A stretch of DNA of 64,000 bases. Source: Ignavibacteriota bacterium. Lineage in GTDB: Bacteria; Bacteroidota; Ignavibacteria; UBA10030; SZUA-254. The position numbers and the translations under genes are program-made. Positions 1 to 64,000 of the stretch are shown one piece after another. Location of the stretch: contig JANYJZ010000013.1 of the NCBI GenBank assembly GCA_025358305.1, forward strand, positions 1 to 64,000. Reading direction: 5' to 3'. The notes beneath the pieces were generated by a model. It was not told the DNA's origin. It made no database searches and was given only the letters and a program-made list of their open reading frames with translations. The first letter of the stretch is position 1. The number at the start of each line of letters is the position of its first letter.

Positions 1-7
1 TGTTAGA

Positions 8-52
8 ACTCGATAGAAATGTCAGGTATCGGACTCGATAGAAATGTCAGGT
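8..52 (+). repeat. Left IS end: two tandem 20-bp repeats
   Basis: The 20-base unit actcgatagaaatgtcaggt occurs perfectly at 8-27 and again at 33-52, giving a 25-base period. The same unit appears inverted at the right end. Paired units at each end look like a double transposase-binding site; that role is inferred. Confidence 0.85.
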
Positions 53-108
53 TTTAGGCATCTTGTGATCCAACGATTTTTGGACAACCCAAAGGATCAC
101 CAAGAGCA

Positions 109-1431
109 ATGCCAACGCAACCGGACACGAACGAGGCAACCCTGACAATGAGCGTAAAAGAGCGAGAACGACTGAAAGTGATCGGCCGCGTGGTGAAGCG
201 CGAGATCAGCTGCGTCGAGGCGGCGGAAAGCCTCGGCCTGACTGAGCGGCAGCTCTACCGGGTCCGAGATCGGTACATCGCCGATGGCGACGAGGGGCTC
301 ATCCACCGCTTGCGTGGATCGACATCAAACCATGGCTACGGGTACAAGGCGCGCGCGCGGCTACTCGAACTGTATCGCGAGCGCTACAGCGACTATGGCC
401 CGAAGCTTTTCGGGGAGATGATCGAGGAGCATCACTCGTCGATGGTAGCGAGACTCCCCGACCACGAGACGATCAGGCGCTGGCTGTTGAAGGCCGGGCT
501 CTGGACGATGGAGCGCAAGAGCCGGGCACACAGGCATAAACGGGACCGGAGAGAATCCTTGGGATCACTCTTGCAGTTCGACGGCAGCGATCACGAGTGG
601 TTCGAGAAGCGAGGTCCCAAGTGCACGCTCTTGGTAGCGATCGACGATGCGTCAAGCAGGATCCATGCTCACTTCGCCCGGTCAGAGAACACCCGGGACG
701 TCCTGTTGACACTACGAGCATATATCGAGCAATACGGCATACCACGCGAATCTTACACGGATCGGGCGAAGGTCTACAAGAACCAGAAAGGGAAGATCCC
801 GACAGACGTCGAACGCGCACTCGGCCGGCTCAGGGTCAATATGATCACGGCATACTCCCCACAGGCCAAAGGCCGGGTGGAGCGGTGCAATCGCACACTC
901 CAGGACCGGTTGGTGAAGGCCTTGCGGCGCGAGAGGATCAGTACGATCGAGGCGGCCAATCGATACCTCGAGCGCACCTTCTTGCCCGATCACAACAAGC
1001 GCTTCGCACTCACCAGGGGACTAAAGGACATCCACCGTTCGTCGAGCGGACTGGATCTCGACAACATCTTCTGCTTCGAGACGACACGGAAGGTCAACAA
1101 CGACTACACGATCACTCTTGGAGCAACACTCATCCAACTTGAAGCATCCAAGGAGGTCTCACGCCCGGTCCCCGGATCCACCGTCACGGTCCGTCGCTGG
1201 CTCAAGGATGACGAGATCAGGATCTTCTGGAACGAGCAGCAGGTCAACTTCATGCAGATCAAATCAAAGCCAAAGCCTGAAGCACCGGTCGTACAACGAC
1301 CGGCAGTCGACCATCCATGGCGGAACCTTAGACCGATCGGACGGAGCCGCTACAAGACCAGCAAGGCGGCCCAGAGGAAAGCTAACACCACAGAAGGAAA
1401 AGTAGTATCTTCAACTCCTGCTCGAACCTGA
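109..1431 (+). CDS. ISNCY-family DDE transposase
   Basis: Transposase of 440 residues expected to cut and join the ends of the surrounding IS. The N-terminus (about residues 14-60) is a helix-turn-helix region, VKREISCVEAAESLGLTERQ in part. A retroviral-integrase-like catalytic core follows, with DDE candidates Asp158 (LLQFDGSDHEW), Asp218 (YTDRAKVY) and Glu258 (KGRVERCNRTL). The second motif reads TDRA where many relatives have TDNG, so the Asp is kept but its neighbours differ. Length fits the IS1202/ISDol1 group. An alternative Met lies at 148. The reading frame is intact, so the element may still be active. Exact family name is from recognised motifs, not from a database comparison. Confidence 0.85.
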   Translation: MPTQPDTNEATLTMSVKERERLKVIGRVVKREISCVEAAESLGLTERQLYRVRDRYIADGDEGLIHRLRGSTSNHGYGYKARARLLELYRERYSDYGPKLFGEMIEEHHSSMVARLPDHETIRRWLLKAGLWTMERKSRAHRHKRDRRESLGSLLQFDGSDHEWFEKRGPKCTLLVAIDDASSRIHAHFARSENTRDVLLTLRAYIEQYGIPRESYTDRAKVYKNQKGKIPTDVERALGRLRVNMITAYSPQAKGRVERCNRTLQDRLVKALRRERISTIEAANRYLERTFLPDHNKRFALTRGLKDIHRSSSGLDLDNIFCFETTRKVNNDYTITLGATLIQLEASKEVSRPVPGSTVTVRRWLKDDEIRIFWNEQQVNFMQIKSKPKPEAPVVQRPAVDHPWRNLRPIGRSRYKTSKAAQRKANTTEGKVVSSTPART

Positions 1432-1471
1432 CACTTCTATCGAGTTAAGATACCTGACATATCTATCGAGT
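1426..1471 (-). repeat. Right IS end: two inverted 20-bp repeats
   Basis: Minus-strand copies of the left-end 20-base unit lie at 1426-1445 and 1452-1471, each with one mismatch and a 26-base period. The inner copy overlaps the transposase stop codon at 1429-1431, so the gene runs into the IS end. Confidence 0.85.
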
Positions 1472-1540
1472 TACTACATATGGCGAATTGACCTTTTGTC
1501 TGGCAGAGTTCGCGGCGCACGATACAGAATAAAATGAAGA

Positions 1541-1574
1541 AAGTCCCGCAAATCGCTCAGCGGGACTTTTTTAC
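1541..1574. terminator. Rho-independent terminator, bidirectional
   Basis: A perfect 9-bp stem, aagtcccgc (1541-1549) with gcgggactt (1560-1568), is followed on the plus strand by six T. On the minus strand it follows the pyk stop and is trailed by a T-rich stretch. It probably ends pyk transcription and shields it from the IS. Confidence 0.75.
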
Positions 1575-1591
1575 CGTTCTCTTTGGGTTGC

Positions 1592-3034
1592 TTACACCCT
1601 ATCCACCTTGATCGTGTTGGTCGGGTGCCCTTCGAAAAGCGGGATCCCCGCCAGCATGACCACCGTCTCGCCGCGCTCCACGTAGCCTTCGCGCAAGAGC
1701 TGCTCTTGAATCATCCGGAACGTCTCGTCGGTGTCCTTCTTCAGGTCCTCGACGATCAACCCGCGGATCCCCCAGATGAGATTCAGCCGCCGCATGATCT
1801 TCTTCCGGTCCGTCACAGCGAGGATCCTCGCCGGCGGCCGGAACTTGGCGACGTGCGCCGCCGTCGAACCCGAATGGGTCAGAACGACGATCGTTGATGC
1901 CTTCAGCTGATCGGCGAGGATGCACGCCGACCGGCTCAGCGGATCGTATTCATGCGTCGAGGGGAGCCAGTCGGGATCGAACTTCGTCGTCTTGCCCACC
2001 TGCTCTTCCGTCTTCCGGATGATGCGATCCATCATCTGGATCGCCTGGATCGGGTAGGCGCCCACGGAGGTCTCGCCGCTCAGCATTACCGCATCTGCGC
2101 CGTCGAGGACCGCGTTCGCCACGTCGCTCGCTTCAGCGCGCGTCGGCGTCGCGTTCTGGATCATCGTCTCGAGCATCTGCGTCGCGATGATGACCGGCTT
2201 GCCCACCTCGTTGCACCTCCGGACGATCATCTTCTGCAACAACGGAACGTCTTCCGTCGGGAGTTCCACGCCGAGGTCCCCGCGCGCCACCATGACAGCG
2301 TCGGTCTCCTTCAGGATCTCCTCGAGATTCTCGATCGCTTCCGGTTTCTCGATCTTGGCGATGATGGGGATCTTCCTTCCCTTCGGACCATGCTCGATGA
2401 TGAAATCCCTGAGATGCGCCACATCGGCCGCACGGCGCACGAACGAGAGCGCGATGTAGTCGATGTCGTACTGGAACCCAAAGATGAGGTCCTCCTTGTC
2501 CTTCTCCGTGAGCGACGGAGCCGAAACGTTGACGCCCGGAAGGTTGATGCCTTTGTGGGCGCTGAGGATGCCGCCGACCTGAACGCGTGTGAGAACATCC
2601 TGGCCGCGCACCTCTTGGACCCTGAGTTCGACCTTTCCATCGTCGAGGAGGACGCGGTCCCCGGGACGCACGTCGCCGGGAAGGTGCTGATACGTCGTCG
2701 AGAACCGCGATGCGTCGCCGAGGCACTCCTCGGTCGTGATCGTCACCATGTCGTCGAGCTTCAGTTCGATCGTCTTCGTCTTGAGTTCCCCGATCCGGAT
2801 CTTCGGGCCCTGGAGGTCCTGGATGATGCTGATCGGTTCGCCGGTTTCATCGGAGGCAATCCGCAGATTCTGGAGCATCACGAGATGCTCATCGTGCGTC
2901 CCGTGGGAAAAGTTCAGCCGCGCGGCCCCCATGCCTGCTCGCACCATATGCGCGATGACCTTCGCCGAGGAGGAGACGGGACCGAGCGTACAGATGACCT
3001 TCGTTCTTGCAAAAACACGTTTCACGTTTTCCAT
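1592..3034 (-). CDS. pyk: Pyruvate kinase
   Basis: Converts phosphoenolpyruvate and ADP to pyruvate and ATP, the last step of glycolysis in the cytoplasm. The 480-residue length is normal for bacterial enzymes. The N-terminal region RTKVICTLGP begins the TIM barrel. The substrate and Mg-binding segment IIAKIEKPEAIENL and the downstream MVARGDLGVELP are intact, and MLSGETSVGAYP marks the end of the A domain. The C-terminal domain (about 350-480) has the usual LTHSGSTA turn. It lies 9 bases downstream of the sirtuin gene and is likely co-transcribed with the sirtuin and acylase genes. A strong hairpin terminator follows. Confidence 0.96.
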   Translation of the reverse strand: MENVKRVFARTKVICTLGPVSSSAKVIAHMVRAGMGAARLNFSHGTHDEHLVMLQNLRIASDETGEPISIIQDLQGPKIRIGELKTKTIELKLDDMVTITTEECLGDASRFSTTYQHLPGDVRPGDRVLLDDGKVELRVQEVRGQDVLTRVQVGGILSAHKGINLPGVNVSAPSLTEKDKEDLIFGFQYDIDYIALSFVRRAADVAHLRDFIIEHGPKGRKIPIIAKIEKPEAIENLEEILKETDAVMVARGDLGVELPTEDVPLLQKMIVRRCNEVGKPVIIATQMLETMIQNATPTRAEASDVANAVLDGADAVMLSGETSVGAYPIQAIQMMDRIIRKTEEQVGKTTKFDPDWLPSTHEYDPLSRSACILADQLKASTIVVLTHSGSTAAHVAKFRPPARILAVTDRKKIMRRLNLIWGIRGLIVEDLKKDTDETFRMIQEQLLREGYVERGETVVMLAGIPLFEGHPTNTIKVDRV

Positions 3035-3043
3035 GTGTACCCG

Positions 3044-3805
3044 TTAATGTTCAACATACGCCAACAACGCCGGGAGGACCTCTCCCGCTTTTCCCAAAAG
3101 GACCTCGTCCGCCATCGGGCTGAGATCGGTCCGTTCGATATTCACTTCTACAAGATACGCACCAGCGCGCCGCGCGTCGGTCGGCAGCGATGCGGCCGGG
3201 TAAACGACCGACGAAGTGCCGACGGCGAAAAAGACGTCCGCCGCCGTTGCGGCCTCGACGCTCGCGTTCCATTCTTCCTCGGGGAGAAGCTCCCCGAACC
3301 AGACCACATCGGGCCGAACCAGCCCCCCGCACGCCACGCATAACGGCGCCTTCGTCTGTCCCGCGATCTCTTCCGGCGTCGCCGGCCGGCGGCACGTCAT
3401 GCAGTAGTTCCTCTCGATATTGCCGTGGAGCTCATGCACCGTGCGACTCCCCGCTCTGCGGTGGAGATCGTCGATATTCTGCGTGACGACGATGCACGAC
3501 GGATAACGTTGGTCCATCGCTGCGATCGCGTCGTGGCCCGCGTTCGGCCGGACCGACGATATTACCTCTTTCCTGTGCTGATACCATTGCCAGACAAGAT
3601 CGGGATTCCGCATGAAGGCGTCGATGTTCGCCAGCTCCTCCGGCCGGAACTTCTTCCAGAGCCCGTTCTCGCCCCGGAACGTCGGCACGCCGCTTTCGGC
3701 GGAGATGCCCGCGCCTGTGAAGACGACGATGCGGCCCGCCTCCTTCAGACGCAAGAGAAGCTCCGCGGAACAAGGGGCGGCCGGACTCTTATGGTCGGAG
3801 TTCAC
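3044..3805 (-). CDS. NAD-dependent sirtuin deacylase, class III type
   Basis: Sir2-family enzyme that removes acyl groups from lysines using NAD. The open frame extends to 3895, but that part overlaps the acylase gene, so I start at GTG 3805 (253 residues; 17-base overlap with the upstream gene). Motifs: GAGISAESG near residue 31, TQNIDD near 108, catalytic His127 in ELHG, zinc cysteines 135, 138, 156 and 159, and RPDVVWFGE. Tyr75 and Arg78 (WYQHR) match the YxxR pair of CobB/SIRT5-type class III sirtuins, which bind succinyl or malonyl lysine; that preference is inferred. It sits between a penicillin-acylase-like gene and pyk, suggesting a role in metabolic acylation control. The start is the least certain point. 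Confidence 0.9.
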   Translation of the reverse strand: MNSDHKSPAAPCSAELLLRLKEAGRIVVFTGAGISAESGVPTFRGENGLWKKFRPEELANIDAFMRNPDLVWQWYQHRKEVISSVRPNAGHDAIAAMDQRYPSCIVVTQNIDDLHRRAGSRTVHELHGNIERNYCMTCRRPATPEEIAGQTKAPLCVACGGLVRPDVVWFGELLPEEEWNASVEAATAADVFFAVGTSSVVYPAASLPTDARRAGAYLVEVNIERTDLSPMADEVLLGKAGEVLPALLAYVEH

Positions 3806-6209
3806 AATGATCCCAATTGCTTCGTTCGATCTCTTTCCAGTCGATGCTGAGCCGCAGATACCCGCCGTTGAGCCAGAGCGGGACCTGGTCATCATAGTGC
3901 GCCTGCAGCGGCTGTCCCGATTCGCCGGAGGTGATCACCGTATAGGCGACCATCGGATCTGCGAGATCGATCACCTGCCGCATCGACGGTCCGACGGTAA
4001 CGCCGTACGGCGCCGTGAATCTGTATTCGCTCTTGTTCAGCGTCGTCCCGCCGCCGGCGATCGGGAACGGTCCGATGTTGAAGACATGGTCGAGAGGTTT
4101 GCGGCTGCCAAACGGGTGGCTGAACGTCACCGTATGGAGCATCCCCCACTGCCACGTCTTCATCTCGGGACCGTGCGATGTGCGAAGCTCATCAACGGCG
4201 TCGGCAAGGCTCTTACGCAGGATGTCGCGCTTTGATTCGATTTGCGGTGTTCTCCGGTCGTCGAACCACCGGGAACTGTCGGCAGCAAGGAGCGAACTCG
4301 TCACACGATACGGAATTGCGCTGAAAAACACAAAGTCCCGGAACAGGTCGCTCCCCATGTCGTCCTCGTACGTGTTCTGGAGGAGCTTCATGAAGAAAAC
4401 ATTGAAGATCGTCGTGGAGACATCGTTCTGCGTGAACCGAAAATCCCAGTTCCGTAAATACGTCAGAGCGTCGGCGATCTCTTGGGACGGCGCAGGGGCG
4501 TCGGTGAACGCGGCGAGAAGGTCGCCTGTCACGTCGCGCGCGTAATAGGACGTCAGGTCCTGCTGGAACTGCTTGAAGTCGTCGGCGGAGAGCTTCTCCG
4601 TGGTCTTGAGCAGGTGCCGGATCCGCTCGATGCGCGCCGGGGGCTCCCAAAGGTTTGAAAGATAGTAGGGGTACCCCGCGTCGGCGATCTTTTGGTTCGC
4701 ACACGCCACGAACCCTTCGGGAGGATTGATCGCATGTGGAAGCTTTTCGAACGGCACGAACCCCTTCCATTCGGTCTCGGGTTCGTTTCCGGCGAGCGGC
4801 AGCATCGGGTTCCCCTTTCCGCGGATGGGGACGCGCGCGGCGGTCCAGTAGGCGATCGTCCCGCCGGTGTCGGCATACACGACGGCTTGGCCCGGCACCG
4901 TCAGGTTGCTCATCGCCTGCGCGAACTCTCCCGCGTTCGTCGCCACATTCGCCTTCATGAACCCGTACGTCTCGTCGCTCACCTCGAATCCGGTCCAGCG
5001 CATCGCGAGCGGCGTCCGGTGTTCGAGCGAATCAAGGTGCTTGTGCATAGGATGGACGTCGTTCACGATCGGGCCATGGCGCGTGCTGCGCGCCATGAAC
5101 ACGAGGCTGTCGGACTTCCCCATATAGATCTTTTCTTCCCGTTCCTCGATCGGGAACGACGACCCGTGGTAGCGGTAATGCCCCGGCTTCGTCGTGTCGA
5201 GCTCTTCAGCGTAGAAGTCGGCGTCGTCGATCATCGCGTTCGTGAGTCCCCAGGCGAGCGCGTTATTATGGCCGATGACGACGAGAGGCATGCCGGGGAG
5301 CGAGACGCCGGCGACGTTCCAGCCGGGCGCCGACAGGTGCAGCAGATACCAGCGAGACGGACAGGGCATGGCAAGATGGGGGTCGTTCGCCAGGAGCGGC
5401 TTGCCCGTCAGGGACCGCGTCGAATCGACCGCCCACGCGTTGCTCCCCGCTTCGAGCCCGCCGAGTTGGAAGAATGACCGGTACGAACGGGCGGCTTCCA
5501 TCATGCTGCTGATCCCAGAGAGTGAACGTTTCATAAGAGAGGTCGGCACGGTGACCGCGACGGAATCGGGGAAGGCCGGGATGATCTCCTGGAGCATCTC
5601 CGGGGAGACGCGCTGGGCGAGCTCGCCGTAGGTCAGGTCGGTCCACCAGGCGAGGTTGAGTTCCCACGCGGTGAGCCGGGTGACGAGGATGCTTTGGCGA
5701 ACCGTCCAGGGCTCCGGCGCGTAGTTGAGCATGTCGAATTCTATCGGGTACTTCCCCTGGTGGTCTGCGATGTAGGCGTTGACGCCCGCCGCGTAGTCCT
5801 CGAGGATCTGGCGCGATTCCGGGTGCATCGCTTCTTCGATCCGCGCGGCGACGTCGCGGAGATCGATCGTGCGGAAGAGGAGGTCGAGGTCCAAGGCGGG
5901 CTTGCCGAGCACCTCTGCGAGACGCCCTTCCCCGGCGCGGCGCATGAGGTCCATCTGCCAGAGACGGTCCTGGGCGTGGACGTACCCGGTGGCCATCATG
6001 AGGTCGTGCGTGTCGCCTGCCTGGATGTGCGGAACGCCGTATTCGTCGCGGTAGACCTGCACCGGCGCGTGAAGGGCCGTGATCTGGATCGAGCCGCGGG
6101 TGACGGGAAAGGATTTTGTCACGAGGTGCCGGAGAAACAGCGCGGCGGTGACGAGGACGATGAGCAGGGTGCAGCTAAACCCGATGACGAACCTGGTAAA
6201 CCTTGACAA
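3789..6209 (-). CDS. Penicillin acylase family N-terminal-nucleophile hydrolase
   Basis: An 806-residue Ntn-hydrolase of the penicillin G acylase, cephalosporin acylase and acyl-homoserine-lactone acylase family. An N-terminal hydrophobic segment (about 7-27) acts as signal or anchor, so it is probably periplasmic. The precursor is expected to cut itself before Ser256 in GSNAWAV, freeing the beta-chain nucleophile. Other family landmarks are NDPHL after it and GHNNALAWGLTN near residue 315. The start is TTG 6209, chosen because no ATG precedes the anchor segment. The gene begins a minus-strand operon with the sirtuin and pyk genes. The substrate cannot be told from sequence: antibiotics, N-acyl amino acids and homoserine lactones are all possible. 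Confidence 0.9.
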   Translation of the reverse strand: MSRFTRFVIGFSCTLLIVLVTAALFLRHLVTKSFPVTRGSIQITALHAPVQVYRDEYGVPHIQAGDTHDLMMATGYVHAQDRLWQMDLMRRAGEGRLAEVLGKPALDLDLLFRTIDLRDVAARIEEAMHPESRQILEDYAAGVNAYIADHQGKYPIEFDMLNYAPEPWTVRQSILVTRLTAWELNLAWWTDLTYGELAQRVSPEMLQEIIPAFPDSVAVTVPTSLMKRSLSGISSMMEAARSYRSFFQLGGLEAGSNAWAVDSTRSLTGKPLLANDPHLAMPCPSRWYLLHLSAPGWNVAGVSLPGMPLVVIGHNNALAWGLTNAMIDDADFYAEELDTTKPGHYRYHGSSFPIEEREEKIYMGKSDSLVFMARSTRHGPIVNDVHPMHKHLDSLEHRTPLAMRWTGFEVSDETYGFMKANVATNAGEFAQAMSNLTVPGQAVVYADTGGTIAYWTAARVPIRGKGNPMLPLAGNEPETEWKGFVPFEKLPHAINPPEGFVACANQKIADAGYPYYLSNLWEPPARIERIRHLLKTTEKLSADDFKQFQQDLTSYYARDVTGDLLAAFTDAPAPSQEIADALTYLRNWDFRFTQNDVSTTIFNVFFMKLLQNTYEDDMGSDLFRDFVFFSAIPYRVTSSLLAADSSRWFDDRRTPQIESKRDILRKSLADAVDELRTSHGPEMKTWQWGMLHTVTFSHPFGSRKPLDHVFNIGPFPIAGGGTTLNKSEYRFTAPYGVTVGPSMRQVIDLADPMVAYTVITSGESGQPLQAHYDDQVPLWLNGGYLRLSIDWKEIERSNWDHCELRP

Positions 6210-6270
6210 TAGGGCTATTCCTGTACTGGGCGGTCAGTGAATCATGCGCTGCCTTCGAGGTTTCCGGCAA

Positions 6271-6308
6271 AAAACAAAAATCCCGTCCCGGGAGGAACCG
6301 GAACGGGA
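6271..6308 (-). terminator. Rho-independent terminator of the FadL-like gene
   Basis: On the minus strand tcccgttccgg pairs with ccgggacggga (plus 6281-6308), followed by TTTTTGTTTTTTG. It lies directly downstream of the outer-membrane protein gene and upstream of the acylase operon. Confidence 0.85.
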
Positions 6309-6355
6309 TAATATACATCTTTCACAAACCTCCTGCAACGCCTTCAAAAGCGCCT

Positions 6356-7786
6356 TCAAAAGCGGTACGAGACCGTCGAGACGAGGTTGTGGGTCTTGAT
6401 ATGTTCGACGGACGTGTACGTGCCGGCGTAGATCTGATGGAACGTGTCCCACATGCCGTACGCGTAGCCAACGTCCACGAGGATCGACTGGTCCACCATG
6501 AACCCGAGGCCGCCCGTGATGTACTTCTGCGCGAAGTCCGACGGGTCGCCGTCGTACGGGGACGGGAGGTACATGAACCCGGCCCGGAGTTTCACGTCGC
6601 CGCCGGGGATCTCATATTCGCCGCCAGCGCGAAGATTGAGCGTCGGCCGGAAGATCGTCTTGATGTCGGTATTGTAACCGAGGAGCCGTGCGTTCGCGTT
6701 CCGGAACTCCATCTGCGTCCAGTCGGTGTATTCCAAATCGCCGGCGAGCGTTAGGTTCTGCATCGTGAATGCGGCGCCGCCGGAGAAGACGAACGGCGTC
6801 GTGACGTCGTATTCATTCGCCGTGCCGGGATCGCCGTTCGCCGGGTCGTTGCGGATATCGCCGTTGTCGAACACGCTCGTGGCATCCGAGGAGTATGTCT
6901 CGCGGATGGTCATCCAGGTCGGCGTCTTGAGCGCGAGACCGAGCTGTCCGTGCGGGCTGAATTTATAGAGAAGCCCGACCTTGGCAGTGAACCCGCTCAG
7001 GTCGCTGTTGATGATATCGCTCACCGTGAGCGAGGTCATATCGAACGGGAACGTCGAGTAGTTGTTCGCAAGGTCCTGTTCACGGTAGGTCCTGTTGTAC
7101 GAGTACGATCCGGAAAGGAAGTCCAGCGTCACGCCGACGTAGAGGTTGCGCGCGGCTTCGGCCGCACCCGAGAACGAGACGTAGTTCAATCCGCCGCCTT
7201 CGAGGAGCTTGCCGCTTTGGGTCAGATTGTTCGTGATCGGGCTGACGAACGTTCCGGAGACCGTGTCGATGCGGGCGAGTAGAAGCGCTTCGGCGCGCGT
7301 GATGTCGGCCGGATACGGCTGGCCGTCGGGGGCCCACTGCTGAATTATGCTGCTCAGAGGGTTGAACCCCTTGAACGACAGGCCTGTCGTGAAATCCGCC
7401 TGCCGCCCGTAGCCGAGCCCGAGAACGAGGCTCCCGCGCGTCGCGGGGACCACGTAGGCGAGGCCCGCATCGTTGAGAGCGGTCTGGCTGTTCGTGAACG
7501 ATTCCGAACTACCGAGGAACGTGCTGTTATTGCCGTACGCGGTGTGCGACAAACCGAGCGAAAGCTCGTTCATCTCGAGAAGCGCGAGCCCGGCGGGGTT
7601 CCAGTAGGAAGAGCTGAAGTCATTCGCGGTCGCCGTCGAAGCGTTGCCCATGCCGAGGGAACGCGCGCCGACGCCGAGACCGAGCGTCGAGAACCGCAGG
7701 GCGTCCTCCGGGAACTGCGCCATAACAAAGGTCGAAGCAACAAGTATTCCACACAAGAGCGAAACGATCCGTTTCATCATCATCAC
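6356..7786 (-). CDS. OmpP1/FadL-like outer-membrane transport protein
   Basis: A 476-residue protein with a signal peptide (about 1-23, cleaved after VMA). The mature start FPEDALRFSTLGLGVGARSL leads to the motif SSSYWNPAGLALL, typical of FadL/PorV-like barrels in Bacteroidota relatives. The rest alternates short polar and hydrophobic beta strands and ends with an aromatic residue (VSTVSYRF), as outer-membrane barrels do. FadL proteins carry hydrophobic compounds across the outer membrane; PorV-like relatives serve type IX secretion. Sequence alone does not separate these. Four Met codons in a row open the frame, so the start may be shifted by a few residues. It lies 23 bases after the Tyr-rich lipoprotein gene, so the two are probably one operon. 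Confidence 0.8.
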   Translation of the reverse strand: MMMMKRIVSLLCGILVASTFVMAQFPEDALRFSTLGLGVGARSLGMGNASTATANDFSSSYWNPAGLALLEMNELSLGLSHTAYGNNSTFLGSSESFTNSQTALNDAGLAYVVPATRGSLVLGLGYGRQADFTTGLSFKGFNPLSSIIQQWAPDGQPYPADITRAEALLLARIDTVSGTFVSPITNNLTQSGKLLEGGGLNYVSFSGAAEAARNLYVGVTLDFLSGSYSYNRTYREQDLANNYSTFPFDMTSLTVSDIINSDLSGFTAKVGLLYKFSPHGQLGLALKTPTWMTIRETYSSDATSVFDNGDIRNDPANGDPGTANEYDVTTPFVFSGGAAFTMQNLTLAGDLEYTDWTQMEFRNANARLLGYNTDIKTIFRPTLNLRAGGEYEIPGGDVKLRAGFMYLPSPYDGDPSDFAQKYITGGLGFMVDQSILVDVGYAYGMWDTFHQIYAGTYTSVEHIKTHNLVSTVSYRF

Positions 7787-7809
7787 AGATTGCAGTTGGA
7801 CAAAGTCAC

Positions 7810-8841
7810 TTAGTTAGGACGCCCGCCGCGCGTACTTCCGCCGCGGGATGAGCCGCTCGCCGGCGCCGATCCGCGTCCGGAGGACGGGGGCGGTGAACTC
7901 GGCTGCGGTGAATAGCTCGGTGCGCTGCTGCGCGGCGCCGATCCGCCGTCACGCGACGGGGGATTGTACGCAGGCGCGGATGAACCGCGCTCCGACGGGG
8001 CTCCCTGGGAGGTTGAGCCGCGCTGACGGTAGACGCGCGAATTTCCTGTGCGCGTTGAGGAGCCGCGCTGGCCATTGCCGCTGCGCGACGTGCCGGAGTT
8101 GGGCCGGGGGGCGACGCTTCTCGTGTTCCCGGAGGTGCGTGACGATCCGCCTAGGGCCGGCGTTCCCGAACCCGTGCGGGACGGAGATCCAGCCGAAGAC
8201 CCGTTCCGTGATCCGGTCGGCAGCGTGCCCGTGCTCGGGCCATAATTCGTGCCGTCAGGGGGAGGCATGCGCGTACCAACGTTGATCTGGCGACCACCGG
8301 TGCTCCCGCGGTTCGAGCCCAAGTCCCGTGTACCGTGATTCATCGGCCTGCCGTTGTAGGAATAACCATTGCCGTAGTACGGAGAGCCTCCGTAGTACGG
8401 ATAATGATACGGCGAGTAGTAGCCGTCCCAATAGGGTGAATATCCGACGTACGGCGAACCGCACCACCACGGATCATAATAGTCGAAGTAGGCGTAGGCC
8501 CAGGGATCCCGGTAGGCGACGTTGAACGCGTACGAGGGCCACATGGTCGACGGATAGTACGAGGGATAATAGTAGCAGAAGCCGACGCGCGGATGGTTGT
8601 CCCAGTCCTGATTGCCGTACCCCGAGTTGTCGTAATTGTCATTGTCGTTCGGCTCGACGTTCTCGCCGTTCGCGTTGTCCTCGGTCGCGACCTGCTGGTC
8701 CTGGTCGGCCGGCTTATCGGCTGACTCGTACCCCCTGGTCGACTCGCGGGTGACGCCGACCTGGGTATAGCAGCCGGAGACAAACAGGGCGCCGATGCTC
8801 AGGAAAGCGCACATCAGCCAAAGAGATAATCGTGTTTTCAT
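7810..8841 (-). CDS. Tyr-rich, low-complexity lipoprotein of unknown function
   Basis: I do not recognise a family. The start at 8841 (343 residues) is preferred over the in-frame ATG at 8904 because AAGGA lies just upstream and a signal peptide follows, ending in the lipobox LFVSGC. The middle (about 80-185) is strikingly rich in Tyr, Trp, Pro and Gly, with YYYPSYYP and SPYWDGYYSPYHYPYYGG stretches. The C-terminal 150 residues are almost all Ser, Gly, Arg, Pro and Thr. Such composition suggests a disordered, possibly self-associating cell-surface protein. It is the first gene after a good promoter and precedes the FadL-like gene. Confidence 0.7.
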   Translation of the reverse strand: MKTRLSLWLMCAFLSIGALFVSGCYTQVGVTRESTRGYESADKPADQDQQVATEDNANGENVEPNDNDNYDNSGYGNQDWDNHPRVGFCYYYPSYYPSTMWPSYAFNVAYRDPWAYAYFDYYDPWWCGSPYVGYSPYWDGYYSPYHYPYYGGSPYYGNGYSYNGRPMNHGTRDLGSNRGSTGGRQINVGTRMPPPDGTNYGPSTGTLPTGSRNGSSAGSPSRTGSGTPALGGSSRTSGNTRSVAPRPNSGTSRSGNGQRGSSTRTGNSRVYRQRGSTSQGAPSERGSSAPAYNPPSRDGGSAPRSSAPSYSPQPSSPPPSSGRGSAPASGSSRGGSTRGGRPN

Positions 8842-8924
8842 GGGGTCCTTCACTTTCTGCGAGTAGTGGTCTCTACTACCATAGAATAGCAATCCTGATG
8901 CCACAAATTAGGCTACTTCTCCAT

Positions 8925-8955
8925 CAAATGTAACCATATAAACAGACGGAAACAA
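8925..8955 (-). promoter_or_regulatory. Bacteroidota-type promoter for the Tyr-rich lipoprotein operon
   Basis: Minus strand: TTG (plus 8953-8955), 20 bases, then TACATTTG (8925-8932), an exact fit to the TTG-N19/21-TAnnTTTG form. It would give a leader of roughly 75 bases before the ATG at 8841. Confidence 0.65.
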
Positions 8956-9042
8956 TAGCTTTCTCGGGGGTTGTGACCGGAAGCCGGTAGAAGTGTGTGG
9001 GGAATGAGACGGCGGGAGGGTAACCGTAGCCTTTTCAGTACA

Positions 9043-9819
9043 TTAGAGGGGCTGGAGGTACTCGACGGCAATGGTGCGATTTCCGATGGAAATGGTCTGC
9101 TGGTTTCGGAGGAGATCCTTGAGGTTGAGGCCGAGCGTGAACCCCCTGCCGAGCGACGCCTTGAGCCCGATGTTGAGATACCCCCTCCCGCGGCCGAGCG
9201 CATCCTGATTCGTGTCGTTGAGGGCGAGGTCATACTCCCCGACGGCGGAAACCGACGCGCCGATCGTCTTCTCGATCCCGACGAAGAAGTTGGGGTCCGT
9301 GTCGTCGTCCCCCCGTTCGAGGCTGTAATTCACGCCGCCATGGAGGCTTAGGGAGCCCATGGCGCTATAATTCTTGCTCGCGACGGCGTAGAGGCCGCGT
9401 GACTTGATGACGTAGCGTCCCGGCGGATCGACATACTCTTCTTTCCCCTGGCTGTCGAATCCGAGCGCGATCGCAGGGAGAAGGACCGACTCCTCGAGGA
9501 GCCTCACCTTGAGGTGAAACCCGGTGCTGTTGTTCCACACCGGGCTTTCCGTGCCGATCACTCCGACGCCGCCGTACGACAGCCCGGCGTCAAGCCTGTC
9601 GAAGAGCCCGATGCTCACTCCGACGAGGAGTCCGCCGGAGTGGTAGAAATCCATGTCGAGGGCGAGCGTGTTGTGCGGGATCATCCCCGCGGTGGGGAGG
9701 TCAATGAGATAGCGCGGTTCGAACGCGGCGCGTTCTCCCGCCGAGCCCTGCGCGAAGGACCGGCCGCCAACAAGGAGAGCGAGAAGGAGCGCGGCGAGTG
9801 ACCGGGTCGTCTTGTTCAT
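9043..9819 (-). CDS. Putative outer-membrane beta-barrel protein
   Basis: A 258-residue protein of unrecognised family. The upstream in-frame extension to 10134 overlaps the DinB gene, so the start is set at ATG 9819, which opens a clear signal peptide (MNKTTRSLAALLLALLVGG, cleaved near SFAQ). The mature part begins RYLIDLPTAGMIPHNTLALD and then shows repeated amphipathic strands with Gly turns (GLFDRLDAGLSYGG, LSLHGGVNYSLERG, GFTLGLNLKDLL), as in small outer-membrane barrels. It lies 46 bases downstream of the DinB gene on the same strand. Function unknown. Confidence 0.65.
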   Translation of the reverse strand: MNKTTRSLAALLLALLVGGRSFAQGSAGERAAFEPRYLIDLPTAGMIPHNTLALDMDFYHSGGLLVGVSIGLFDRLDAGLSYGGVGVIGTESPVWNNSTGFHLKVRLLEESVLLPAIALGFDSQGKEEYVDPPGRYVIKSRGLYAVASKNYSAMGSLSLHGGVNYSLERGDDDTDPNFFVGIEKTIGASVSAVGEYDLALNDTNQDALGRGRGYLNIGLKASLGRGFTLGLNLKDLLRNQQTISIGNRTIAVEYLQPL

Positions 9820-9865
9820 GGGATTGAATATACGGATTTGCCGCACGAGCGTCAACGTACCGAGT

Positions 9866-10342
9866 TCACGCCATCCATTTCTTCCGCATCCTGGGGTCCG
9901 CATCGCTGAAGATCTGACCCAGGTGGTGCTCCATGTGCCTGACATAATCCTCGGCGACGAACCGGAGGGTAACGGGCGCACCGTAATCGATGTCGCACGT
10001 GTGATTGAGCGTCTTCGGATCGATATGCCGGATGATATGTGCAAGATGCAGGTTGTAGCTGTACCAGAGGGCCACGAGGCCGTCCCACGGCTCCGTCCGG
10101 TAGCTCTGGGACGACACCCAATGCATCTGTTCATATTCGTAGGTCCCGATATCCGCGGCCTGCTGCATCCGGACGATCCGCTGGTGGTTGTTGCTCGCCG
10201 AGTCGATGAGGTGCCCCAGGATCTCCTTGACGGACCATTTGTCAGGATAGGGCTTGTCGGCGACGCGGACCTCCGGCATCGCGATCAATCGCGGCTTCGC
10301 GGCATTGATGACGGCGGTGAGATTGGTGGCGACGGTGATCAT
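9866..10342 (-). CDS. DinB-family putative metal-dependent protein
   Basis: A 158-residue DinB/YfiT-like four-helix protein. The family is known for metal-dependent thiol transferases and related enzymes, and often has no assigned role. The metal-binding pattern is visible: the first His is in the WSVKEILGHLIDS segment near residue 44, and the other two in DYVRHMEHHLGQI near 135-140. The PDKWSVKEILGHL motif is typical of DinB_2 members. It lies between the HExxH lipoprotein gene (76 bases upstream) and the barrel gene. The function cannot be specified. Confidence 0.85.
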   Translation of the reverse strand: MITVATNLTAVINAAKPRLIAMPEVRVADKPYPDKWSVKEILGHLIDSASNNHQRIVRMQQAADIGTYEYEQMHWVSSQSYRTEPWDGLVALWYSYNLHLAHIIRHIDPKTLNHTCDIDYGAPVTLRFVAEDYVRHMEHHLGQIFSDADPRMRKKWMA

Positions 10343-10418
10343 GGTTCCCTCTACTGAAGTTATTCCCTGTTTCTGATATGATCCGGCATGGCGGCGGCGG
10401 CACGCTGATCGCGCTCGC

Positions 10419-11174
10419 TCATGGTCGGGTAAGCGACGACCGGACGATCCCGATAAGATGGCGGATCACCATGACATGCGTCGGATCGACATACTGGAGC
10501 CGTGCTTGCAGCTCGTCCAAACGGTTGTTCGTGAGATTGAATGTCGAAGCGAACATCTCCGTGGGACTGTCATTCGGATGACCTCCGAAGCGAGCGTTCC
10601 CGGAGTATTCTCCATCATGGAGGAGATAGAGCAGCGAGCCGTGCTGGAGATACGTCCAGAGTGAATCGACGTCGGACCTCACCGCCGAGGGCAAGGCCGA
10701 GTATCTCAGGTGGCCGAACTCGTGGAAGACGACGGACCGAATCACCCTCGCATCATCAAAGATGATGAAGTAGCTGCTCGAAATGAAGATCGTTCTTTTC
10801 TGTCTCGCCGCCTCACCGAGACTCCCGACGGAGTGATCGATCGAGAGCGTGTCGATCCGCAGCGAATCTGGGACCCCCAGATCGAGTGAATCGATCAAGG
10901 CGCAGATAACGTTGAGCTTCTCCCGATACCGGCTTCGGAACGTGGCGCTGTCGAAGCGCTCGTACCTCGCAGCGATGGAATCGGGGGACAACGGGAGCTC
11001 TGTTTCGATATCCTTCAACTGTTCGTACTGCGTCATCGTGATCCGAACCCCGGACTCATTCGTCCCCCGGCAGCCGCAGCATGCCGCGGCGATCCAGAAG
11101 ATCGCCAGGCACCCGGCATGCCGGAATCCCGATGCGGGCAGAGAACCCGATCTCCTCGCATCACGCTGCATCAA
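10419..11174 (-). CDS. Lipoprotein with an HExxH zinc-metallopeptidase motif
   Basis: A 251-residue protein I do not place in a named family. The N-terminal segment GCLAIFWIAAACCGC is hydrophobic and ends in lipobox-like cysteines, suggesting a lipoprotein. HEFGH near residue 151 is a perfect HExxH zinc site, and SPTEMFASTFNL about 50 residues later could give a third ligand Glu, a gluzincin-like layout. Residues 45-75 are helical and charged. No neighbour explains its substrate. The motif may mark a small secreted peptidase; activity is inferred from the motif alone. Confidence 0.7.
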   Translation of the reverse strand: MMQRDARRSGSLPASGFRHAGCLAIFWIAAACCGCRGTNESGVRITMTQYEQLKDIETELPLSPDSIAARYERFDSATFRSRYREKLNVICALIDSLDLGVPDSLRIDTLSIDHSVGSLGEAARQKRTIFISSSYFIIFDDARVIRSVVFHEFGHLRYSALPSAVRSDVDSLWTYLQHGSLLYLLHDGEYSGNARFGGHPNDSPTEMFASTFNLTNNRLDELQARLQYVDPTHVMVIRHLIGIVRSSLTRP

Positions 11175-11261
11175 TCTGCTGCACGACCGAATGTCATGAC
11201 GCCTTGCTCCTGGACCGAACGTGATGTTGCCTGCGCGCGTCTGCCGCCCGCCGTGACTCTA

Positions 11262-11292
11262 TTAATGTAACTATCCACCGCACAAAGCTCAA
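11262..11292 (-). promoter_or_regulatory. Candidate promoter for the HExxH lipoprotein gene
   Basis: Minus strand: TTG (plus 11290-11292), 20 bases, then TACATTAA (11262-11269). This matches the TAnnTTTG element at four of six fixed positions, with correct spacing. Confidence 0.4.
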
Positions 11293-11415
11293 CTGCCGTG
11301 GCACGTGCGAAGCGTCGAGTGCGAAGCATCGAGTCAGTGCGCGTTGCATATTTGACCGAAAGGCTCTACATTAGAAGAGATCCTTCCCCCCACACCGACT
11401 ATCGAAGCGATACAC

Positions 11416-12927
11416 ATGAACCGCCCCTCAACCATCGGCCAACTCAGAGACTCCGGCTACGTCGTACGCTCCGTGAAGGACGAGATCCGGGCGAATCTCG
11501 TCGACAAGATCAACCGCAAGGAGCCCCTCTTCCCCGGCATCGTCGGGTTCGAACACACCGTCATCCCGGCGCTCATCAACGCCATCCTCGCAAAACACGA
11601 CATCATGCTCCTCGGGCTTCGCGGACAGGCGAAGACGCGCATCGTGCGGCAACTCCCGTCGCTCCTCGACGAGTTCATCCCGATCATCGCCGGCTGCGAG
11701 ATCAATGACAACCCGTACCACCCCGTCTGCAAGCGCTGCACCGACCTCGTGAAGGACCAAGGGGAGACCGTGCCGGTCGATTGGATGCACCGGGACGCAC
11801 GGCTCGGCGAGAAGCTCGCCACCCCCGACGTGACGATCGCCGACCTCATCGGCGACATCGACCCGATCAAGGCGGCGTCGCAGCGGCTCCACTATTCCCA
11901 CGAGGGGGCGATCCACTTCGGCATCATCCCGCGGACGAACCGCGGGATCTTCGCGATCAATGAGCTCCCCGATCTCCAGCCGCGCATCCAGGTGGGGCTC
12001 TTCAATATCATGCAGGAGAAGGACATCCAGATCCGCGGGTTCAGCGTCCGCATCCCGCTCGACATCCTCATCGTCTTCACGGCGAACCCGGAGGACTATA
12101 CGAACCGCGGCAACATCATCACGCCGCTGAAGGACCGTATCGACTCGCAGATCTTCACGCACTATCCGCGCCAGATCGAGGACGCCATGCGGATCACGGA
12201 GCAGGAGGCCTCGCTCACCCGGGGCGGCCGAGACATCGTCGTCCCGTATTACTTCAAGGAGATCATCGAACAGATCGGGTTCGAGGCCCGCAAGAGCGAG
12301 TACGTCGACCAGAAGTCCGGCGTCAGCGCCCGCATGACGATCGCGGCAATGGAGAACCTCATCAGTAACGCCGAACGCCGCGCGATCCTCTTGCACGACA
12401 AGAAGATCGTCCCGCGGATCTCCGACCTCTCCCACGTGCTCCCCGGCATGACGGGCAAGATCGAGCTCGTGTTCGAAGGGGAACAGGAAGGGCCGCTGAA
12501 GGTCGGCAAGGCCTTGATCGGCAAGGCGGTCCGGGACGTGTTCAAGAAGTATTTCCCCGACCCGCTCCTGAGGAGGCCGCAGCGCGGCGAGAACCCCGCG
12601 GCGCGCCAGCAGACCGAAGCGTCGGAGTACGCTGGGGTTATCTCGTGGTTCGAATCGGGCAACAAGATCGAAATTTCCGACGAGATGGCGATCGACGACT
12701 ATTACCGGGAGCTCAACAAGGTGAGCCACCTCAGGGACATCACGGTGGCGCACATGAAGGTCCCCCCCGACAACCTCTACGAGCTCTCCTCCGCGATGGA
12801 GTTTGCGCTCGACGGGCTCCACCAATTCTCGAAGATCGCGAAGGACGAGATCGACCATATGGTCGAGTACAAGGACCTCGTCGGCAGCATCTTCAAGGGA
12901 CGCGGCAAGGGCGAAGACGATGATTGA
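11416..12927 (+). CDS. AAA+ ATPase, MoxR / Mg-chelatase subunit I type
   Basis: A 503-residue AAA+ ATPase related to ChlI/BchI and MoxR proteins, which remodel partner proteins together with a VWA-domain protein. The P-loop region is GLRGQAKT (residues 67-74), with Ala where the usual Gly precedes Lys. RTNRGIFAINELPDLQPRIQ holds the Walker B region and VFTANPEDYTNRG is sensor 1. Cysteines 94, 105 and 108 (CxxC plus one) sit in an insert just after the P-loop and could bind zinc. The C-terminal 150 residues are a helical lid and tail. The VWA gene starts 24 bases downstream. No chlorophyll genes are present, so cofactor chelation is unlikely; the target is unknown. Confidence 0.85.
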   Translation: MNRPSTIGQLRDSGYVVRSVKDEIRANLVDKINRKEPLFPGIVGFEHTVIPALINAILAKHDIMLLGLRGQAKTRIVRQLPSLLDEFIPIIAGCEINDNPYHPVCKRCTDLVKDQGETVPVDWMHRDARLGEKLATPDVTIADLIGDIDPIKAASQRLHYSHEGAIHFGIIPRTNRGIFAINELPDLQPRIQVGLFNIMQEKDIQIRGFSVRIPLDILIVFTANPEDYTNRGNIITPLKDRIDSQIFTHYPRQIEDAMRITEQEASLTRGGRDIVVPYYFKEIIEQIGFEARKSEYVDQKSGVSARMTIAAMENLISNAERRAILLHDKKIVPRISDLSHVLPGMTGKIELVFEGEQEGPLKVGKALIGKAVRDVFKKYFPDPLLRRPQRGENPAARQQTEASEYAGVISWFESGNKIEISDEMAIDDYYRELNKVSHLRDITVAHMKVPPDNLYELSSAMEFALDGLHQFSKIAKDEIDHMVEYKDLVGSIFKGRGKGEDDD

Positions 12928-12951
12928 TCCGCTGCGGGGAACACCCTCCCT

Positions 12952-14052
12952 ATGAAATACCGCTACAGCAAATGGACGGACGAGTCCCTTACCGACGAGC
13001 AGCGCCTCGAAAGCCTCACCTCGCTCTTCAGCTACCTCTTGTTGCAAACGAGCGGGGACGTCGAAGAAGCGATGGAGTGGCTCCGGCAGCTCGCCGAGGA
13101 GCACGGGATCTTCGACGAGTCTCTCTCGATGGATGATCTCATCGCCCGGCTCAAGGAGAAGGGGATCATCGAGGAGGTCAACAACGCTCCGGTCCTCACG
13201 ACGAAGGGGGTCCAGCGCATCCGTCAGGACGCGCTGCGCGAGATCTTCACCTCCCTGCGCAAAGGGGGCATCGGCACGCACGAGACCCCGCAGACGGGCT
13301 CGGGGGTCGACCGCTTAAGCGAAACGAAGAAGTGGGCTGTCGGCGACGCGGCGACCGCGATCGACCTGACCTCGACCCTCACGAACGCGTTCAAGCGGGG
13401 CGGCATCGACGAGTTCACGCTCAAGGAGGAGGACCTCGAGGTCTACGAGACCGAGCATACGACCTCGTGCGCCACCGTCCTCATGCTCGACATCAGCCAC
13501 AGCATGATCCTCTACGGGGAGGACCGCATCACGCCGGCGAAGCAGGTCGCCCTCGCTCTCTCCGAGCTCATCATGCAGAAGTATCCGAAGGACTACCTCT
13601 CCCTCGTCGTGTTCGGGGATGACGCGAAGCTCATGAGCCTCAATGAACTTCCGTTCCTCAGCGTGGGGCCGTACCACACGAACACCCGTGCGGGGCTGAA
13701 GCTCGCCCGGACGCTCCTTCGAAGGACCCGGAGCGCGAACAAGCAGATCTTCATGATCACGGACGGCAAGCCGTCCGCCATGTTCGACGAGAACGGGCGC
13801 CTCTATAAGAACTCGTTCGGCCTCGACCCCCGGATCGTCAACAAGACGCTCGACGAGGCCGTCGCATGCCGGCGCGAGAAGATCACCATCAGCACGTTCA
13901 TGGTCGCCCGCGACCCCTACCTCATCAATTTCATCGAGGACCTTACGAAGGCGAACGCCGGCCGCGCCTACTATTCGGGACTCCAGCATCTCGGAGAGTT
14001 CATCTTCGTCGATTACATCCGGAACCGGAAGAAAAAGTTCGGGACGATGTAG
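12952..14052 (+). CDS. VWA-domain protein, partner of the AAA+ ATPase
   Basis: A 366-residue protein whose C-terminal half is a von Willebrand factor A domain. The metal-ion-dependent adhesion site begins at MLDISHSM (DxSxS, near residue 180), and a later MITDGKPS segment supplies the distal Asp. The N-terminal half (1-170) is helical, with no domain I can name. VWA proteins of this kind dock on MoxR/ChlI-type ATPases through the metal site, and the ATPase gene lies just upstream, so the two probably form one chaperone-like machine. It is cytoplasmic: no signal peptide is seen. Confidence 0.85.
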   Translation: MKYRYSKWTDESLTDEQRLESLTSLFSYLLLQTSGDVEEAMEWLRQLAEEHGIFDESLSMDDLIARLKEKGIIEEVNNAPVLTTKGVQRIRQDALREIFTSLRKGGIGTHETPQTGSGVDRLSETKKWAVGDAATAIDLTSTLTNAFKRGGIDEFTLKEEDLEVYETEHTTSCATVLMLDISHSMILYGEDRITPAKQVALALSELIMQKYPKDYLSLVVFGDDAKLMSLNELPFLSVGPYHTNTRAGLKLARTLLRRTRSANKQIFMITDGKPSAMFDENGRLYKNSFGLDPRIVNKTLDEAVACRREKITISTFMVARDPYLINFIEDLTKANAGRAYYSGLQHLGEFIFVDYIRNRKKKFGTM

Positions 14053-14174
14053 TCCGCTTCCCCAGTTCGCCCCCTCCTGTTCCCCGCGTCCATCCGAGCC
14101 CTCGCTCCCCCGCCGTTTGTTTGAATTTCACTAAAATTTTATGCACTTTAGAGGCGTCATACAGAACGGAACGT

Positions 14175-14927
14175 ATGCTTCTCATTATTCCTGCGATTGA
14201 AATCAAGAACGGCAAGTGCGTCCAGATGGTCCAGGGGATCCAGGGATTCGTCTATACCGACGACCCGATCGAAATGGCCAAGCTCTGGCGCAAGGAGAAC
14301 GCCAAATCCCTCCACGTCACCGACGTCGACGGCGCCATGGAAGGCCGCCTCGTCAACTTCGACGTCATCGAACGGATGGCGAAGACCGTCGACATCCCGA
14401 TCGAGCTCGGCGGCGGGCTTCGGACGTTCGAGGAGATCAAGCGCGCGTTCGACGCCGGCATGTACCGCGTCGTCATCAGCACGATGGCCATCGAAAACCC
14501 CGACGAAGCGAAACGCACGCTCGAAACGTACGGACCGAGCAAGGTCGTCCTTGGGCTCGACGCGAAGAACGGCATCGTCCGGATGCACGGCTGGCAGGAA
14601 GACACCGGCCTCACCGCGGTCTCCATCGCCCTGAACGCGAAAGCGCTCGGCTTCAAACGCATCGTCTATACCGACATCCTCCTCGACGGCATGATGCGCG
14701 GCCCGAACTTCGCCGCGATCAGGTCGCTCGCCGAGACGACCGGCCTGCGGATCACCGCTTCCGGCGGCATTTCGAGCCTCGACGACCTCCTGAAGCTGCA
14801 GGAGCTGGAACCGCTCGGCGTCGACTCGGCCGTCATCGGACGGGCGCTCTACGAGAACCGGTTCGCTTGCCAGGAACTCTGGCGCCTGTGCGAGGCGGGA
14901 GACTACCCCTACACAGCGAAGGTCTGA
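14175..14927 (+). CDS. HisA-like (beta-alpha)8 isomerase with altered catalytic residue
   Basis: A 250-residue TIM-barrel protein of the HisA/HisF family. HisA isomerises ProFAR to PRFAR in histidine synthesis. The start at 14175 is chosen because MLLIIPAIEIKNGK is the expected family N-terminus; the longer open frame upstream is not coding-like. Phosphate-binding loops are kept (ELGGGLRT near 80, ASGGISSLDD near 195) and the second acid is present in LGLDAKNG. The first catalytic Asp of HisA (PAIDL) is Glu9 here. No other his gene is nearby; instead the gene opens an operon with pfkB and dap genes, 5 bases before pfkB. It may be the organism's HisA or a paralogue with another substrate. Confidence 0.8.
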   Translation: MLLIIPAIEIKNGKCVQMVQGIQGFVYTDDPIEMAKLWRKENAKSLHVTDVDGAMEGRLVNFDVIERMAKTVDIPIELGGGLRTFEEIKRAFDAGMYRVVISTMAIENPDEAKRTLETYGPSKVVLGLDAKNGIVRMHGWQEDTGLTAVSIALNAKALGFKRIVYTDILLDGMMRGPNFAAIRSLAETTGLRITASGGISSLDDLLKLQELEPLGVDSAVIGRALYENRFACQELWRLCEAGDYPYTAKV

Positions 14928-14932
14928 CCGCC

Positions 14933-15871
14933 ATGACGATCACCGTCATCGGGCACCTCTGTCTCGACGTCATCCACCATGCCGACGGCACGGAGAGCGA
15001 AAGCTACGGCGGCATCTTCTTCTCGCTCGCGACCCTCGCAAACCTCCTCGGGCCGCGCGACACGATCTACCCCGTCTTCGGCGTCGGGAAGGACGACTAC
15101 CCCGCGTTCATCGAGCGCCTTCAGGCCTATCCAAACATCGACACGGCGGGCATCTTCAAATTCAACGGGCCAACGAACCAGGTCTCCCTTTATTACCGCG
15201 ACAAGCGGGAGCGCACGGAATGCTCCCGGAACATCTCCGAGCCGATCCCCCTGAAGAAGATCCGACCGTACATCGAGTCGAACATGATCCTTATCAACAT
15301 GATCTCCGGCATGGACATCACGCTGGAGACTCTCGACGAGATCCGCATGGATGCCCGGGAGAGCCATACGCCGATCTACGTCGACATCCACAGCCTGACC
15401 CTCGGCGTGAACGCGGACGACACTCGGTTCCACCGTCCCGTTGAACTCTGGCGCCGGTGGCTCTTCATGCTCCACGGCGCGCAGATGAACGAGGAGGAGG
15501 CCGCGATCATCAGCGCCGAGAAGCTCTCAGAAGAGAACCTCGGAAAGCACACGCTCGCCCTCAATACGAACGTGCTGATCATTACCCGCGGAGAACGCGG
15601 CTGCACCGCCTACATCGACGAGAAGAAGCATATCCACCACGTCGACATCGAAGGCATTCACGACGCGCCTGCCGCCGACCCGACGGGGTGCGGCGACGTC
15701 TTCGCGGCGGCGTACTGCGCCCACTACCTCTCCTCGAAGGACAGCACGGAATCCGCACGGTTCGCCAACACCGTTGCCGCCCGGAAAGCGTCGATGATCG
15801 GCTCGTCGGATATCGACGCCCTCGCCGCGTTCCGCATCTCCAAATCATCGCCGAAGGCCCCCGCGCCATGA
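14933..15871 (+). CDS. PfkB-family sugar/nucleoside kinase
   Basis: A 312-residue ribokinase/PfkB-fold kinase that should transfer phosphate from ATP to a sugar or nucleoside. The start MTITVIGHLCLDVIH matches the family's first strand, GGIFFSLATLANLLG the substrate-binding helix, and DPTGCGDVFAAAY (near residue 248) the PfkB signature with catalytic Asp (usual form GAGD; here GCGD). The substrate is unknown. The stop overlaps the dapB start by 4 bases (ATGA) and the gene begins 5 bases after the HisA-like gene, so translation is probably coupled along the operon. Being embedded before three lysine-pathway genes is unusual. Confidence 0.85.
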   Translation: MTITVIGHLCLDVIHHADGTESESYGGIFFSLATLANLLGPRDTIYPVFGVGKDDYPAFIERLQAYPNIDTAGIFKFNGPTNQVSLYYRDKRERTECSRNISEPIPLKKIRPYIESNMILINMISGMDITLETLDEIRMDARESHTPIYVDIHSLTLGVNADDTRFHRPVELWRRWLFMLHGAQMNEEEAAIISAEKLSEENLGKHTLALNTNVLIITRGERGCTAYIDEKKHIHHVDIEGIHDAPAADPTGCGDVFAAAYCAHYLSSKDSTESARFANTVAARKASMIGSSDIDALAAFRISKSSPKAPAP

Positions 15872-16605
15872 AGATCGCAATCGTCGGATACGGCAAGATG
15901 GGGAAAGAGATCGACCGCGTCGCCGCGACGCGCGGCATCGCGGTCGGACCCCGCTTTTCAAAGTCCAGCAACGTCCACGCGAAAGGGCTGACGAAGGCGT
16001 CGCTCAAAGGCGTCGACGTCTGCATCGACTTTTCCACACCGGCCGCCTGCCTCGACAACATCGAGGCCGCGGCGAGGAGCGGAACGAACATCGTCGTTGG
16101 GACCACCGGATGGTACGACAAGCTCCCCGAGGTGACCAAGCTCGTCCAGGCGAAGCAGATCGGCCTCCTCTATTCCCCGAACTTCTCGCTCGGCATGAAC
16201 GTCTTTGCCAAGCTCGTCGGCGCGGCCGCGGTATACTTCGACAGCTTCGACATGTACGACGTCGCCGTCCGCGAGATCCACCACAAAGCAAAGACCGACA
16301 GTCCCAGCGGCACAGCGCTCATGCTCGGCCAGGTGATCCTCAACGAGATGAAGCGCAAGCGCGAGATCCTCACCGAGGCTCCCCGCGGCGCGATCAAGGG
16401 AAGCCAGCTCCACATCTCATCTTTACGCGTCGGCACCGTCGTCGGAACGCACGAAGTGCTCTTCGACTCGGAGGCCGATAGCGTCACGCTTGTCCACGCC
16501 GCGAAGAACCGGACAGGGTTCGCCCTCGGAGCCCTCGTCGCCGCCGAGTGGCTCAAGGGCAAACGCGGATGCTACACCATGAACGACGTACTGGAGTCAC
16601 TATGA
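15868..16605 (+). CDS. dapB: 4-hydroxy-tetrahydrodipicolinate reductase
   Basis: NAD(P)H-dependent reductase of the diaminopimelate/lysine pathway, acting on the DapA product. At 245 residues it is slightly shorter than E. coli DapB. The N-terminal nucleotide motif is IVGYGKMGK, and the active-site segment REIHHKAKTDSPSGTA (His138, His139, Lys142) is intact, as is the VVGTTGW loop. Start and stop both overlap neighbours by 4 bases (ATGA), tying it to pfkB and dapA. Its product feeds both lysine and peptidoglycan diaminopimelate. Confidence 0.95.
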   Translation: MKIAIVGYGKMGKEIDRVAATRGIAVGPRFSKSSNVHAKGLTKASLKGVDVCIDFSTPAACLDNIEAAARSGTNIVVGTTGWYDKLPEVTKLVQAKQIGLLYSPNFSLGMNVFAKLVGAAAVYFDSFDMYDVAVREIHHKAKTDSPSGTALMLGQVILNEMKRKREILTEAPRGAIKGSQLHISSLRVGTVVGTHEVLFDSEADSVTLVHAAKNRTGFALGALVAAEWLKGKRGCYTMNDVLESL

Positions 16606-17495
16606 AAACGCCACTGCTCTTCCGGGGAACCGGCACAGCCCTCGTCACGCCCTTCACCACCGACGGCATGGTCGACGACCGCGCGCTCCGCGCGCTCGTC
16701 GAGTTTCAGATACGTGCAGGCGTCGAAGCCCTCCTCCCGACCGGCACGACCGGCGAGAGCGCCACCCTGAGCGAGGACGAACAGGAGATCGTCGTTGCCA
16801 TCGTCGCGGAGCAGACCCGGGGCCGGGTCCCCGTCATCGCCGGTGCCGGCAGCAATTCGACGAGCAAGGCGATCAGCCTCTCCCGCCGAATGCTCAGCGC
16901 GGGTGCCGATGGGATCCTTTCAGTCGCACCCTACTATAATAAGCCGACGCAGGAAGGGTATTTCCAGCATTATGAGTCGATCGTCGAAGCGATCGACGGC
17001 CCCATCATCGTCTATAATGTCCCGGGCCGCACCGCCAGCAACATCGAGGCGGAAACGACCCTTCGGATTGCGGAAGACCTCCCCACCGTCGCCGGCATCA
17101 AGGAGGCATCCGGAAATTTCACCCAGATCATGGAGATCCTCCGGCGCCGGCCGAGCGGGTTCGGCGTCTGGTCGGGCGACGACTCGATCACGCTCCCCCT
17201 GGTCGCGCTCGGCGCGGACGGCGTCGTGTCGGTCGTGTCGAACGAGGCCCCGAGGAAATTCTCGAACATGGTCCGGCTCTGCCTCGACGGAAAATTCGAG
17301 AAGGCCGCGAAGCTCCACAACGACCTTCTCCCCCTCATGAACTTCAACTTCGTGGAATCGAGCCCTATCCCCGTGAAGTGCGCGCTCGCCATGATGGGGA
17401 TGATCAAAGAGAAGTGCCGCCTTCCTCTCGTGCCGATGAGCGCGAAGCACCGCCCGCGCCTTCGGGCCATCCTGAAGGAACTCGATCTCGTATGA
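16602..17495 (+). CDS. dapA: 4-hydroxy-tetrahydrodipicolinate synthase
   Basis: Condenses pyruvate with aspartate semialdehyde, the first committed step to diaminopimelate. The 297-residue TIM barrel has the GTTGE motif near residue 48, catalytic Tyr138 in YNVPGRT, and the Schiff-base Lys167 in GIKEASGN. The enzyme is normally a cytoplasmic tetramer. It overlaps dapB and dapD by ATGA junctions. In other bacteria lysine inhibits the enzyme; whether the allosteric residues are kept was not judged. Confidence 0.96.
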
Positions 17496-18322
17496 CGCTT
17501 CAGGAGCGCATCGAACGGCTCTTCGACCTTCCCGCAGGCTCCGTCGATGCGAATGATGCCCGCGGCGCAGTCCAGGAACTGAAAGACCTCCTCAATGCCG
17601 GCACGCTCCGCGCGGCCGAACGCCACGGCGGCACCTGGCGCGCCAACCCATGGGTAAAGAAGGGGATCCTCCTTGCGTTCCGGATCGGCGCCGTCACCGA
17701 TCAGTCGAAGAACGGGTTCACGTTCTTCGACAAGGACACCATTCCCCTGAAGAAGCTCACGCTCGAGGACCGCGTCCGGATCGTCCCGGGCGGAACTTCC
17801 GTGCGCGACGGCGCCTACGTCGCCCCCGGCGTGGTCATGATGCCCCCTTCGTACGTGAACATCGGCGCGTACGTCGACGAACGGACGATGATCGATTCCC
17901 ACGCGCTCGTGGGGTCCTGCGCCCAGATCGGCCGGAGGGTGCATCTGAGCGCCGCGGCGCAGATCGGCGGCGTCCTTGAACCGATCGGCTCCGTGCCGGT
18001 CATCGTGGAGGACGACGTCTTCGTCGGCGGCAACTCGGGCATCTACGAAGGGACGATCGTCCAGCAGCGCTCGGTGATCGGCGCCGGCGTCATCCTCACC
18101 GGCTCGACGCCCGTTTACGACCTCGTCCGGCAGGAGATCTACCGAAAAACGCCCGAGCGGCCGCTCATCATCCCGGAAGGGGCCGTCGTCATCCCCGGCA
18201 GCCGCCGGATCGACGGGCCGTTCGCGGACAAGCACCAACTCTCCCTCTCCGCACCGGTCATCATCAAATACCGGGACGGCAAGACAGACGCTTCGACCGT
18301 CCTCGAAGAAAGCCTGCGATGA
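17492..18322 (+). CDS. dapD: Tetrahydrodipicolinate N-succinyltransferase
   Basis: Transfers succinyl from succinyl-CoA to tetrahydrodipicolinate, so this organism uses the succinylase branch of the DAP pathway. The 276-residue protein has a helical N-terminal domain and a left-handed beta-helix from about residue 95, seen as hexapeptide repeats ([20 protein letters not shown], then [10 protein letters not shown]-like turns). The segment [15 protein letters not shown], typical of DapD, is present. It is coupled to dapA and the RmlD-like gene by 4-base overlaps. dapC and dapE are not in the window. Confidence 0.95.
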
Positions 18323-19257
18323 ACGCCGCGCTGAAGCGCGTTCTCATCACGGGGAGCAACGGGCTCCTCGGCCAGAAGCTCGTGGAGCTCTTCTCCCATC
18401 TCAACACGTTCAACATCCTCCTGACGTCGCGCCAGGAAAAGTCGGTGTTCGAGCACGATTCGATCCTCTACATCAAGGCCGACATCACCCGCCGCCAGGA
18501 GATCAAGAGGATCATCGAGGAGTTCGAGCCCGACGTCATCGTCAACACGGCCGCGATCACGAACGTCGACGCGTGCGAGACCGACCGCGAGTCAGCCTGG
18601 AAGGTGAACGTCGGCGGCGTGGAACACATCGTCCAGACCGCGAAGCTCACCGGCGCGAAGCTCATCCAACTCTCGACGGACTACGTCTTCGACGGCAAGA
18701 CGGGCCCGTATTCCGAGGTCGACCGGCCGAACCCCATGAGTTACTACGGCCGCACGAAGCTCGCAAGCGAGAATATCATTACGACGAGCGGGATCCCCTA
18801 CGCGATCATCCGCACGATGGTGCTCTATGGGACGGGCTACTCCGTCAAGCCGAACTTCGCCCTTTGGCTCATGAAGGAGCTCCGCGAAGAGAAGACCGTC
18901 CGCGTCGTCGACGACCAGATGGGGAACCCGACCCTCGCCGACGACCTCGCGTACGCGATCCTCAAAGCCATCGAACTCGACCGGACGGGCATCTACCATG
19001 TCTCGGGCCCGGACCTCGTGAGCCGCTACGAGTTCGCCACGACGCTCGCGCGCGTGTTTCATTACAGCAAGAAGCTCGTTGTGCCGGTGAAAACGGCTTC
19101 ACTGAAGCAGGCGGCGTCGCGCCCCTTGCGGTCGGGATTCATCACGCTCAAGACGCAGATCGATTTGGGCGTCAAGCTCTCCGGCATCGAGCAGGGACTC
19201 GTTATCCTGAAGCAGCAGGTGGAGAACCAGCTCAAGGACGAACAGGAAAACCAATAG
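18319..19257 (+). CDS. RmlD-like dTDP-4-dehydrorhamnose reductase family protein
   Basis: A 312-residue extended short-chain dehydrogenase of the RmlD group. It has the Rossmann motif [10 protein letters not shown] (from residue 11), the STDYVFDG segment near 118, and the catalytic YYGRTK (Tyr-x3-Lys) near 138. RmlD reduces dTDP-4-keto-rhamnose to dTDP-rhamnose for surface glycans. No rmlABC genes are nearby, so the substrate is uncertain and other NDP-sugar or methionine-adenosyltransferase-beta-like roles cannot be excluded. Its start overlaps the dapD stop (ATGA), making it the last member of the coupled run; serS follows 34 bases later. Confidence 0.85.
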
Positions 19258-19291
19258 TCATCCGCGTTCAACAACAAGAGGATCGCGCTTC

Positions 19292-20557
19292 ATGCTTGAG
19301 ATGAAATTCATCCGGGAACACCCGGACCTCGTCAAGGAAGGGATTCGCAGCAAAGGCGAAACGGACTCCATCGACCAGATCCTGGCGCTCGACGCACGAC
19401 GGCGCGACCTGCTCCAGAAGGCGGAAGCGCTGAAAAGCCGCAAGAACGTGGTCTCGGACGAGGTCGGCAAGCTCAAGCGCGACAAGAAGGACGCCTCCTC
19501 GGTCATCGCGGAGATGGAGTCGGTGAAAAGCGAGATCAAGTCCCTCGAGGACGAGCTCGGACCGGTGGAAGCGGAGCTCAACAAGATGATGCTCCTGGTA
19601 CCGAACATCCCCCACCCCTCCGTCCCCGTCGGGAAGACACCCGCGGAGAACCAGACGGTCTTCACCTGGGGGGAGGCGCCGGTGATCGATTTCGCGCCGA
19701 AGCCCCACTGGGAGCTCGTCGCGAAGCACGATATCATCGACTTCGAACGGGGCGTAAAGATCTCAGGCGCCGGGTTCCCGGTGTACAAGGGCGCCGGGGC
19801 GAAGTTCCAGCGCGCGCTCATCAATTTCTTCCTCGACGAGGCCGGCAAGAAAGGCTACAAGGAGATCCAGCCCCCCCTCATGGTGAACGGGGCGAGCGCG
19901 ACCGGCACCGGCCAGCTTCCCGACAAGGAGGACCTCATGTACGTCGCGACGAAGGACGAACTCTACCTCGTTCCCACCGCCGAGGTCCCCGTCACGAACA
20001 TCCACCGCGACGAGATCCTCGAGGAGGCGCAGCTCCCGATCACCTACTGCGCGTATACCCCCTGCTTCCGCCGCGAGGCGGGATCCTACGGCAAGGACGT
20101 CCGGGGCCTCAACCGCCTTCATCAGTTCGACAAGGTCGAGCTCGTGAAGTTCGTCCACCCCGGCGTCTCGTACAACGAACTCGATTCCTTGCGCGCCGAC
20201 GCGGAGGCGCTCCTTCAGAAGCTCGGCCTTCGGTACCGCGTTCTCCTCATGTGCACCGGGGACATGGGCTTCACGCAGACGAAGAAGTTCGACCTCGAGG
20301 TCTGGAGTGTCGGGCAGGAGCGGTGGCTCGAGGTCTCTTCGATCAGCAACTTCGAAGCGTTCCAGGCACGGCGCATGAACATCCGCTTCCGGCCGCGCGG
20401 CGGCGGGAAGCCAGAGTTCGTGCACACATTGAACGGCTCCGGACTGGCATTGCCCCGGATCGTCGCGGCGCTCCTCGAACATTACCAGACGCCGGAAGGC
20501 AAGGTCGTCGTCCCGAGCGTCCTCCAGCCCTACACGGGGTTCTCGGTCATCGGGTGA
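19292..20557 (+). CDS. serS: Serine--tRNA ligase
   Basis: Charges tRNA-Ser (and tRNA-Sec) with serine. The 421-residue length is standard. The N-terminal arm (about 30-105) is the long antiparallel coiled coil, rich in Lys, Glu and Leu, that grips the tRNA variable loop. Class II motif 2 appears as CFRREAGSYGKDVRGL, with the HQFDKVE stretch after it; motif 3 is NGSGLALPRIVAALLE near the C-terminus. The start ATG 19292 gives the usual MLEMKFIREHPDLV opening. It may be read from the upstream dap operon. Confidence 0.96.
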   Translation: MLEMKFIREHPDLVKEGIRSKGETDSIDQILALDARRRDLLQKAEALKSRKNVVSDEVGKLKRDKKDASSVIAEMESVKSEIKSLEDELGPVEAELNKMMLLVPNIPHPSVPVGKTPAENQTVFTWGEAPVIDFAPKPHWELVAKHDIIDFERGVKISGAGFPVYKGAGAKFQRALINFFLDEAGKKGYKEIQPPLMVNGASATGTGQLPDKEDLMYVATKDELYLVPTAEVPVTNIHRDEILEEAQLPITYCAYTPCFRREAGSYGKDVRGLNRLHQFDKVELVKFVHPGVSYNELDSLRADAEALLQKLGLRYRVLLMCTGDMGFTQTKKFDLEVWSVGQERWLEVSSISNFEAFQARRMNIRFRPRGGGKPEFVHTLNGSGLALPRIVAALLEHYQTPEGKVVVPSVLQPYTGFSVIG

Positions 20558-20572
20558 GATCCGGCGTTTGAA

Positions 20573-20602
20573 TTGCTCACGGGAAGACCACGTGTACTAT
20601 TG
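20573..20602 (+). promoter_or_regulatory. Candidate promoter for the small lipoprotein gene
   Basis: TTG (20573-20575), 19 bases, then TACTATTG (20595-20602), one mismatch from TAnnTTTG. The predicted transcript start is only a few bases from ATG 20612, so the message would be nearly leaderless; no Shine-Dalgarno is visible. Confidence 0.4.
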
Positions 20603-20611
20603 CATCGTCAC

Positions 20612-21070
20612 ATGCGCCACTTCCAATTCTTAACGACGCTCGTCTGGATCACATTGGTTCAGTTGTACAGTCTTCTTAGCGGGTGCGCTCCGTCCTCCGC
20701 CTGTTCGCGCCTCACTCGAGTGCCGGAAGATGCATCATGTAATCCCCCCTGCGGGTGTTTCGAATTCTCAATGGAATCCGGCGGCCTCGAGAGCCACAAC
20801 GCGCATGTCGACAGATCGTACGACGCCATGATCGTTCGACCCGAAAGCGTCATAGAGTTTTACCGAAATGACACTCTGGTATCCCGCCGAACTGATATTA
20901 AGGGTCTTCTTAGCACAAGTGACGACGAATCTTCTCTTCGGTTCCTCGCGCAATTTGGCTCGAATCAGGAGACCTATACCTTCCGCGGGCGAGATAGTGT
21001 ATGGTACTTGCCTTCTCCGGCAATGGATGTCAGCTCACGCCTCTACGTCAGAAGCAAATCCCGAAAGTAG
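20612..21070 (+). CDS. Small Cys-rich lipoprotein, unknown function
   Basis: A 152-residue protein of no family I recognise. The ATG at 20612 is preferred over the one at 20573 because it opens a signal peptide (MRHFQFLTTLVWITLVQLYS) ending in the lipobox LLSGC. Six cysteines fall within the first 60 mature residues (SACSRL, DASCNPPCGCFEF), suggesting disulphides. The remainder looks like a small beta-rich domain. Base composition is less GC-rich than its neighbours, which together with isolation between serS and the ABC genes may mean recent acquisition. It is plausibly a membrane-anchored periplasmic protein. Confidence 0.6.
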   Translation: MRHFQFLTTLVWITLVQLYSLLSGCAPSSACSRLTRVPEDASCNPPCGCFEFSMESGGLESHNAHVDRSYDAMIVRPESVIEFYRNDTLVSRRTDIKGLLSTSDDESSLRFLAQFGSNQETYTFRGRDSVWYLPSPAMDVSSRLYVRSKSRK

Positions 21071-21156
21071 TTCCGATCGGTTGCTTTCCCCTTCTCATTT
21101 TTTTTCTCTCAACTCTTTCGTATCTTACTGCGTGAGAGTCCATTCCTATTGTCGGC

Positions 21157-22917
21157 ATGAAATCCCTTTTTCGGCTTAAGCCGTACCTCCTCAAATACCG
21201 CAAAACGCTCATCTGGGGGCTCATCACCGTCTTCGGAAGCAATCTCTTCACCGTCATCCAGCCGAAGCTCGTCGGCGAAGCCGTCGACAAGCTCAAGCAG
21301 GGGATCGAATTCCATAAGATCGAGGGCACGGGTCTCTTGGCCTATGCCGGCATGATCGTTGGGCTTTCCCTCATCTCCGGCATCTTTACCTTCTTGACGC
21401 GCCAGACGATCATCGTCATGTCGCGCCACATCGAGTTCGACCTCAGAAACGACTTCCTGAGCCATATCCAGAAGCTCTCACTCTCCTACTTCCAGCGCAC
21501 GCCCACGGGCGACCTCATGGCGCATGCGACGAACGACATCGGCTCCGTCCGCAATGCGGTAGGCCCGGGCATCATGTACCCGGCGGATACGCTCATCACG
21601 TTCTCCATGACGCTCGCGATGATGCTCTGGAGCGACTGGCGGCTGACGCTCATGGCCCTCATCCCGCTTCCGTTCGTCTCCTTCGCCGTCTACCATCTCG
21701 GGAAGCTCATTCATCAGAAGTTCGAAGGGCGACAGGAACAGTTCTCGAAGTTGACCATGCGCGCCCAGGAGAACCTCTCCGGCATCCGGATCGTCAAGGC
21801 GTACGTCCGTGAGGAGTACGAGATCGGGCTCTTCCACGACCTAAGCTGGGACTACCTCAAGCGGAACCTCGTCCTCGCCCGGATACAGTCCCTCATGTGG
21901 CCGCTCATGTTCCTCCTCGTCGGCTGCTCGCTCGTCGTCACCGTCTACTACGGCGGCGTCCGCGTCATCGACGGCGACATCACTATCGGCACGCTTACCG
22001 CGTTCTTCGGTTATCTCATCCTGCTCATCTGGCCGATGATCGCGTTCGGCTGGGTCACGAACATCCTCCAGCAGGGGGCCGCGTCGATGGAACGGCTGGG
22101 CAGGATCCTCGACACCGAGCCGGAGATCCGGGACACCGCGAAGACCCGAAGCGATATCCGCGGGGTCGCCGGCAAGATCGAGTTCCGGGGGGTGAGCTTC
22201 ACACACGCGGGCGCACCGGCTCCGACGCTCCACGACATCGACCTCGAGATCGCGCAGGGCTCCACCGTCGCGGTCGTCGGGTACACCGGATCGGGGAAGT
22301 CCACGCTCGTGAATCTCATCGCGCGGCTCTACGACGTCACCGGAGGAGAGGTCCGCATCGACGGCGCCGACATCCGCACCATCCCCTTGGGCGTCCTCCG
22401 GTCCCACATCGGCTACGTCCAGCAGGAGACGTTCCTCTTCTCAGATTCGATCGCGGACAACATCGCCTACGGGAGCGACCACGGCACCGACGAGACGATC
22501 CGCGCCGCCGCGGAGGTCTCGCAGATCGCCCGGGACGTGAGCGAGTTTCCGGCCGGGTACCAGACGATGATCGGGGAGCGCGGCATCACGCTCTCCGGAG
22601 GCCAGAAGCAGCGCACGAGCATCGCCCGCGCGGTCCTGCGCGATCCGAAGATCCTCATCCTGGACGACGCCCTTTCCGCCGTCGACACCTACACGGAGGA
22701 AGAGATCCTCAAGCGGCTCAAAGGCGTGATGAAAGACCGCACGAGCATCATCATCAGCCACCGCATCTCCACTGTGAAGGAAGCGGACCTCATCGTCGTT
22801 CTCGACAAGGGGACGATCGCCGAGCGCGGCACGCACGGCGAGCTCGTGCGCCTCGGCGGCATCTACGCCGATCTCTACGAGAAGCAGCTCCTCGAAGAGG
22901 AGCTCGACCACTTATGA
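21157..22917 (+). CDS. ABC exporter half, degenerate ATP site (heterodimer subunit 1)
   Basis: A 586-residue half-transporter with a six-helix type IV membrane domain (about 1-320) fused to an ATPase domain. Walker A is GYTGSGKS (residue 375), Q-loop YVQQET, signature LSGGQ (479), and Walker B ILILDD. The catalytic Glu after Walker B is Asp504, and the switch His is present (IIISHR). Replacement of this Glu by Asp is the mark of the non-hydrolysing site in heterodimeric exporters such as TM287/288 and BmrCD. The next gene, 19 bases on, supplies the partner. The exported substrate (lipid or drug) is unknown. Confidence 0.9.
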   Translation: MKSLFRLKPYLLKYRKTLIWGLITVFGSNLFTVIQPKLVGEAVDKLKQGIEFHKIEGTGLLAYAGMIVGLSLISGIFTFLTRQTIIVMSRHIEFDLRNDFLSHIQKLSLSYFQRTPTGDLMAHATNDIGSVRNAVGPGIMYPADTLITFSMTLAMMLWSDWRLTLMALIPLPFVSFAVYHLGKLIHQKFEGRQEQFSKLTMRAQENLSGIRIVKAYVREEYEIGLFHDLSWDYLKRNLVLARIQSLMWPLMFLLVGCSLVVTVYYGGVRVIDGDITIGTLTAFFGYLILLIWPMIAFGWVTNILQQGAASMERLGRILDTEPEIRDTAKTRSDIRGVAGKIEFRGVSFTHAGAPAPTLHDIDLEIAQGSTVAVVGYTGSGKSTLVNLIARLYDVTGGEVRIDGADIRTIPLGVLRSHIGYVQQETFLFSDSIADNIAYGSDHGTDETIRAAAEVSQIARDVSEFPAGYQTMIGERGITLSGGQKQRTSIARAVLRDPKILILDDALSAVDTYTEEEILKRLKGVMKDRTSIIISHRISTVKEADLIVVLDKGTIAERGTHGELVRLGGIYADLYEKQLLEEELDHL

Positions 22918-22936
22918 TCCTTTCACGTCAGCGCTG

Positions 22937-24727
22937 ATGCAGGAAGAAGAAATACTCGGAAAAGCGTACGATAATCAGCTCATGAAGAGGCTGATCCGGT
23001 ACCTCAAGCCGTACACGTGGTACGTCGCCCTCGGCATCCTCACGAGCGTCGCCGTTTCGGCGATGGAGGCCGTACGCCCATGGTTCATCCGCCACGCGGT
23101 CGACGTCAACATCGCGCAGAACGACAAGCACGGCCTGCTTCAGACAGCGGCCGCATTCTTCGCGCTCCTCGTCGTCCGCGGGACCGTCCAGTACGCGAAC
23201 GCGTACCTCACGCAGTGGATCGGACAGCGGACCATCTTCGACCTCCGGATGGAAGTTTTCCGGCACCTCCAGAAGCTCGGGCTCAAGTTCTTCGACCGCA
23301 ACCCTATCGGGCGTCTCATCACCCGGGTGACGAACGACATCGAGGTCCTGAACGAGATGTTCTCCTCCGGCATCGTCATGGCGTTCAGCGACATCTTCAC
23401 GATCGCCGGGATCCTCTATTTCATGTTCACCATGAGCTGGAAGCTCGCGCTCGTGTCCTTGAGCGTGCTGCCGCTCCTCTTCTACGGGACATTCCTCTTC
23501 CGCAAGAAGGCCCGCGAGGCCTACCGCCAGGTCCGGATCCAGCTTGCGCGGATCAACACGTTCATGCAGGAGCACATCACCGGCATGATGGTCGATCAGA
23601 TCTTCAACCGCGAGGCGAAGTCCTACGAGACGTTCTCGGAGATCAACGGACTCCACCGCGACGCGAACGTCAAGTCGATCCTGTACTATTCGTTCTTCTA
23701 TCCGGGCGTGGAGCTCATCGGCGCCCTCGCCGTCGGTCTCATTCTCTGGTACGCCGGGGTCGGCGCCCTCGACGGGTCGATCACGATCGGCACGATCATG
23801 GCATTCCTTCAATACAACGAGATGTTCTGGCGGCCCATCCGCGACCTCTCGGAAAAGTACAACATCATGCAGACCGCGATGGCCTCGTCCGAGCGCGTCT
23901 TCAAGCTTCTCGACGACCAGACGATCGTCGCGGCCCCGCCGGCGCCCGTTCCCCTGCGCGACGTCCGGGGTGAGATCGAGTTCCGGAACGTCTGGTTCGC
24001 GTACATCGGCGAGGAATGGGTCCTCAAGGACGCGTCGTTCCGGGTCATGCCCGGCGAGACCGTCGCGTTCGTCGGCCACACCGGCGCGGGAAAGACGACG
24101 ATCATCAACCTCCTGACGCGGTTCTACGACTATCAGAAGGGGGAGATCCTCGTCGACGGCATTGACATCCGGCAGCTCGACCCGCACGAACTCCGGCGCC
24201 AGATGGCGATCGTGCTCCAGGACGTCTTCCTCTTCTCCGGCGACATCACGTCGAACATCACCCTCGGCAACGAGTCGATCTCCCATGACCGGATGAAGGC
24301 CGCCGCGCGCGTCGTCGGGGCGCACCGGTTCATCGAACAGCTCCCGCAGCAGTACGTGCAGGAGGTGAAGGAGCGCGGGGCGACCCTCTCCGTCGGCCAG
24401 AAGCAGCTCATCTCGTTCGCCAGAGCGCTCGCCGTGCACCCGAAGATCCTTATTTTAGACGAGGCGACCTCGAGCGTCGACACGGAGACCGAGATCCTCA
24501 TCCAGCAGGCGATCAGCAAGCTTCTCCAGGGACGAACCTCCCTCGTCGTCGCCCACCGACTCTCCACCATCCAGCGGGCGAACAAGATCATCGTCATGCA
24601 CAAAGGCGAGATCCGGGAGTCGGGGACGCACCAGGAACTCCTCACGCTCGGCGGCATCTATTATAAGCTCTACCGGCTTCAGTACAAGGAACAGGAGAAG
24701 GCCGGAACGCCGGTTCCGCGGCCGTAA
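22937..24727 (+). CDS. ABC exporter half, canonical ATP site (heterodimer subunit 2)
   Basis: A 596-residue partner of the preceding exporter half. The membrane domain (about 20-325) has the NPIGRLITRVTNDIE motif typical of MsbA-like proteins. The ATPase domain has Walker A GHTGAGKT (from residue 380), signature LSVGQ (484) with Val in place of the central Gly, Walker B ILILDE with catalytic Glu509, and switch His in VVAHRLST. In a head-to-tail dimer the altered LSVGQ faces the Asp504 site of subunit 1, so both defects fall in one degenerate site and the other stays active. This agreement supports obligate pairing. Confidence 0.92.
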   Translation: MQEEEILGKAYDNQLMKRLIRYLKPYTWYVALGILTSVAVSAMEAVRPWFIRHAVDVNIAQNDKHGLLQTAAAFFALLVVRGTVQYANAYLTQWIGQRTIFDLRMEVFRHLQKLGLKFFDRNPIGRLITRVTNDIEVLNEMFSSGIVMAFSDIFTIAGILYFMFTMSWKLALVSLSVLPLLFYGTFLFRKKAREAYRQVRIQLARINTFMQEHITGMMVDQIFNREAKSYETFSEINGLHRDANVKSILYYSFFYPGVELIGALAVGLILWYAGVGALDGSITIGTIMAFLQYNEMFWRPIRDLSEKYNIMQTAMASSERVFKLLDDQTIVAAPPAPVPLRDVRGEIEFRNVWFAYIGEEWVLKDASFRVMPGETVAFVGHTGAGKTTIINLLTRFYDYQKGEILVDGIDIRQLDPHELRRQMAIVLQDVFLFSGDITSNITLGNESISHDRMKAAARVVGAHRFIEQLPQQYVQEVKERGATLSVGQKQLISFARALAVHPKILILDEATSSVDTETEILIQQAISKLLQGRTSLVVAHRLSTIQRANKIIVMHKGEIRESGTHQELLTLGGIYYKLYRLQYKEQEKAGTPVPRP

Positions 24728-24814
24728 TGAGGGTTTTTTGCCTGGGAACATTTCGGGACGCCGGAGTGTTGAACCAGAAAGACGGACATTCTTCACACGA
24801 AAAGGAGTACTCCT

Positions 24815-26314
24815 ATGGCCCGCACGTTCCTCCTCGCAGTTCTCATGCTTGTCGCGCACATGGCCCTCGCCCAGGACACCCGTGCCGGCGCGAGCAGCCG
24901 GACATCCGTCGACCTGACGGTCTACAACCAGAACCTCTCCCTCATCCGGGAGGAGCGGACGATACCAATCGGCAAGGGCATCACGAAAGTGATCATCCCC
25001 GACATCCCGGCGACGATCGACGGGACGTCCCTCCATTTTCTCAGCACAACGGCGCCCGGAGCGGTCCGCGTCCTCGAGCAGAACTACCAGTACGACCTCG
25101 TGAACCAGGGGAAGCTGCTTGAAAAATACATCGGCAAGGAGGTGGAGTTCGTCCGGGTGAACGAAGAGACGAAGAAGGAGTACACCGTCAAAGGAACGAT
25201 CCTATCCACCGGCTATCAGACGCAGCCGCAGTATGGCAGCGCGATCCCGGTCTACGCCGCCGTCGGCGGTATCGTCGCGGAGATCAACGGAAAGATCGAG
25301 ATCAACCCCGCCGGGAGGCTCGTCCTCCCGAGCCTCCCGGAAGGCCTGATATTGAAACCGCAGCTCGAATGGCTCGTGAGCAACTCGCAGCCGGGGGAGC
25401 ATAAGGCCGAGATCAGCTACCTCGCGGGAGGGCTCTCCTGGAACGCGAACTACGTCGCGCTCCTCAACAAAGCCGACGATAAGATCGATCTCACCGGCTG
25501 GGTGACCCTCACGAACAACTCCGGCACGTCGTTCTCGAATGCCGGGCTGAAGCTCGTCGCCGGCGACGTGAACGTGGTCCAGGATCAGATGAGAACGATG
25601 GGACGTGGCGACATGCAGATGGAGGCGAAGGTCGCCGACCAGCAGTTTAAACAGACCGACCTCTTCGAATACAAACTCTACACGCTCCAGCGCCACGCGG
25701 ACCTCAACAACAACGAGACGAAGCAGGTGGAGCTCGTCTCCGGGAACGACATCGTTGCGAAAAAGATGTTCATCTACGACGGGCTCGCGGACCAGTGGCG
25801 GATGTGGTACAACAACTTCTCCTACCGCGGCCAGGAGACCTTCGGCCAGCAGTCGAACACGAAGATCGGCGTCTATGTCACGTTCAAGAACGACGAAGCG
25901 TCGGGCCTCGGCCTCCCGCTGCCCAAAGGGAAGGTGCGCGTCTACAAGCGGGACGAGGACGGGAAGGAACAGTTCATCGGCGAAGACCAGATCGACCACA
26001 CCCCGAAGGACGAGGAGCTCCGTCTCTACCTCGGCAACGCGTTCGACATCGTCGGCGAACGGGCACAGATGAACTTCCGGACGCTCCCGGGCGGTCGGTC
26101 GATCGAGGAGACGGTGCAGATCAAGGTGCGCAACCACAAGGAGGAGCCGGCGGCGGTCCAGATCTACGAACATCCGTGGCGGTGGAGCCAATGGGAGATC
26201 GTGAAGCAGAACAGCGACTGGGTGAAGGTCGACCAGTCGACGCTTCGGTTCCCCGTGAAGCTCGCCAAGGGCGAGGAGAAGACGGTCACCTACACGATCC
26301 GGTATTCCTGGTAA
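24815..26314 (+). CDS. DUF4139 domain protein, exported
   Basis: A 499-residue secreted protein. AAAAGGAG lies 7 bases before ATG 24815, and a signal peptide (about 1-19, cleaved after ALA) follows. The segment SVDLTVYNQNLSLIREERTI and later WLVSNSQPGEHKAEISYLAGGLSWNANYVALL mark the DUF4139 family, a beta-rich group whose role is not known; an N-terminal DUF4140-like part is reduced. The rest is beta-rich and ends YTIRYSW. It lies 88 bases after the ABC exporter pair and may belong to the same transcript, but no functional link can be drawn. Confidence 0.85.
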   Translation: MARTFLLAVLMLVAHMALAQDTRAGASSRTSVDLTVYNQNLSLIREERTIPIGKGITKVIIPDIPATIDGTSLHFLSTTAPGAVRVLEQNYQYDLVNQGKLLEKYIGKEVEFVRVNEETKKEYTVKGTILSTGYQTQPQYGSAIPVYAAVGGIVAEINGKIEINPAGRLVLPSLPEGLILKPQLEWLVSNSQPGEHKAEISYLAGGLSWNANYVALLNKADDKIDLTGWVTLTNNSGTSFSNAGLKLVAGDVNVVQDQMRTMGRGDMQMEAKVADQQFKQTDLFEYKLYTLQRHADLNNNETKQVELVSGNDIVAKKMFIYDGLADQWRMWYNNFSYRGQETFGQQSNTKIGVYVTFKNDEASGLGLPLPKGKVRVYKRDEDGKEQFIGEDQIDHTPKDEELRLYLGNAFDIVGERAQMNFRTLPGGRSIEETVQIKVRNHKEEPAAVQIYEHPWRWSQWEIVKQNSDWVKVDQSTLRFPVKLAKGEEKTVTYTIRYSW

Positions 26315-26389
26315 AAGGAGAGGATCTTTCCGGCGCTTTGTGGCCGGGAGTCAAAGCGTCACACTATACAAAATGGAGCGAACGCCTGC

Positions 26390-27088
26390 ATGAAGACATT
26401 TCTCAGCGACATCTCGCATACGGAGTTTCCCATGTCCGACAAAGTGTCGGGCAGGGCGTTGCGGCCCGCGCTCCTGCAATTGATCCAAAAGGACGTCCCC
26501 GAATTCACCCCCGACCACTCCATCTCCATCAGCGAGCTGAACAACTATCGAGAGAAGTATATCTCATCGTATCTTACGAAAGAGGTAGGCGAACTGAGCG
26601 AGCTTGAAAAGACCGTCGCTGCATCCTTGACCGACAAGACCACCTTGACAGACAAGGTGAACCATGAAAAGAAGAAGGTCCTGACGGTCGGACAGAAGGT
26701 CGCAGACAAGGTGGCCTCCTTCGGGGGCAGCTGGAAGTTCATCATCTCGTTCGGCGTGTTCATGTTCAGCTGGATCTGCGTCAACGTCCTGTTGCTCGTC
26801 AACAAACCCTACGATCCCTATCCGTTCATTCTCTTGAATTTGATCCTCTCCTGTCTGGCGGCGATACAGGCCCCCGTGATCATGATGAGCCAAAACCGGC
26901 AGGAAGAGAAGGACCGGGACAGGTCCAAGAAGGACTACATGGTGAATTTGAAAGCGGAGATGGAAGTGAGGATGCTTCACGAAAAGCTCGATCATCTCGT
27001 GATGCACCAGCAGCAGGAGCTCCTGGAGATACAGAAGGTTCAGATCGAGATGCTGAACGACATCCTCAAGAGGATCGCCCCCAAGTAG
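26390..27088 (+). CDS. DUF1003 domain membrane protein
   Basis: A 232-residue integral membrane protein. The DUF1003 core (about 95-185) starts KVADKVASFGGSWKFIISF and contains two transmembrane helices (near 110-132 and 143-165), followed by the conserved SQNRQEEKDRDRSKKDY segment. The C-terminal 50 residues form a charged amphipathic helix. The N-terminal 90 residues may bind a ligand; a zinc-ribbon seen in some relatives is not evident. The family's function is unknown. Either ATG 26390 or ATG 26432 (with GGAG 7 bases before it) could be the start. A long hairpin follows the gene. Confidence 0.85.
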   Translation: MKTFLSDISHTEFPMSDKVSGRALRPALLQLIQKDVPEFTPDHSISISELNNYREKYISSYLTKEVGELSELEKTVAASLTDKTTLTDKVNHEKKKVLTVGQKVADKVASFGGSWKFIISFGVFMFSWICVNVLLLVNKPYDPYPFILLNLILSCLAAIQAPVIMMSQNRQEEKDRDRSKKDYMVNLKAEMEVRMLHEKLDHLVMHQQQELLEIQKVQIEMLNDILKRIAPK

Positions 27089-27111
27089 GAGTCCGGCACG
27101 CCTCAGATGCA

Positions 27112-27152
27112 CAAGAATCCCGGCGCTCGAACGTGAGCGGCCGGGATTCTTG
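27112..27152. terminator. Bidirectional hairpin between DUF1003 gene and fbp
   Basis: A perfect 13-bp stem, caagaatcccggc (27112-27124) with gccgggattcttg (27140-27152), sits between the convergent genes. T-rich bases follow in both directions, though no long T run. Confidence 0.75.
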
Positions 27153-27173
27153 TTGTAGAAATACTGCGGAGAC

Positions 27174-28187
27174 CTAGGAGCGTTTGCCCTGGAGGAACTC
27201 CTCGCAGAGCTTCATATCCTCCTCGCTTCCGAGGAACACGGGCGTGTGCTGGTGGAGCGACGTGGGGGCGACGTTGAGGACGCTTGTAGTGCCGTTGCTC
27301 GAGCGGCCGCCCGCCTGTTCGATGATGTACGCCATCGGGTTGCATTCGTACATGAGTCGGAGTTTCCCCTCGGGGTTCTTCTTGTCGCCGGGGTAGGCGA
27401 AGATGCCTCCGTAGAGGAGGGTCCGGTGCGCGTCCCCCACCATCGTGCCGATGTACCGAAGCGAATAGGGTCGGCCCGTCGCCTTGTCCTGCTGCTTGAG
27501 ATACGTGATGTAGTTCTGCATCCCCGGGTCCCAGTTGCTGAAATTCCCCTCGTTCATGCTGTAGATATTCCCCTTCTTCGGGATCCGGATGTTCTCGTGC
27601 GACAGGAGGAACTCCCCGACGCTCGGGTCAAGCGTGAATCCGTGGACGCCGTGCCCCGTGCAGTAGACGAAGATCGTGCTCGAGCCGTAGATGATGTATC
27701 CGGCCGCCACCTGCTTGTACCCCGGCTGGAGGCAGTCCTGAAGGGTCCCCTTCCCCGAGGTTGTCACCCGCTTGAAAATGCTGAAGATCGAACCGATGGT
27801 GATGTTCGCATCGATGTTCGAGGAGCCGTCGAGGGGGTCATAGAGGAGGACGTATTTACCCGTGACATACTCGTCCGGGATGTGGAGGATGTCCTCGTTC
27901 TCCTCCGAGGCCATGACGCAGATGTGCCCGCCGTGGTCCATCGCCTTGAAGATGGTCTCGTCGGCAAAGACGTCGAGCTTCTTGACGATATCCCCGCTCG
28001 AATTGGTCTGGTTTGTCGTCCCGAGGACGTCCACAAGGCCCGCTTTACTCACTTCGCGCCAGACGAGCTTCGCCGCAAGCGAAAGATCGTGCAGCAGCGC
28101 GGAAAATTCTCCCGTCGCGCCGGGATGCATCGATTCCTGCTCGTTGATGAAGCGTTCCAGCGTCATGAACTTCTTCGGTGGGGCCAT
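27174..28187 (-). CDS. fbp: Fructose-1,6-bisphosphatase, class I
   Basis: Hydrolyses fructose 1,6-bisphosphate to fructose 6-phosphate, the key gluconeogenic step. It has 337 residues from ATG 28187 (MAPPKKF); an in-frame ATG lies 3 codons earlier. Metal and substrate motifs are intact: VMASEENED, the class I signature YDPLDGSSNID near residue 120, and the C-terminal MAYIIEQAGGRSS that precedes the active-site Glu region. Together with pckA and pyk in the window it completes key control points of gluconeogenesis. It has its own promoter, divergent from etfBA. Confidence 0.95.
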   Translation of the reverse strand: MAPPKKFMTLERFINEQESMHPGATGEFSALLHDLSLAAKLVWREVSKAGLVDVLGTTNQTNSSGDIVKKLDVFADETIFKAMDHGGHICVMASEENEDILHIPDEYVTGKYVLLYDPLDGSSNIDANITIGSIFSIFKRVTTSGKGTLQDCLQPGYKQVAAGYIIYGSSTIFVYCTGHGVHGFTLDPSVGEFLLSHENIRIPKKGNIYSMNEGNFSNWDPGMQNYITYLKQQDKATGRPYSLRYIGTMVGDAHRTLLYGGIFAYPGDKKNPEGKLRLMYECNPMAYIIEQAGGRSSNGTTSVLNVAPTSLHQHTPVFLGSEEDMKLCEEFLQGKRS

Positions 28188-28239
28188 GCAGAGCATCCTT
28201 CGATGATGAGACGTGAGTGGTATCCGCCGGGCAAACGAA

Positions 28240-28270
28240 AAAATGTACCAAAATCCGTTTTCACTTGCAA
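28240..28270 (-). promoter_or_regulatory. Bacteroidota-type promoter of fbp
   Basis: Minus strand: TTG (plus 28268-28270), 20 bases, then TACATTTT (28240-28247), one mismatch from TAnnTTTG. It lies back to back with the etfBA promoter. Confidence 0.6.
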
Positions 28271-28278
28271 GGCGCGTG

Positions 28279-28309
28279 TTGCCTTTCAGGTGATTTCTGG
28301 GTATATTTG
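28279..28309 (+). promoter_or_regulatory. Bacteroidota-type promoter of etfBA
   Basis: TTG (28279-28281), 20 bases, then TATATTTG (28302-28309), an exact TAnnTTTG match. Predicted transcription starts about 65 bases before the etfB ATG. Confidence 0.65.
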
Positions 28310-28382
28310 ACCTGCATGAACGAGGTTTGCACCATCTCCATACCTCTCAAGGCATCTACGGACACTCTTGCGAACACGTGAT

Positions 28383-29129
28383 ATGAAGATCATCGTCTGT
28401 ATCAACCACGTTCCCGACACTGAAGCGAAGATCAAGATCGGCGCCGACGGCAGAACGATCGACAAAGCCGGCATCAACTACATGCTCAGCCCGTACGACG
28501 AGTTCGCCATCGAAGCGGCGCTCCGTCTGAAGGAGAAATTCGGCGGCGAGACGCTCGCGATCTCCCTCGGCGGAGACGTACACAAGGAGACCCTGCGCAA
28601 GGCGCTCGCGATGGGCGTGGAGAAGGCCCTCCTCCTCAAGGACGACTCCCCGCGCGACTCCGATTCCATCGGCCGCGCCCTCGCCGAAGAGATCAAAGCG
28701 CTCGCCCCGGACGTCGTGCTCTTCGGAAAGCAGTCGATCGACTACTCGGACGAGCTCCTCCCCGGCCTCGTCGCGGAACATATCGGCGCATCCTCCGTGA
28801 CGTGCGTCGTGAAGCTCGATGCCCAGGAGAAGAGCTTCGTCTGCGAGCGTGAGATCGAGGGCGGACACGAGGTCGTCACCGCGATCCTTCCGGTCGTCAT
28901 CAGCACGCAGAAAGGGCTCAACGAGCCTCGTTATCCTTCTTTGAAGGGGATCATGGGCGCGAAATCGAAGCCGATCGAAGAGCGTCAGCCGAAGGCGTTC
29001 GACTCGCTCGTCGAGGTCGTCGCGATGAGCAAGCCCCCCGCGAAGCAGGCCGGGAAGATCGTCGGCACCGACGCCTCCGCGGCCGCGGAGCTCGTCCGGC
29101 TCCTCCACGAGGAAGCAAAGGTCATTTGA
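28383..29129 (+). CDS. etfB: Electron transfer flavoprotein subunit beta
   Basis: Small subunit (248 residues) of the ETF heterodimer, which carries electrons from acyl-CoA and other dehydrogenases to the respiratory chain and binds AMP. The start MKIIVCINHVPDTEAKIKI at 28383 matches the family; the frame opens 5 codons earlier. The segment LSPYDEFAIEAALRLKEKFGG is the usual N-terminal core, and GKQSIDYSDELLPGLVAEHIG is the AMP-binding region. The partner etfA begins 40 bases downstream. Dehydrogenase partners are not in this window. Confidence 0.95.
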   Translation: MKIIVCINHVPDTEAKIKIGADGRTIDKAGINYMLSPYDEFAIEAALRLKEKFGGETLAISLGGDVHKETLRKALAMGVEKALLLKDDSPRDSDSIGRALAEEIKALAPDVVLFGKQSIDYSDELLPGLVAEHIGASSVTCVVKLDAQEKSFVCEREIEGGHEVVTAILPVVISTQKGLNEPRYPSLKGIMGAKSKPIEERQPKAFDSLVEVVAMSKPPAKQAGKIVGTDASAAAELVRLLHEEAKVI

Positions 29130-29169
29130 CACCCCTACGAATTGCATATCCTCCTTTCCCCCCGACCAT

Positions 29170-30144
29170 ATGAAAATACTGGCATTCGCTGAACAGCGAG
29201 AGGGCAAATTCAAGAAGTCCGCATTCGAGGTCACGCAGGCCGCCAAGAAGCTCGGCGGCCAGCTCGGCATGGAGGTCATCGCCGTCGTTGTCGGCGACTC
29301 GGTCTCCGGCATCGCCGGCGAACTCGGCGCCTACGGCGCCGGACGCATCCTTACCGTGCAGGACCCGCGGCTCCATTTCTATTCGACGACGGCGTACGCA
29401 AAGGTCATCGCGGAGATCGCCCGGCGTGAAAACGCCGGCGTCATCCTCCTTCCCGCGAGCCAGATGGGAAAGGACCTCGCCCCTCGGCTCGGCGCAAAAC
29501 TCAATGCCGGCGTCGCGGCGGACTGCACCGCACTCGCCGTCGGCGGGAGCGACATCGTCGCTTCGCGACCGATCTACGCGGGCAAGGCGATGATCTCCGT
29601 GAAGGTCACCTCTCCGGTGAAGATCTTCACGCTCCGTCCGAACGTGTTCACCGCCTCCCCCGTCAACGGGGCGGCGTCATCGGTCGAGGCCTGTACGGTC
29701 GACCTCGCCGACGCAGACTTCAGCGCGAAAGCGACCTCCGTGAAGGTCGCCGAGGGGCGTCCCGACGTGACCGAGGCGAGCATCATCGTCTCCGGCGGCC
29801 GCGGCATGAAGGGCCCAGAACATTTCCACCTCATCGAGACGCTCGCCGATGTGCTCGGCGGTGCGGTCGGCGCCTCCCGCGCCGTCGTCGACGCCGGATG
29901 GCGCCCGCACGACGAGCAGGTGGGCCAGACGGGAAAAACGGTCTCGCCCTCGCTCTACCTGGCCTGCGGGATCTCCGGCGCCGTGCAGCATATCGCCGGA
30001 ATGTCCTCGTCGAAGTGCATCGTTGCAGTGAACAAGGACAAGGACGCCCCTATCTTCCAGATCGCGGACTACGGCATCGTTGGGGACGTGTTCGAAGTCC
30101 TCCCTGCGCTGACGGCAGAACTGAAAAAGACTCTCGGCAAATAA
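29170..30144 (+). CDS. etfA: Electron transfer flavoprotein subunit alpha
   Basis: Large FAD-binding subunit (324 residues) of ETF. The N-terminal domain (1-190) pairs with EtfB. The C-terminal domain carries the FAD motif, seen as SGGRGMKGPEHFHLIE, then GASRAVVDAGWRPHDEQVGQTGKTV and LYLACGISGAVQHIAGM. The electrons it receives normally pass to ETF:quinone oxidoreductase, which is not encoded here. No clear Shine-Dalgarno precedes the ATG, so it may depend on coupling to etfB. Confidence 0.95.
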   Translation: MKILAFAEQREGKFKKSAFEVTQAAKKLGGQLGMEVIAVVVGDSVSGIAGELGAYGAGRILTVQDPRLHFYSTTAYAKVIAEIARRENAGVILLPASQMGKDLAPRLGAKLNAGVAADCTALAVGGSDIVASRPIYAGKAMISVKVTSPVKIFTLRPNVFTASPVNGAASSVEACTVDLADADFSAKATSVKVAEGRPDVTEASIIVSGGRGMKGPEHFHLIETLADVLGGAVGASRAVVDAGWRPHDEQVGQTGKTVSPSLYLACGISGAVQHIAGMSSSKCIVAVNKDKDAPIFQIADYGIVGDVFEVLPALTAELKKTLGK

Positions 30145-30159
30145 TCAGACAGGTATAGC

Positions 30160-30726
30160 GTGGAAAAAATTCAGGTCGATATCCTCGGTTTGCAGACGAG
30201 CCCCGCGAGCGGCGGAGCCTACGCCCTCATCCTTAAAGAGGTGAGCGGCAACCGGCGTCTGCCGATTATCATCGGCGCCTTCGAGGCGCAGTCCATCGCG
30301 CTCGAGATGGAGGGGATCAAGCCCCCCCGTCCGCTCACGCACGACCTGATGAAGAACCTCATCGAGACGATGGGGGCCGACCTCGCAGAAGTGATCATCA
30401 GCGAACTCCGGGACAGCACGTTCTACGCGAAGCTCATGTTCGAAGCACAGGAGGTCGACGCGCGACCGAGCGACGCGATCGCGCTCGCGGTGCGCTTTGG
30501 TTCGCCGATCTTCGTCGCCGAAAAGGTGATGGATGAGGCGGGGTTCCTGCCAGAAGCGGAAGAGCCGGAAGGCGGCGAAGCGGCCGCTCCACCGAAGGGA
30601 AAAGAGGGCAAGCTCACGAAGATCGAAGCTCTCAGGGTGCAGCTCAAAGAGGCGGTGGAACGCGAGGATTACGAACGGGCGGCGCAACTCCGGGACGAGA
30701 TCAGGACCATCGAACAGCGGCACTGA
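30160..30726 (+). CDS. Bifunctional nuclease family protein with UVR motif
   Basis: A 188-residue protein starting at GTG 30160. Residues 1-130 are the bifunctional nuclease (BFN, formerly DUF151) domain, with GAFEAQSIALEMEG and RPSDAIALAVRFGSPIFV as landmarks. A Pro/Glu-rich linker leads to a C-terminal UVR motif (KIEALRVQLKEAVEREDYERAAQLRDEI), the UvrB/UvrC interaction helix pair. Relatives of this two-domain form are common in the Bacteroidota/Chlorobi group. Nuclease activity is known only for some plant and bacterial members. It follows etfA by 15 bases, probably in the same operon. Confidence 0.88.
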   Translation: MEKIQVDILGLQTSPASGGAYALILKEVSGNRRLPIIIGAFEAQSIALEMEGIKPPRPLTHDLMKNLIETMGADLAEVIISELRDSTFYAKLMFEAQEVDARPSDAIALAVRFGSPIFVAEKVMDEAGFLPEAEEPEGGEAAAPPKGKEGKLTKIEALRVQLKEAVEREDYERAAQLRDEIRTIEQRH

Positions 30727-30760
30727 CGCCAGCCCCGGCGGACGTCGACGCACGCGAACA

Positions 30761-31471
30761 TCACTTCAGCAACCGCACCATCTCCCTCACGGCGCTCCCC
30801 AGGCCGACCTCGACCGCACGCACGATCACCGCGTGCCCGATGCTCACCTCTTGGATCTCATGGATCTTCTTCACAGGACCCATGTTGGCGTAATTGAGCC
30901 CGTGACCGGCGTTTACGGTAAGTCCGAGCGTCCGGCCCAGGAGGGCCGCCGCCGCGATGCGCCGCAGCTGCCGCCGCCGGGCCTCGGCCGTCCGGGCGTT
31001 CGCGTACTCGCCGGTGTGGAGTTCGATCATGTCCGCGCCGATCTCTTTCGACATTTCGATCTGCTCCGCGACCGGGTCGACGAAGAGGCTCACCGGAATA
31101 TTCTTCTCATGAAAGCGCTCGACCGACATCCGCAGCGATCGATGTGACCGCACGACGTCGAGCCCACCTTCTGTGGTCAGTTCCTTCCTCTTCTCCGGCA
31201 CGAGCGTCACAAGATCGGGACCGATCCTCCGCGCGATCGCGATGATCTCCGGCGTCGCCGCCATTTCAAGATCGAGTTTCGTCGTGAGCGCGTCTCGCAA
31301 GCGCCGGACGTCCGCGTCGCGGATGTGGCGCCGGTCCTCGCGCAAGTGGCAGACGATGCCGTCCGCACCCGCGCGCTCGCAGACGAGCGCCGCCTCGACC
31401 GGATCGGGCTGCGATTCCCCGCGCGCATTGCGCAGGGTGGCAACATGGTCGATGTTGATGCAGAGGCGCAT
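30761..31471 (-). CDS. pdxJ: Pyridoxine 5'-phosphate synthase
   Basis: Closes the pyridoxine ring from 1-deoxyxylulose 5-phosphate and 3-amino-2-oxopropyl phosphate, the last building step of DXP-dependent vitamin B6 synthesis. It has 236 residues with the expected N-terminus MRLCINIDHVATLRNARG. The longer open frame to 31894 overlaps ybbR and is not real. Other motifs are VCHLREDRRHI, IELHTGEYANA and LTVNAGHGLNY (phosphate-binding loop region). It begins 8 bases after the YbbR stop, in the same operon. Confidence 0.95.
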   Translation of the reverse strand: MRLCINIDHVATLRNARGESQPDPVEAALVCERAGADGIVCHLREDRRHIRDADVRRLRDALTTKLDLEMAATPEIIAIARRIGPDLVTLVPEKRKELTTEGGLDVVRSHRSLRMSVERFHEKNIPVSLFVDPVAEQIEMSKEIGADMIELHTGEYANARTAEARRRQLRRIAAAALLGRTLGLTVNAGHGLNYANMGPVKKIHEIQEVSIGHAVIVRAVEVGLGSAVREMVRLLK

Positions 31472-31479
31472 GGGGGTGA

Positions 31480-32403
31480 TCAGAGCCGTGACCGGATGAT
31501 GAACTGGAACCGTTCGGGCTTCCTGCTTACCACCTTGATGCCGGCGGGGCCCTGGAGCGTCGGGTAGATCGAGTTCGCCGAATCTTCCACGAGCGCCTGG
31601 TAGTCGATCGTCGCCTGGAAGCTCTCGAGCGTGAGTTTCGCGAGCTGGTCGATGCCGCCGCGCGCGATGATGTCCATGCGAGGCGGGATGAAGATGACCT
31701 CCTTGTTCGGCGGGGCGGCGGTGACGTTCACCGGTATGCCGGCGAAGCTCTTCTCCGCGAACGGCTGCACGTTGATGCTGAGGTGCGTGAGCGGTTGGAC
31801 GAGGTGGTACGCATAGTTGTCGGACGGCTCGAGGGGGAGGTCCACCTCGACGGGCCCGCGGAGCCCCTCGAGCTTCCGGTACGCGGTCGGCCACTCCGTC
31901 AACGTGGCGATCGCCCGCTGCGTTCCGCCGATGAGGACGCTTTCTGGCGTCACCCTCATCGGGCCGACCTGGCCGTAGCCTTCGTGGAACGTGTAGACGA
32001 CGCGGGGGGTCACGGGAACGCGCTTCTCGCGGTAGTCATCGACGGCGAGAACGAGCGTATCGGGCTTCACGTCGAGCACCTGGACCGATACCGGCAGCTT
32101 GATGTGCTCGAGGACGTCTTGGGCGGTGACGACGTAGGGCTCGCGGCTCAGGGAGGAGAGATCGATGTAGTACTTCATGTCGGGGGCGAACCAGAGTGCG
32201 GCGAGCATCCATCCGTTCCCGTGGAACCGAACGGTCATGTTCTTCGGGACGGCGTATTTCAGCGTCTGCCCCTCGCGCTGGTTTTCGAGGATCACCGGGA
32301 TCATCCGGACGATTGTGTAGTCATACCGCATGTTGGCGGACACCCAGGTGAGGATGGCGAAGAGGATCGCGGCGATGACGATATGGTAGCGTTTATTCTC
32401 CAT
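31480..32403 (-). CDS. YbbR-like domain protein
   Basis: A 307-residue membrane-anchored protein with one N-terminal transmembrane helix (about 7-24) and an extracytoplasmic part of YbbR-like repeats. Recurrent segments such as VPVTPRV and VEVDLPLEPSD end with repeats like IPVNVTAAP. In Firmicutes YbbR (CdaR) regulates the c-di-AMP synthase CdaA, whose gene is usually adjacent; here no cdaA is next to it and pdxJ follows instead. The role in this lineage is therefore open. The start ATG 32403 is immediately followed by the anchor segment. Confidence 0.8.
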   Translation of the reverse strand: MENKRYHIVIAAILFAILTWVSANMRYDYTIVRMIPVILENQREGQTLKYAVPKNMTVRFHGNGWMLAALWFAPDMKYYIDLSSLSREPYVVTAQDVLEHIKLPVSVQVLDVKPDTLVLAVDDYREKRVPVTPRVVYTFHEGYGQVGPMRVTPESVLIGGTQRAIATLTEWPTAYRKLEGLRGPVEVDLPLEPSDNYAYHLVQPLTHLSINVQPFAEKSFAGIPVNVTAAPPNKEVIFIPPRMDIIARGGIDQLAKLTLESFQATIDYQALVEDSANSIYPTLQGPAGIKVVSRKPERFQFIIRSRL

Positions 32404-32446
32404 GCCTCACGGAAAACGCGCTTACAATGCTGAGGGACCAGCTAGA

Positions 32447-32480
32447 ATAAAAAACTCCATCCGGGGACCCAGGATGGAGT
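32447..32480 (-). terminator. Rho-independent terminator of the BMC-H operon
   Basis: Minus strand: actccatcc (plus 32472-32480) pairs with ggatggagt (32454-32462), followed by six T (32449-32454). It closes the two-gene shell-protein transcript before ybbR. Confidence 0.9.
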
Positions 32481-32498
32481 GTCGTAATGGGAGTTGGT

Positions 32499-33095
32499 TC
32501 ATCGGGGGAAACGGACCTTCATGATGAGCTCCATGAGCTCGTTCCTGTTCGCCCGGGAGATCTGCCGTCCGGCGATCGGGAGTCCGGGCATGCTCCGGGC
32601 GTAGCGCCGCAGGGCATGGACGGAGAGGGCCTCGATCTCGGCGCGGTACGTCTGTTCGTCGTCGCTCATTGGAACGGGGTCAGGTGCGTGTTCTTCGGCC
32701 GGTGCGCTCTCGGAGGCCGGTGCGGCGGCGGCGCGCTTCGGACGGGCGGGCTGTTTCTCCCGCCGGGGTTTCGGTTCCGCCGCGGGAAGCTGCACCGAGG
32801 GGCGCTCCTTCGTCTGGGACGCCGGCGGAAAGATGAGGATCTCGATCTCGTCGTCGGGACGCGGAATGACATGGACGGAGACGAGTTCGCCGACGCGCTG
32901 CGCTGCCGCTGCGCCGGCGTCGACCGCCGCGCGCACGGCGGCAACGTCGCCGCGGATCTTGATCGTCATGAGACCGGCGTCCGCGCGTTCGCGGCCGAGG
33001 AGCTCGACGTCGGCGGCTTTCGTCGCCGCGTCCGCCGCCTCGATCGCTCCGATCAGACCTCGCGTCTCAATCAATCCTAATGCGTAATCAAGCAT
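32499..33095 (-). CDS. BMC-domain shell protein with long C-terminal extension
   Basis: Residues 1-90 form a hexamer-type bacterial microcompartment domain (LGLIETRGLIGAIEAADAATK, then MTIKIRGDVAAVRAAVDAG and VHVIPRP). The pore loop reads RADAGL, with Asp39 at a position that is usually small and uncharged, hinting at different pore selectivity. A Pro/Ala/Lys/Glu-rich linker (about 95-150) leads to a 45-residue helical C-terminal module ending NRNELMELIMKVRFPR, which resembles a SAP/Rho-N-like fold; that likeness is only visual. It is the second gene of the minus-strand shell operon, 96 bases after the first, with two hairpins between. Confidence 0.9.
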   Translation of the reverse strand: MLDYALGLIETRGLIGAIEAADAATKAADVELLGRERADAGLMTIKIRGDVAAVRAAVDAGAAAAQRVGELVSVHVIPRPDDEIEILIFPPASQTKERPSVQLPAAEPKPRREKQPARPKRAAAAPASESAPAEEHAPDPVPMSDDEQTYRAEIEALSVHALRRYARSMPGLPIAGRQISRANRNELMELIMKVRFPR

Positions 33096-33126
33096 GATGG
33101 GTGCCCAAGGAAAACTCTTCTGCGAT

Positions 33127-33183
33127 GTTCCCTGCCCGGGAACACGATGATCAGTCCGCCGTTCCCCTTGTGGGGAACGGCGG
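33127..33183 (-). other. Two stem-loops between the shell genes
   Basis: A perfect 12-bp stem, ccgccgttcccc (33156-33167) with ggggaacggcgg (33172-33183) and a 4-base loop, is followed in the transcript by a shorter 6-bp stem, gttccc/gggaac (33127-33143). Neither has a T run, so they more likely act as partial attenuator or RNA-stability elements, setting more of the first shell protein than the second. Confidence 0.6.
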
Positions 33184-33191
33184 AGGAACGA

Positions 33192-33488
33192 TTACTTTCC
33201 CTGAGGGCGTTTGGGGAGAATGAGTTCCACGTCCATATGCGGGCGCGGAATGACATGGACGGAGACGAGCTCGCCGACGCGCTGTGCCGCCGCTGCGCCT
33301 GCATCGGTTGCGGCCTTCACCGCACCGACATCGCCGCGGACCATCACGGTGACATAACCGCCGCCGATGACCTCTTTACCGATCAAGGTGACCTTCGCCG
33401 CCTTCACCATTGCATCCGCTGCTTCGATCGAGCCGACGAGACCTTTGGTCTCAACCATGCCGAGCGCGTCGAGTGAGATATCTGCCAT
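33192..33488 (-). CDS. Bacterial microcompartment hexameric shell protein (PduA/EutM-like)
   Basis: A 98-residue, single-BMC-domain protein that forms hexameric tiles of a microcompartment facet. Near-canonical segments are [40 protein letters not shown] and [19 protein letters not shown], close to PduA and EutM. The central pore loop is IGGGY (Gly42-Gly44), a small neutral pore suited to small metabolites. A strong promoter and AAGGAG site precede it, as expected for an abundant shell component. It faces the aminotransferase operon across a 485-base divergent region. Confidence 0.97.
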
Positions 33489-33538
33489 GAAAAACTCCTT
33501 TCAAACGATAGTAAAAAGACGTAGAAATTCGTGACTCG

Positions 33539-33567
33539 AATATACTCAAACGGGAGCATATTGTCAA
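33539..33567 (-). promoter_or_regulatory. Strong promoter of the BMC-H operon
   Basis: Minus strand: TTGACA (plus 33562-33567), a 17-base spacer, TATATT (33539-33544). It also fits TTG-N20-TATATTCG. It is followed by AAGGAG (33495-33500) 6 bases before the shell-gene ATG, a combination suggesting high expression. Confidence 0.75.
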
Positions 33568-33958
33568 CACACAAGGGCGTTTGGTGGATTTTCGCTTCGT
33601 TTCAGCTGAATGCTCCTCCCGCCGGTCATGCCACGCCTGGAAGTGTGCTCCGGGGCCTCCGGACCCGGGCGCGTGATCCCCGGGCTCCCCGCATGCCGCA
33701 CCCCGCTCTTCCCTGGAGTGCAATCCGCCACGTTCCGCCCCGATCGGAGAAGCGGCGCCGCATCGAGTGTTCACGCTGCTGCTCGGCGGCGGAGAGGCTG
33801 CGATGGACTCCCTCGCAGTCAGCAAAGCACACCAAACGGTCCCGATTCCGCTTTTATTTTTGCCTGCATTTTCGTACAATGGCACTGCAACGACTTCCTT
33901 GTCATTTCGTTCCCGCTTGTTCTTCCCATGAATATGAAAAACCTGAAACGTTGAGATC

Positions 33959-33964
33959 GGAGGT
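33959..33964 (+). promoter_or_regulatory. Strong ribosome-binding site of the aminotransferase gene
   Basis: GGAGGT lies 9 bases before ATG 33974 and fixes the start of the plus-strand BMC operon. Confidence 0.75.
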
Positions 33965-33973
33965 GGACCTTCC

Positions 33974-35191
33974 ATGAGGATAAGCCAGCTCGCGCAATCG
34001 ATCGCAGAGTCGCCGACACTGAAGCTCAATGAAGAGGCGAGGCTTCTTCGTGAGAAAGGCGAAGCGGTGATCCATCTTGGTGCCGGAGAGCCGAAGAACA
34101 AGGCTCCCATCAATGCGATCCTCAGTTCGGCGGCAAAGCTCGTTACCGGCGATGTGAAGTATACGCCGACCGACGGGACGCCGGGCCTCAAGAAGGCCAT
34201 CATCCGCTACACGGAGGAGCATTACGACAGGATGGTCGCCCCGGAGAACGTCATCGTGTCGGCGGGAGCCAAACAGTCGGTCTACAACGTGCTCTATTCG
34301 ATCATCAACCCGCAGGACGAGGTGATCATCCTTGCGCCGTACTGGGTGAGCTACCCGGAAATGGTGCGAATGGTCCTCGGCGTTCCGGTGATCGTGACGC
34401 CGGAAGACGGCACATTCCATCCGAGGATGGAGGACATCACGAAGGTCGTCGGCCCGAATACCAGGGCCATCATCGTCAACAGCCCGAACAATCCCTCCGG
34501 CGCCGTCTATAGCGACGAGTTCATCAAGGAGATCGTCGATTTCTGTGAGACGAAGGGGATCTATCTCATCGTCGATGACATCTACCACAAGTTGATCTTC
34601 GACGGCCGCAAGTCGCCCAACGCCTACAGCCATACGAAGCGGGACATCGAGAACACGATGGTCATCCTCATCAACGGCATCTCAAAGCTCTACGGCATGA
34701 CGGGATTCCGGATCGGCTGGGCGATCGCGAATAAGAAACTCGTGGGCGTCATGACGAACGTCCAGGGACAGATGACCACGACCACGTCCGTCATCCTCCA
34801 GGCCGCGGCGGAAGGGGCGCTTATGGGATTGCAGAGCATCGTGGACAATCTGCGGCTCACCATGGAGAACAACCGGAACATCATGGTGCAGGAGCTCAAA
34901 GGGTTCACCGGCGTGCACATCACCAAGCCGGGCGGCACATTCTACTGCCTGCCTGATTTCAGGGCCTACAAGAAGAGCTCCGTCGAACTCTCCAACCTCC
35001 TGCTGAAGAAGGCGCTGGTCGTCACCGTTCCCGGAAAGGAGTTCGGGATGGAGGGCCACCTCCGCTTGAGCTTCTGCGGCTCCATCAAGGACATCAAACA
35101 GGGAGTTGAACGCATCAAATGGGCGCTTGACCCGAATTCGCCGAACGAGATCTTCATCGGCGACCGCAAGATCGTGAGGGATTGGCTATGA
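33974..35191 (+). CDS. Aspartate-type PLP aminotransferase in BMC operon
   Basis: A 405-residue class I/II (fold type I) aminotransferase. The N-terminus SPTLKLNEEARLLREKGE and IHLGAGEP are typical of bacterial aspartate aminotransferases. SPNNPSGAVY and the PLP-lysine segment NGISKLYGMTGFRIGW (Lys near 237) follow. It likely interconverts aspartate and oxaloacetate, though other amino acids are possible. The last 20 residues (after WALDPNSP, ending IVRDWL) extend past the usual end and could be a cargo-targeting helix; this is speculation. The stop overlaps the pckA start (ATGA), so oxaloacetate made here could pass to that enzyme. Confidence 0.9.
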   Translation: MRISQLAQSIAESPTLKLNEEARLLREKGEAVIHLGAGEPKNKAPINAILSSAAKLVTGDVKYTPTDGTPGLKKAIIRYTEEHYDRMVAPENVIVSAGAKQSVYNVLYSIINPQDEVIILAPYWVSYPEMVRMVLGVPVIVTPEDGTFHPRMEDITKVVGPNTRAIIVNSPNNPSGAVYSDEFIKEIVDFCETKGIYLIVDDIYHKLIFDGRKSPNAYSHTKRDIENTMVILINGISKLYGMTGFRIGWAIANKKLVGVMTNVQGQMTTTTSVILQAAAEGALMGLQSIVDNLRLTMENNRNIMVQELKGFTGVHITKPGGTFYCLPDFRAYKKSSVELSNLLLKKALVVTVPGKEFGMEGHLRLSFCGSIKDIKQGVERIKWALDPNSPNEIFIGDRKIVRDWL

Positions 35192-36828
35192 ACAATCTCC
35201 TGAACATCAAGACCCCCGCGCAGGATCAGGCGAACGCGCTGAAGGCCGATTACGGTCTCGACAACCACGGCCTCATGAACCTGAACACCGTCTTTTGGAA
35301 TCTTCCCACCGAGGCGCTCGTCGAAGAGATCGCATTCCGGGGGGAAGGCCGGCTGTCGCAAGGCGGTCCCGTGATCGTGAATACCGGCAAACACACCGGA
35401 CGGTCCACGAACGACAAGTTTATCGTGAAGGAATCGTCCACCGAAGAACACGTGTGGTGGAGCGAATACAACCGCCCCTTCAGCTCGGAAAAGTTCAACG
35501 AGGTCTATTCCCGCCTTCAAGGATTCCTGCAGGGACGGGACCTGTTCGTTCAGGACTGCTACGCTGGCGCCGATCCGAACTATCGGATCGCCATCCGCGT
35601 CATCACGGAGAAGGCGTGGCATAGCATGTTCGCACGGAACATGTTCATTCTCCCGAAGACCGCAGAAGAATACAAGCGGCACATCCCCGATTTTACGATC
35701 ATGTCCCTTCCGTCGTTCAAGGGACTTCCGCAGATCGACGGCACCGCATCCGAGACCTTCATCCTGCTCAACTTCGAGCAGAAGCTCGCCATCATCGGCA
35801 ACACGGCCTACGGCGGGGAGATCAAGAAGTCCGTCTTCACCATCATGAACTTCCTCCTCCCCCTCGAGGGCGTTCTCTCCATGCACTGCTCGGCGAACAT
35901 CGGCGCCAAGGGGGACTCGGCGCTCTTCTTCGGTCTGTCCGGCACGGGGAAGACGACGCTCTCCGCAGATCCTGCGCGCGGGCTCATCGGCGACGACGAG
36001 CACGGCTGGAGCGACGAAGGCATCTTCAATGTCGAGGGAGGATGCTACGCGAAGGTCATCAGTCTTTCTCCGGCAGCCGAACCTCAGATCTATGACTGCA
36101 CCAGGAGATTCGGCACGGTCCTGGAAAACGTCGTCTTCGACCCGGTCACGCGGAAGATCGATCTCGACGATCCGACGCTGACGGAGAATACGCGCGCATC
36201 CTATCCCCTCGAATATATCGTCAACGCCGTGCCGGAGAAGATGGGCGGCCATCCCGCCAACATCATCCTTCTAACGTGCGACGGCTCCGGGGTGCTTCCG
36301 CCGATCGCACGGCTCACGCCGGAGCAGGCGATGTACCAGTTCATCTCTGGCTACACGACGAAGGTCGCCGGCACGGAAATGGGGCTCGGCAAGGAGCCGG
36401 AACTGACCTTCAGCGCCTGTTTTGGCGCGCCGTTCATGGTCCATCACCCGGCCGTCTACGCCGACTTGCTGAGGCGGAAGATGCTCAAGTACGGCGCGAC
36501 CTGCTGGCTTGTCAACACGGGCTGGGTCGGCGGGCCGTACGGCGTCGGCAAGCGCATCAGCATCAAGTACACGCGCGCGCTCTTGAACGCGGCGCTCGGC
36601 GGCAGCCTCCAGAATGTCACATTCTGGACAGATCCCGTCTTCGGGTTCCAGGTGCCCGAAGCGTGTGAAGGCATACCGCCGGGCGTCCTCATGCCCGCAT
36701 CGTCCTGGCCGGACAAGAAGGTCTACGCGCAGAAGTATGCGCAGCTCGCTTCCCGGTTCATCGAGAATTTCAAGAAGTTCGAGGAAGGATGTCCGCCCGA
36801 AGTGATCCGGGCCGGGCCGAAACTGTGA
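35188..36828 (+). CDS. pckA: Phosphoenolpyruvate carboxykinase (ATP)
   Basis: Converts oxaloacetate and ATP to PEP, ADP and CO2, and can run in reverse. The 546-residue enzyme has the NTGKHTGRSTNDKFIV segment near residue 75, the kinase P-loop GLSGTGKTTLSADP (from about 249), the metal site GDDEHGW, and NTGWVGGPYGVGKRI near 440. The start ATG 35188 overlaps the aminotransferase stop. The N-terminal 25 residues differ from common PckA but show no clear targeting helix. A PCK in a BMC gene set is not a known signature enzyme. The PduS-like gene follows after 22 bases. Confidence 0.96.
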   Translation: MNNLLNIKTPAQDQANALKADYGLDNHGLMNLNTVFWNLPTEALVEEIAFRGEGRLSQGGPVIVNTGKHTGRSTNDKFIVKESSTEEHVWWSEYNRPFSSEKFNEVYSRLQGFLQGRDLFVQDCYAGADPNYRIAIRVITEKAWHSMFARNMFILPKTAEEYKRHIPDFTIMSLPSFKGLPQIDGTASETFILLNFEQKLAIIGNTAYGGEIKKSVFTIMNFLLPLEGVLSMHCSANIGAKGDSALFFGLSGTGKTTLSADPARGLIGDDEHGWSDEGIFNVEGGCYAKVISLSPAAEPQIYDCTRRFGTVLENVVFDPVTRKIDLDDPTLTENTRASYPLEYIVNAVPEKMGGHPANIILLTCDGSGVLPPIARLTPEQAMYQFISGYTTKVAGTEMGLGKEPELTFSACFGAPFMVHHPAVYADLLRRKMLKYGATCWLVNTGWVGGPYGVGKRISIKYTRALLNAALGGSLQNVTFWTDPVFGFQVPEACEGIPPGVLMPASSWPDKKVYAQKYAQLASRFIENFKKFEEGCPPEVIRAGPKL

Positions 36829-36850
36829 CGGCGACGGGAACGGGGAACGA

Positions 36851-38164
36851 ATGAACCTCTCTGACAAGATACGGAACGCCGGCGTCGTCGGCGCCGGCGG
36901 CGGCGGGTTCCCCGCCCACGTCAAAGCCGGCGCAACGGTCGAGATCGTGATCGCCAACGGCGCCGAGTGCGAGCCGCTGATCCACAAGGATTATGAGATC
37001 ATGGTCCGTCATCCCGACAAGGTGGTCGAGGGGATGCTGCTGCTCATGGAAGCGACCGGAGCGAAGCAGGGGATCATCGGGATCAAAGAAAAGAACACGG
37101 AGGCCGTCGAAGCGATCTCGGGCGCGATCCGGGACGGGCGCATCACGATCCATCTGCTCGGCGATTTCTACCCCTCGGGCGATGAATACATTCTCGTGTA
37201 CGAATCGACCCGAAGGCTGATACCTCCCCAGGGCATCCCGCTCGACATCGGCGTCGTCGTGAACAATGTCGAGACGCTCTATAACATATCACTCGCTTCC
37301 GCAGATCAACCGGTGACGGAGAAATTCATCACGGTCGCGGGAGCCGTGGCTCATCCGGCTTCATTCCTCGCTCCGATCGGCACGAGCCTCGGCGATGCCA
37401 TTGCCCATGCCGGCGAGGCGAACGTGAAGGAGTTTGCCTCGTTTGTCGGCGGCATCATGATGGGAAAGCTCGAATTCGATCTTGACCAGCCGATCACGAA
37501 GACGACCTCCGGGATCATCGTGTTGCCGTTGGAACACAGCCTTGTGCAGCGGAAGAGCCGCCCGGAACAGTCCATGCACAGGATAGGCAAATCCGCGTGC
37601 GACCAGTGCAGCTACTGCACCGAGCTCTGTCCGCGGTACCTTCTCGGGTATGATGTTCAGCCGCACAAGGTCATGCGGGGGCTCGGATTCACGATGAGCG
37701 GGGAACAACTCTGGAATCAGTCTGCTTCGCTCTGCTGCTCCTGCGGACTCTGCACCCTCTATGCGTGCCCGGAAGCCCTATATCCAAAGGAAGCGTGCGA
37801 CAAGGCGAAGCTCGACATGAAGACCGGGGGGATCCAATGGTCCGGCCGGAAGGAGGTCGATCCGCATCCGATGTACGAAGGACGCCGCACTCCGCTCGCT
37901 CAGATCATGAAACGCCTCGGCATCGAAGGATACAACCATCCTTCGGTGTTCGATCAGAAACAATGCCTCCCGAAGCGCGTCGCCATCCCTCTATCCCAGC
38001 ACATCGGGACGCCGGCACATCCCGTGGTGCGGGTGGGCGAGTCTGTTGCGCGCGGCCAGTGCCTGGGAGAGATCCCAGCGGGAACACTGGGCGCTCGCAT
38101 CCATGCGAGCATCGACGGCGTGGTGAAGAACATCGACCACAAGATTCTCATTGAAAGAGAGTAG
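36851..38164 (+). CDS. PduS/RnfC-like Fe-S flavoprotein
   Basis: A 437-residue electron-transfer protein of the RnfC/NuoF-like group, closest in layout to PduS, the cobalamin reductase of propanediol microcompartments. A Gly-rich nucleotide loop (VGAGGGGFPAHVK) opens it, followed by NGAECEPLIHKDYEIM for NADH/FMN binding and an SLBB-like region near 165-230. Two ferredoxin-type clusters follow: CDQCSYCTELCP (from about 252) and CCSCGLCTLYACP (from about 298). The C-terminal 70 residues resemble the RnfC hairpin. It lies 3 bases before a PduT-like shell gene, the same pairing as in pdu operons, where electrons may cross the shell. Confidence 0.92.
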   Translation: MNLSDKIRNAGVVGAGGGGFPAHVKAGATVEIVIANGAECEPLIHKDYEIMVRHPDKVVEGMLLLMEATGAKQGIIGIKEKNTEAVEAISGAIRDGRITIHLLGDFYPSGDEYILVYESTRRLIPPQGIPLDIGVVVNNVETLYNISLASADQPVTEKFITVAGAVAHPASFLAPIGTSLGDAIAHAGEANVKEFASFVGGIMMGKLEFDLDQPITKTTSGIIVLPLEHSLVQRKSRPEQSMHRIGKSACDQCSYCTELCPRYLLGYDVQPHKVMRGLGFTMSGEQLWNQSASLCCSCGLCTLYACPEALYPKEACDKAKLDMKTGGIQWSGRKEVDPHPMYEGRRTPLAQIMKRLGIEGYNHPSVFDQKQCLPKRVAIPLSQHIGTPAHPVVRVGESVARGQCLGEIPAGTLGARIHASIDGVVKNIDHKILIERE

Positions 38165-38167
38165 GAC

Positions 38168-38719
38168 ATGGTAAAGAACGCGATCGGACTCATTGAACTC
38201 TCGAGCATCGCCGCCGGATACGAGGTAGCTGACTCGATGCTCAAAACGGCGGACGTGGAGATCATTCTCTCACGCTCGATCTGTTCCGGAAAGTACATGG
38301 TGCTCATCGGCGGCGATGTCGCGGCCATTGCCGCGAGCGTACAGGCGGGCGGGGTCACCGGCAGGGGGTCCATCATTGACGCCTTCATCATACCCAATGT
38401 TCATCCGGCTGTGTTCCCCGCGATCGCCGGGTCGAGCAACGTCTCCCTTCTTCAGGCGCTCGGCATCATTGAGTCCTTCTCGGTCGCATCGCTCATTGAA
38501 GGAGCGGACGCCGCCGTAAAAGCGGCCAACGTGGAGTTGATCGAAATTCGGTTGGCGATGGCGCTGGGCGGGAAGGCCTTTGTCACCCTCACCGGCGACG
38601 TGGCCGCCGTCCAGGCGGCCGTGGATGCCGGCGCGGCCGTGATCGCAAAGAAGGGACTGCTGGTGAACAAGGTCGTGATCCCGCAGCCGCGGAAGGAACT
38701 GTTGTCCGAGATCATCTGA
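38168..38719 (+). CDS. Tandem-BMC shell protein, PduT-like
   Basis: A 183-residue protein made of two BMC domains (about 1-90 and 95-180), which form trimers that mimic hexamers. The first domain's pore loop carries Cys39 in SRSICSGKYMV, at the place where PduT binds a central 4Fe-4S cluster through one Cys of each subunit. The second domain starts ALGIIESFSVASLIEGADAAVKAANVE and keeps VTLTGDVAAVQAAVDAG. With the PduS-like gene just upstream this is likely an electron conduit through the shell. Cluster binding is inferred from the family. Confidence 0.95.
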   Translation: MVKNAIGLIELSSIAAGYEVADSMLKTADVEIILSRSICSGKYMVLIGGDVAAIAASVQAGGVTGRGSIIDAFIIPNVHPAVFPAIAGSSNVSLLQALGIIESFSVASLIEGADAAVKAANVELIEIRLAMALGGKAFVTLTGDVAAVQAAVDAGAAVIAKKGLLVNKVVIPQPRKELLSEII

Positions 38720-38741
38720 GAATTTGTCGCCAGCAGCCGGT

Positions 38742-38900
38742 ATGATAAGCGAGACGGATTCGGATGTGCGTGACGGATTCTACCGTGTTTATATGAGCAT
38801 CAACGGCGCTATCCTGTAGCACGACGTACTGTTCTACGGATCGTTGGACCAATTTCCGGCCGATCTGAGAGCGAAGGTCGTCGGGCTCGCACGACAATGA
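38742..38900 (+). pseudogene. Possible small gene broken by an amber codon
   Basis: An ATG 22 bases after the BMC-T stop opens a frame of 25 codons (MISETDSDVRDGFYRVYMSI...), stopped by TAG at 38817-38819. The same frame then continues 26 codons with protein-like sequence (HDVLFYGSLDQFPADLRAKV) to TGA 38898-38900, which overlaps the next gene's ATG as ATGA. A single C-to-T change (CAG to TAG) would explain it. No family recognised and no clear Shine-Dalgarno, so chance is possible. Confidence 0.35.
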
Positions 38901-39922
38901 TCAGACGAATTTCACCACGACATTCAAGGACTGATACCTTGCGACCCCGCCACGCCACCTTCGTTGTGACCCTCATGATGCTCCTCATCGCCACTGCCGC
39001 GCTCACACAGACGCCGGAGCGGAAGGTGGGACTCTCCGCTTCGTTCAGCCATGCGCTATCAGACACACTTGTCGATGTCATGCCCCTCTCCGTCGGCAAC
39101 CGCTGGACCTACCGGTATTACACGTCCGTCGTAGATTGGGACGTCAACGTCTTCACCGATTCCGGGGTCGCCACCTATGAAGTCGTCGCGGTGAACCCGC
39201 AGCCGGACTCGATCGTCTGGACCGTGTCCGAGCACCGGCAGATCCGCCGCTGCTACAACTACTATTTTGATACGCCGCCTGACACCTGCTGGCTCGTCAC
39301 CGACTCGACGAGCTTCCCACTCACCGAGCAGCGCATCGGACGCCACCGCTTCTTCAGAAATGCAGCCGAGTCGCAGGTATGGGAGTCCGCCTTTCCCTGG
39401 AGCAGGGAGCTCATCGACCCTACCGCCCTTTATCGCTACGCCGACGTCGATTCGGCCGGGGGCATCGCGGTCGATACGAAGCCCCCCGGCCCGTCTTACG
39501 AACGCGCCTATCATCTCACGTTCCAGCGGGGGGTTGGGCAGACCCGGGCGCGATCGGAGACCGGTCCAACCATCGCAGGCGTCATCTATTCCTCAGACCA
39601 TGTACTGCTAGGCTCCATCATCAACAGCGCGCCCGACGACCGTGGTACCGGAGAACCGACAGGCTTCCAGCTCGGCCAGAACTACCCCAACCCCTTCAAC
39701 TCCTCGACGACCATCACCTTTCACCTCGCGGCCGCTTCGTCGGTGCGGCTGCGGGTCTTCGACGTGCTGGGCCGCGTGGTGGCGACTCTCATCGATGCAA
39801 CGCTTCCATCGGGCTCCCACCGGGTGAGTTGGGATGCATCGCGACTGGCGAGCGGCATCTACCTCTATCGCCTCGACGCCGGAGGTACAGGTCTCGTCAA
39901 GCGCGCCCTCCTGCTCCGGTAA
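38897..39922 (+). CDS. T9SS-exported protein with C-terminal sorting domain
   Basis: A 341-residue secreted protein. The N-terminus has a basic stretch and a hydrophobic core (FVVTLMMLLIATAAL) with cleavage expected near LTQ. The middle (40-250) is a beta-rich domain I do not recognise, starting VMPLSVGNRWTYRYY. From about 255 comes the type IX secretion sorting domain: GFQLGQNYPNPFNSSTTITF, then VRLRVFDVLGRVVATL and the end ALLLR. The protein should cross the outer membrane and be released or anchored to the surface. It directly follows the BMC operon but has no evident link to it. Confidence 0.85.
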   Translation: MIRRISPRHSRTDTLRPRHATFVVTLMMLLIATAALTQTPERKVGLSASFSHALSDTLVDVMPLSVGNRWTYRYYTSVVDWDVNVFTDSGVATYEVVAVNPQPDSIVWTVSEHRQIRRCYNYYFDTPPDTCWLVTDSTSFPLTEQRIGRHRFFRNAAESQVWESAFPWSRELIDPTALYRYADVDSAGGIAVDTKPPGPSYERAYHLTFQRGVGQTRARSETGPTIAGVIYSSDHVLLGSIINSAPDDRGTGEPTGFQLGQNYPNPFNSSTTITFHLAAASSVRLRVFDVLGRVVATLIDATLPSGSHRVSWDASRLASGIYLYRLDAGGTGLVKRALLLR

Positions 39923-40026
39923 CACACTCGGCTTCGGCTGTGCACACGCCGATTGAAGCCTGTTCGGAGTGATTTCGTCGAATGCCCCGGCGGTCCATCC
40001 GGGCGCAATTAAGCGGGTGCATCTCG

Positions 40027-40058
40027 TTGATATTCTCTCCCGATTTTGATATATTTTG
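40027..40058 (+). promoter_or_regulatory. Bacteroidota-type promoter of the AsmA gene
   Basis: TTG(A) at 40027, then about 19 bases, then TATATTTTG (40050-40058), a TAnnTTTG-like element with one extra base. It lies about 65 bases before the AsmA start in an otherwise featureless 200-base gap. Confidence 0.5.
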
Positions 40059-40122
40059 AACACATTCTTGGCACCGGCTCTCCTGCCGGCGCCGGTTCTT
40101 CCAACCCCAGAGGATCACCCAT

Positions 40123-42657
40123 ATGCCAGTCACCAAAGCCGCACGGATCTGGATCATCATTCTGGCCATCCCCGTCTGCATCATCCTGGCCGCCGTCATC
40201 TTCGCAAAGGTCTACTTCACGAGCGCACGCCTCAAAGCGATGATCGTGCCGCAGATCGTCGAAGCGACGCACAGGGAGGTCAGCCTCCGGGACATCTCCC
40301 TGTCGGTGTTCCCTACGATCGCGGTCTCGATCGAGAGCCTGCGCATCGGCAATCCGGCCTCGGGCGGGTTCGAGTCGAGCGAGTTCGTCTCGTTGCCCGA
40401 ACTCAGCATCAACATGAAGATCCTGCCGCTGCTCCGGAACCAGGTCGAGGTGAGCGAGATCATCCTCGACCACCCGCGCATCAACCTCGAAGTGACGAAG
40501 GCCGGCGCGAAAAACTTCAAGTTCGGCGCCGCCAAGGCTGCGCCAGCCGGCACGACCGAATCCAACGGCCTCTCCGGCGGGCTCCTCGTCGGGAGCTTCC
40601 GGATCAACGACGGCACCTTCGAGATGACGAACCGGAAGTTCGATTCGCGCCTACTCATCGAAGGACTGGATCAGACCGCATCGATGGAGACCCAAAAGGG
40701 CGAGAGCGCCCTGAAGATCCACGGCTCGACGGCGATCAAGGGCCTGAGTTACGGCAGCGTGAAGGCCTGGTACATCAGCGATCAGCCCGTGACGGCGACC
40801 GAAGAGATGACCTATGCGCTCCAGAAGGACGTCCTCACCTTTGACGCGACCGAACTGAAGGTCCGCGATCTTCCCCTGACGATCACCGGATCGATCGGCG
40901 ATCTGAAGCAACCGACGCTCCAGATGGACCTCGCGATCAAGGGACCGAACCTCACGATGCAGCAGCTTCTTTCTCTCATCCCGCCGGAGAAGCTCAAGGC
41001 CGCTGCGGGGATGACGAGCACCGGCAATGTCGCCTTCGGCCTCACGATGAAGGGCCCTTCCAGCGACGTGATGAGTCCCGCTACCCAAGGCACGTTCTCC
41101 GTCTCCGACGGAACGGTCCGGTACGCCGGACTCCCGAAAGCGGTGACGGGCATCGCAGTGAACGGGATGTTCGACGTTCCTTCCGCGCCGATCGAGAAGA
41201 AGGACATCGGGACACTGCGGATCGACAAGTTCAGTGCGACGCTCGGCTCCCAGGACCTTAGCGGCAAGCTCTCCGTCGACAACTTCGACAACCCGTTGAT
41301 CGCGGCGACGGTCAACGCCCTCATGAACCTCGACGAAGTGAAGGAGTTCTACCCGCTCGAGAAGGGGACAGAGCTTCACGGCGTCATGAAAGCGAACGTC
41401 TCGATCAACGGCAGGCCGAAGAACCAGGAGTCGCTCAAGGCGAACGGCTCGATGGAGTTCGACAACGTATCGATCCAGACCGCGTCCTCGCCACGGCCGA
41501 TCCGCGACCTCAACGGGACAATCGCGTTCAACAATCAGCTCCTCGAGTCGAAGAAGCTCTCGATGAAGATCGGCGAGTCGGACATGTCCATGGCGTTCTC
41601 GATGAAGAACTACCTCGGGCTCGTCATGAAGGACTCCACGAAGGCGGGCGGTGCACCGACCGCCACGCTCACGCTCACTTCGCAGCAGCTTCGAACGGCG
41701 GACCTCATGCCCGAAGAGGCTCAGGCGAAGGCTACCCCGTCGGCGAAGGCGCCGGCCTCCGGCGGCGGGTTCGGCCTCCCGCCGGGACTCAAGGTCAACG
41801 CGAACGTCGCCATCGAGAAGCTCGTCACCCAGAAGTTCACCCTCACGAACGCGCGCGGCGAGGCGGCCGTCGCGGACGGCATCGTCCGGCTCAACCAGTT
41901 CACCGTCAACGCGTTCGACGGCACGATCAAGTCCAAGGGCATGCTCGACCTGCGGGACCCGAAGAAGAGCCCGTTCGACTTCGACCTCGACATCCATAAC
42001 GTCGAATCGAGCTCCATGCTGCCGAACTTCACTTCGTTCGGGAAGTACCTCGTCGGCAAATTCTCCACGACGACGTCGCTCAAGGGGGATCTCAACGACA
42101 CGCTCGGCCTCGACCCGCAGTCGCTCCTTGGCAAGGGGACGGTCAACATGACCGACGGCAAACTCGTCGGATTCCCGATGATGGAGAAGCTTTCGAGCCT
42201 CATCAACGTGGCCGAACTCAAGACGGTCAACTTCAAGGACTGGACGAACGCGTTCTCCGTCGAGAACGGGCGCTTCACCGTGAAGGACCTCAAGGTGAAC
42301 GCCGGGCCGACCGGGCTCTCCCTCGATGGCTCGCAGGGGCTCGATGGCTCCCTTAACTATGCGCTCGGCCTCAAGCTGCCGGAGTCGTTCTCCGACCGCA
42401 TCAAGCTCCCCGGCGTCGGCGAGCAGATGCTGCAGTTCTTCAAGGACAAGGACGGACGGTACAACCTCTCCTTCAACGTCGGCGGCATGATGGCGAGCCC
42501 GTCGGTCTCGGTGAACACGAAGGCACAGGAAGACATGGCAAAGCAGGCGCTCGAATCGCAGAAGCAGAAGCTCCTCGATGAGGCGAAGAAGAAGACGGGG
42601 GACGATCTCAAGAAGAAGCTCGGCGAAGGCCTGAAGAACCTCTTGAAGAAGCCCTGA
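40123..42657 (+). CDS. AsmA-family inner-membrane/periplasmic protein
   Basis: An 844-residue AsmA-like protein. One N-terminal transmembrane helix (about 9-30) anchors a large periplasmic part. VYFTSARLKAMIVPQIVEAT and the following VSLRDISLSVFPTIAVSIES are typical of the AsmA N-terminal domain. The long middle is repetitive beta sheet, as in bridge-like lipid-transfer proteins, and the C-terminal AsmA_2 region includes GKGTVNMTDGKLVGFPMMEKLS. The last 45 residues are Lys-rich and helical. AsmA proteins help deliver phospholipids to the outer membrane. rsmA follows 3 bases later, so the two may share a transcript. Confidence 0.9.
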   Translation: MPVTKAARIWIIILAIPVCIILAAVIFAKVYFTSARLKAMIVPQIVEATHREVSLRDISLSVFPTIAVSIESLRIGNPASGGFESSEFVSLPELSINMKILPLLRNQVEVSEIILDHPRINLEVTKAGAKNFKFGAAKAAPAGTTESNGLSGGLLVGSFRINDGTFEMTNRKFDSRLLIEGLDQTASMETQKGESALKIHGSTAIKGLSYGSVKAWYISDQPVTATEEMTYALQKDVLTFDATELKVRDLPLTITGSIGDLKQPTLQMDLAIKGPNLTMQQLLSLIPPEKLKAAAGMTSTGNVAFGLTMKGPSSDVMSPATQGTFSVSDGTVRYAGLPKAVTGIAVNGMFDVPSAPIEKKDIGTLRIDKFSATLGSQDLSGKLSVDNFDNPLIAATVNALMNLDEVKEFYPLEKGTELHGVMKANVSINGRPKNQESLKANGSMEFDNVSIQTASSPRPIRDLNGTIAFNNQLLESKKLSMKIGESDMSMAFSMKNYLGLVMKDSTKAGGAPTATLTLTSQQLRTADLMPEEAQAKATPSAKAPASGGGFGLPPGLKVNANVAIEKLVTQKFTLTNARGEAAVADGIVRLNQFTVNAFDGTIKSKGMLDLRDPKKSPFDFDLDIHNVESSSMLPNFTSFGKYLVGKFSTTTSLKGDLNDTLGLDPQSLLGKGTVNMTDGKLVGFPMMEKLSSLINVAELKTVNFKDWTNAFSVENGRFTVKDLKVNAGPTGLSLDGSQGLDGSLNYALGLKLPESFSDRIKLPGVGEQMLQFFKDKDGRYNLSFNVGGMMASPSVSVNTKAQEDMAKQALESQKQKLLDEAKKKTGDDLKKKLGEGLKNLLKKP

Positions 42658-42660
42658 CGG

Positions 42661-43476
42661 ATGCGGCAGACACGCCCGGTCCGCATCAAACCAAAACAAT
42701 CGCTTGGCCAGAATTTTCTCGTCGACGAGAACATCGTCAGGAACATCGTCCGCGACCTGAACCTTGCGGACGGCGATGTCGTCGTTGAGATCGGTCCGGG
42801 ACTCGGCGCGCTCACCCGCGCGCTCGCCCCGCGCGTTGCGCGGCTCATCATCGTCGAGATCGACTCGCGCGCAATTGACGAACTCCGGAAGGAGTTCCAG
42901 GACTCGCACGTCACGATCCTGCACGCCGACATCATGGAGGTCTCCTTCGCAGAGCTTGCCCGGCAGCACGGGAAGAAGCTCCGCGTCGTGGGGAACATCC
43001 CGTACCATCTCACGAGCCCGATCCTCTTCAAGGTCTTCGAGGAAAGGGACGCGGTCGTCGATCTCACGTTCATGATCCAGCGAGAGGTGGCCCGGCGGAT
43101 CCTCGCACAGCCCGGCTCGAAGCAGAACGGCATTCTTTCGGTCATGACGCAGTTCTTCGGCGAGCCGCGGATGCTCTTCACGGTCTCCCGGAACTGTTTC
43201 TACCCGAAGCCCGACGTGACGTCGGCCCTCATCCAGGTCCAGCTCTCCGATGCGCCCCGCCCGGGCGTCGACGCCGGGGGATTCGCAACGCTCGTGAAGA
43301 CGACATTCGGCAAGCGGCGGAAGATGCTGCGCAACAGCCTCCTTTATCTGCCGTACGAGGAGGAGCTCATCAAGGCACTCATCTCCGGCAACGGGGATCT
43401 CATGGACCGGCGGCCGGAACAACTCTCCGTCGGGGAATTCATCACTCTCGCGCAGGCAATAGAACAACTCCAATGA
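42661..43476 (+). CDS. rsmA: 16S rRNA (adenine1518-N6/adenine1519-N6)-dimethyltransferase
   Basis: KsgA/RsmA dimethylates two adjacent adenines in the 3' end loop of 16S rRNA late in 30S assembly. The 271-residue protein starts with PKQSLGQNFLVDENIV, has SAM motif I as VEIGPGLGALTRAL, and catalytic motif IV as GNIPYHLTSPIL. The C-terminal helical domain contains TTFGKRRKMLRNSL. Its stop overlaps the mgtE start by 4 bases. Loss of this gene is a known route to kasugamycin resistance. Confidence 0.96.
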   Translation: MRQTRPVRIKPKQSLGQNFLVDENIVRNIVRDLNLADGDVVVEIGPGLGALTRALAPRVARLIIVEIDSRAIDELRKEFQDSHVTILHADIMEVSFAELARQHGKKLRVVGNIPYHLTSPILFKVFEERDAVVDLTFMIQREVARRILAQPGSKQNGILSVMTQFFGEPRMLFTVSRNCFYPKPDVTSALIQVQLSDAPRPGVDAGGFATLVKTTFGKRRKMLRNSLLYLPYEEELIKALISGNGDLMDRRPEQLSVGEFITLAQAIEQLQ

Positions 43477-44906
43477 CAGAACAGCAGAACCCCGTCGATC
43501 CGGCGATCGTCAGCGAGGACCCCCTCGTTCCCTCGCGCCCTCACGGCGTGAAGAGCATCGACATCGACGACATGCTCATGGGGGACATCCGGGAGCTCGT
43601 CCATGCCCAGGCGAGCGCGATCCTCCTCAATATCGTCACCGACCTGCACGAAGCGGACATCGCGGAGATCATCAACCGCCTCGATGCCGAGGACCGTGAG
43701 TTCGTCTTCAACCTCATCGAGCCCGCGGTCGGGAGCGCCGTCCTCCTCGAGCTGAACGCCGAGGTGCGCGGACCTCTCATGGACGCGTGGCCCTCCGAGA
43801 AGATCAGCGCGTACGTCGATCTCCTCCCCTCCGACGACGCCGCCGACCTTGTCGCCGAACTCCCCCCGTCCGTCGCCGAGAAGGTCCTCCGGTCAATGCC
43901 GGTGGAGGACTCCTCAGACGTCAAGGAACTCATGCAGTACCGGCCCGACTCCGCCGGCGGCATCATGGGCACGGACTTCGTCAGCGTGAAGATGAACGAC
44001 ACCGTGAACCAGGCGATCCGGGAGGTCCGCGCCGGCGCGAAGAACGGCATGATCATCTACGCCGTCTACGTCGTCGACGACGAAGGCGTGCTCGTCGGCG
44101 AACTGCCGCTGCAGACGCTCGTCCTCCACTCCCCGAACCGCCGGGTCTACAAGATCATGGAGCCGGACGTGAAGAACATCAGCACGGACGTCGACCAGGA
44201 GGAGGTCGCGGCGATGTTCCGGAAGTACAACCTCATCGCGCTGCCCGTCGTCGATACGAACGGTAAGCTCGTCGGGCGCATCTCCATCGACGACATCGTC
44301 GACGTCATCGAAGAAGAGCACAACGAAGACGTGGCCCGCTTGGTCGGTTCCGACGCCGAGGAGCTCGAACGGCGGTCGCCGACGCAGATCGCGATGCTGC
44401 GCCTTCCGTGGGTCCTGACGACCCTCGTCATCGAGTTCTTCGCGGGACTCGTCATCCACCATTTCGATCAGACGCTCAGCCAGGTGATCCTCCTCGCCTC
44501 CTTCATGCCCATCATCTCCGCGATCTCCGGCAATACGGGCCTCCAGTCCGCGGCCATCATCGTGCGGGCGATGTCTACCGGACACGTGACGCTCGACCGG
44601 TGGTGGCATCCCCTCTGGCGGCAGATCCAGACGACGCTCATCATCGGCGCCGCCTGCGGCGTCGCCATCGGACTCGTCGGAGCGATCTGGCAGGGGGTCT
44701 GGGTGTTCGGCGCGGTGGTGGGCGGGTCCATGTTCGTCTCGGTGAACATCTCTGGCGTCGTCGGCACCACCGTCCCGATGATCTCAAAACGCATGGGGTT
44801 CGACCCCGCGCTCACGGCCGGCCCGTTCGAAACGGCCTTCCAGGATGTCGTGGGGATCTCGATCTTCCTCTGGCTCGCGACGGTTCTCCTCCGCTGGATG
44901 GTCTGA
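43473..44906 (+). CDS. mgtE: Magnesium transporter MgtE
   Basis: Mg2+ channel of 477 residues. The N-terminal helical domain (about 30-150) holds the family pattern LHEADIAEIINRLDAEDRE. A CBS pair (about 155-280) follows, with MGTDFVSVKMNDTVNQAI and GRISIDDIVDVIEEEHNED, which sense cytoplasmic Mg2+. Five transmembrane helices occupy 310-475, with PIISAISGNTGLQSAAIIVR forming the pore entrance. Start overlaps the rsmA stop (ATGA). Regulation is expected through Mg2+ binding to the CBS/N domains. Confidence 0.95.
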   Translation: MTEQQNPVDPAIVSEDPLVPSRPHGVKSIDIDDMLMGDIRELVHAQASAILLNIVTDLHEADIAEIINRLDAEDREFVFNLIEPAVGSAVLLELNAEVRGPLMDAWPSEKISAYVDLLPSDDAADLVAELPPSVAEKVLRSMPVEDSSDVKELMQYRPDSAGGIMGTDFVSVKMNDTVNQAIREVRAGAKNGMIIYAVYVVDDEGVLVGELPLQTLVLHSPNRRVYKIMEPDVKNISTDVDQEEVAAMFRKYNLIALPVVDTNGKLVGRISIDDIVDVIEEEHNEDVARLVGSDAEELERRSPTQIAMLRLPWVLTTLVIEFFAGLVIHHFDQTLSQVILLASFMPIISAISGNTGLQSAAIIVRAMSTGHVTLDRWWHPLWRQIQTTLIIGAACGVAIGLVGAIWQGVWVFGAVVGGSMFVSVNISGVVGTTVPMISKRMGFDPALTAGPFETAFQDVVGISIFLWLATVLLRWMV

Positions 44907-44912
44907 TCCCGC

Positions 44913-45842
44913 ATGAGTGTGCTCGAACGCGTTACCCGACATCTCCGGCCGATCGACGCGCTGACGATCCTGTTCCTCCTCTGCCTCTCCGCGGCGTACG
45001 TCTTCGCCGCGTCAACGCCCCTGGGCTGGCTGGCGTACTTCCTCGTGAACGCCGGCATCATCGCCGGCGTCGGCGCTGTGGCGGGGATGCGTTCGCGTTC
45101 GCTGACACTCCAGATCGCCTACGATTTCTACCCCGTGGTGATGGTCCTCCTCGTCTTCAAAGAGGTGCACATCCTCAACCAGTCGATGGTGCGGGGGGAT
45201 CTTGACCACATCTTCATCGCGGTCGACCGGATGATCTTCGGCACCGACCCGACCGCGTGGATCATGCGTTTCGCGACGCCCGCGCTCACGGAGATCCTCC
45301 AGATCGCGTATGTAAGCTACTACTTCCTCATGCTTGCTCTCGGCATCGAACTCTACCGTCGGAGCGACCGCGGAGCGTTCACGCTCGTCATGTTCGCGAT
45401 GCTCTACGGATTCTTCCTCTCGTACGTGGGCTACATCCTCTTTCCCGCTGTCGGACCCCGGTTCACCCTCCACGAGTTCGGCGCGCTCAACAGCGAGCTC
45501 CCCGGCCTCTGGCTCACGACTCCGATCCGCGACTTCATCAACGCGGGGGAATCGATACCGAAGGACGCCGTGAACGCGCTCGCCCTCGCCCAGCGCGACG
45601 CGTTCCCGAGCGGTCACACGCAGATGACGCTCATCGTCATGTATTACGCGACGGTCTTTTCTATCCGCTCCCGGTTCGTCGTCTACGTCCTCGGGACGCT
45701 TCTCATCATCAGCACGGTCTACCTCCGGTATCACTATGTCATCGATGTCATTGGCGGTGCCGCGTTCATGATCTTCACCGTCTGGACGGCGCCAAAACTC
45801 ATGCGCGTCCTCGGCCTCATGAAAGACCCGAGTACATCGTGA
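44913..45842 (+). CDS. PAP2-family membrane phosphatase/transferase
   Basis: A 309-residue integral membrane protein with about six helices. Two PAP2 motifs are clear: FPSGHTQM (near residue 231) and the catalytic His segment YLRYHYVID (near 275), the GYHY-like form seen in inositolphosphorylceramide-synthase relatives. The first basic motif (KxxxxxxRP) is not evident. Such proteins remove phosphate from lipid phosphates or move phospho-head groups between lipids. It starts 6 bases after mgtE, so it may be in that operon. The lipid substrate is unknown. Confidence 0.85.
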   Translation: MSVLERVTRHLRPIDALTILFLLCLSAAYVFAASTPLGWLAYFLVNAGIIAGVGAVAGMRSRSLTLQIAYDFYPVVMVLLVFKEVHILNQSMVRGDLDHIFIAVDRMIFGTDPTAWIMRFATPALTEILQIAYVSYYFLMLALGIELYRRSDRGAFTLVMFAMLYGFFLSYVGYILFPAVGPRFTLHEFGALNSELPGLWLTTPIRDFINAGESIPKDAVNALALAQRDAFPSGHTQMTLIVMYYATVFSIRSRFVVYVLGTLLIISTVYLRYHYVIDVIGGAAFMIFTVWTAPKLMRVLGLMKDPSTS

Positions 45843-46106
45843 AGGGATTCTCGGCGTAGCACACCATGTGTCGCTCCATTCCGGACAGCCGAGATAGCAC
45901 CCACGTTCTCTTGACACCGGTTCAACGGAGCCTTCAATTGAGCTCAGAATAGAGGATCCCCCGCCGTCGTACCGCCCCTATGGGGGTAAGTACGCATTGA
46001 CTTTCTCGCGTGCCGTATTATATGACCACTGAGAACCCTGCATAGGATATGTCCAGGCCGGTGCTTCCGACCTCAAAAGCTGCTCATCATTCCGAGGGTG
46101 TGAGAC

Positions 46107-47795
46107 AAGAGACTTCCTCCCGTCCTTTCCGCGATCATTCTCTCCATCATATTATTCTCCATCCCGCTCGAGGCACAGTGGTCAAGTGATCCGACCGTCA
46201 ACACGCAGGTGTCGCGCGACCCCGGTGGATATCCCCTCTCGATCGTCGAGGATAGGACCGGCGGCGCGATGATCGTCTTTGCCGGACCCCTCAACCACGG
46301 GCTGCGCGTGCAGCGGCTCAACGGGGAAGGCGTCGCCGCCTGGCAATCCGGATCAGTACTCATCTCAGCCACTGCCATTCCGGTGAACGGCTTCGCCGCC
46401 GCCGGCGACGGTGCGGGGGGCGTGCTTGTCAGCTGGAAGGAGTTCAACGCGTACTCCGGCGGCGTTGAAAGCACATTCGTCCATGTTCAACGCATCGATA
46501 CGACCGGCGCACTGCTCTGGGGCGAACATGGCTCGGTCGTTTCCGCGTCAGCACGCGGGAACGGGGCTTCGATGATCATGACGGGCGACGGATACAATGG
46601 TGCATTGGTAGTGTGGTGGGGGAACGAGAATGAACATGACTTCATACGGGGACAACATGTCACCGGCTCCGGAGTGCCGGCGTGGGGCCAGAACGGGAAG
46701 ACGATCGTTCTCGACACCGGCTATGTCACTCCGACGCACATCATTCCGGACGGCAGCGGCGGCGGCGTCTTCGCATGGAGGAAGATCATCGCAGGAGGCA
46801 TCAACTCATACGACTTCTATCTGCAGCACGTGGACTCCTCGGGCGTCGCAACGTGGGCTGCCGAGGGTCTGCACCCGGATACCGTGACAACGCAGATAAA
46901 GTTGCTTGATGCGCTTGTGCCGGACGGCAACGAGGGCGCCATTGCCGTCTACTCCTACAGGAGGGCACCGTCTGCGGGCGTGTTCGTGCAGCACATCGGA
47001 AGCAACGGAGTGTCCCTCTGGGATCCCCTCCACTTCCCCGTGTTTGCATATGGGGTCAGCTGGTACGAACTGAATGCGGTGGAAGACCGGGCGCACGGGG
47101 CCATCGTGGTCCGGAGCGGGCTCGACAGCGCTGGCGAGACCCACTATTACTCCGGGAGGGTGCGGCCTGACGGTACCATGGACTGGGTCACGCTCGTCTC
47201 GGATATCGGAACAGCGCAGACAACGTTCAGCGCATTGCCGACGGCCGACGGAGGGGTCGCGATCGCATGGGAGGAGGACCTTTCTGATACCAACGCCGAC
47301 ATCTTCATCCAGTATCTCGACCATGCAGGTGCGAAGCGGTGGCCGGACCACGGCCTCCCCGTGACGACCGCCCCGAACCTCCGGGAGGGGCCTCACCTTG
47401 CACTCACGGGTTCCAACGACGCGATCATCACATGGGAAGTCGACCAGCGGTGGGGGATCGACAGCAATGCGGCGTATGCGCAGCGGATCCTCTTCAGCAC
47501 GGTCGCAGGCGTCGCTCCGTCATCGGCACCGGAGGAGTTCCGGCTGGCGCAAAATTTTCCAAACCCCTTTAACCCATCGACCGATATCCGCTACGACCTG
47601 CCGCACGGCACACACGTCCGCTTGACCGTCTTCGACCTCCTCGGCCGGAAGGTCGCAACGCTCGTCGACGCGCACGAGGAGGCCGGTCCCAAGTCTGTCA
47701 GGTTCGATGCGGGAAGTGTTCCGTCGGGCATCTACTTCTACAGGCTGGAAGCAGGAACCTTCACCGGCAACAAGAAGATGCTCCTCCTCAGGTAG
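46107..47795 (+). CDS. T9SS-exported protein, start codon apparently lost
   Basis: A long secreted protein (about 563 codons) ending in a type IX sorting domain: FRLAQNFPNPFNPSTDIRYD, then VRLTVFDLLGRKVATLVD and KKMLLLR. The body (60-460) has repeated beta-propeller-like motifs (DGSGGGVFAWRK, DGNEGAIAVYSY, DGGVAIAWEED). The first ordinary start is GTG 46209, which leaves no signal peptide. Upstream in the same frame lies a perfect one (KRLPPVLSAIILSIILFS...LEAQ) beginning at AAG 46107, 8 bases after GAGGG, where ATG is expected. An in-frame TGA sits at 46101. So the gene has probably lost its start by one base, or a sequencing error hides it. Confidence 0.7.
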   Translation, partial: KRLPPVLSAIILSIILFSIPLEAQWSSDPTVNTQVSRDPGGYPLSIVEDRTGGAMIVFAGPLNHGLRVQRLNGEGVAAWQSGSVLISATAIPVNGFAAAGDGAGGVLVSWKEFNAYSGGVESTFVHVQRIDTTGALLWGEHGSVVSASARGNGASMIMTGDGYNGALVVWWGNENEHDFIRGQHVTGSGVPAWGQNGKTIVLDTGYVTPTHIIPDGSGGGVFAWRKIIAGGINSYDFYLQHVDSSGVATWAAEGLHPDTVTTQIKLLDALVPDGNEGAIAVYSYRRAPSAGVFVQHIGSNGVSLWDPLHFPVFAYGVSWYELNAVEDRAHGAIVVRSGLDSAGETHYYSGRVRPDGTMDWVTLVSDIGTAQTTFSALPTADGGVAIAWEEDLSDTNADIFIQYLDHAGAKRWPDHGLPVTTAPNLREGPHLALTGSNDAIITWEVDQRWGIDSNAAYAQRILFSTVAGVAPSSAPEEFRLAQNFPNPFNPSTDIRYDLPHGTHVRLTVFDLLGRKVATLVDAHEEAGPKSVRFDAGSVPSGIYFYRLEAGTFTGNKKMLLLR

Positions 47796-47821
47796 CGGAA
47801 GTCTTGACGATCCGTCCGATG

Positions 47822-47849
47822 CAGACGGCCCTGGTGGCGGGGCCGTCTG
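47822..47849 (+). terminator. Hairpin after the T9SS gene
   Basis: A perfect 10-bp stem, cagacggccc (47822-47831) with gggccgtctg (47840-47849), lies 27 bases after the stop. It is followed by tcgttct rather than a T run, so it is a probable but weak terminator. Confidence 0.55.
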
Positions 47850-47960
47850 TCGTTCTACGGGTGTCGCATTATACTCTCCGAAATTCTCTCCTTGATTTTC
47901 ACGGCCGCTTTTTGTATTATCATCAAACCACCCTGTAACATTGTTAGCGGTCGAGAGCAC

Positions 47961-48077
47961 ATGGCGCCTGCAACCCACGTGAATGAGCCCATCCATTCAG
48001 GGGCGCTCTACCCTCCGACGCGTAGTACCCCTTCTTTTGGGCTTCTCGCAGCAGATCCCAACGCGGGAACCCGATGA
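47961..48077 (+). CDS. Possible leader peptide coupled to the acyltransferase gene
   Basis: A 38-codon frame from ATG 47961 (MAPATHVNEPIHSGALYPPT...) whose TGA overlaps the acyltransferase ATG at 48074 as ATGA. GAGAG lies 6 bases before it, and a weak TTG-N20-TATTATCA promoter lies at 47892-47922. The peptide has no recognisable domain. It could act by translational coupling, or be chance. Confidence 0.3.
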   Translation: MAPATHVNEPIHSGALYPPTRSTPSFGLLAADPNAGTR

Positions 48078-48784
48078 TCCTCAGCCTTCTCAAGATCGCC
48101 CTCCTTTTTCTCTATACCGTCGTCCTCTCCCTCGTCGGCGGCGTCATGCTTCTTACCAAGGACGGCCAGAGGAAATGGTTCCGCGTCGGCCAGCACTGGG
48201 CGCACGCGATCTTCGCCGTCTGCGGCATCACGGTGACGATGAGCGGTCTCGAGAAGATCAAGGACGCCCGAAGCATCGTCTACCTCGCGAACCACGCAAG
48301 CATGTTCGACATCTGGGCACTCATGGGCTGGCTCCCGGGACAGCTGCGCTTTGTCGGCAAAAAAGAGGTAAATTACATCCCTGTGCTCGGGTGGCTTTGG
48401 AAGTACTCGGGCAACATCCCGATCGACCGGAAGACCCCGAAGAAGTACCTGAAAAGCCTCGAGATCGCACACGAGACGATCGTCAGCGGCAACTGCATCG
48501 TCATGTACCCGGAAGGGACCCGGACCGACGACGGGAAGCTTCAGGAGTTCAAGCGGGGGCCGTTCTCCCTTGCGGTGAAGTCGGGTGCTTCCGTCGTCCC
48601 GATCACCATCAACGGGAGCTTCCGGCTTCTCAAGAAAGGAAGCCTGAAGATCACGCCGGGCAGGATCGACCTTGTTATCCACGACGCGATCCCGGCGCGC
48701 GCCTCGCAGGCGACGAAGGAGGACGAGATGCAGCTCATGGAACAGGTCCGCGGGGCGATCGCAAGCGCATACATCAATCAGTGA
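48074..48784 (+). CDS. plsC: 1-acyl-sn-glycerol-3-phosphate acyltransferase family protein
   Basis: A 236-residue PlsC-type acyltransferase that would add the second fatty acid in phosphatidic acid synthesis at the inner membrane. An N-terminal helix (about 3-24) anchors it. The catalytic HX4D box is NHASMFD (near residue 75), the second block FVGKKEVNYIPVLG, the third YPEGTRT (near 155) and the fourth VVPITINGSFR. All four blocks are intact, so it should be active. The exact acceptor lipid is inferred from the family. Confidence 0.9.
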   Translation: MILSLLKIALLFLYTVVLSLVGGVMLLTKDGQRKWFRVGQHWAHAIFAVCGITVTMSGLEKIKDARSIVYLANHASMFDIWALMGWLPGQLRFVGKKEVNYIPVLGWLWKYSGNIPIDRKTPKKYLKSLEIAHETIVSGNCIVMYPEGTRTDDGKLQEFKRGPFSLAVKSGASVVPITINGSFRLLKKGSLKITPGRIDLVIHDAIPARASQATKEDEMQLMEQVRGAIASAYINQ

Positions 48785-48800
48785 GAGACGATTGCGGAAT

Positions 48801-49466
48801 ATGAACCACAGAACAGCCGGGATGGCCAAATTGGCAGTGTATCTCGTCGCCATGACGACACTCTGTCTTGGCCAATCGTTCGCTCAGGACAAGACCCGCG
48901 AGGATCTGGCTATCCTCTCGCTCCTGAAGGAACACCGCGGCTTTCTCCGGTGGCAATCGAACTGGATCGCGCTCTTGCCGGGGTTTGACCTGTTGAAGTT
49001 TCAGCTGGCCAGCCAGGAGAGGCTCCAGCTCGCGGTCCTGGATTCGTTCCAGAGGTTCGACATGACCAAGATCGATCATCCAGGACACGTCGCGATCTCG
49101 CCGAACGGGTCGCGTGTCGTCGCGTACGGCTATGCAGAGTATTGTGAAGATGATTACTGCTCCATCCGGTTGTATGATCTCCAGCTTCACAAGGTCCTGG
49201 AACTCTCGGCTGTGCAGCCGCCATTTCGGTCGATGAATGGGGTCGCTTGGCTGAATGATGAGATCGTGGTCGTGGTCGGTGTCTCCCCGCGACCGAAGGA
49301 CCCGACCGCGAGCGACGCAGTCGCCCCTTGCGTTTCGATCTTCGATCTTCGGGAGAGGACGATCCATCTGTTCACAGGGGCATCCGTCCCCGCGAAGCAA
49401 TATCTTTCCCGCGCTGACCGCAGCGTGACGGTCGAGCCGGACCTGATGCTGGAGCCGGATCGATGA
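48801..49466 (+). CDS. Secreted protein of unknown function
   Basis: A 221-residue protein not recognised. ATG 48801 (or ATG 48822) opens a signal peptide MAKLAVYLVAMTTLCLG with cleavage near SFAQ. The mature part begins with a charged helical segment (DKTREDLAILSLLKEHRG), then shows strand patterns such as HVAISPNGSRVVAYGYAEY and GVAWLNDEIVVVVGVSP, reminiscent of WD40/PD40 blades. Two close cysteines (CEDDYC) could pair. It lies between plsC and gatC on the same strand, but no function follows from that. Confidence 0.6.
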   Translation: MNHRTAGMAKLAVYLVAMTTLCLGQSFAQDKTREDLAILSLLKEHRGFLRWQSNWIALLPGFDLLKFQLASQERLQLAVLDSFQRFDMTKIDHPGHVAISPNGSRVVAYGYAEYCEDDYCSIRLYDLQLHKVLELSAVQPPFRSMNGVAWLNDEIVVVVGVSPRPKDPTASDAVAPCVSIFDLRERTIHLFTGASVPAKQYLSRADRSVTVEPDLMLEPDR

Positions 49467-49500
49467 TTCCTCATGTACGTTTCACATGCGAGATGAGACA

Positions 49501-49794
49501 ATGGCAGTGACCATCAAGGACGTGGAGCACGTGGCAATGCTCGCCCGGCTGGAGTTCGATGAGGCAAAGAAGCAGCAGCTCGTCAAGGATCTCAACGCCA
49601 TGCTGGCGTACATCGACAAGCTCAACGAGATCGACACGACCAGCGTGGAACCCCTCGTCCAGGTCGGCGGCGCGCCTGGCGCGCTCCGCGACGACGAGGC
49701 GCGCCCCTCCCCGCCCCAGGACGACATGATGCAGAACGCGCCCGAGAGATCCGGTCCGCTCTTCAAGGTACCCAAAGTGATCGGAGAGCGCTGA
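49501..49794 (+). CDS. gatC: Asp-tRNA(Asn)/Glu-tRNA(Gln) amidotransferase subunit C
   Basis: The 97-residue belt subunit of GatCAB, which amidates mischarged Glu-tRNA(Gln) or Asp-tRNA(Asn). The N-terminus TIKDVEHVAMLARLEFDEAKK and the Pro-rich C-terminal tail ending PLFKVPKVIGER are characteristic. ATG 49501 is chosen; the frame opens 5 codons earlier. gatA and gatB are not adjacent, which is common. One base separates it from kdsB. Confidence 0.93.
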   Translation: MAVTIKDVEHVAMLARLEFDEAKKQQLVKDLNAMLAYIDKLNEIDTTSVEPLVQVGGAPGALRDDEARPSPPQDDMMQNAPERSGPLFKVPKVIGER

Positions 49795-49795
49795 C

Positions 49796-50557
49796 GTGGC
49801 CTCTGCCCCAAAGGTCGTCGCCATCATCCCGTCGCGGTACGCCTCGATGCGGCTCCCCGCCAAGCCCCTCGTGGACCTGTGCGGCAAGCCGATGGTCCAG
49901 CGCGTCGTCGAACAGGCTCGGAAGGCCCGCCTCGTCGACCAGGTGATCGTCGCGACGGACCACGAGGCGATCGCCGCCGCGGTCAGGGCGTTCGGCGGAG
50001 AGGTCATCATGACGCGTCCGGAGCTCGCCTCCGGAAGCGACCGGATCGCGGCCGTCGCGAAGGGTCTCACGGCCGACATCATCGTCAATGTCCAGGGGGA
50101 CGAGCCCTTGATCGCCCCGGAGATGATCGACGAGGCGATCGCACCGCTCATCGCCGACGCATCGATCCTCTCGGGCACCGTCGTCAAGCCGATCACGAGC
50201 GCGGACGAGGTCCATAATCCCAATGTCGTCAAGGCGGTCTTGGACGCGGCCGGGTTCGCGCTCTACTTTTCCCGTTCGCCGATCCCTCATCTGCGCGACG
50301 AGGATCCGGCTCTCTGGCACAAGCGGCATGTCTATTATAAGCACTTCGGCCTTTATGTCTACCGGCGGGAGTTCCTCCTCGCCTACGCCACCTGGCCGGC
50401 GACGCCCCTGGAACGCTCCGAAAAGCTCGAACAGCTCCGGATACTGGAACGGGGACACAAGATGAAGGCCGCGATCACCGCGTACGACAGCGTTCCTGTC
50501 GATACGGCCGACGACGCCGAACGCGTCAGGGCGATCCTCCGACAATCGAACGCATGA
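49796..50557 (+). CDS. kdsB: 3-deoxy-manno-octulosonate cytidylyltransferase
   Basis: Activates KDO with CTP to make CMP-KDO for the lipopolysaccharide inner core. The 253-residue protein starts at GTG 49796, and VVAIIPSRYASMRLPAKPL is the family's nucleotide-binding opening. VNVQGDEPLI (near residue 99) and the YFSRSPIPHLRD segment follow, then HFGLYVYRREFL and LEQLRILERGHKM. Its presence shows KDO-containing lipopolysaccharide. It overlaps the DUF502 gene by 4 bases (ATGA). Confidence 0.95.
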   Translation: MASAPKVVAIIPSRYASMRLPAKPLVDLCGKPMVQRVVEQARKARLVDQVIVATDHEAIAAAVRAFGGEVIMTRPELASGSDRIAAVAKGLTADIIVNVQGDEPLIAPEMIDEAIAPLIADASILSGTVVKPITSADEVHNPNVVKAVLDAAGFALYFSRSPIPHLRDEDPALWHKRHVYYKHFGLYVYRREFLLAYATWPATPLERSEKLEQLRILERGHKMKAAITAYDSVPVDTADDAERVRAILRQSNA

Positions 50558-51195
50558 GTGTCATGAGCAGCGAAGAACAACCACAGCAGCCAAAGGACTC
50601 GTTCCGCATCATCTTCGGCCGAGGGCTCGTTCTCATCGTGCCCCTGGTGATCACGATCTGGGTCCTCAACATGCTCTTCAACGCGATCGACGGGATCATC
50701 TCGCCGATCTTCGACCACATCCTCCGGCAGCACATCCCGGGGCTCGGGTTCGCGTCGATGATCATTCTCATCCTCATCCTCGGCGTGCTCTCCCGGAACC
50801 TCATCGGCCGGGCGCTGTTCCGGTACTTCGAGCGGTTCATGTCGACTCTCCCGCTCGCCCGGACGATCTACAGCTCTACGAAGGACCTCATCAACGCGTT
50901 CCGGCCCGGCGGCAAGGGGCGCACGTTCCGGCAGGTCGTCATCATCGAGTATCCGCGCCTAGGCCTCCTCACCGTCGGGTTCGTGACGAACGAGATCACG
51001 GTCGCCGGCGTCCCCGGATCGGAAGAGATGATCAGCGTCTATATCCCGAACCCCCCGAACCCGACCTCCGGCGTTCTCGTCCTGATCGCCCGAGACCAGG
51101 TCCGCGTACTCGACATGAGTGTGGAAGAAGGCTTGAAATACGTCCTCTCCGGAGGCATCGTCACAACAGGACAACTCAACGTTCGCAACAGATAA
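50554..51195 (+). CDS. DUF502 family membrane protein
   Basis: A 213-residue protein with two transmembrane helices (about 22-45 and 65-88) and the DUF502 segment RTIYSSTKDLINAFRPGGKG, followed by YPRLGLLTVGFVTNEI and YIPNPPNPTSGVLVLI. The family is of unknown function and common in Gram-negative bacteria and plants (LIKE-COV). It sits between kdsB and pyrG, coupled to the first by an ATGA overlap and 9 bases from the second. Confidence 0.88.
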   Translation: MSVMSSEEQPQQPKDSFRIIFGRGLVLIVPLVITIWVLNMLFNAIDGIISPIFDHILRQHIPGLGFASMIILILILGVLSRNLIGRALFRYFERFMSTLPLARTIYSSTKDLINAFRPGGKGRTFRQVVIIEYPRLGLLTVGFVTNEITVAGVPGSEEMISVYIPNPPNPTSGVLVLIARDQVRVLDMSVEEGLKYVLSGGIVTTGQLNVRNR

Positions 51196-52833
<1,638 letters not shown>

Positions 52834-52840
52834 GCGCAGT

Positions 52841-52867
52841 CTTCCGCACGCCGCACGCGTGCGGAAG
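52841..52867. terminator. Hairpin between convergent genes
   Basis: A perfect 11-bp stem, cttccgcacgc (52841-52851) with gcgtgcggaag (52857-52867), lies between pyrG and the minus-strand T9SS gene. It has no T run; it probably acts as a two-way terminator or RNA end stabiliser. Confidence 0.6.
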
Positions 52868-52881
52868 GCCGGCGCTCTCAT

Positions 52882-55800
52882 CTACCGCACCAGCAGCACC
52901 TTCCGCGCCGCGCTGTAGGCGACGCGGCCCCTCTCCCCGACCACCGTCATCACCGCAACATACACGCCGCTCGGGCGCCCCGACGCGTCCCAGATCGCCA
53001 CGTATGACCCCGCCTCTTGCGGCGCCTCAACGAGCGTCATAACCTCCTCCCCGATCATATTATAGACGGCGATCCTCACCGCCCCGGCGGCGACGAGGTC
53101 GTACCGGAAGCTCGTCGACGGGTTGAACGGGTTCGGAAAGTTCTCCGAAAGGCCGTACGTGGCCGGCAGGGGGCGTTCCGTCCCTCCCGGCTCAACCTTC
53201 CAGACGATCGCCTCGTTCGTGTTCACCCCGACGGTATTCGACGCGGCCCCCTGCTGGTTGAACCGGTCCCGCGCCCGCACATAATAGTAGTTCGTCGTGT
53301 TGGGAGCGAGGTTCGTGCCCGATTTCGTGAAGACGACCGTGTTCATGTCGGTGTACGCGAGGCCCCCCGTCGTGGCGACCTTCGAGTGGTAGGCCTCCGC
53401 GCCGCAGTTGCCCGCGGCGAGTGCGCAGCTGTATAGATAGAGGTCATACGCCTGGAGGTCCGGCCCGACGGCCGTCCAGGTGAATGCCGCCCGCTTCACG
53501 TTGTTGATCATCACCGGCTGCCAGCTCAGGACGGGCGCCGGCAGCAGCGGCGGGAGCGGCCCGACGGTGAGCGTGCGGATCGCATAGGGCGGCCCCGCGG
53601 GGGACGAGGCTGCGACCACCCTTCCCTCGGCAGAAGCGCTCTTCGTCACCGCAATGTTCGGCTGCCGGACCGACGGATCGAGGAGCTGCGGCGTGCTCCA
53701 GATGTTCGACGCGCCCTGGTACCACGCCGTGTACGACCCGCCGCCGTCCGTCGACCAGACGAGCGTTAGGTTATCGCCGAGCCCGGGAACCGCGCGCTCA
53801 TCGGCGACGGAGACCGCATGCGGCATCGCCGCCGTGCCTGAGCCGGAAGCGACCTGCGTCGTGCCGATGATGATGCTGGTCGCCGTCAGACCGTTCCGCT
53901 TCTGAAAGAGGATCCTCCCTCCCGACGCCGTGGCGGACTCCCACGCGATGCAGACGTTGCCTGAACAGTCGACGACGACCGACGGTCTGCGGTGCGTCTC
54001 CGCCGACGTGTTCTGCGCGACGCTGAACGCTTGCGCGGCCTCCCAGACGATCTGCGACGCGGCGGGCGGCCAGGGCTGGCTTCCGGGCGTGTACGCGCCA
54101 TGGACGAGGCGGATCCCGCCGAGCACGCTCCCGTGGTTCTCCTCCTCCCAAACGATATAGAGATGGTACGCCGGCGCCTTGCCCTGGTCCTTCATCGTCG
54201 CAGCAAGCGAGGGGTTGGCGGTGAAGGTCACCGGAGCGGTGAAGATGCCGCCGTTGAGGTCGACCATCGACCATTGGAGCGCGCCTGAAGGCGCGTTCAC
54301 CCCAAGCCCGAGCGCGAGGCCGGCGTTCGTCTCATAGCGCGCGACCGCGGCAAGGAGGGCTGGGAGTTTGTTCTCGACGTGGTCGGTCATGACCGCCGCG
54401 GGTGCCGACACAAATTCCGGCGGACCCGGGAACTGGAAGAGCGCCTCCGGGAACAAGGCCACCGACTGCGAGGCGTCATCATTGACGGCCTGCCGGATCG
54501 TGTGCGTTCCCGTCGCCGCGTTGACCTCGTCGTAGATGATCCGTGCCGATGCGCCGGAGGAGTCGGGAAAGAGCGACGGGCAGCGGTACTTCATGAGGGC
54601 CGACGGGATGCCGCCGATCGGCCGTTCCAGGCTCCAGGTTCCCGCGAACTCGTCCTCCTGGATGAACTGCACGAGGAACGCACCGTCGGCGCTTTCGTAC
54701 GCCATGAACCGGTTATTGTAGTCGGCGGTCGTCTGAAGGGCCTTGTGCTGCGCGGGGGCGCCGAGTGCGGACGGCGTCGACGAGACGAGGTGGGGCTGGT
54801 AGAGGACCGACATCTCGGCCGACGCGGGGGACATACGCTGGCCGCTATAGGAGCGGACCCGGTACGTGTAGCTCGCGAACGGGACGAGCGCAGGGTCGCG
54901 GTCAGTATACGCGCCGGCGTTCGCCGGAGCGGCGCCGATGGCGGCGAACGCGCCTGTCGCGGTGCGGCGCTCGACGATGACGCCGTCCTCGAACACCGAC
55001 GGGTCGGAGTACGACACTTGCAGGCCGTTCCCGTCGACGACCTTCGCTCCGACGATCGACGGAGTGCTGAGGTAGGCGTACGAACGGTTTGCGTTGAGCC
55101 AGCCGAGGACCTTGTTCTTGCTGTCCGTGGTGAGCTCGTCATGCCGGTGGGCCTCCTGCTGGACGAGCGTCTCGTCGAACCAGCTCGACCCGCCGACGAT
55201 GGAGCCGTCGGAGGAGCGGGTGTATCCCTTGAGGTCGAGCGCCGCCTCCGTCGGCTGGTAGCTCGGGTTGAAATGGATGTTGAACGACCACTCCCCCAGC
55301 CCGGAGAAGAGGAGGTTGATCGGGAAGGACGCGAAGTATCTCCGCTGCCCTCCCGAATTGTTGAGCGACCGGAGATCGTACGTGTACATCGAGCCGGGCC
55401 CGAGGTCCCGGGGGACGCTCTGGATGTCGATGATCTCGTCCGGGACGAGCGCGTCGAAGTCCACGAAGAGGAGGGTGAGCGATTTGTAGATGGAGAGCGT
55501 CGCAAGGGGGTCGACGCCGGCGACCTTCGAAGGGTAATCGGGCGCGAACGTGCCGTTCGAGACGGCGAAGTTCCGGCACTTGCGCGGATAGCCGTTCGTG
55601 TACTCCGTCCCCGTGTTGTTGAGGGCCGTCATCGCGGTGTAGAACGAGGCGTGGAGCGACCCGTAGACGTCGTCGTAAAGGAACTCCTTCGCCGCCGTCG
55701 ACTGGAGCGTGTGCTGCTGCGTCGGCGTGCCCCTCGACTTGAGGAGGTTCTGGAGATTGCCGTTGACGTGCGCCCCCTGCTGCGGCGCGTCGAAGGAGAT

Positions 55801-56640
55801 GAACGTGTTGACGTAGTGTTCCGTGGGGTAGCCGTTCCTCGTCCGCTCCTCGGCCCACGCGAGGCCGTACCGGGCCACCGCACCCCCCATGCTCACGCCG
55901 ACGACCTGGACCGCGGCCTCGCGGCCGGCGAGCTTGTCGTGCGCGAACGCGCACGCGCCGAGAAAGACGTCCTTGTTGAGCGCGGCGTCCGCTCCCCCGT
56001 CGGCGAAGTTGAGGAAGAGTATGTCGTACCCCTGGCTCCGCGCCGCCTCCGCGAGATCGAACCCCTGCGCGTAACTTGATACCTGCTGGTTCTCGTTCTC
56101 CGGATCGAACCCTTCGAGGCTCAAGACGGGCTTGTCATACACCCCGTCGGCCCCCTGCCAGTAGACGATCGAGTTCCCGTGGCTGTCCGCGTACATCGCG
56201 GTGGGAAAGGGCACGACGACGATCTCGACCGTCTTCGTCGATTGCTGTTCCTGGCCGAGGGTGTTATACATCCGGAGGTCGAACGTGACCGTCTTCTTCC
56301 CCGGCGTGGCGTACGTCCAGTTCACGACGGCTGGGTTGTTCTGGTCGTCGTACCAGTCCGACCAGGCGATGCCGTCGCTCGCGTCCATGTCCCATCGGAC
56401 CTTGAGGAAGATGTTGCTCGCCGGACGCGTGTACATCCGGAACGTCGTCGTCCCGGCGAAGACGGCGTTCACCGACGGCGCGTAGGCGGCGAGGGCGAGG
56501 TGGACGATCGGGGTCTTCAGCTTGAAGGCGACGGCCTGCTGTGTGATGGGTACGGACGATTGCCGAAAGTCTTGTGCCGCGCTGCGGACGGGCAGCAAGA
56601 ATGCGACGATCGGCCATGCGAAGAGCAACATGTGCCTCAT
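52882..56640 (-). CDS. T9SS-exported alpha/beta-hydrolase-like protein
   Basis: A 1252-residue secreted protein with signal peptide (MRHMLLFAWPIVAFLLPVRS, cleaved near AAQ). After an N-terminal beta domain (about 50-150) comes an alpha/beta-hydrolase-like region: VLSLEGFDPENENQ, then the nucleophile elbow GVSMGGAVARYG with Ser250, as in secreted lipases and esterases. A possible acid and His lie in the 390-520 stretch but were not pinned down. Fibronectin-III-like parts near 540-620 and 1060-1160, and a beta-propeller-like middle, follow. The end is a type IX sorting domain (YGLSENFPNPFNPSTSFRYD ... KVLLVR). The substrate is unknown. Confidence 0.85.
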   Translation of the reverse strand: MRHMLLFAWPIVAFLLPVRSAAQDFRQSSVPITQQAVAFKLKTPIVHLALAAYAPSVNAVFAGTTTFRMYTRPASNIFLKVRWDMDASDGIAWSDWYDDQNNPAVVNWTYATPGKKTVTFDLRMYNTLGQEQQSTKTVEIVVVPFPTAMYADSHGNSIVYWQGADGVYDKPVLSLEGFDPENENQQVSSYAQGFDLAEAARSQGYDILFLNFADGGADAALNKDVFLGACAFAHDKLAGREAAVQVVGVSMGGAVARYGLAWAEERTRNGYPTEHYVNTFISFDAPQQGAHVNGNLQNLLKSRGTPTQQHTLQSTAAKEFLYDDVYGSLHASFYTAMTALNNTGTEYTNGYPRKCRNFAVSNGTFAPDYPSKVAGVDPLATLSIYKSLTLLFVDFDALVPDEIIDIQSVPRDLGPGSMYTYDLRSLNNSGGQRRYFASFPINLLFSGLGEWSFNIHFNPSYQPTEAALDLKGYTRSSDGSIVGGSSWFDETLVQQEAHRHDELTTDSKNKVLGWLNANRSYAYLSTPSIVGAKVVDGNGLQVSYSDPSVFEDGVIVERRTATGAFAAIGAAPANAGAYTDRDPALVPFASYTYRVRSYSGQRMSPASAEMSVLYQPHLVSSTPSALGAPAQHKALQTTADYNNRFMAYESADGAFLVQFIQEDEFAGTWSLERPIGGIPSALMKYRCPSLFPDSSGASARIIYDEVNAATGTHTIRQAVNDDASQSVALFPEALFQFPGPPEFVSAPAAVMTDHVENKLPALLAAVARYETNAGLALGLGVNAPSGALQWSMVDLNGGIFTAPVTFTANPSLAATMKDQGKAPAYHLYIVWEEENHGSVLGGIRLVHGAYTPGSQPWPPAASQIVWEAAQAFSVAQNTSAETHRRPSVVVDCSGNVCIAWESATASGGRILFQKRNGLTATSIIIGTTQVASGSGTAAMPHAVSVADERAVPGLGDNLTLVWSTDGGGSYTAWYQGASNIWSTPQLLDPSVRQPNIAVTKSASAEGRVVAASSPAGPPYAIRTLTVGPLPPLLPAPVLSWQPVMINNVKRAAFTWTAVGPDLQAYDLYLYSCALAAGNCGAEAYHSKVATTGGLAYTDMNTVVFTKSGTNLAPNTTNYYYVRARDRFNQQGAASNTVGVNTNEAIVWKVEPGGTERPLPATYGLSENFPNPFNPSTSFRYDLVAAGAVRIAVYNMIGEEVMTLVEAPQEAGSYVAIWDASGRPSGVYVAVMTVVGERGRVAYSAARKVLLVR

Positions 56641-56663
56641 GAGAGAGCCTCCCTTAGATTGTG

Positions 56664-57776
56664 TCAGCGGTGGATCGTGAGTTTACGGACCTGTTCGTGC
56701 TCGATGTCAACGAGAAAGATGCCGTCATGCGATTCCTCCGCCGACGCGGAGGCAAAGACGATCGCGCGGCCGTCGGGGGACCAGTTCCAGAAGGAGATCC
56801 GGTAGAAGCGCGTGAGCTGCCGGACCCCGGACCCGTCCCGAGCGATGAGGTAGAGATCATTCGTGAGCGATCCGGACCCCCCTTCCCGGAGCTCGGCGAT
56901 CTGCGAGCCGTCGGGGGACCACTCCGAACTCTGGCGGAACTCGTCGGCGATCTTCCGGAACGACCCCGCCCCGGCAGGGAGCGTCGCCGGTTCGTACGCA
57001 AGGAGGTACGCGCCGGTCTGGCTCAACGCGTCGGTCTGCCAGAGGAGCGCGAGCTCCCTGCGCACCGGCGAGGGGCGCGGAAAGGTCCCGCCCGCCCGGG
57101 TGGAATCGACCGGTCGCTTTCCCGAACCGTCGGCGTTCATGACGTAGACGACCGACGAGAGGGGGTTCGTCGGATGCTTCGTCACATAGAAGATATGGGC
57201 CCCGTCCATGTCCCACCGCGGGCCGCCGCTCCCCGAGTCCCCCTGCGTGATGAGCCGCGCGTCCGTGCCGTCGCCGCGCATCGCAAGGATCTGGTTGTAG
57301 ATGTTCCCCCTTTCCTCCGCCGGCCCCGAGGCGATGATGTTCGCGCCGTCGGGTGACCAGGAGTGCTGCTGCCAGAATCCGCCCCACGGCGTGTAGTCGG
57401 CGGCCCCCGTGCCGTCGACGTTCATGACCCAGAGCCGCGCGCAGCACTCGAGGCGGTACGCGTCGGCCGCCTGGTAGAGGATCCTCCGGCCGTCCGGCGA
57501 GAGCTTCGGATCGGCCTCGTCGAGACTGTCCCACCGGAGGAGCCGCGCCGCAGTGCCGCCGGCGGTGTCGATCTCGTAGAACCCCGTCCCCTGGACCCCG
57601 AAGAGCTTTCCGAAGAAGTAGACCGTTGTCCCGTTGTGAGAGAAGATGGGCCAGGACGGCGTGAACGCCGTGTCGGCCCCCGGCCCCGTGGGCGCGAGCG
57701 GATGATCGTTGCCGGCGCAGTGGAGCGCGGCGGTCACGACGAGTGCGACGATGATCATGCGGCAGAGGATCTGCAT
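56664..57776 (-). CDS. PD40 (TolB-like) beta-propeller lipoprotein
   Basis: A 370-residue lipoprotein, start ATG 57776 (MQILCRMIIVALVVTAALHC), lipobox ALHC. The open frame to 57869 is longer but lacks signal-peptide logic. About six PD40 blades are seen: DPKLSPDGRRILYQ, QHSWSPDGANIIAS, GPRWDMDGAHIFYV, SSEWSPDGSQIAEL and NWSPDGRAIVFAS among them. They form a TolB-like propeller usually used for binding. It lies 23 bases upstream of the T9SS hydrolase gene on the same strand, so the two are probably one operon. Confidence 0.82.
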   Translation of the reverse strand: MQILCRMIIVALVVTAALHCAGNDHPLAPTGPGADTAFTPSWPIFSHNGTTVYFFGKLFGVQGTGFYEIDTAGGTAARLLRWDSLDEADPKLSPDGRRILYQAADAYRLECCARLWVMNVDGTGAADYTPWGGFWQQHSWSPDGANIIASGPAEERGNIYNQILAMRGDGTDARLITQGDSGSGGPRWDMDGAHIFYVTKHPTNPLSSVVYVMNADGSGKRPVDSTRAGGTFPRPSPVRRELALLWQTDALSQTGAYLLAYEPATLPAGAGSFRKIADEFRQSSEWSPDGSQIAELREGGSGSLTNDLYLIARDGSGVRQLTRFYRISFWNWSPDGRAIVFASASAEESHDGIFLVDIEHEQVRKLTIHR

Positions 57777-58071
57777 GTTGTGTACGTTCGTTGTGGGAGG
57801 CGTGGCGCGCGTGCCGTGTACCGCTTCGCGCATTCTTCTCACGGTATCAAAAAATCCGTTCCGAGTCAATGGAGTGTCATCCTAAATATCGAGGGGACAA
57901 CCACGTATTTTTCGCTGGGGGAAAGATCGCATTGCCGGTTTTGGACCGTTCCCGGCCTTTTGCAAAACAGACCGCAGAGTCCCGTTTGGCTGCTTGCATC
58001 TCAGGCCCAATCTCTTTACCATATTTATCATCGTACGCCTTCACGCTCGCCTTTCTCGTAGGAGTATCTCT
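57777..58071. other. Divergent intergenic region
   Basis: A 295-base AT-richer gap between the propeller lipoprotein gene (minus) and the Asp-box gene (plus). A plus-strand TTG (57994-57996) lies 20 bases before TACCATAT (58017-58024), a poor promoter match; GTAGGAG before ATG 58072 is a good ribosome site. No gene or repeat was seen. Confidence 0.4.
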
Positions 58072-61000
58072 ATGCGCCGCCGATCCCTTGTCCTCGTCTC
58101 AGCACTCATCGTCACGCTTGCCGCGGCACTGCTCGTCCCGCCGCGCCCGATGCCCGTTCCCGGAACCGACGAGGAGCGCACCGGGGCCCGCGAGGCCCTC
58201 GATTTCTGGACGCGCTCAAGGGCCTACCCGGACGCGGACATCCCGCCTGCGGCCTACTATCAGGCGTACGCCCGAGCGAAAATGGCGGTCAAGGAGATCC
58301 CTCGCACCGCATCGGCCTCGAGCATCTGGGAACCGATCGGGCCCTTGAACCTCCAGGGACGCTCGATCAGCATCGCCCTCAACCCCTTGAACCCCCACAC
58401 GGTCTACGTCGGCTCGGCGAGCGGCGGCCTCTGGCGCTCCCGGTCCGAGGGGTCGAACGGCGACTGGGAACGGATCGGGCTCGGCTATCCGGCCCTCGGG
58501 ATCGGCGCGATCGCGATCAGCCCCGCGGACTCCGCGACGATCTACATCGGCACCGGCGAGGTCTACCAGTACCGGACCGCGATCGGCGGCATCGTCGTGA
58601 GAACGACGCGCGGAAGCTACGGCGTCGGCATCCTGAAGACGACGGACGGCGGGGCGACGTGGACGAAGAGCCTCGACTGGACGATGAACCAGCAGCGCGG
58701 CGTGGAGAAGCTCGCGATCAACCCCTTCAACCCGAAGACGATCATCGCGGCGACGACGGAAGGGATCTTGAGGTCCGTCGACGCAGGCGCCCACTGGATG
58801 AACACGCTTCCGGTCGTCATGGGCGAAGACATCGTCATCAACACGCTCGACACGAACCGCATCATGGTCTCGATGGGGGACTTCAAGAGTCCCGGCGCGG
58901 GCCTCTACGTCTCGACGGACGCCGGGACCTCGTGGCTCCCGGTGGGCGGACTTCCCGCCTACACCGGCAAGGCCATGCTCTCCGCCTACGGCTCGAACCC
59001 CAACATCGTGTACGCGAGCATCGCCGACAGCGTGAGCGGCCTCGGCTCGCTCCAGAAGACGACGGACTTCGGCGCTACGTGGAGCGTCGTCGCCTCGAGC
59101 GGCCCGTTCGGCGTCCAGGGGTGGTACTCGCATTTCGTGGCTGCGCACCCGGTCGACCCCCTGCAGATCTTCTTCGCGGGCGTCCCCGCGACAAAGTCGT
59201 CCAACGGCGGCGTGACGTTCGTCTCGAGTTCGGGCTCGTATTCCGACCACCACGCCTACGCGATCGACCCGACCGACCCCGACATCCTCTACGTCGTGAA
59301 CGACGACGGCATCTACCGCTCGGCGAACTTCGGCGACTCGTTCACGAACGTCGGCTTCGGCATGCAGACCGGACAGCTCTACAACGGGTTCTCCAACTCG
59401 TCGCAGGATTCCCTGTTCGCCGTGGGACAGTCCCAGGACCACATCCCGGGCTACCTCTACTCGGGAAGCACGACCTGGTCGCGCAGCGCAATCGACGAGG
59501 TCGGCTGGACCGCGATCGACCCGACGAACGACAACATCGTCTACGCCGACTCCCGCAACGGCAGCTCCATCTTCCGGTCGACGGACCGGGGGCTCTCGTT
59601 CCCCGCTGGGTCGAGTTTCGGCGGCTCGGGCGCGTGGAACTCTCCGTTCGTCCTCTCCCCGTCGGCCCCGAACATCCTCTACTTCGCCGACCAGGTCGTC
59701 TATAAGTCGACGTCGTCGGGAATCTCCTTCTTGGCGACGAACGGCGGCTTCCCCTTGGACGGCAACCCCGCGATCTCCATGGCCATCTCCGCCACGAGTC
59801 CCGACACGGTCTACGTCGGCGCGGCGCCGCTCGTCACGCGGGCGCACGTCTTCGGCACCACAGACGGCGGCACGACCTGGGCGGACATCACCGGGACGCT
59901 CCCCGACCGCTACCCCATGGACCTCGCCGTCGACCCGTCGCACTCGGCCATCGTCTACGCCGCCATGGGCGGATTCGGTACGGGACACTTCTTCAAGTCG
60001 ACGAACGCCGGCGCGGCCTGGAGCGACATCAGCGGAACGCTCCCCGACGTCCCCGGCACGGCGGTCGCCGTCGATCCCGCAAACTCGAACATCATCTACG
60101 CCGGCAACGACATCGGCGTCTACGTCTCGACCGACGGCGGCGCGACCTGGGCTGGGTTCAGCGAGGGCCTTCCCGATGCGGTCATCGCCGCCGATCTCAC
60201 GATCTCACCGTCGAACCGTGCCTTGCGGATCGCGACGCACGGCAACGGCGTCTACGAGCGCTCGCTCCTCGGCCAGGCTCCTGCGAACACGTTCGACTAC
60301 CGCACCCTGGCGCTCAACGCTCCGTTGCCCGGAGGGCAGGTCCTCATCGGGACGCCGGTCGCGCCGATCATCGCGACATTCCGGAACAGCGGGACGACCG
60401 CCCCGACCGATTCGGTGGACGTGTCGTACCGCATCCTGGACGCGGGCTCGGCGCTCTATACCGACACGAAGCGGATCGCCGCCATGGCCGTCGGCGAGTC
60501 GCACCAGGTGACGTTCGCGGGGAGCTTTCTCCCCCCGCATGCCGGGATCTATGATCTCGAGGCGATCATCGCCGTCGCCGACAGCAACCGCGCCAACGAC
60601 ACGCTCAAAGGGACGTTCACCGTCTATCTCCTTCCGACGATCGCCGGGGCGGTCGTCACGAAGGAGAACTGCCCCTACACCGAGATCACCGGGGGCGCCG
60701 CCGGCCCTTCCGGGGACGACGTGCAGATGAGCGCAGGCCTCCCGTTCACGTTCGTCTACGACGGGTTCGGCTACAATGCGATGCAGATGAGCACGAACGG
60801 CTGGCTCGAGCTCGGCACGGGAACGGTCGGCTCGCCGAGGGGGCTCTCGACCTCCGGGCAGCTCGGCGGGTTCTTCACCCAAGCCCTCGGCTCGACCGCG
60901 CGGCCGACGAAGGTCCTCGCCCCCTGGTGGACCGACATGAGCACCGGCTCGCTCGGCGTCATCTCCTATACATTCACCGGCTCTGCGCCCAACCGGGTCG

Positions 61001-61611
61001 CGACCGTCCAGTGGCACGATGTCGCCGCGAACTTCGACGAAGTGAACAACACGATGAAGCTCAACTTCCAGGTCATCCTGTACGAGGGGACGAACGTCGT
61101 GGAGTTCCGATACGGACCCATTGTCGCCGGAACGTTTTCCGGGGGCGCGGCGGGCGCGAGCTGCGGGTTCAAGGACGACGTCGGGGGGGACTATCACTTC
61201 TACGACCTCGCCCGGAGGGCCTCGGGGCTCGCCGCGGATCTTTCGCTCTCCCTGACGCCGGTCGACAACTGGCCCGGCGCCGACAGCTGCTACCATATCG
61301 AGACGAGCGGCCTCACGGCGGAGAATGATCAGCCCCAAGCGCTCCCGGTGAGCTTCAGCCTCAGGCAGAACTACCCGAACCCGTTCAACCCGACGACGAC
61401 CATCGCCTACGACCTGCCGGAGAGGGTCTTCGTCACGCTTCGGGTCTACGACATCCTCGGCAAGGAGACCGCCGTTCTCGTTCACGGCGTCGAGAGCCCG
61501 GGGTATCACACCGTCGCGTTCGACGCTTCGGCGCTGCCGACCGGCGTCTATTTCTACCGCCTGAGCGCGGGAGCGTACAACGACACGAAGAAGCTCATTC
61601 TTCTGCGGTAG
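58072..61611 (+). CDS. T9SS-exported Asp-box (sortilin/BNR-like) beta-propeller protein
   Basis: A 1179-residue secreted protein from ATG 58072, after a GTAGGAG site. A signal peptide (MRRRSLVLVSALIVTLAAAL) is followed by a helical pro-like stretch. Residues about 90-730 carry many Asp-box repeats of the S/T-x-D-x-G-x-T-W type (KTTDGGATWTKS, STDAGTSWLP, TTDFGATWSV, STDRGLSFPA, TTDGGTTWAD, STDGGATWAG), the sign of sortilin/VPS10-like propellers. Beta-sandwich domains fill 740-1080. The type IX sorting domain ends it (LRQNYPNPFNPTTTIAYD ... KKLILLR). Relatives include glycosidase-like and adhesive proteins; no catalytic residues are evident. Confidence 0.88.
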   Translation: MRRRSLVLVSALIVTLAAALLVPPRPMPVPGTDEERTGAREALDFWTRSRAYPDADIPPAAYYQAYARAKMAVKEIPRTASASSIWEPIGPLNLQGRSISIALNPLNPHTVYVGSASGGLWRSRSEGSNGDWERIGLGYPALGIGAIAISPADSATIYIGTGEVYQYRTAIGGIVVRTTRGSYGVGILKTTDGGATWTKSLDWTMNQQRGVEKLAINPFNPKTIIAATTEGILRSVDAGAHWMNTLPVVMGEDIVINTLDTNRIMVSMGDFKSPGAGLYVSTDAGTSWLPVGGLPAYTGKAMLSAYGSNPNIVYASIADSVSGLGSLQKTTDFGATWSVVASSGPFGVQGWYSHFVAAHPVDPLQIFFAGVPATKSSNGGVTFVSSSGSYSDHHAYAIDPTDPDILYVVNDDGIYRSANFGDSFTNVGFGMQTGQLYNGFSNSSQDSLFAVGQSQDHIPGYLYSGSTTWSRSAIDEVGWTAIDPTNDNIVYADSRNGSSIFRSTDRGLSFPAGSSFGGSGAWNSPFVLSPSAPNILYFADQVVYKSTSSGISFLATNGGFPLDGNPAISMAISATSPDTVYVGAAPLVTRAHVFGTTDGGTTWADITGTLPDRYPMDLAVDPSHSAIVYAAMGGFGTGHFFKSTNAGAAWSDISGTLPDVPGTAVAVDPANSNIIYAGNDIGVYVSTDGGATWAGFSEGLPDAVIAADLTISPSNRALRIATHGNGVYERSLLGQAPANTFDYRTLALNAPLPGGQVLIGTPVAPIIATFRNSGTTAPTDSVDVSYRILDAGSALYTDTKRIAAMAVGESHQVTFAGSFLPPHAGIYDLEAIIAVADSNRANDTLKGTFTVYLLPTIAGAVVTKENCPYTEITGGAAGPSGDDVQMSAGLPFTFVYDGFGYNAMQMSTNGWLELGTGTVGSPRGLSTSGQLGGFFTQALGSTARPTKVLAPWWTDMSTGSLGVISYTFTGSAPNRVATVQWHDVAANFDEVNNTMKLNFQVILYEGTNVVEFRYGPIVAGTFSGGAAGASCGFKDDVGGDYHFYDLARRASGLAADLSLSLTPVDNWPGADSCYHIETSGLTAENDQPQALPVSFSLRQNYPNPFNPTTTIAYDLPERVFVTLRVYDILGKETAVLVHGVESPGYHTVAFDASALPTGVYFYRLSAGAYNDTKKLILLR

Positions 61612-61651
61612 CACAGCAGCGCGATCGGACACGTTCAAGCAGGAGACCGCC

Positions 61652-62926
61652 ATGACCAAACCACAAGTTGTTGCCGCCGCCCTCTTCCTTCTTCTCTGCG
61701 CCGGTTCGGCGTCTTCGCAGTCGGCATCGGATCCCGCCGCCGACTCGCTCTTCCAACTGGGACTCGCGTTCTATGCGGGGGGCCAGTACGCCAAAGCGGT
61801 CGATGCGTTCGAGGCCACGTGCGACACGACGTCAGCGCGCATTGCGTTCTACGGCGCGATGAGCCGTCTCGCGCTCAACGACGTCCAGCGAGGGCTCCCG
61901 CTCCTCCAACGCGCGATCGCTCTGGACCCGTCCAACACGTCGTACCGCTTCCAGTACGCCAGGGCGCTCGCGCAGTCGGGATCGCCGGACCTCGGGGCGG
62001 CCGAATACGCCGCGCTCATCGCCGCGGACTCCGGGTTTACGGCCGCGCGCTATCAACTCGGGCTTCTCCTCTACGACCAGAAGCGGTACACCGAGGCAGC
62101 GGACCAGTTCGGAGCCGTCGTCCGGCTCAGCCCGGGAGATTACCTCAGCTATTACTATCTCAGCTCGGCGCTCGTCGGCCTCGCGCAGATCGATTCCGCC
62201 CGGCCGTACCTTGCGTCGTGCATCTCCCTCAACCCGCGCTACGCCCCCGCGGTCGTCCTCCTCGCGTCGATCTACTACAGCGGGGGCGAGTACGAGGAGG
62301 CCATCCGGCTCTACCGGGCGGGAGCCGCCCTGCGTCCCCGGGAGAACGATCTCTTGTATAAGATAGGCCTCTGTTTCGGGAAGCTCGGAAAGATCGATTC
62401 GGCTGTCGCCTACTGCGCGCTCGCGGCGCGGCGCGACACCTCGAACGACACGTACATCGCCCAGACCGGCTACTTCTACTTCGCCCAGGAGAAGTACGAC
62501 TCCGCGCTCGCCGCCTACCGCAAGGCGGTGGAGATCGACGGCGACAACTCCCTCTACGGGGTGAACCTCGCCTACGCGTTCATGCGCACGAACCAGAATG
62601 ACAGCGCCATCGCCGCCTACGACCGAGCCGTTGCGGCCTGCAAGCCGGAGAACATCGCGGTGATCTACGTCCGGCTCGGCACGCTCTACTACCTCGGCAA
62701 GCAGTACCGCAAGGCCCTCGCGTCGTACCAGCAGGCTCTCGACCTCCAGCCCTTGAATACAGAAGCGCAGTTCTACGTCGCGCTCGCCTACGACCAGCTC
62801 GCCAATCCGTCGACCGCCCTCCGGCAATACCGCAAGTACCTCGCCCTCGCCAAGGACGACACGACCGCTCCTGAGCGCGAACGGAAGAAGCAGGCGAGCG
62901 ACAGGCTCCGGACGCTTCGGCACTGA
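61652..62926 (+). CDS. Secreted tetratricopeptide-repeat protein
   Basis: A 424-residue protein with a signal peptide (MTKPQVVAAALFLLLCAGSA, cleavage near SSQ) and about ten TPR units from residue 30 to the end. Typical repeats are FQLGLAFYAGGQYAKAVDAF, LGLLLYDQKRYTEAADQF, ASIYYSGGEYEEAIRLY, FYFAQEKYDSALAAYRKAVE and LGTLYYLGKQYRKALASYQQAL. TPR arrays bind proteins; here in the periplasm, perhaps with surface-protein assembly. An AGGAG site precedes the ATG. It lies 40 bases after the T9SS gene and 8 before the DUF5686 gene. Confidence 0.88.
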   Translation: MTKPQVVAAALFLLLCAGSASSQSASDPAADSLFQLGLAFYAGGQYAKAVDAFEATCDTTSARIAFYGAMSRLALNDVQRGLPLLQRAIALDPSNTSYRFQYARALAQSGSPDLGAAEYAALIAADSGFTAARYQLGLLLYDQKRYTEAADQFGAVVRLSPGDYLSYYYLSSALVGLAQIDSARPYLASCISLNPRYAPAVVLLASIYYSGGEYEEAIRLYRAGAALRPRENDLLYKIGLCFGKLGKIDSAVAYCALAARRDTSNDTYIAQTGYFYFAQEKYDSALAAYRKAVEIDGDNSLYGVNLAYAFMRTNQNDSAIAAYDRAVAACKPENIAVIYVRLGTLYYLGKQYRKALASYQQALDLQPLNTEAQFYVALAYDQLANPSTALRQYRKYLALAKDDTTAPERERKKQASDRLRTLRH

Positions 62927-62934
62927 CCCTCCCT

Positions 62935-64000
62935 ATGCGCGCCGCTTCGGTCGGAATGATCCTCCTGTTCCTCCTCGCCTCCGGCTCGGCGCGGGGCCAG
63001 GAACTCCACTCCTTGCAGGGAAGCGTCGCGGACGCGGCGAGCGGCGAGCCGCTCCCGGCGGCGACTGTGCGGATCCTCGGCACGGACCGGGGTACGATCA
63101 CGAACGCGCGCGGCGAATATCTCCTGAAGCTCGACCAGACGGAGCAGACGCTCGTCTTCAGCTATCTTTCGTACCAGGCGGAGACGCTTCGGGTCGCGCT
63201 CACGTCCGACAGCGTGCACCAGGTTCGGCTCCAGCCCTCCCCCGTGCGCCTCCCCGAGATGCTCGTCCTGGCCGAGGATCCCGCCCTGGAGATCATCCGC
63301 CAAGCGATCGCCCACAAGCGCTCCTGGATGGACCTGCTGCGTTCCTACCGCTTCGAGGCGTTCACGCGCCAGGTCTTGCGGAAGGACAGCGCCATCGCGA
63401 GCATCAGCGAGGCCTACACGACGGGCTACATGCGCTCGGGCGACACCCTGCGCGAGGTGGTGAGGCAGAAGCGGCACACGGAGAACCTCCCGGCGAACGA
63501 GAACGCGGCCGCAGTTCGCAGAATGGTGAACTTCAACGAGGACCGGATCACGCTGTTCTCGATCAACATCAACCAAAAGGCTTCGTCGTACACGTTCGTC
63601 GGGCCGACGGCCCCCGACGCCCTCGAGCACTACGACTACAAGCTCCTCAGGACGAGCACCATGAACGGCGTGGAGGTCTACACGATCGCGATGACGCCGA
63701 AGTCGAAGCTCACGCCGCTCTTCTCCGGCACGATCATGATCGCCGGCGGGACGTTCGCCGTCATGGGGGTGGACCTGAAGCCGAACGAGACGCTCACGAT
63801 CCCGTTCCTGCGGAACATCGACCTGCGGTACCGGCAGCAGTTCGCCCTCCACGATACGCTCTTCTGGATGCCGGCGGACATCCGCATCGACGGGGGGTTC
63901 ACCGTCAGCATCGTCGGGTTCAACCTCCCGCGCGTCGGCATCGAGCAGACCTCGTCGATCTACGACTACGCGCTCAACGTGCCGATCCCCGACAGCATCG
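62935..64000 (+). CDS. DUF5686 / carboxypeptidase-regulatory-like protein (cut by window end)
   Basis: The first 355 codons of a protein running off the window. A signal peptide (MRAASVGMILLFLLASGSARG) is followed by a carboxypeptidase-D regulatory-like domain (about 25-100: LQGSVADAASGEPLPAATVRI, TNARGEYLLKL). Then comes EIIRQAIAHKRSWMDLLRSYRFEAFTRQV, the opening of the DUF5686 family found in Bacteroidota outer-membrane proteins, whose C-terminal part is usually a barrel outside this window. Function unknown; probably outer-membrane. The frame is open to the last base. Confidence 0.85.
   Translation, partial: MRAASVGMILLFLLASGSARGQELHSLQGSVADAASGEPLPAATVRILGTDRGTITNARGEYLLKLDQTEQTLVFSYLSYQAETLRVALTSDSVHQVRLQPSPVRLPEMLVLAEDPALEIIRQAIAHKRSWMDLLRSYRFEAFTRQVLRKDSAIASISEAYTTGYMRSGDTLREVVRQKRHTENLPANENAAAVRRMVNFNEDRITLFSININQKASSYTFVGPTAPDALEHYDYKLLRTSTMNGVEVYTIAMTPKSKLTPLFSGTIMIAGGTFAVMGVDLKPNETLTIPFLRNIDLRYRQQFALHDTLFWMPADIRIDGGFTVSIVGFNLPRVGIEQTSSIYDYALNVPIPDSI

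Follow-up and report, generated by a model that had tools for sequence, protein, structure and literature searches.

A PduS/PduT-like gene pair as a candidate accessory redox module of a FRAG-like microcompartment in an Ignavibacteriota bacterium

Introduction

The closest well-described relatives of the gene pair studied here are PduS and PduT of the propanediol (PDU) microcompartment of Citrobacter and Salmonella. In C. freundii, PduS is a flavoprotein that depends on NADH, has two coupled 4Fe-4S centres and co-purifies with PduT, and it was proposed that electrons pass out of the compartment via these two proteins (PMC2982820). The cluster of PduT has a potential of +99 mV, which suits electrons from NADH (PMC6325248). 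Homologues of PduS and PduT have also been reported in B12-independent compartments of the GRM, SPU, MUF and MIC types, with PduS beside PduT where the gene order is described, and a role in electron export has already been published for them (PMC4207490, PMC6325248). The MIC locus of Caldithrix abyssi, with AldDH, a Pta-type PTAC and PduS, is described in the same papers as being without a signature enzyme. Fragmented (FRAG) compartments are recognised by shell genes that are dispersed over the genome and by a BMC-P triplet. They have an aldehyde dehydrogenase but no signature enzyme, occur in Ignavibacteriae and related phyla among others, and have been called enigmatic, most of their genes lying far from those of any known enzyme (PMC8217296). 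PduS is not mentioned in the main text of that paper, supplement aside, and none of the titles and abstract openings listed in literature searches concerned PduS/PduT in FRAG compartments.

Here we analysed such a pair in a window of 64,000 nucleotides from an Ignavibacteriota bacterium (GCA_025358305.1, contig JANYJZ010000013.1, positions 1 to 64,000). The pair shares with the PDU proteins the PduS domains, the two four-cysteine motifs and the pore cysteine of the BMC-T. It differs in that the shell genes are scattered, no PduL was found, the BMC-T falls below the PduT equivalog cut-off and no diol dehydratase was found with a model that was silent in the controls as well. As in GRM, SPU, MUF and MIC compartments, the setting is probably B12-independent and the same conduit hypothesis applies; by contrast, the pair forms a detached two-gene locus instead of being part of the main locus, in a genome where no glycyl radical enzyme was found. 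With FRAG the organism shares the scattered shell genes, three BMC-P genes, its place among Ignavibacteria and related phyla, and an aldehyde dehydrogenase with no signature enzyme alongside.

Results

The two proteins of the pair

The coordinates of the pair and of the other features discussed are given in Table 1. The Pfam matches of the PduS-like protein (Complex1_51K, SLBB, Fer4_17 and RnfC_N) reproduce the domain list given for PduS, which consists of Complex1_51K, SLBB, a Fer4 dicluster and a C-terminal RnfC_N (PMC6325248). Its four-cysteine motifs are C250/C253/C256/C260 and C295 (or C296)/C298/C301/C306. As in PduS, both motifs are complete, and the eight cluster cysteines did not vary across 19 aligned sequences, which were the window protein and 18 others picked from 30 PduS loci. 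The claim of an earlier note on this DNA that both motifs are kept thus held over the whole alignment.

Table 1. Features of the pair, its neighbourhood and the candidate cargo gene. Positions are those of the window, except in the last row.
Feature	Position	Strand	Length	Remarks
BMC-H shell protein 2	32499..33095	-	198 aa	C-terminal extension, approximately residues 90-198
BMC-H shell protein 1	33192..33488	-	98 aa	Passes NCBIfam EutM cut-off (135.6 vs 133 bits)
Class I/II aminotransferase	33974..35191	+		First of four closely spaced genes on one strand, the last being BMC-T
ATP-dependent phosphoenolpyruvate carboxykinase (PEPCK)	35182..36828	+		Member of the same four-gene run
PduS-like flavin/iron-sulfur oxidoreductase	36851..38164	+	437 aa	Complex1_51K, SLBB, two four-cysteine motifs, C-terminal RnfC_N
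PduT-like tandem BMC-T shell protein	38168..38719	+	183 aa	Two Pfam BMC domains; pore-position Cys39
CoA-acylating acetaldehyde dehydrogenase with C-terminal tail	C19:11980-13608			One of six Aldedh matches in the genome

To place the PduS-like fold, we compared a predicted structure with the PDB. The best matches were to RnfC, with an NADH-bound Rnf complex at rank 1, followed by NuoF-type subunits, all with TM of about 0.5. The NADH/FMN region of the model is usable and the cluster region is poor (pLDDT <50 for the dicluster domain, residues 243-320). The fold thus resembles NADH-bound RnfC and NuoF, and the protein is predicted to oxidise NADH with FMN and two 4Fe-4S clusters.

Cys39 of the BMC-T aligned with a cysteine in 3pac and in the best match, 3nwg, and with a serine in 3n79, a C38S variant of PduT. 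It therefore occupies the place of PduT Cys38, the pore position at which the earlier note had put it. The residue did not vary among 32 BMC-T sequences; 17 of these, the nearer relatives, were selected with a motif that includes Cys39 itself. Among 68 BMC-T sequences chosen regardless of this residue, taken from the best 80 (L112-L191) of at least 569 relatives, it was a cysteine in 67 and masked by N in the remaining one. The pore of the BMC-T trimer would hold a putative 4Fe-4S cluster at Cys39. The NCBIfam PduT equivalog TIGR02526 scored the BMC-T at 118.4 bits against a cut-off of 250.3 bits, and the NCBIfam rnfC subfamily model scored the PduS-like protein at 240.8 bits, just below its cut-off of 245.95 bits. 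For this reason we use "-like" names for both proteins.

Surroundings of the pair

The open reading frame coordinates confirmed that the two genes are 3 bases apart. Upstream in the same run, PEPCK, taken from its first possible start, shares 10 bases with the aminotransferase gene and ends 22 bases short of the PduS-like gene. No aminotransferase-PEPCK adjacency was seen by eye at the relatives' PduS loci inspected, and the two enzymes are probably neighbours only. This run and the BMC-H genes diverge from 485 bases (33489-33973). A sigma-70-like promoter match (11/12, 33567-33539, minus strand) lies just upstream of the BMC-H pair; promoter matches in this region were no commoner than in shuffles (1 vs a mean of 1.6).

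To view the pair more widely, we surveyed genome contigs, confirmed at least 569 PduS relatives and analysed the best 80. These span Ignavibacteria, Acidobacteria, Verrucomicrobia, Armatimonadetes, KSB1 and others, and the closest named matches among those listed were from Ignavibacteriae bacteria. In 75 of these best 80 loci, the stretch with the PduS-like gene also carries a BMC-T. The models used detected no other shell gene on 74 of the 75 stretches, a count that may miss some genes because many stretches are short or end at contig ends and the BMC-P model consisted of two copies of one sequence. In three of the five loci lacking BMC-T, PduS is less than 350 bases away from where the contig stops; in the other two (L148 and L176) tblastn found no BMC-T on the stretch, though the contig continues.

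A Pfam scan of 97 open reading frames beside the pair at 30 loci, a set mainly from outside Ignavibacteria that leaves out L174, gave no family that matched more than two frames. The frames were chosen by length, those above 900 aa or cut by the end of a stretch were dropped, and in high-GC genomes the wrong strand may have been read for some of them. The neighbours were also varied in Ignavibacteria relatives, except for an upstream phosphatase gene in many Melioribacteraceae loci. With no recurrent family beside the pair, we dropped the neighbouring genes as a guide to function. Together, these data indicate that the pair itself is the conserved unit.

Several local arrangements were seen among the relatives. 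The phosphatase is of the SpoIIE type (L168:4912-6147, with Pfam run for L168 only); its homology cluster was present in 29 of the best 80 of at least 569 loci and, by coordinates, directly adjoined the start of the PduS-like gene in 25 of these 29. In L048, L050, L062 and L064 small unrelated genes, mobile or accessory-looking by eye, lie between PduS-like and BMC-T and do not separate the pair further. In one genus (g19; L053 and L057) a 3-hydroxyacyl-CoA dehydrogenase gene precedes the PduS-like gene (with Pfam run for L057 only). L053 also has an acetate-kinase-like gene close to BMC-T; the cluster of this kinase occurs in 4 of the best 80 of at least 569 loci. A gene for a PALP (PLP-dependent) enzyme is directly upstream of the PduS-like gene at L124:415-1875 (Pfam for L124), and by eye it or a look-alike has the same place in several genomes of family f1.

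Among the best 80 of at least 569 loci, only L174, from KSB1, showed other shell genes beside the pair. This consolidated locus (L174:5261-14645) holds a DeoR-like regulator, three BMC-P, an RpiB-like protein, PduS, BMC-T, PduL, AldDh, BMC-H, a class II aldolase and an acetate-kinase-like gene; the regulator, an encapsulation-peptide-like (EP-like) tail on the aldolase and the acetate-kinase-like gene were assigned by eye. Its PduS-like and BMC-T proteins are 54% and 68% identical to those of the window. L174 is PVM/SPU-like and has a similar pair, but within one locus, and this locus, which joins the pair to PduL, AldDh and a class II aldolase, offers a possible model for the missing source of aldehyde.

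A scattered shell and a candidate cargo enzyme

Two BMC-H genes lie 3.4 kb upstream of the pair. The genome (3.21 Mb, 42 contigs) contains only four BMC domains, all within the window, which are the two of BMC-T and those of the two BMC-H proteins. Three BMC-P genes are on two other contigs amid unrelated-looking genes. The shell genes are thus at several places (BMC-H pair and BMC-T on C8, two BMC-P on C19, one BMC-P on C12) and include a BMC-P triplet, and on these two marks we assign the pair to a fragmented (FRAG-like) microcompartment. The interpretation in the earlier note, of an electron conduit outside a propanediol operon, is partly supported; it had not linked the nearby BMC-H genes and the scattered shell to the pair.

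Residues 100-198 of BMC-H 2 gave no Pfam match at E 0.1, and by eye the end of this extension resembles a small helical SAP-like motif. BMC-H 1 passes the EutM cut-off, and automatic annotation would label it as ethanolamine-related. The same annotation effect may lie behind a 2025 study in which the detection of EutM in a Melioribacteraceae bacterium was taken as a sign that it uses ethanolamine (PMC12583861).

The earlier note had suggested that the conduit might serve an internal dehydrogenase encoded elsewhere. A gene on contig C19, approximately 12 kb from the two BMC-P genes there, fits this description. It passed the model for acetylating acetaldehyde dehydrogenase, TIGR02518, by a margin of 0.5 bit (620.6 vs 620.1 bits), and its best solved relative is 5j78. 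The protein has a C-terminal extension ending in a tail that is conserved across 30 orthologues. When the genome was searched with a profile of the tail, which would miss tails of unlike sequence, this dehydrogenase was the sole strong match (E 7.6e-12; next 0.39). The weaker matches (E of at least 0.39) were discarded; by eye they lie inside a ribosomal L10-like gene or other unrelated genes. The tail is modestly amphipathic (13 of 30 tails scored higher than the 95th percentile of their own shuffles), and we therefore treat its function as an encapsulation peptide as a prediction. We consider this enzyme the best candidate for cargo, which would be encapsulated. PduL had no match in the genome, and Aldedh had six. 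In this genome (L015:2351-2776, minus strand) and several relatives a PCC/DUF296-domain gene lies between a gene that is RuvB-like by eye and the tailed dehydrogenase.

B12-dependent and glycyl radical enzymes

The earlier note had placed the pair outside a propanediol locus with no cobalamin-dependent enzyme nearby. By eye, we saw no such enzyme among the listed open reading frames of the window, a list that leaves out short frames, and no B12 enzyme in the flanks of the pair inspected in relatives; the placement outside a PDU locus is borne out. Diol dehydratase had no match in any of the 80 genomes, but no control genome matched either, so this absence carries little weight. We also looked for a glycyl-radical locus, which the note had named as grounds for dropping its reading. 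The glycyl radical enzyme family (PF02901) had no match in the organism's own genome, with 3 of 14 control genomes positive, and on this basis we rejected a GRM compartment for it. This absence concerns this genome and not the whole FRAG-like group. The enzyme was present in 19 of the 80 genomes, including some PduS-positive FRAG-like relatives (for example G007, G018 and G042).

Co-occurrence of the pair, the shell and the dehydrogenase

We compared the distribution of these genes across 80 genomes, the organism's own included, of which 57 have BMC genes and 23 are shell-free. Orthologues were called at no less than 60% identity for the dehydrogenase and no less than 57% for PduS. Orthologues of the tailed dehydrogenase were present in 50 of the 57 shell-bearing genomes compared to 0 of the 23 shell-free genomes; because the genomes are related, Fisher values overstate the independence of these counts. 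Two of the exceptions, G009 and G014, are genomes that are incomplete; the remaining five of the seven (G031, G043, G064, G076 and G079) have other BMC sets and a diverged PduS of 41-47% identity.

PduS orthologues were found in 31 of the 80 genomes, none of them shell-free. The tailed dehydrogenase was in 29 of these 31, and the other two genomes are incomplete. At least four BMC domains were present in 28 of the 31; G011, G034 and G069, the three with fewer, are assemblies in 330 to 610 pieces (contigs). By contrast, 21 of the 50 dehydrogenase genomes lacked a PduS orthologue. One of these (G054) has a PduS of 42% identity in a different BMC locus. The other 20, some of which are incomplete (G012, G062 and G078), have no PduS of any kind and exactly two BMC domains. 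In 19 of the 20 the two domains fall in separate open frames and so represent a BMC-H pair, and in G068 one domain is unlisted; it follows that BMC-T is absent from these genomes as well. PduS-like and BMC-T are thus almost always present or absent together in the 80 genomes. The pair is an accessory module of the compartment, an option and not a requirement. Since 20 genomes have the shell and the dehydrogenase without the module, NADH re-oxidation by the module cannot be essential.

On a tree of 30 dehydrogenases (14 from genomes with PduS, 16 from genomes without), the PduS label needs 8 changes, at least 5 of which are forced by well supported branches; gains and losses are indistinguishable on this tree. 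Because 48 and 61 of 500 label shuffles equalled the real label, the label is hardly clustered. Distances between PduS proteins correlated with those between dehydrogenases (rho 0.45, 13 genomes), and BMC-T distances correlated with PduS distances (rho 0.67, 11 genomes). These correlations indicate that inheritance has been partly vertical.

Discussion

We propose that the pair is an accessory redox module of a FRAG-like compartment that oxidises luminal NADH and passes electrons outward, a reading to which we give about an even chance. In this mechanism, the tailed dehydrogenase inside the shell would convert an aldehyde, NAD+ and CoA to acyl-CoA and NADH. This NADH would be oxidised with FMN by the PduS-like protein, which would be docked on the PduT-like trimer from the luminal side. 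The two 4Fe-4S clusters of the PduS-like protein would relay single electrons to a further 4Fe-4S cluster, held in the pore of the trimer by its three Cys39 residues, and the electrons would finally reach a cytosolic acceptor. Electron export is the best reading because the tailed dehydrogenase is an NADH-producing enzyme and no other protein with its tail was found.

The pair might instead be a PDU-style corrin reductase that maintains reduced cobalamin for a B12 enzyme whose gene lies elsewhere; the most plausible such enzyme is an ethanolamine ammonia-lyase, which would feed acetaldehyde to the tailed dehydrogenase. C. freundii PduS binds and reduces cobalamin (PMC2982820), EUT2B and EUT2D loci carry PduS (PMC4207490), and the candidate cargo dehydrogenase is of the acetaldehyde type. 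We consider this unlikely given that inspection by eye gave no B12 enzyme in the window or the inspected flanks of the pair, and that no diol dehydratase was found in the 80 genomes, where the controls were also silent.

The repeated absence of the module, with its many changes on the dehydrogenase tree, is in line with a different account, in which the PduS-like protein either converts aldehyde to alcohol or is carried along as a vestige, and BMC-T is mainly structural or a metabolite pore. Both alternatives for PduS have been raised for candidate-phylum loci (PMC4207490). Against this, the cluster ligands and the pore cysteine are kept over wide divergence and the two genes nearly always come and go together, which makes this account improbable to us.

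Acylating dehydrogenases are reversible, and electrons could run inward, from a cytosolic reductant to the PduT-like cluster and on to PduS, to supply luminal NADH for the reverse reaction (acyl-CoA to aldehyde) or a reduced mediator. Electron supply to the lumen has been discussed for glycyl-radical compartments (PMC6325248). However, the potential of the PduT cluster (+99 mV) relative to that of NADH (-320 mV) favours export (PMC6325248), and a second protein with the dehydrogenase tail was not found in the genome; we would be rather surprised if the flow were inward. That the PduS-like protein is an ordinary RnfC subunit next to a shell gene by chance, as its best PDB matches and its near miss of the rnfC cut-off could suggest, is very improbable and we rejected it, since that cut-off is missed, RnfC_N is C-terminal (residues 371-431) in the PduS order as described (PMC6325248), the genome's only other Complex1_51K protein looks like NuoF, no Rnf genes lie alongside, and BMC-T is the partner in nearly all of the best 80 of at least 569 loci.

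By presence and absence, then, the scattered shells are linked to one tailed dehydrogenase and the PduS/PduT-like pair shows the pattern of an accessory unit in its own right. The result is a small, co-expressible gene set that is suited to testing electron export through a shell. If the shell does export electrons, this would explain how NAD+ is recovered in a compartment for which no alcohol dehydrogenase partner is known. It is possible, and we suggest it tentatively as a doubtful generalisation, that FRAG is a minimal "respiring" metabolosome. Such a compartment would contain one tagged acetylating aldehyde dehydrogenase, and its NAD+ would be regenerated not by alcohol formation but via an iron-sulfur plug in the shell that leads to cytosolic respiration, with the plug being gained or dropped according to the acceptors available to each lineage.
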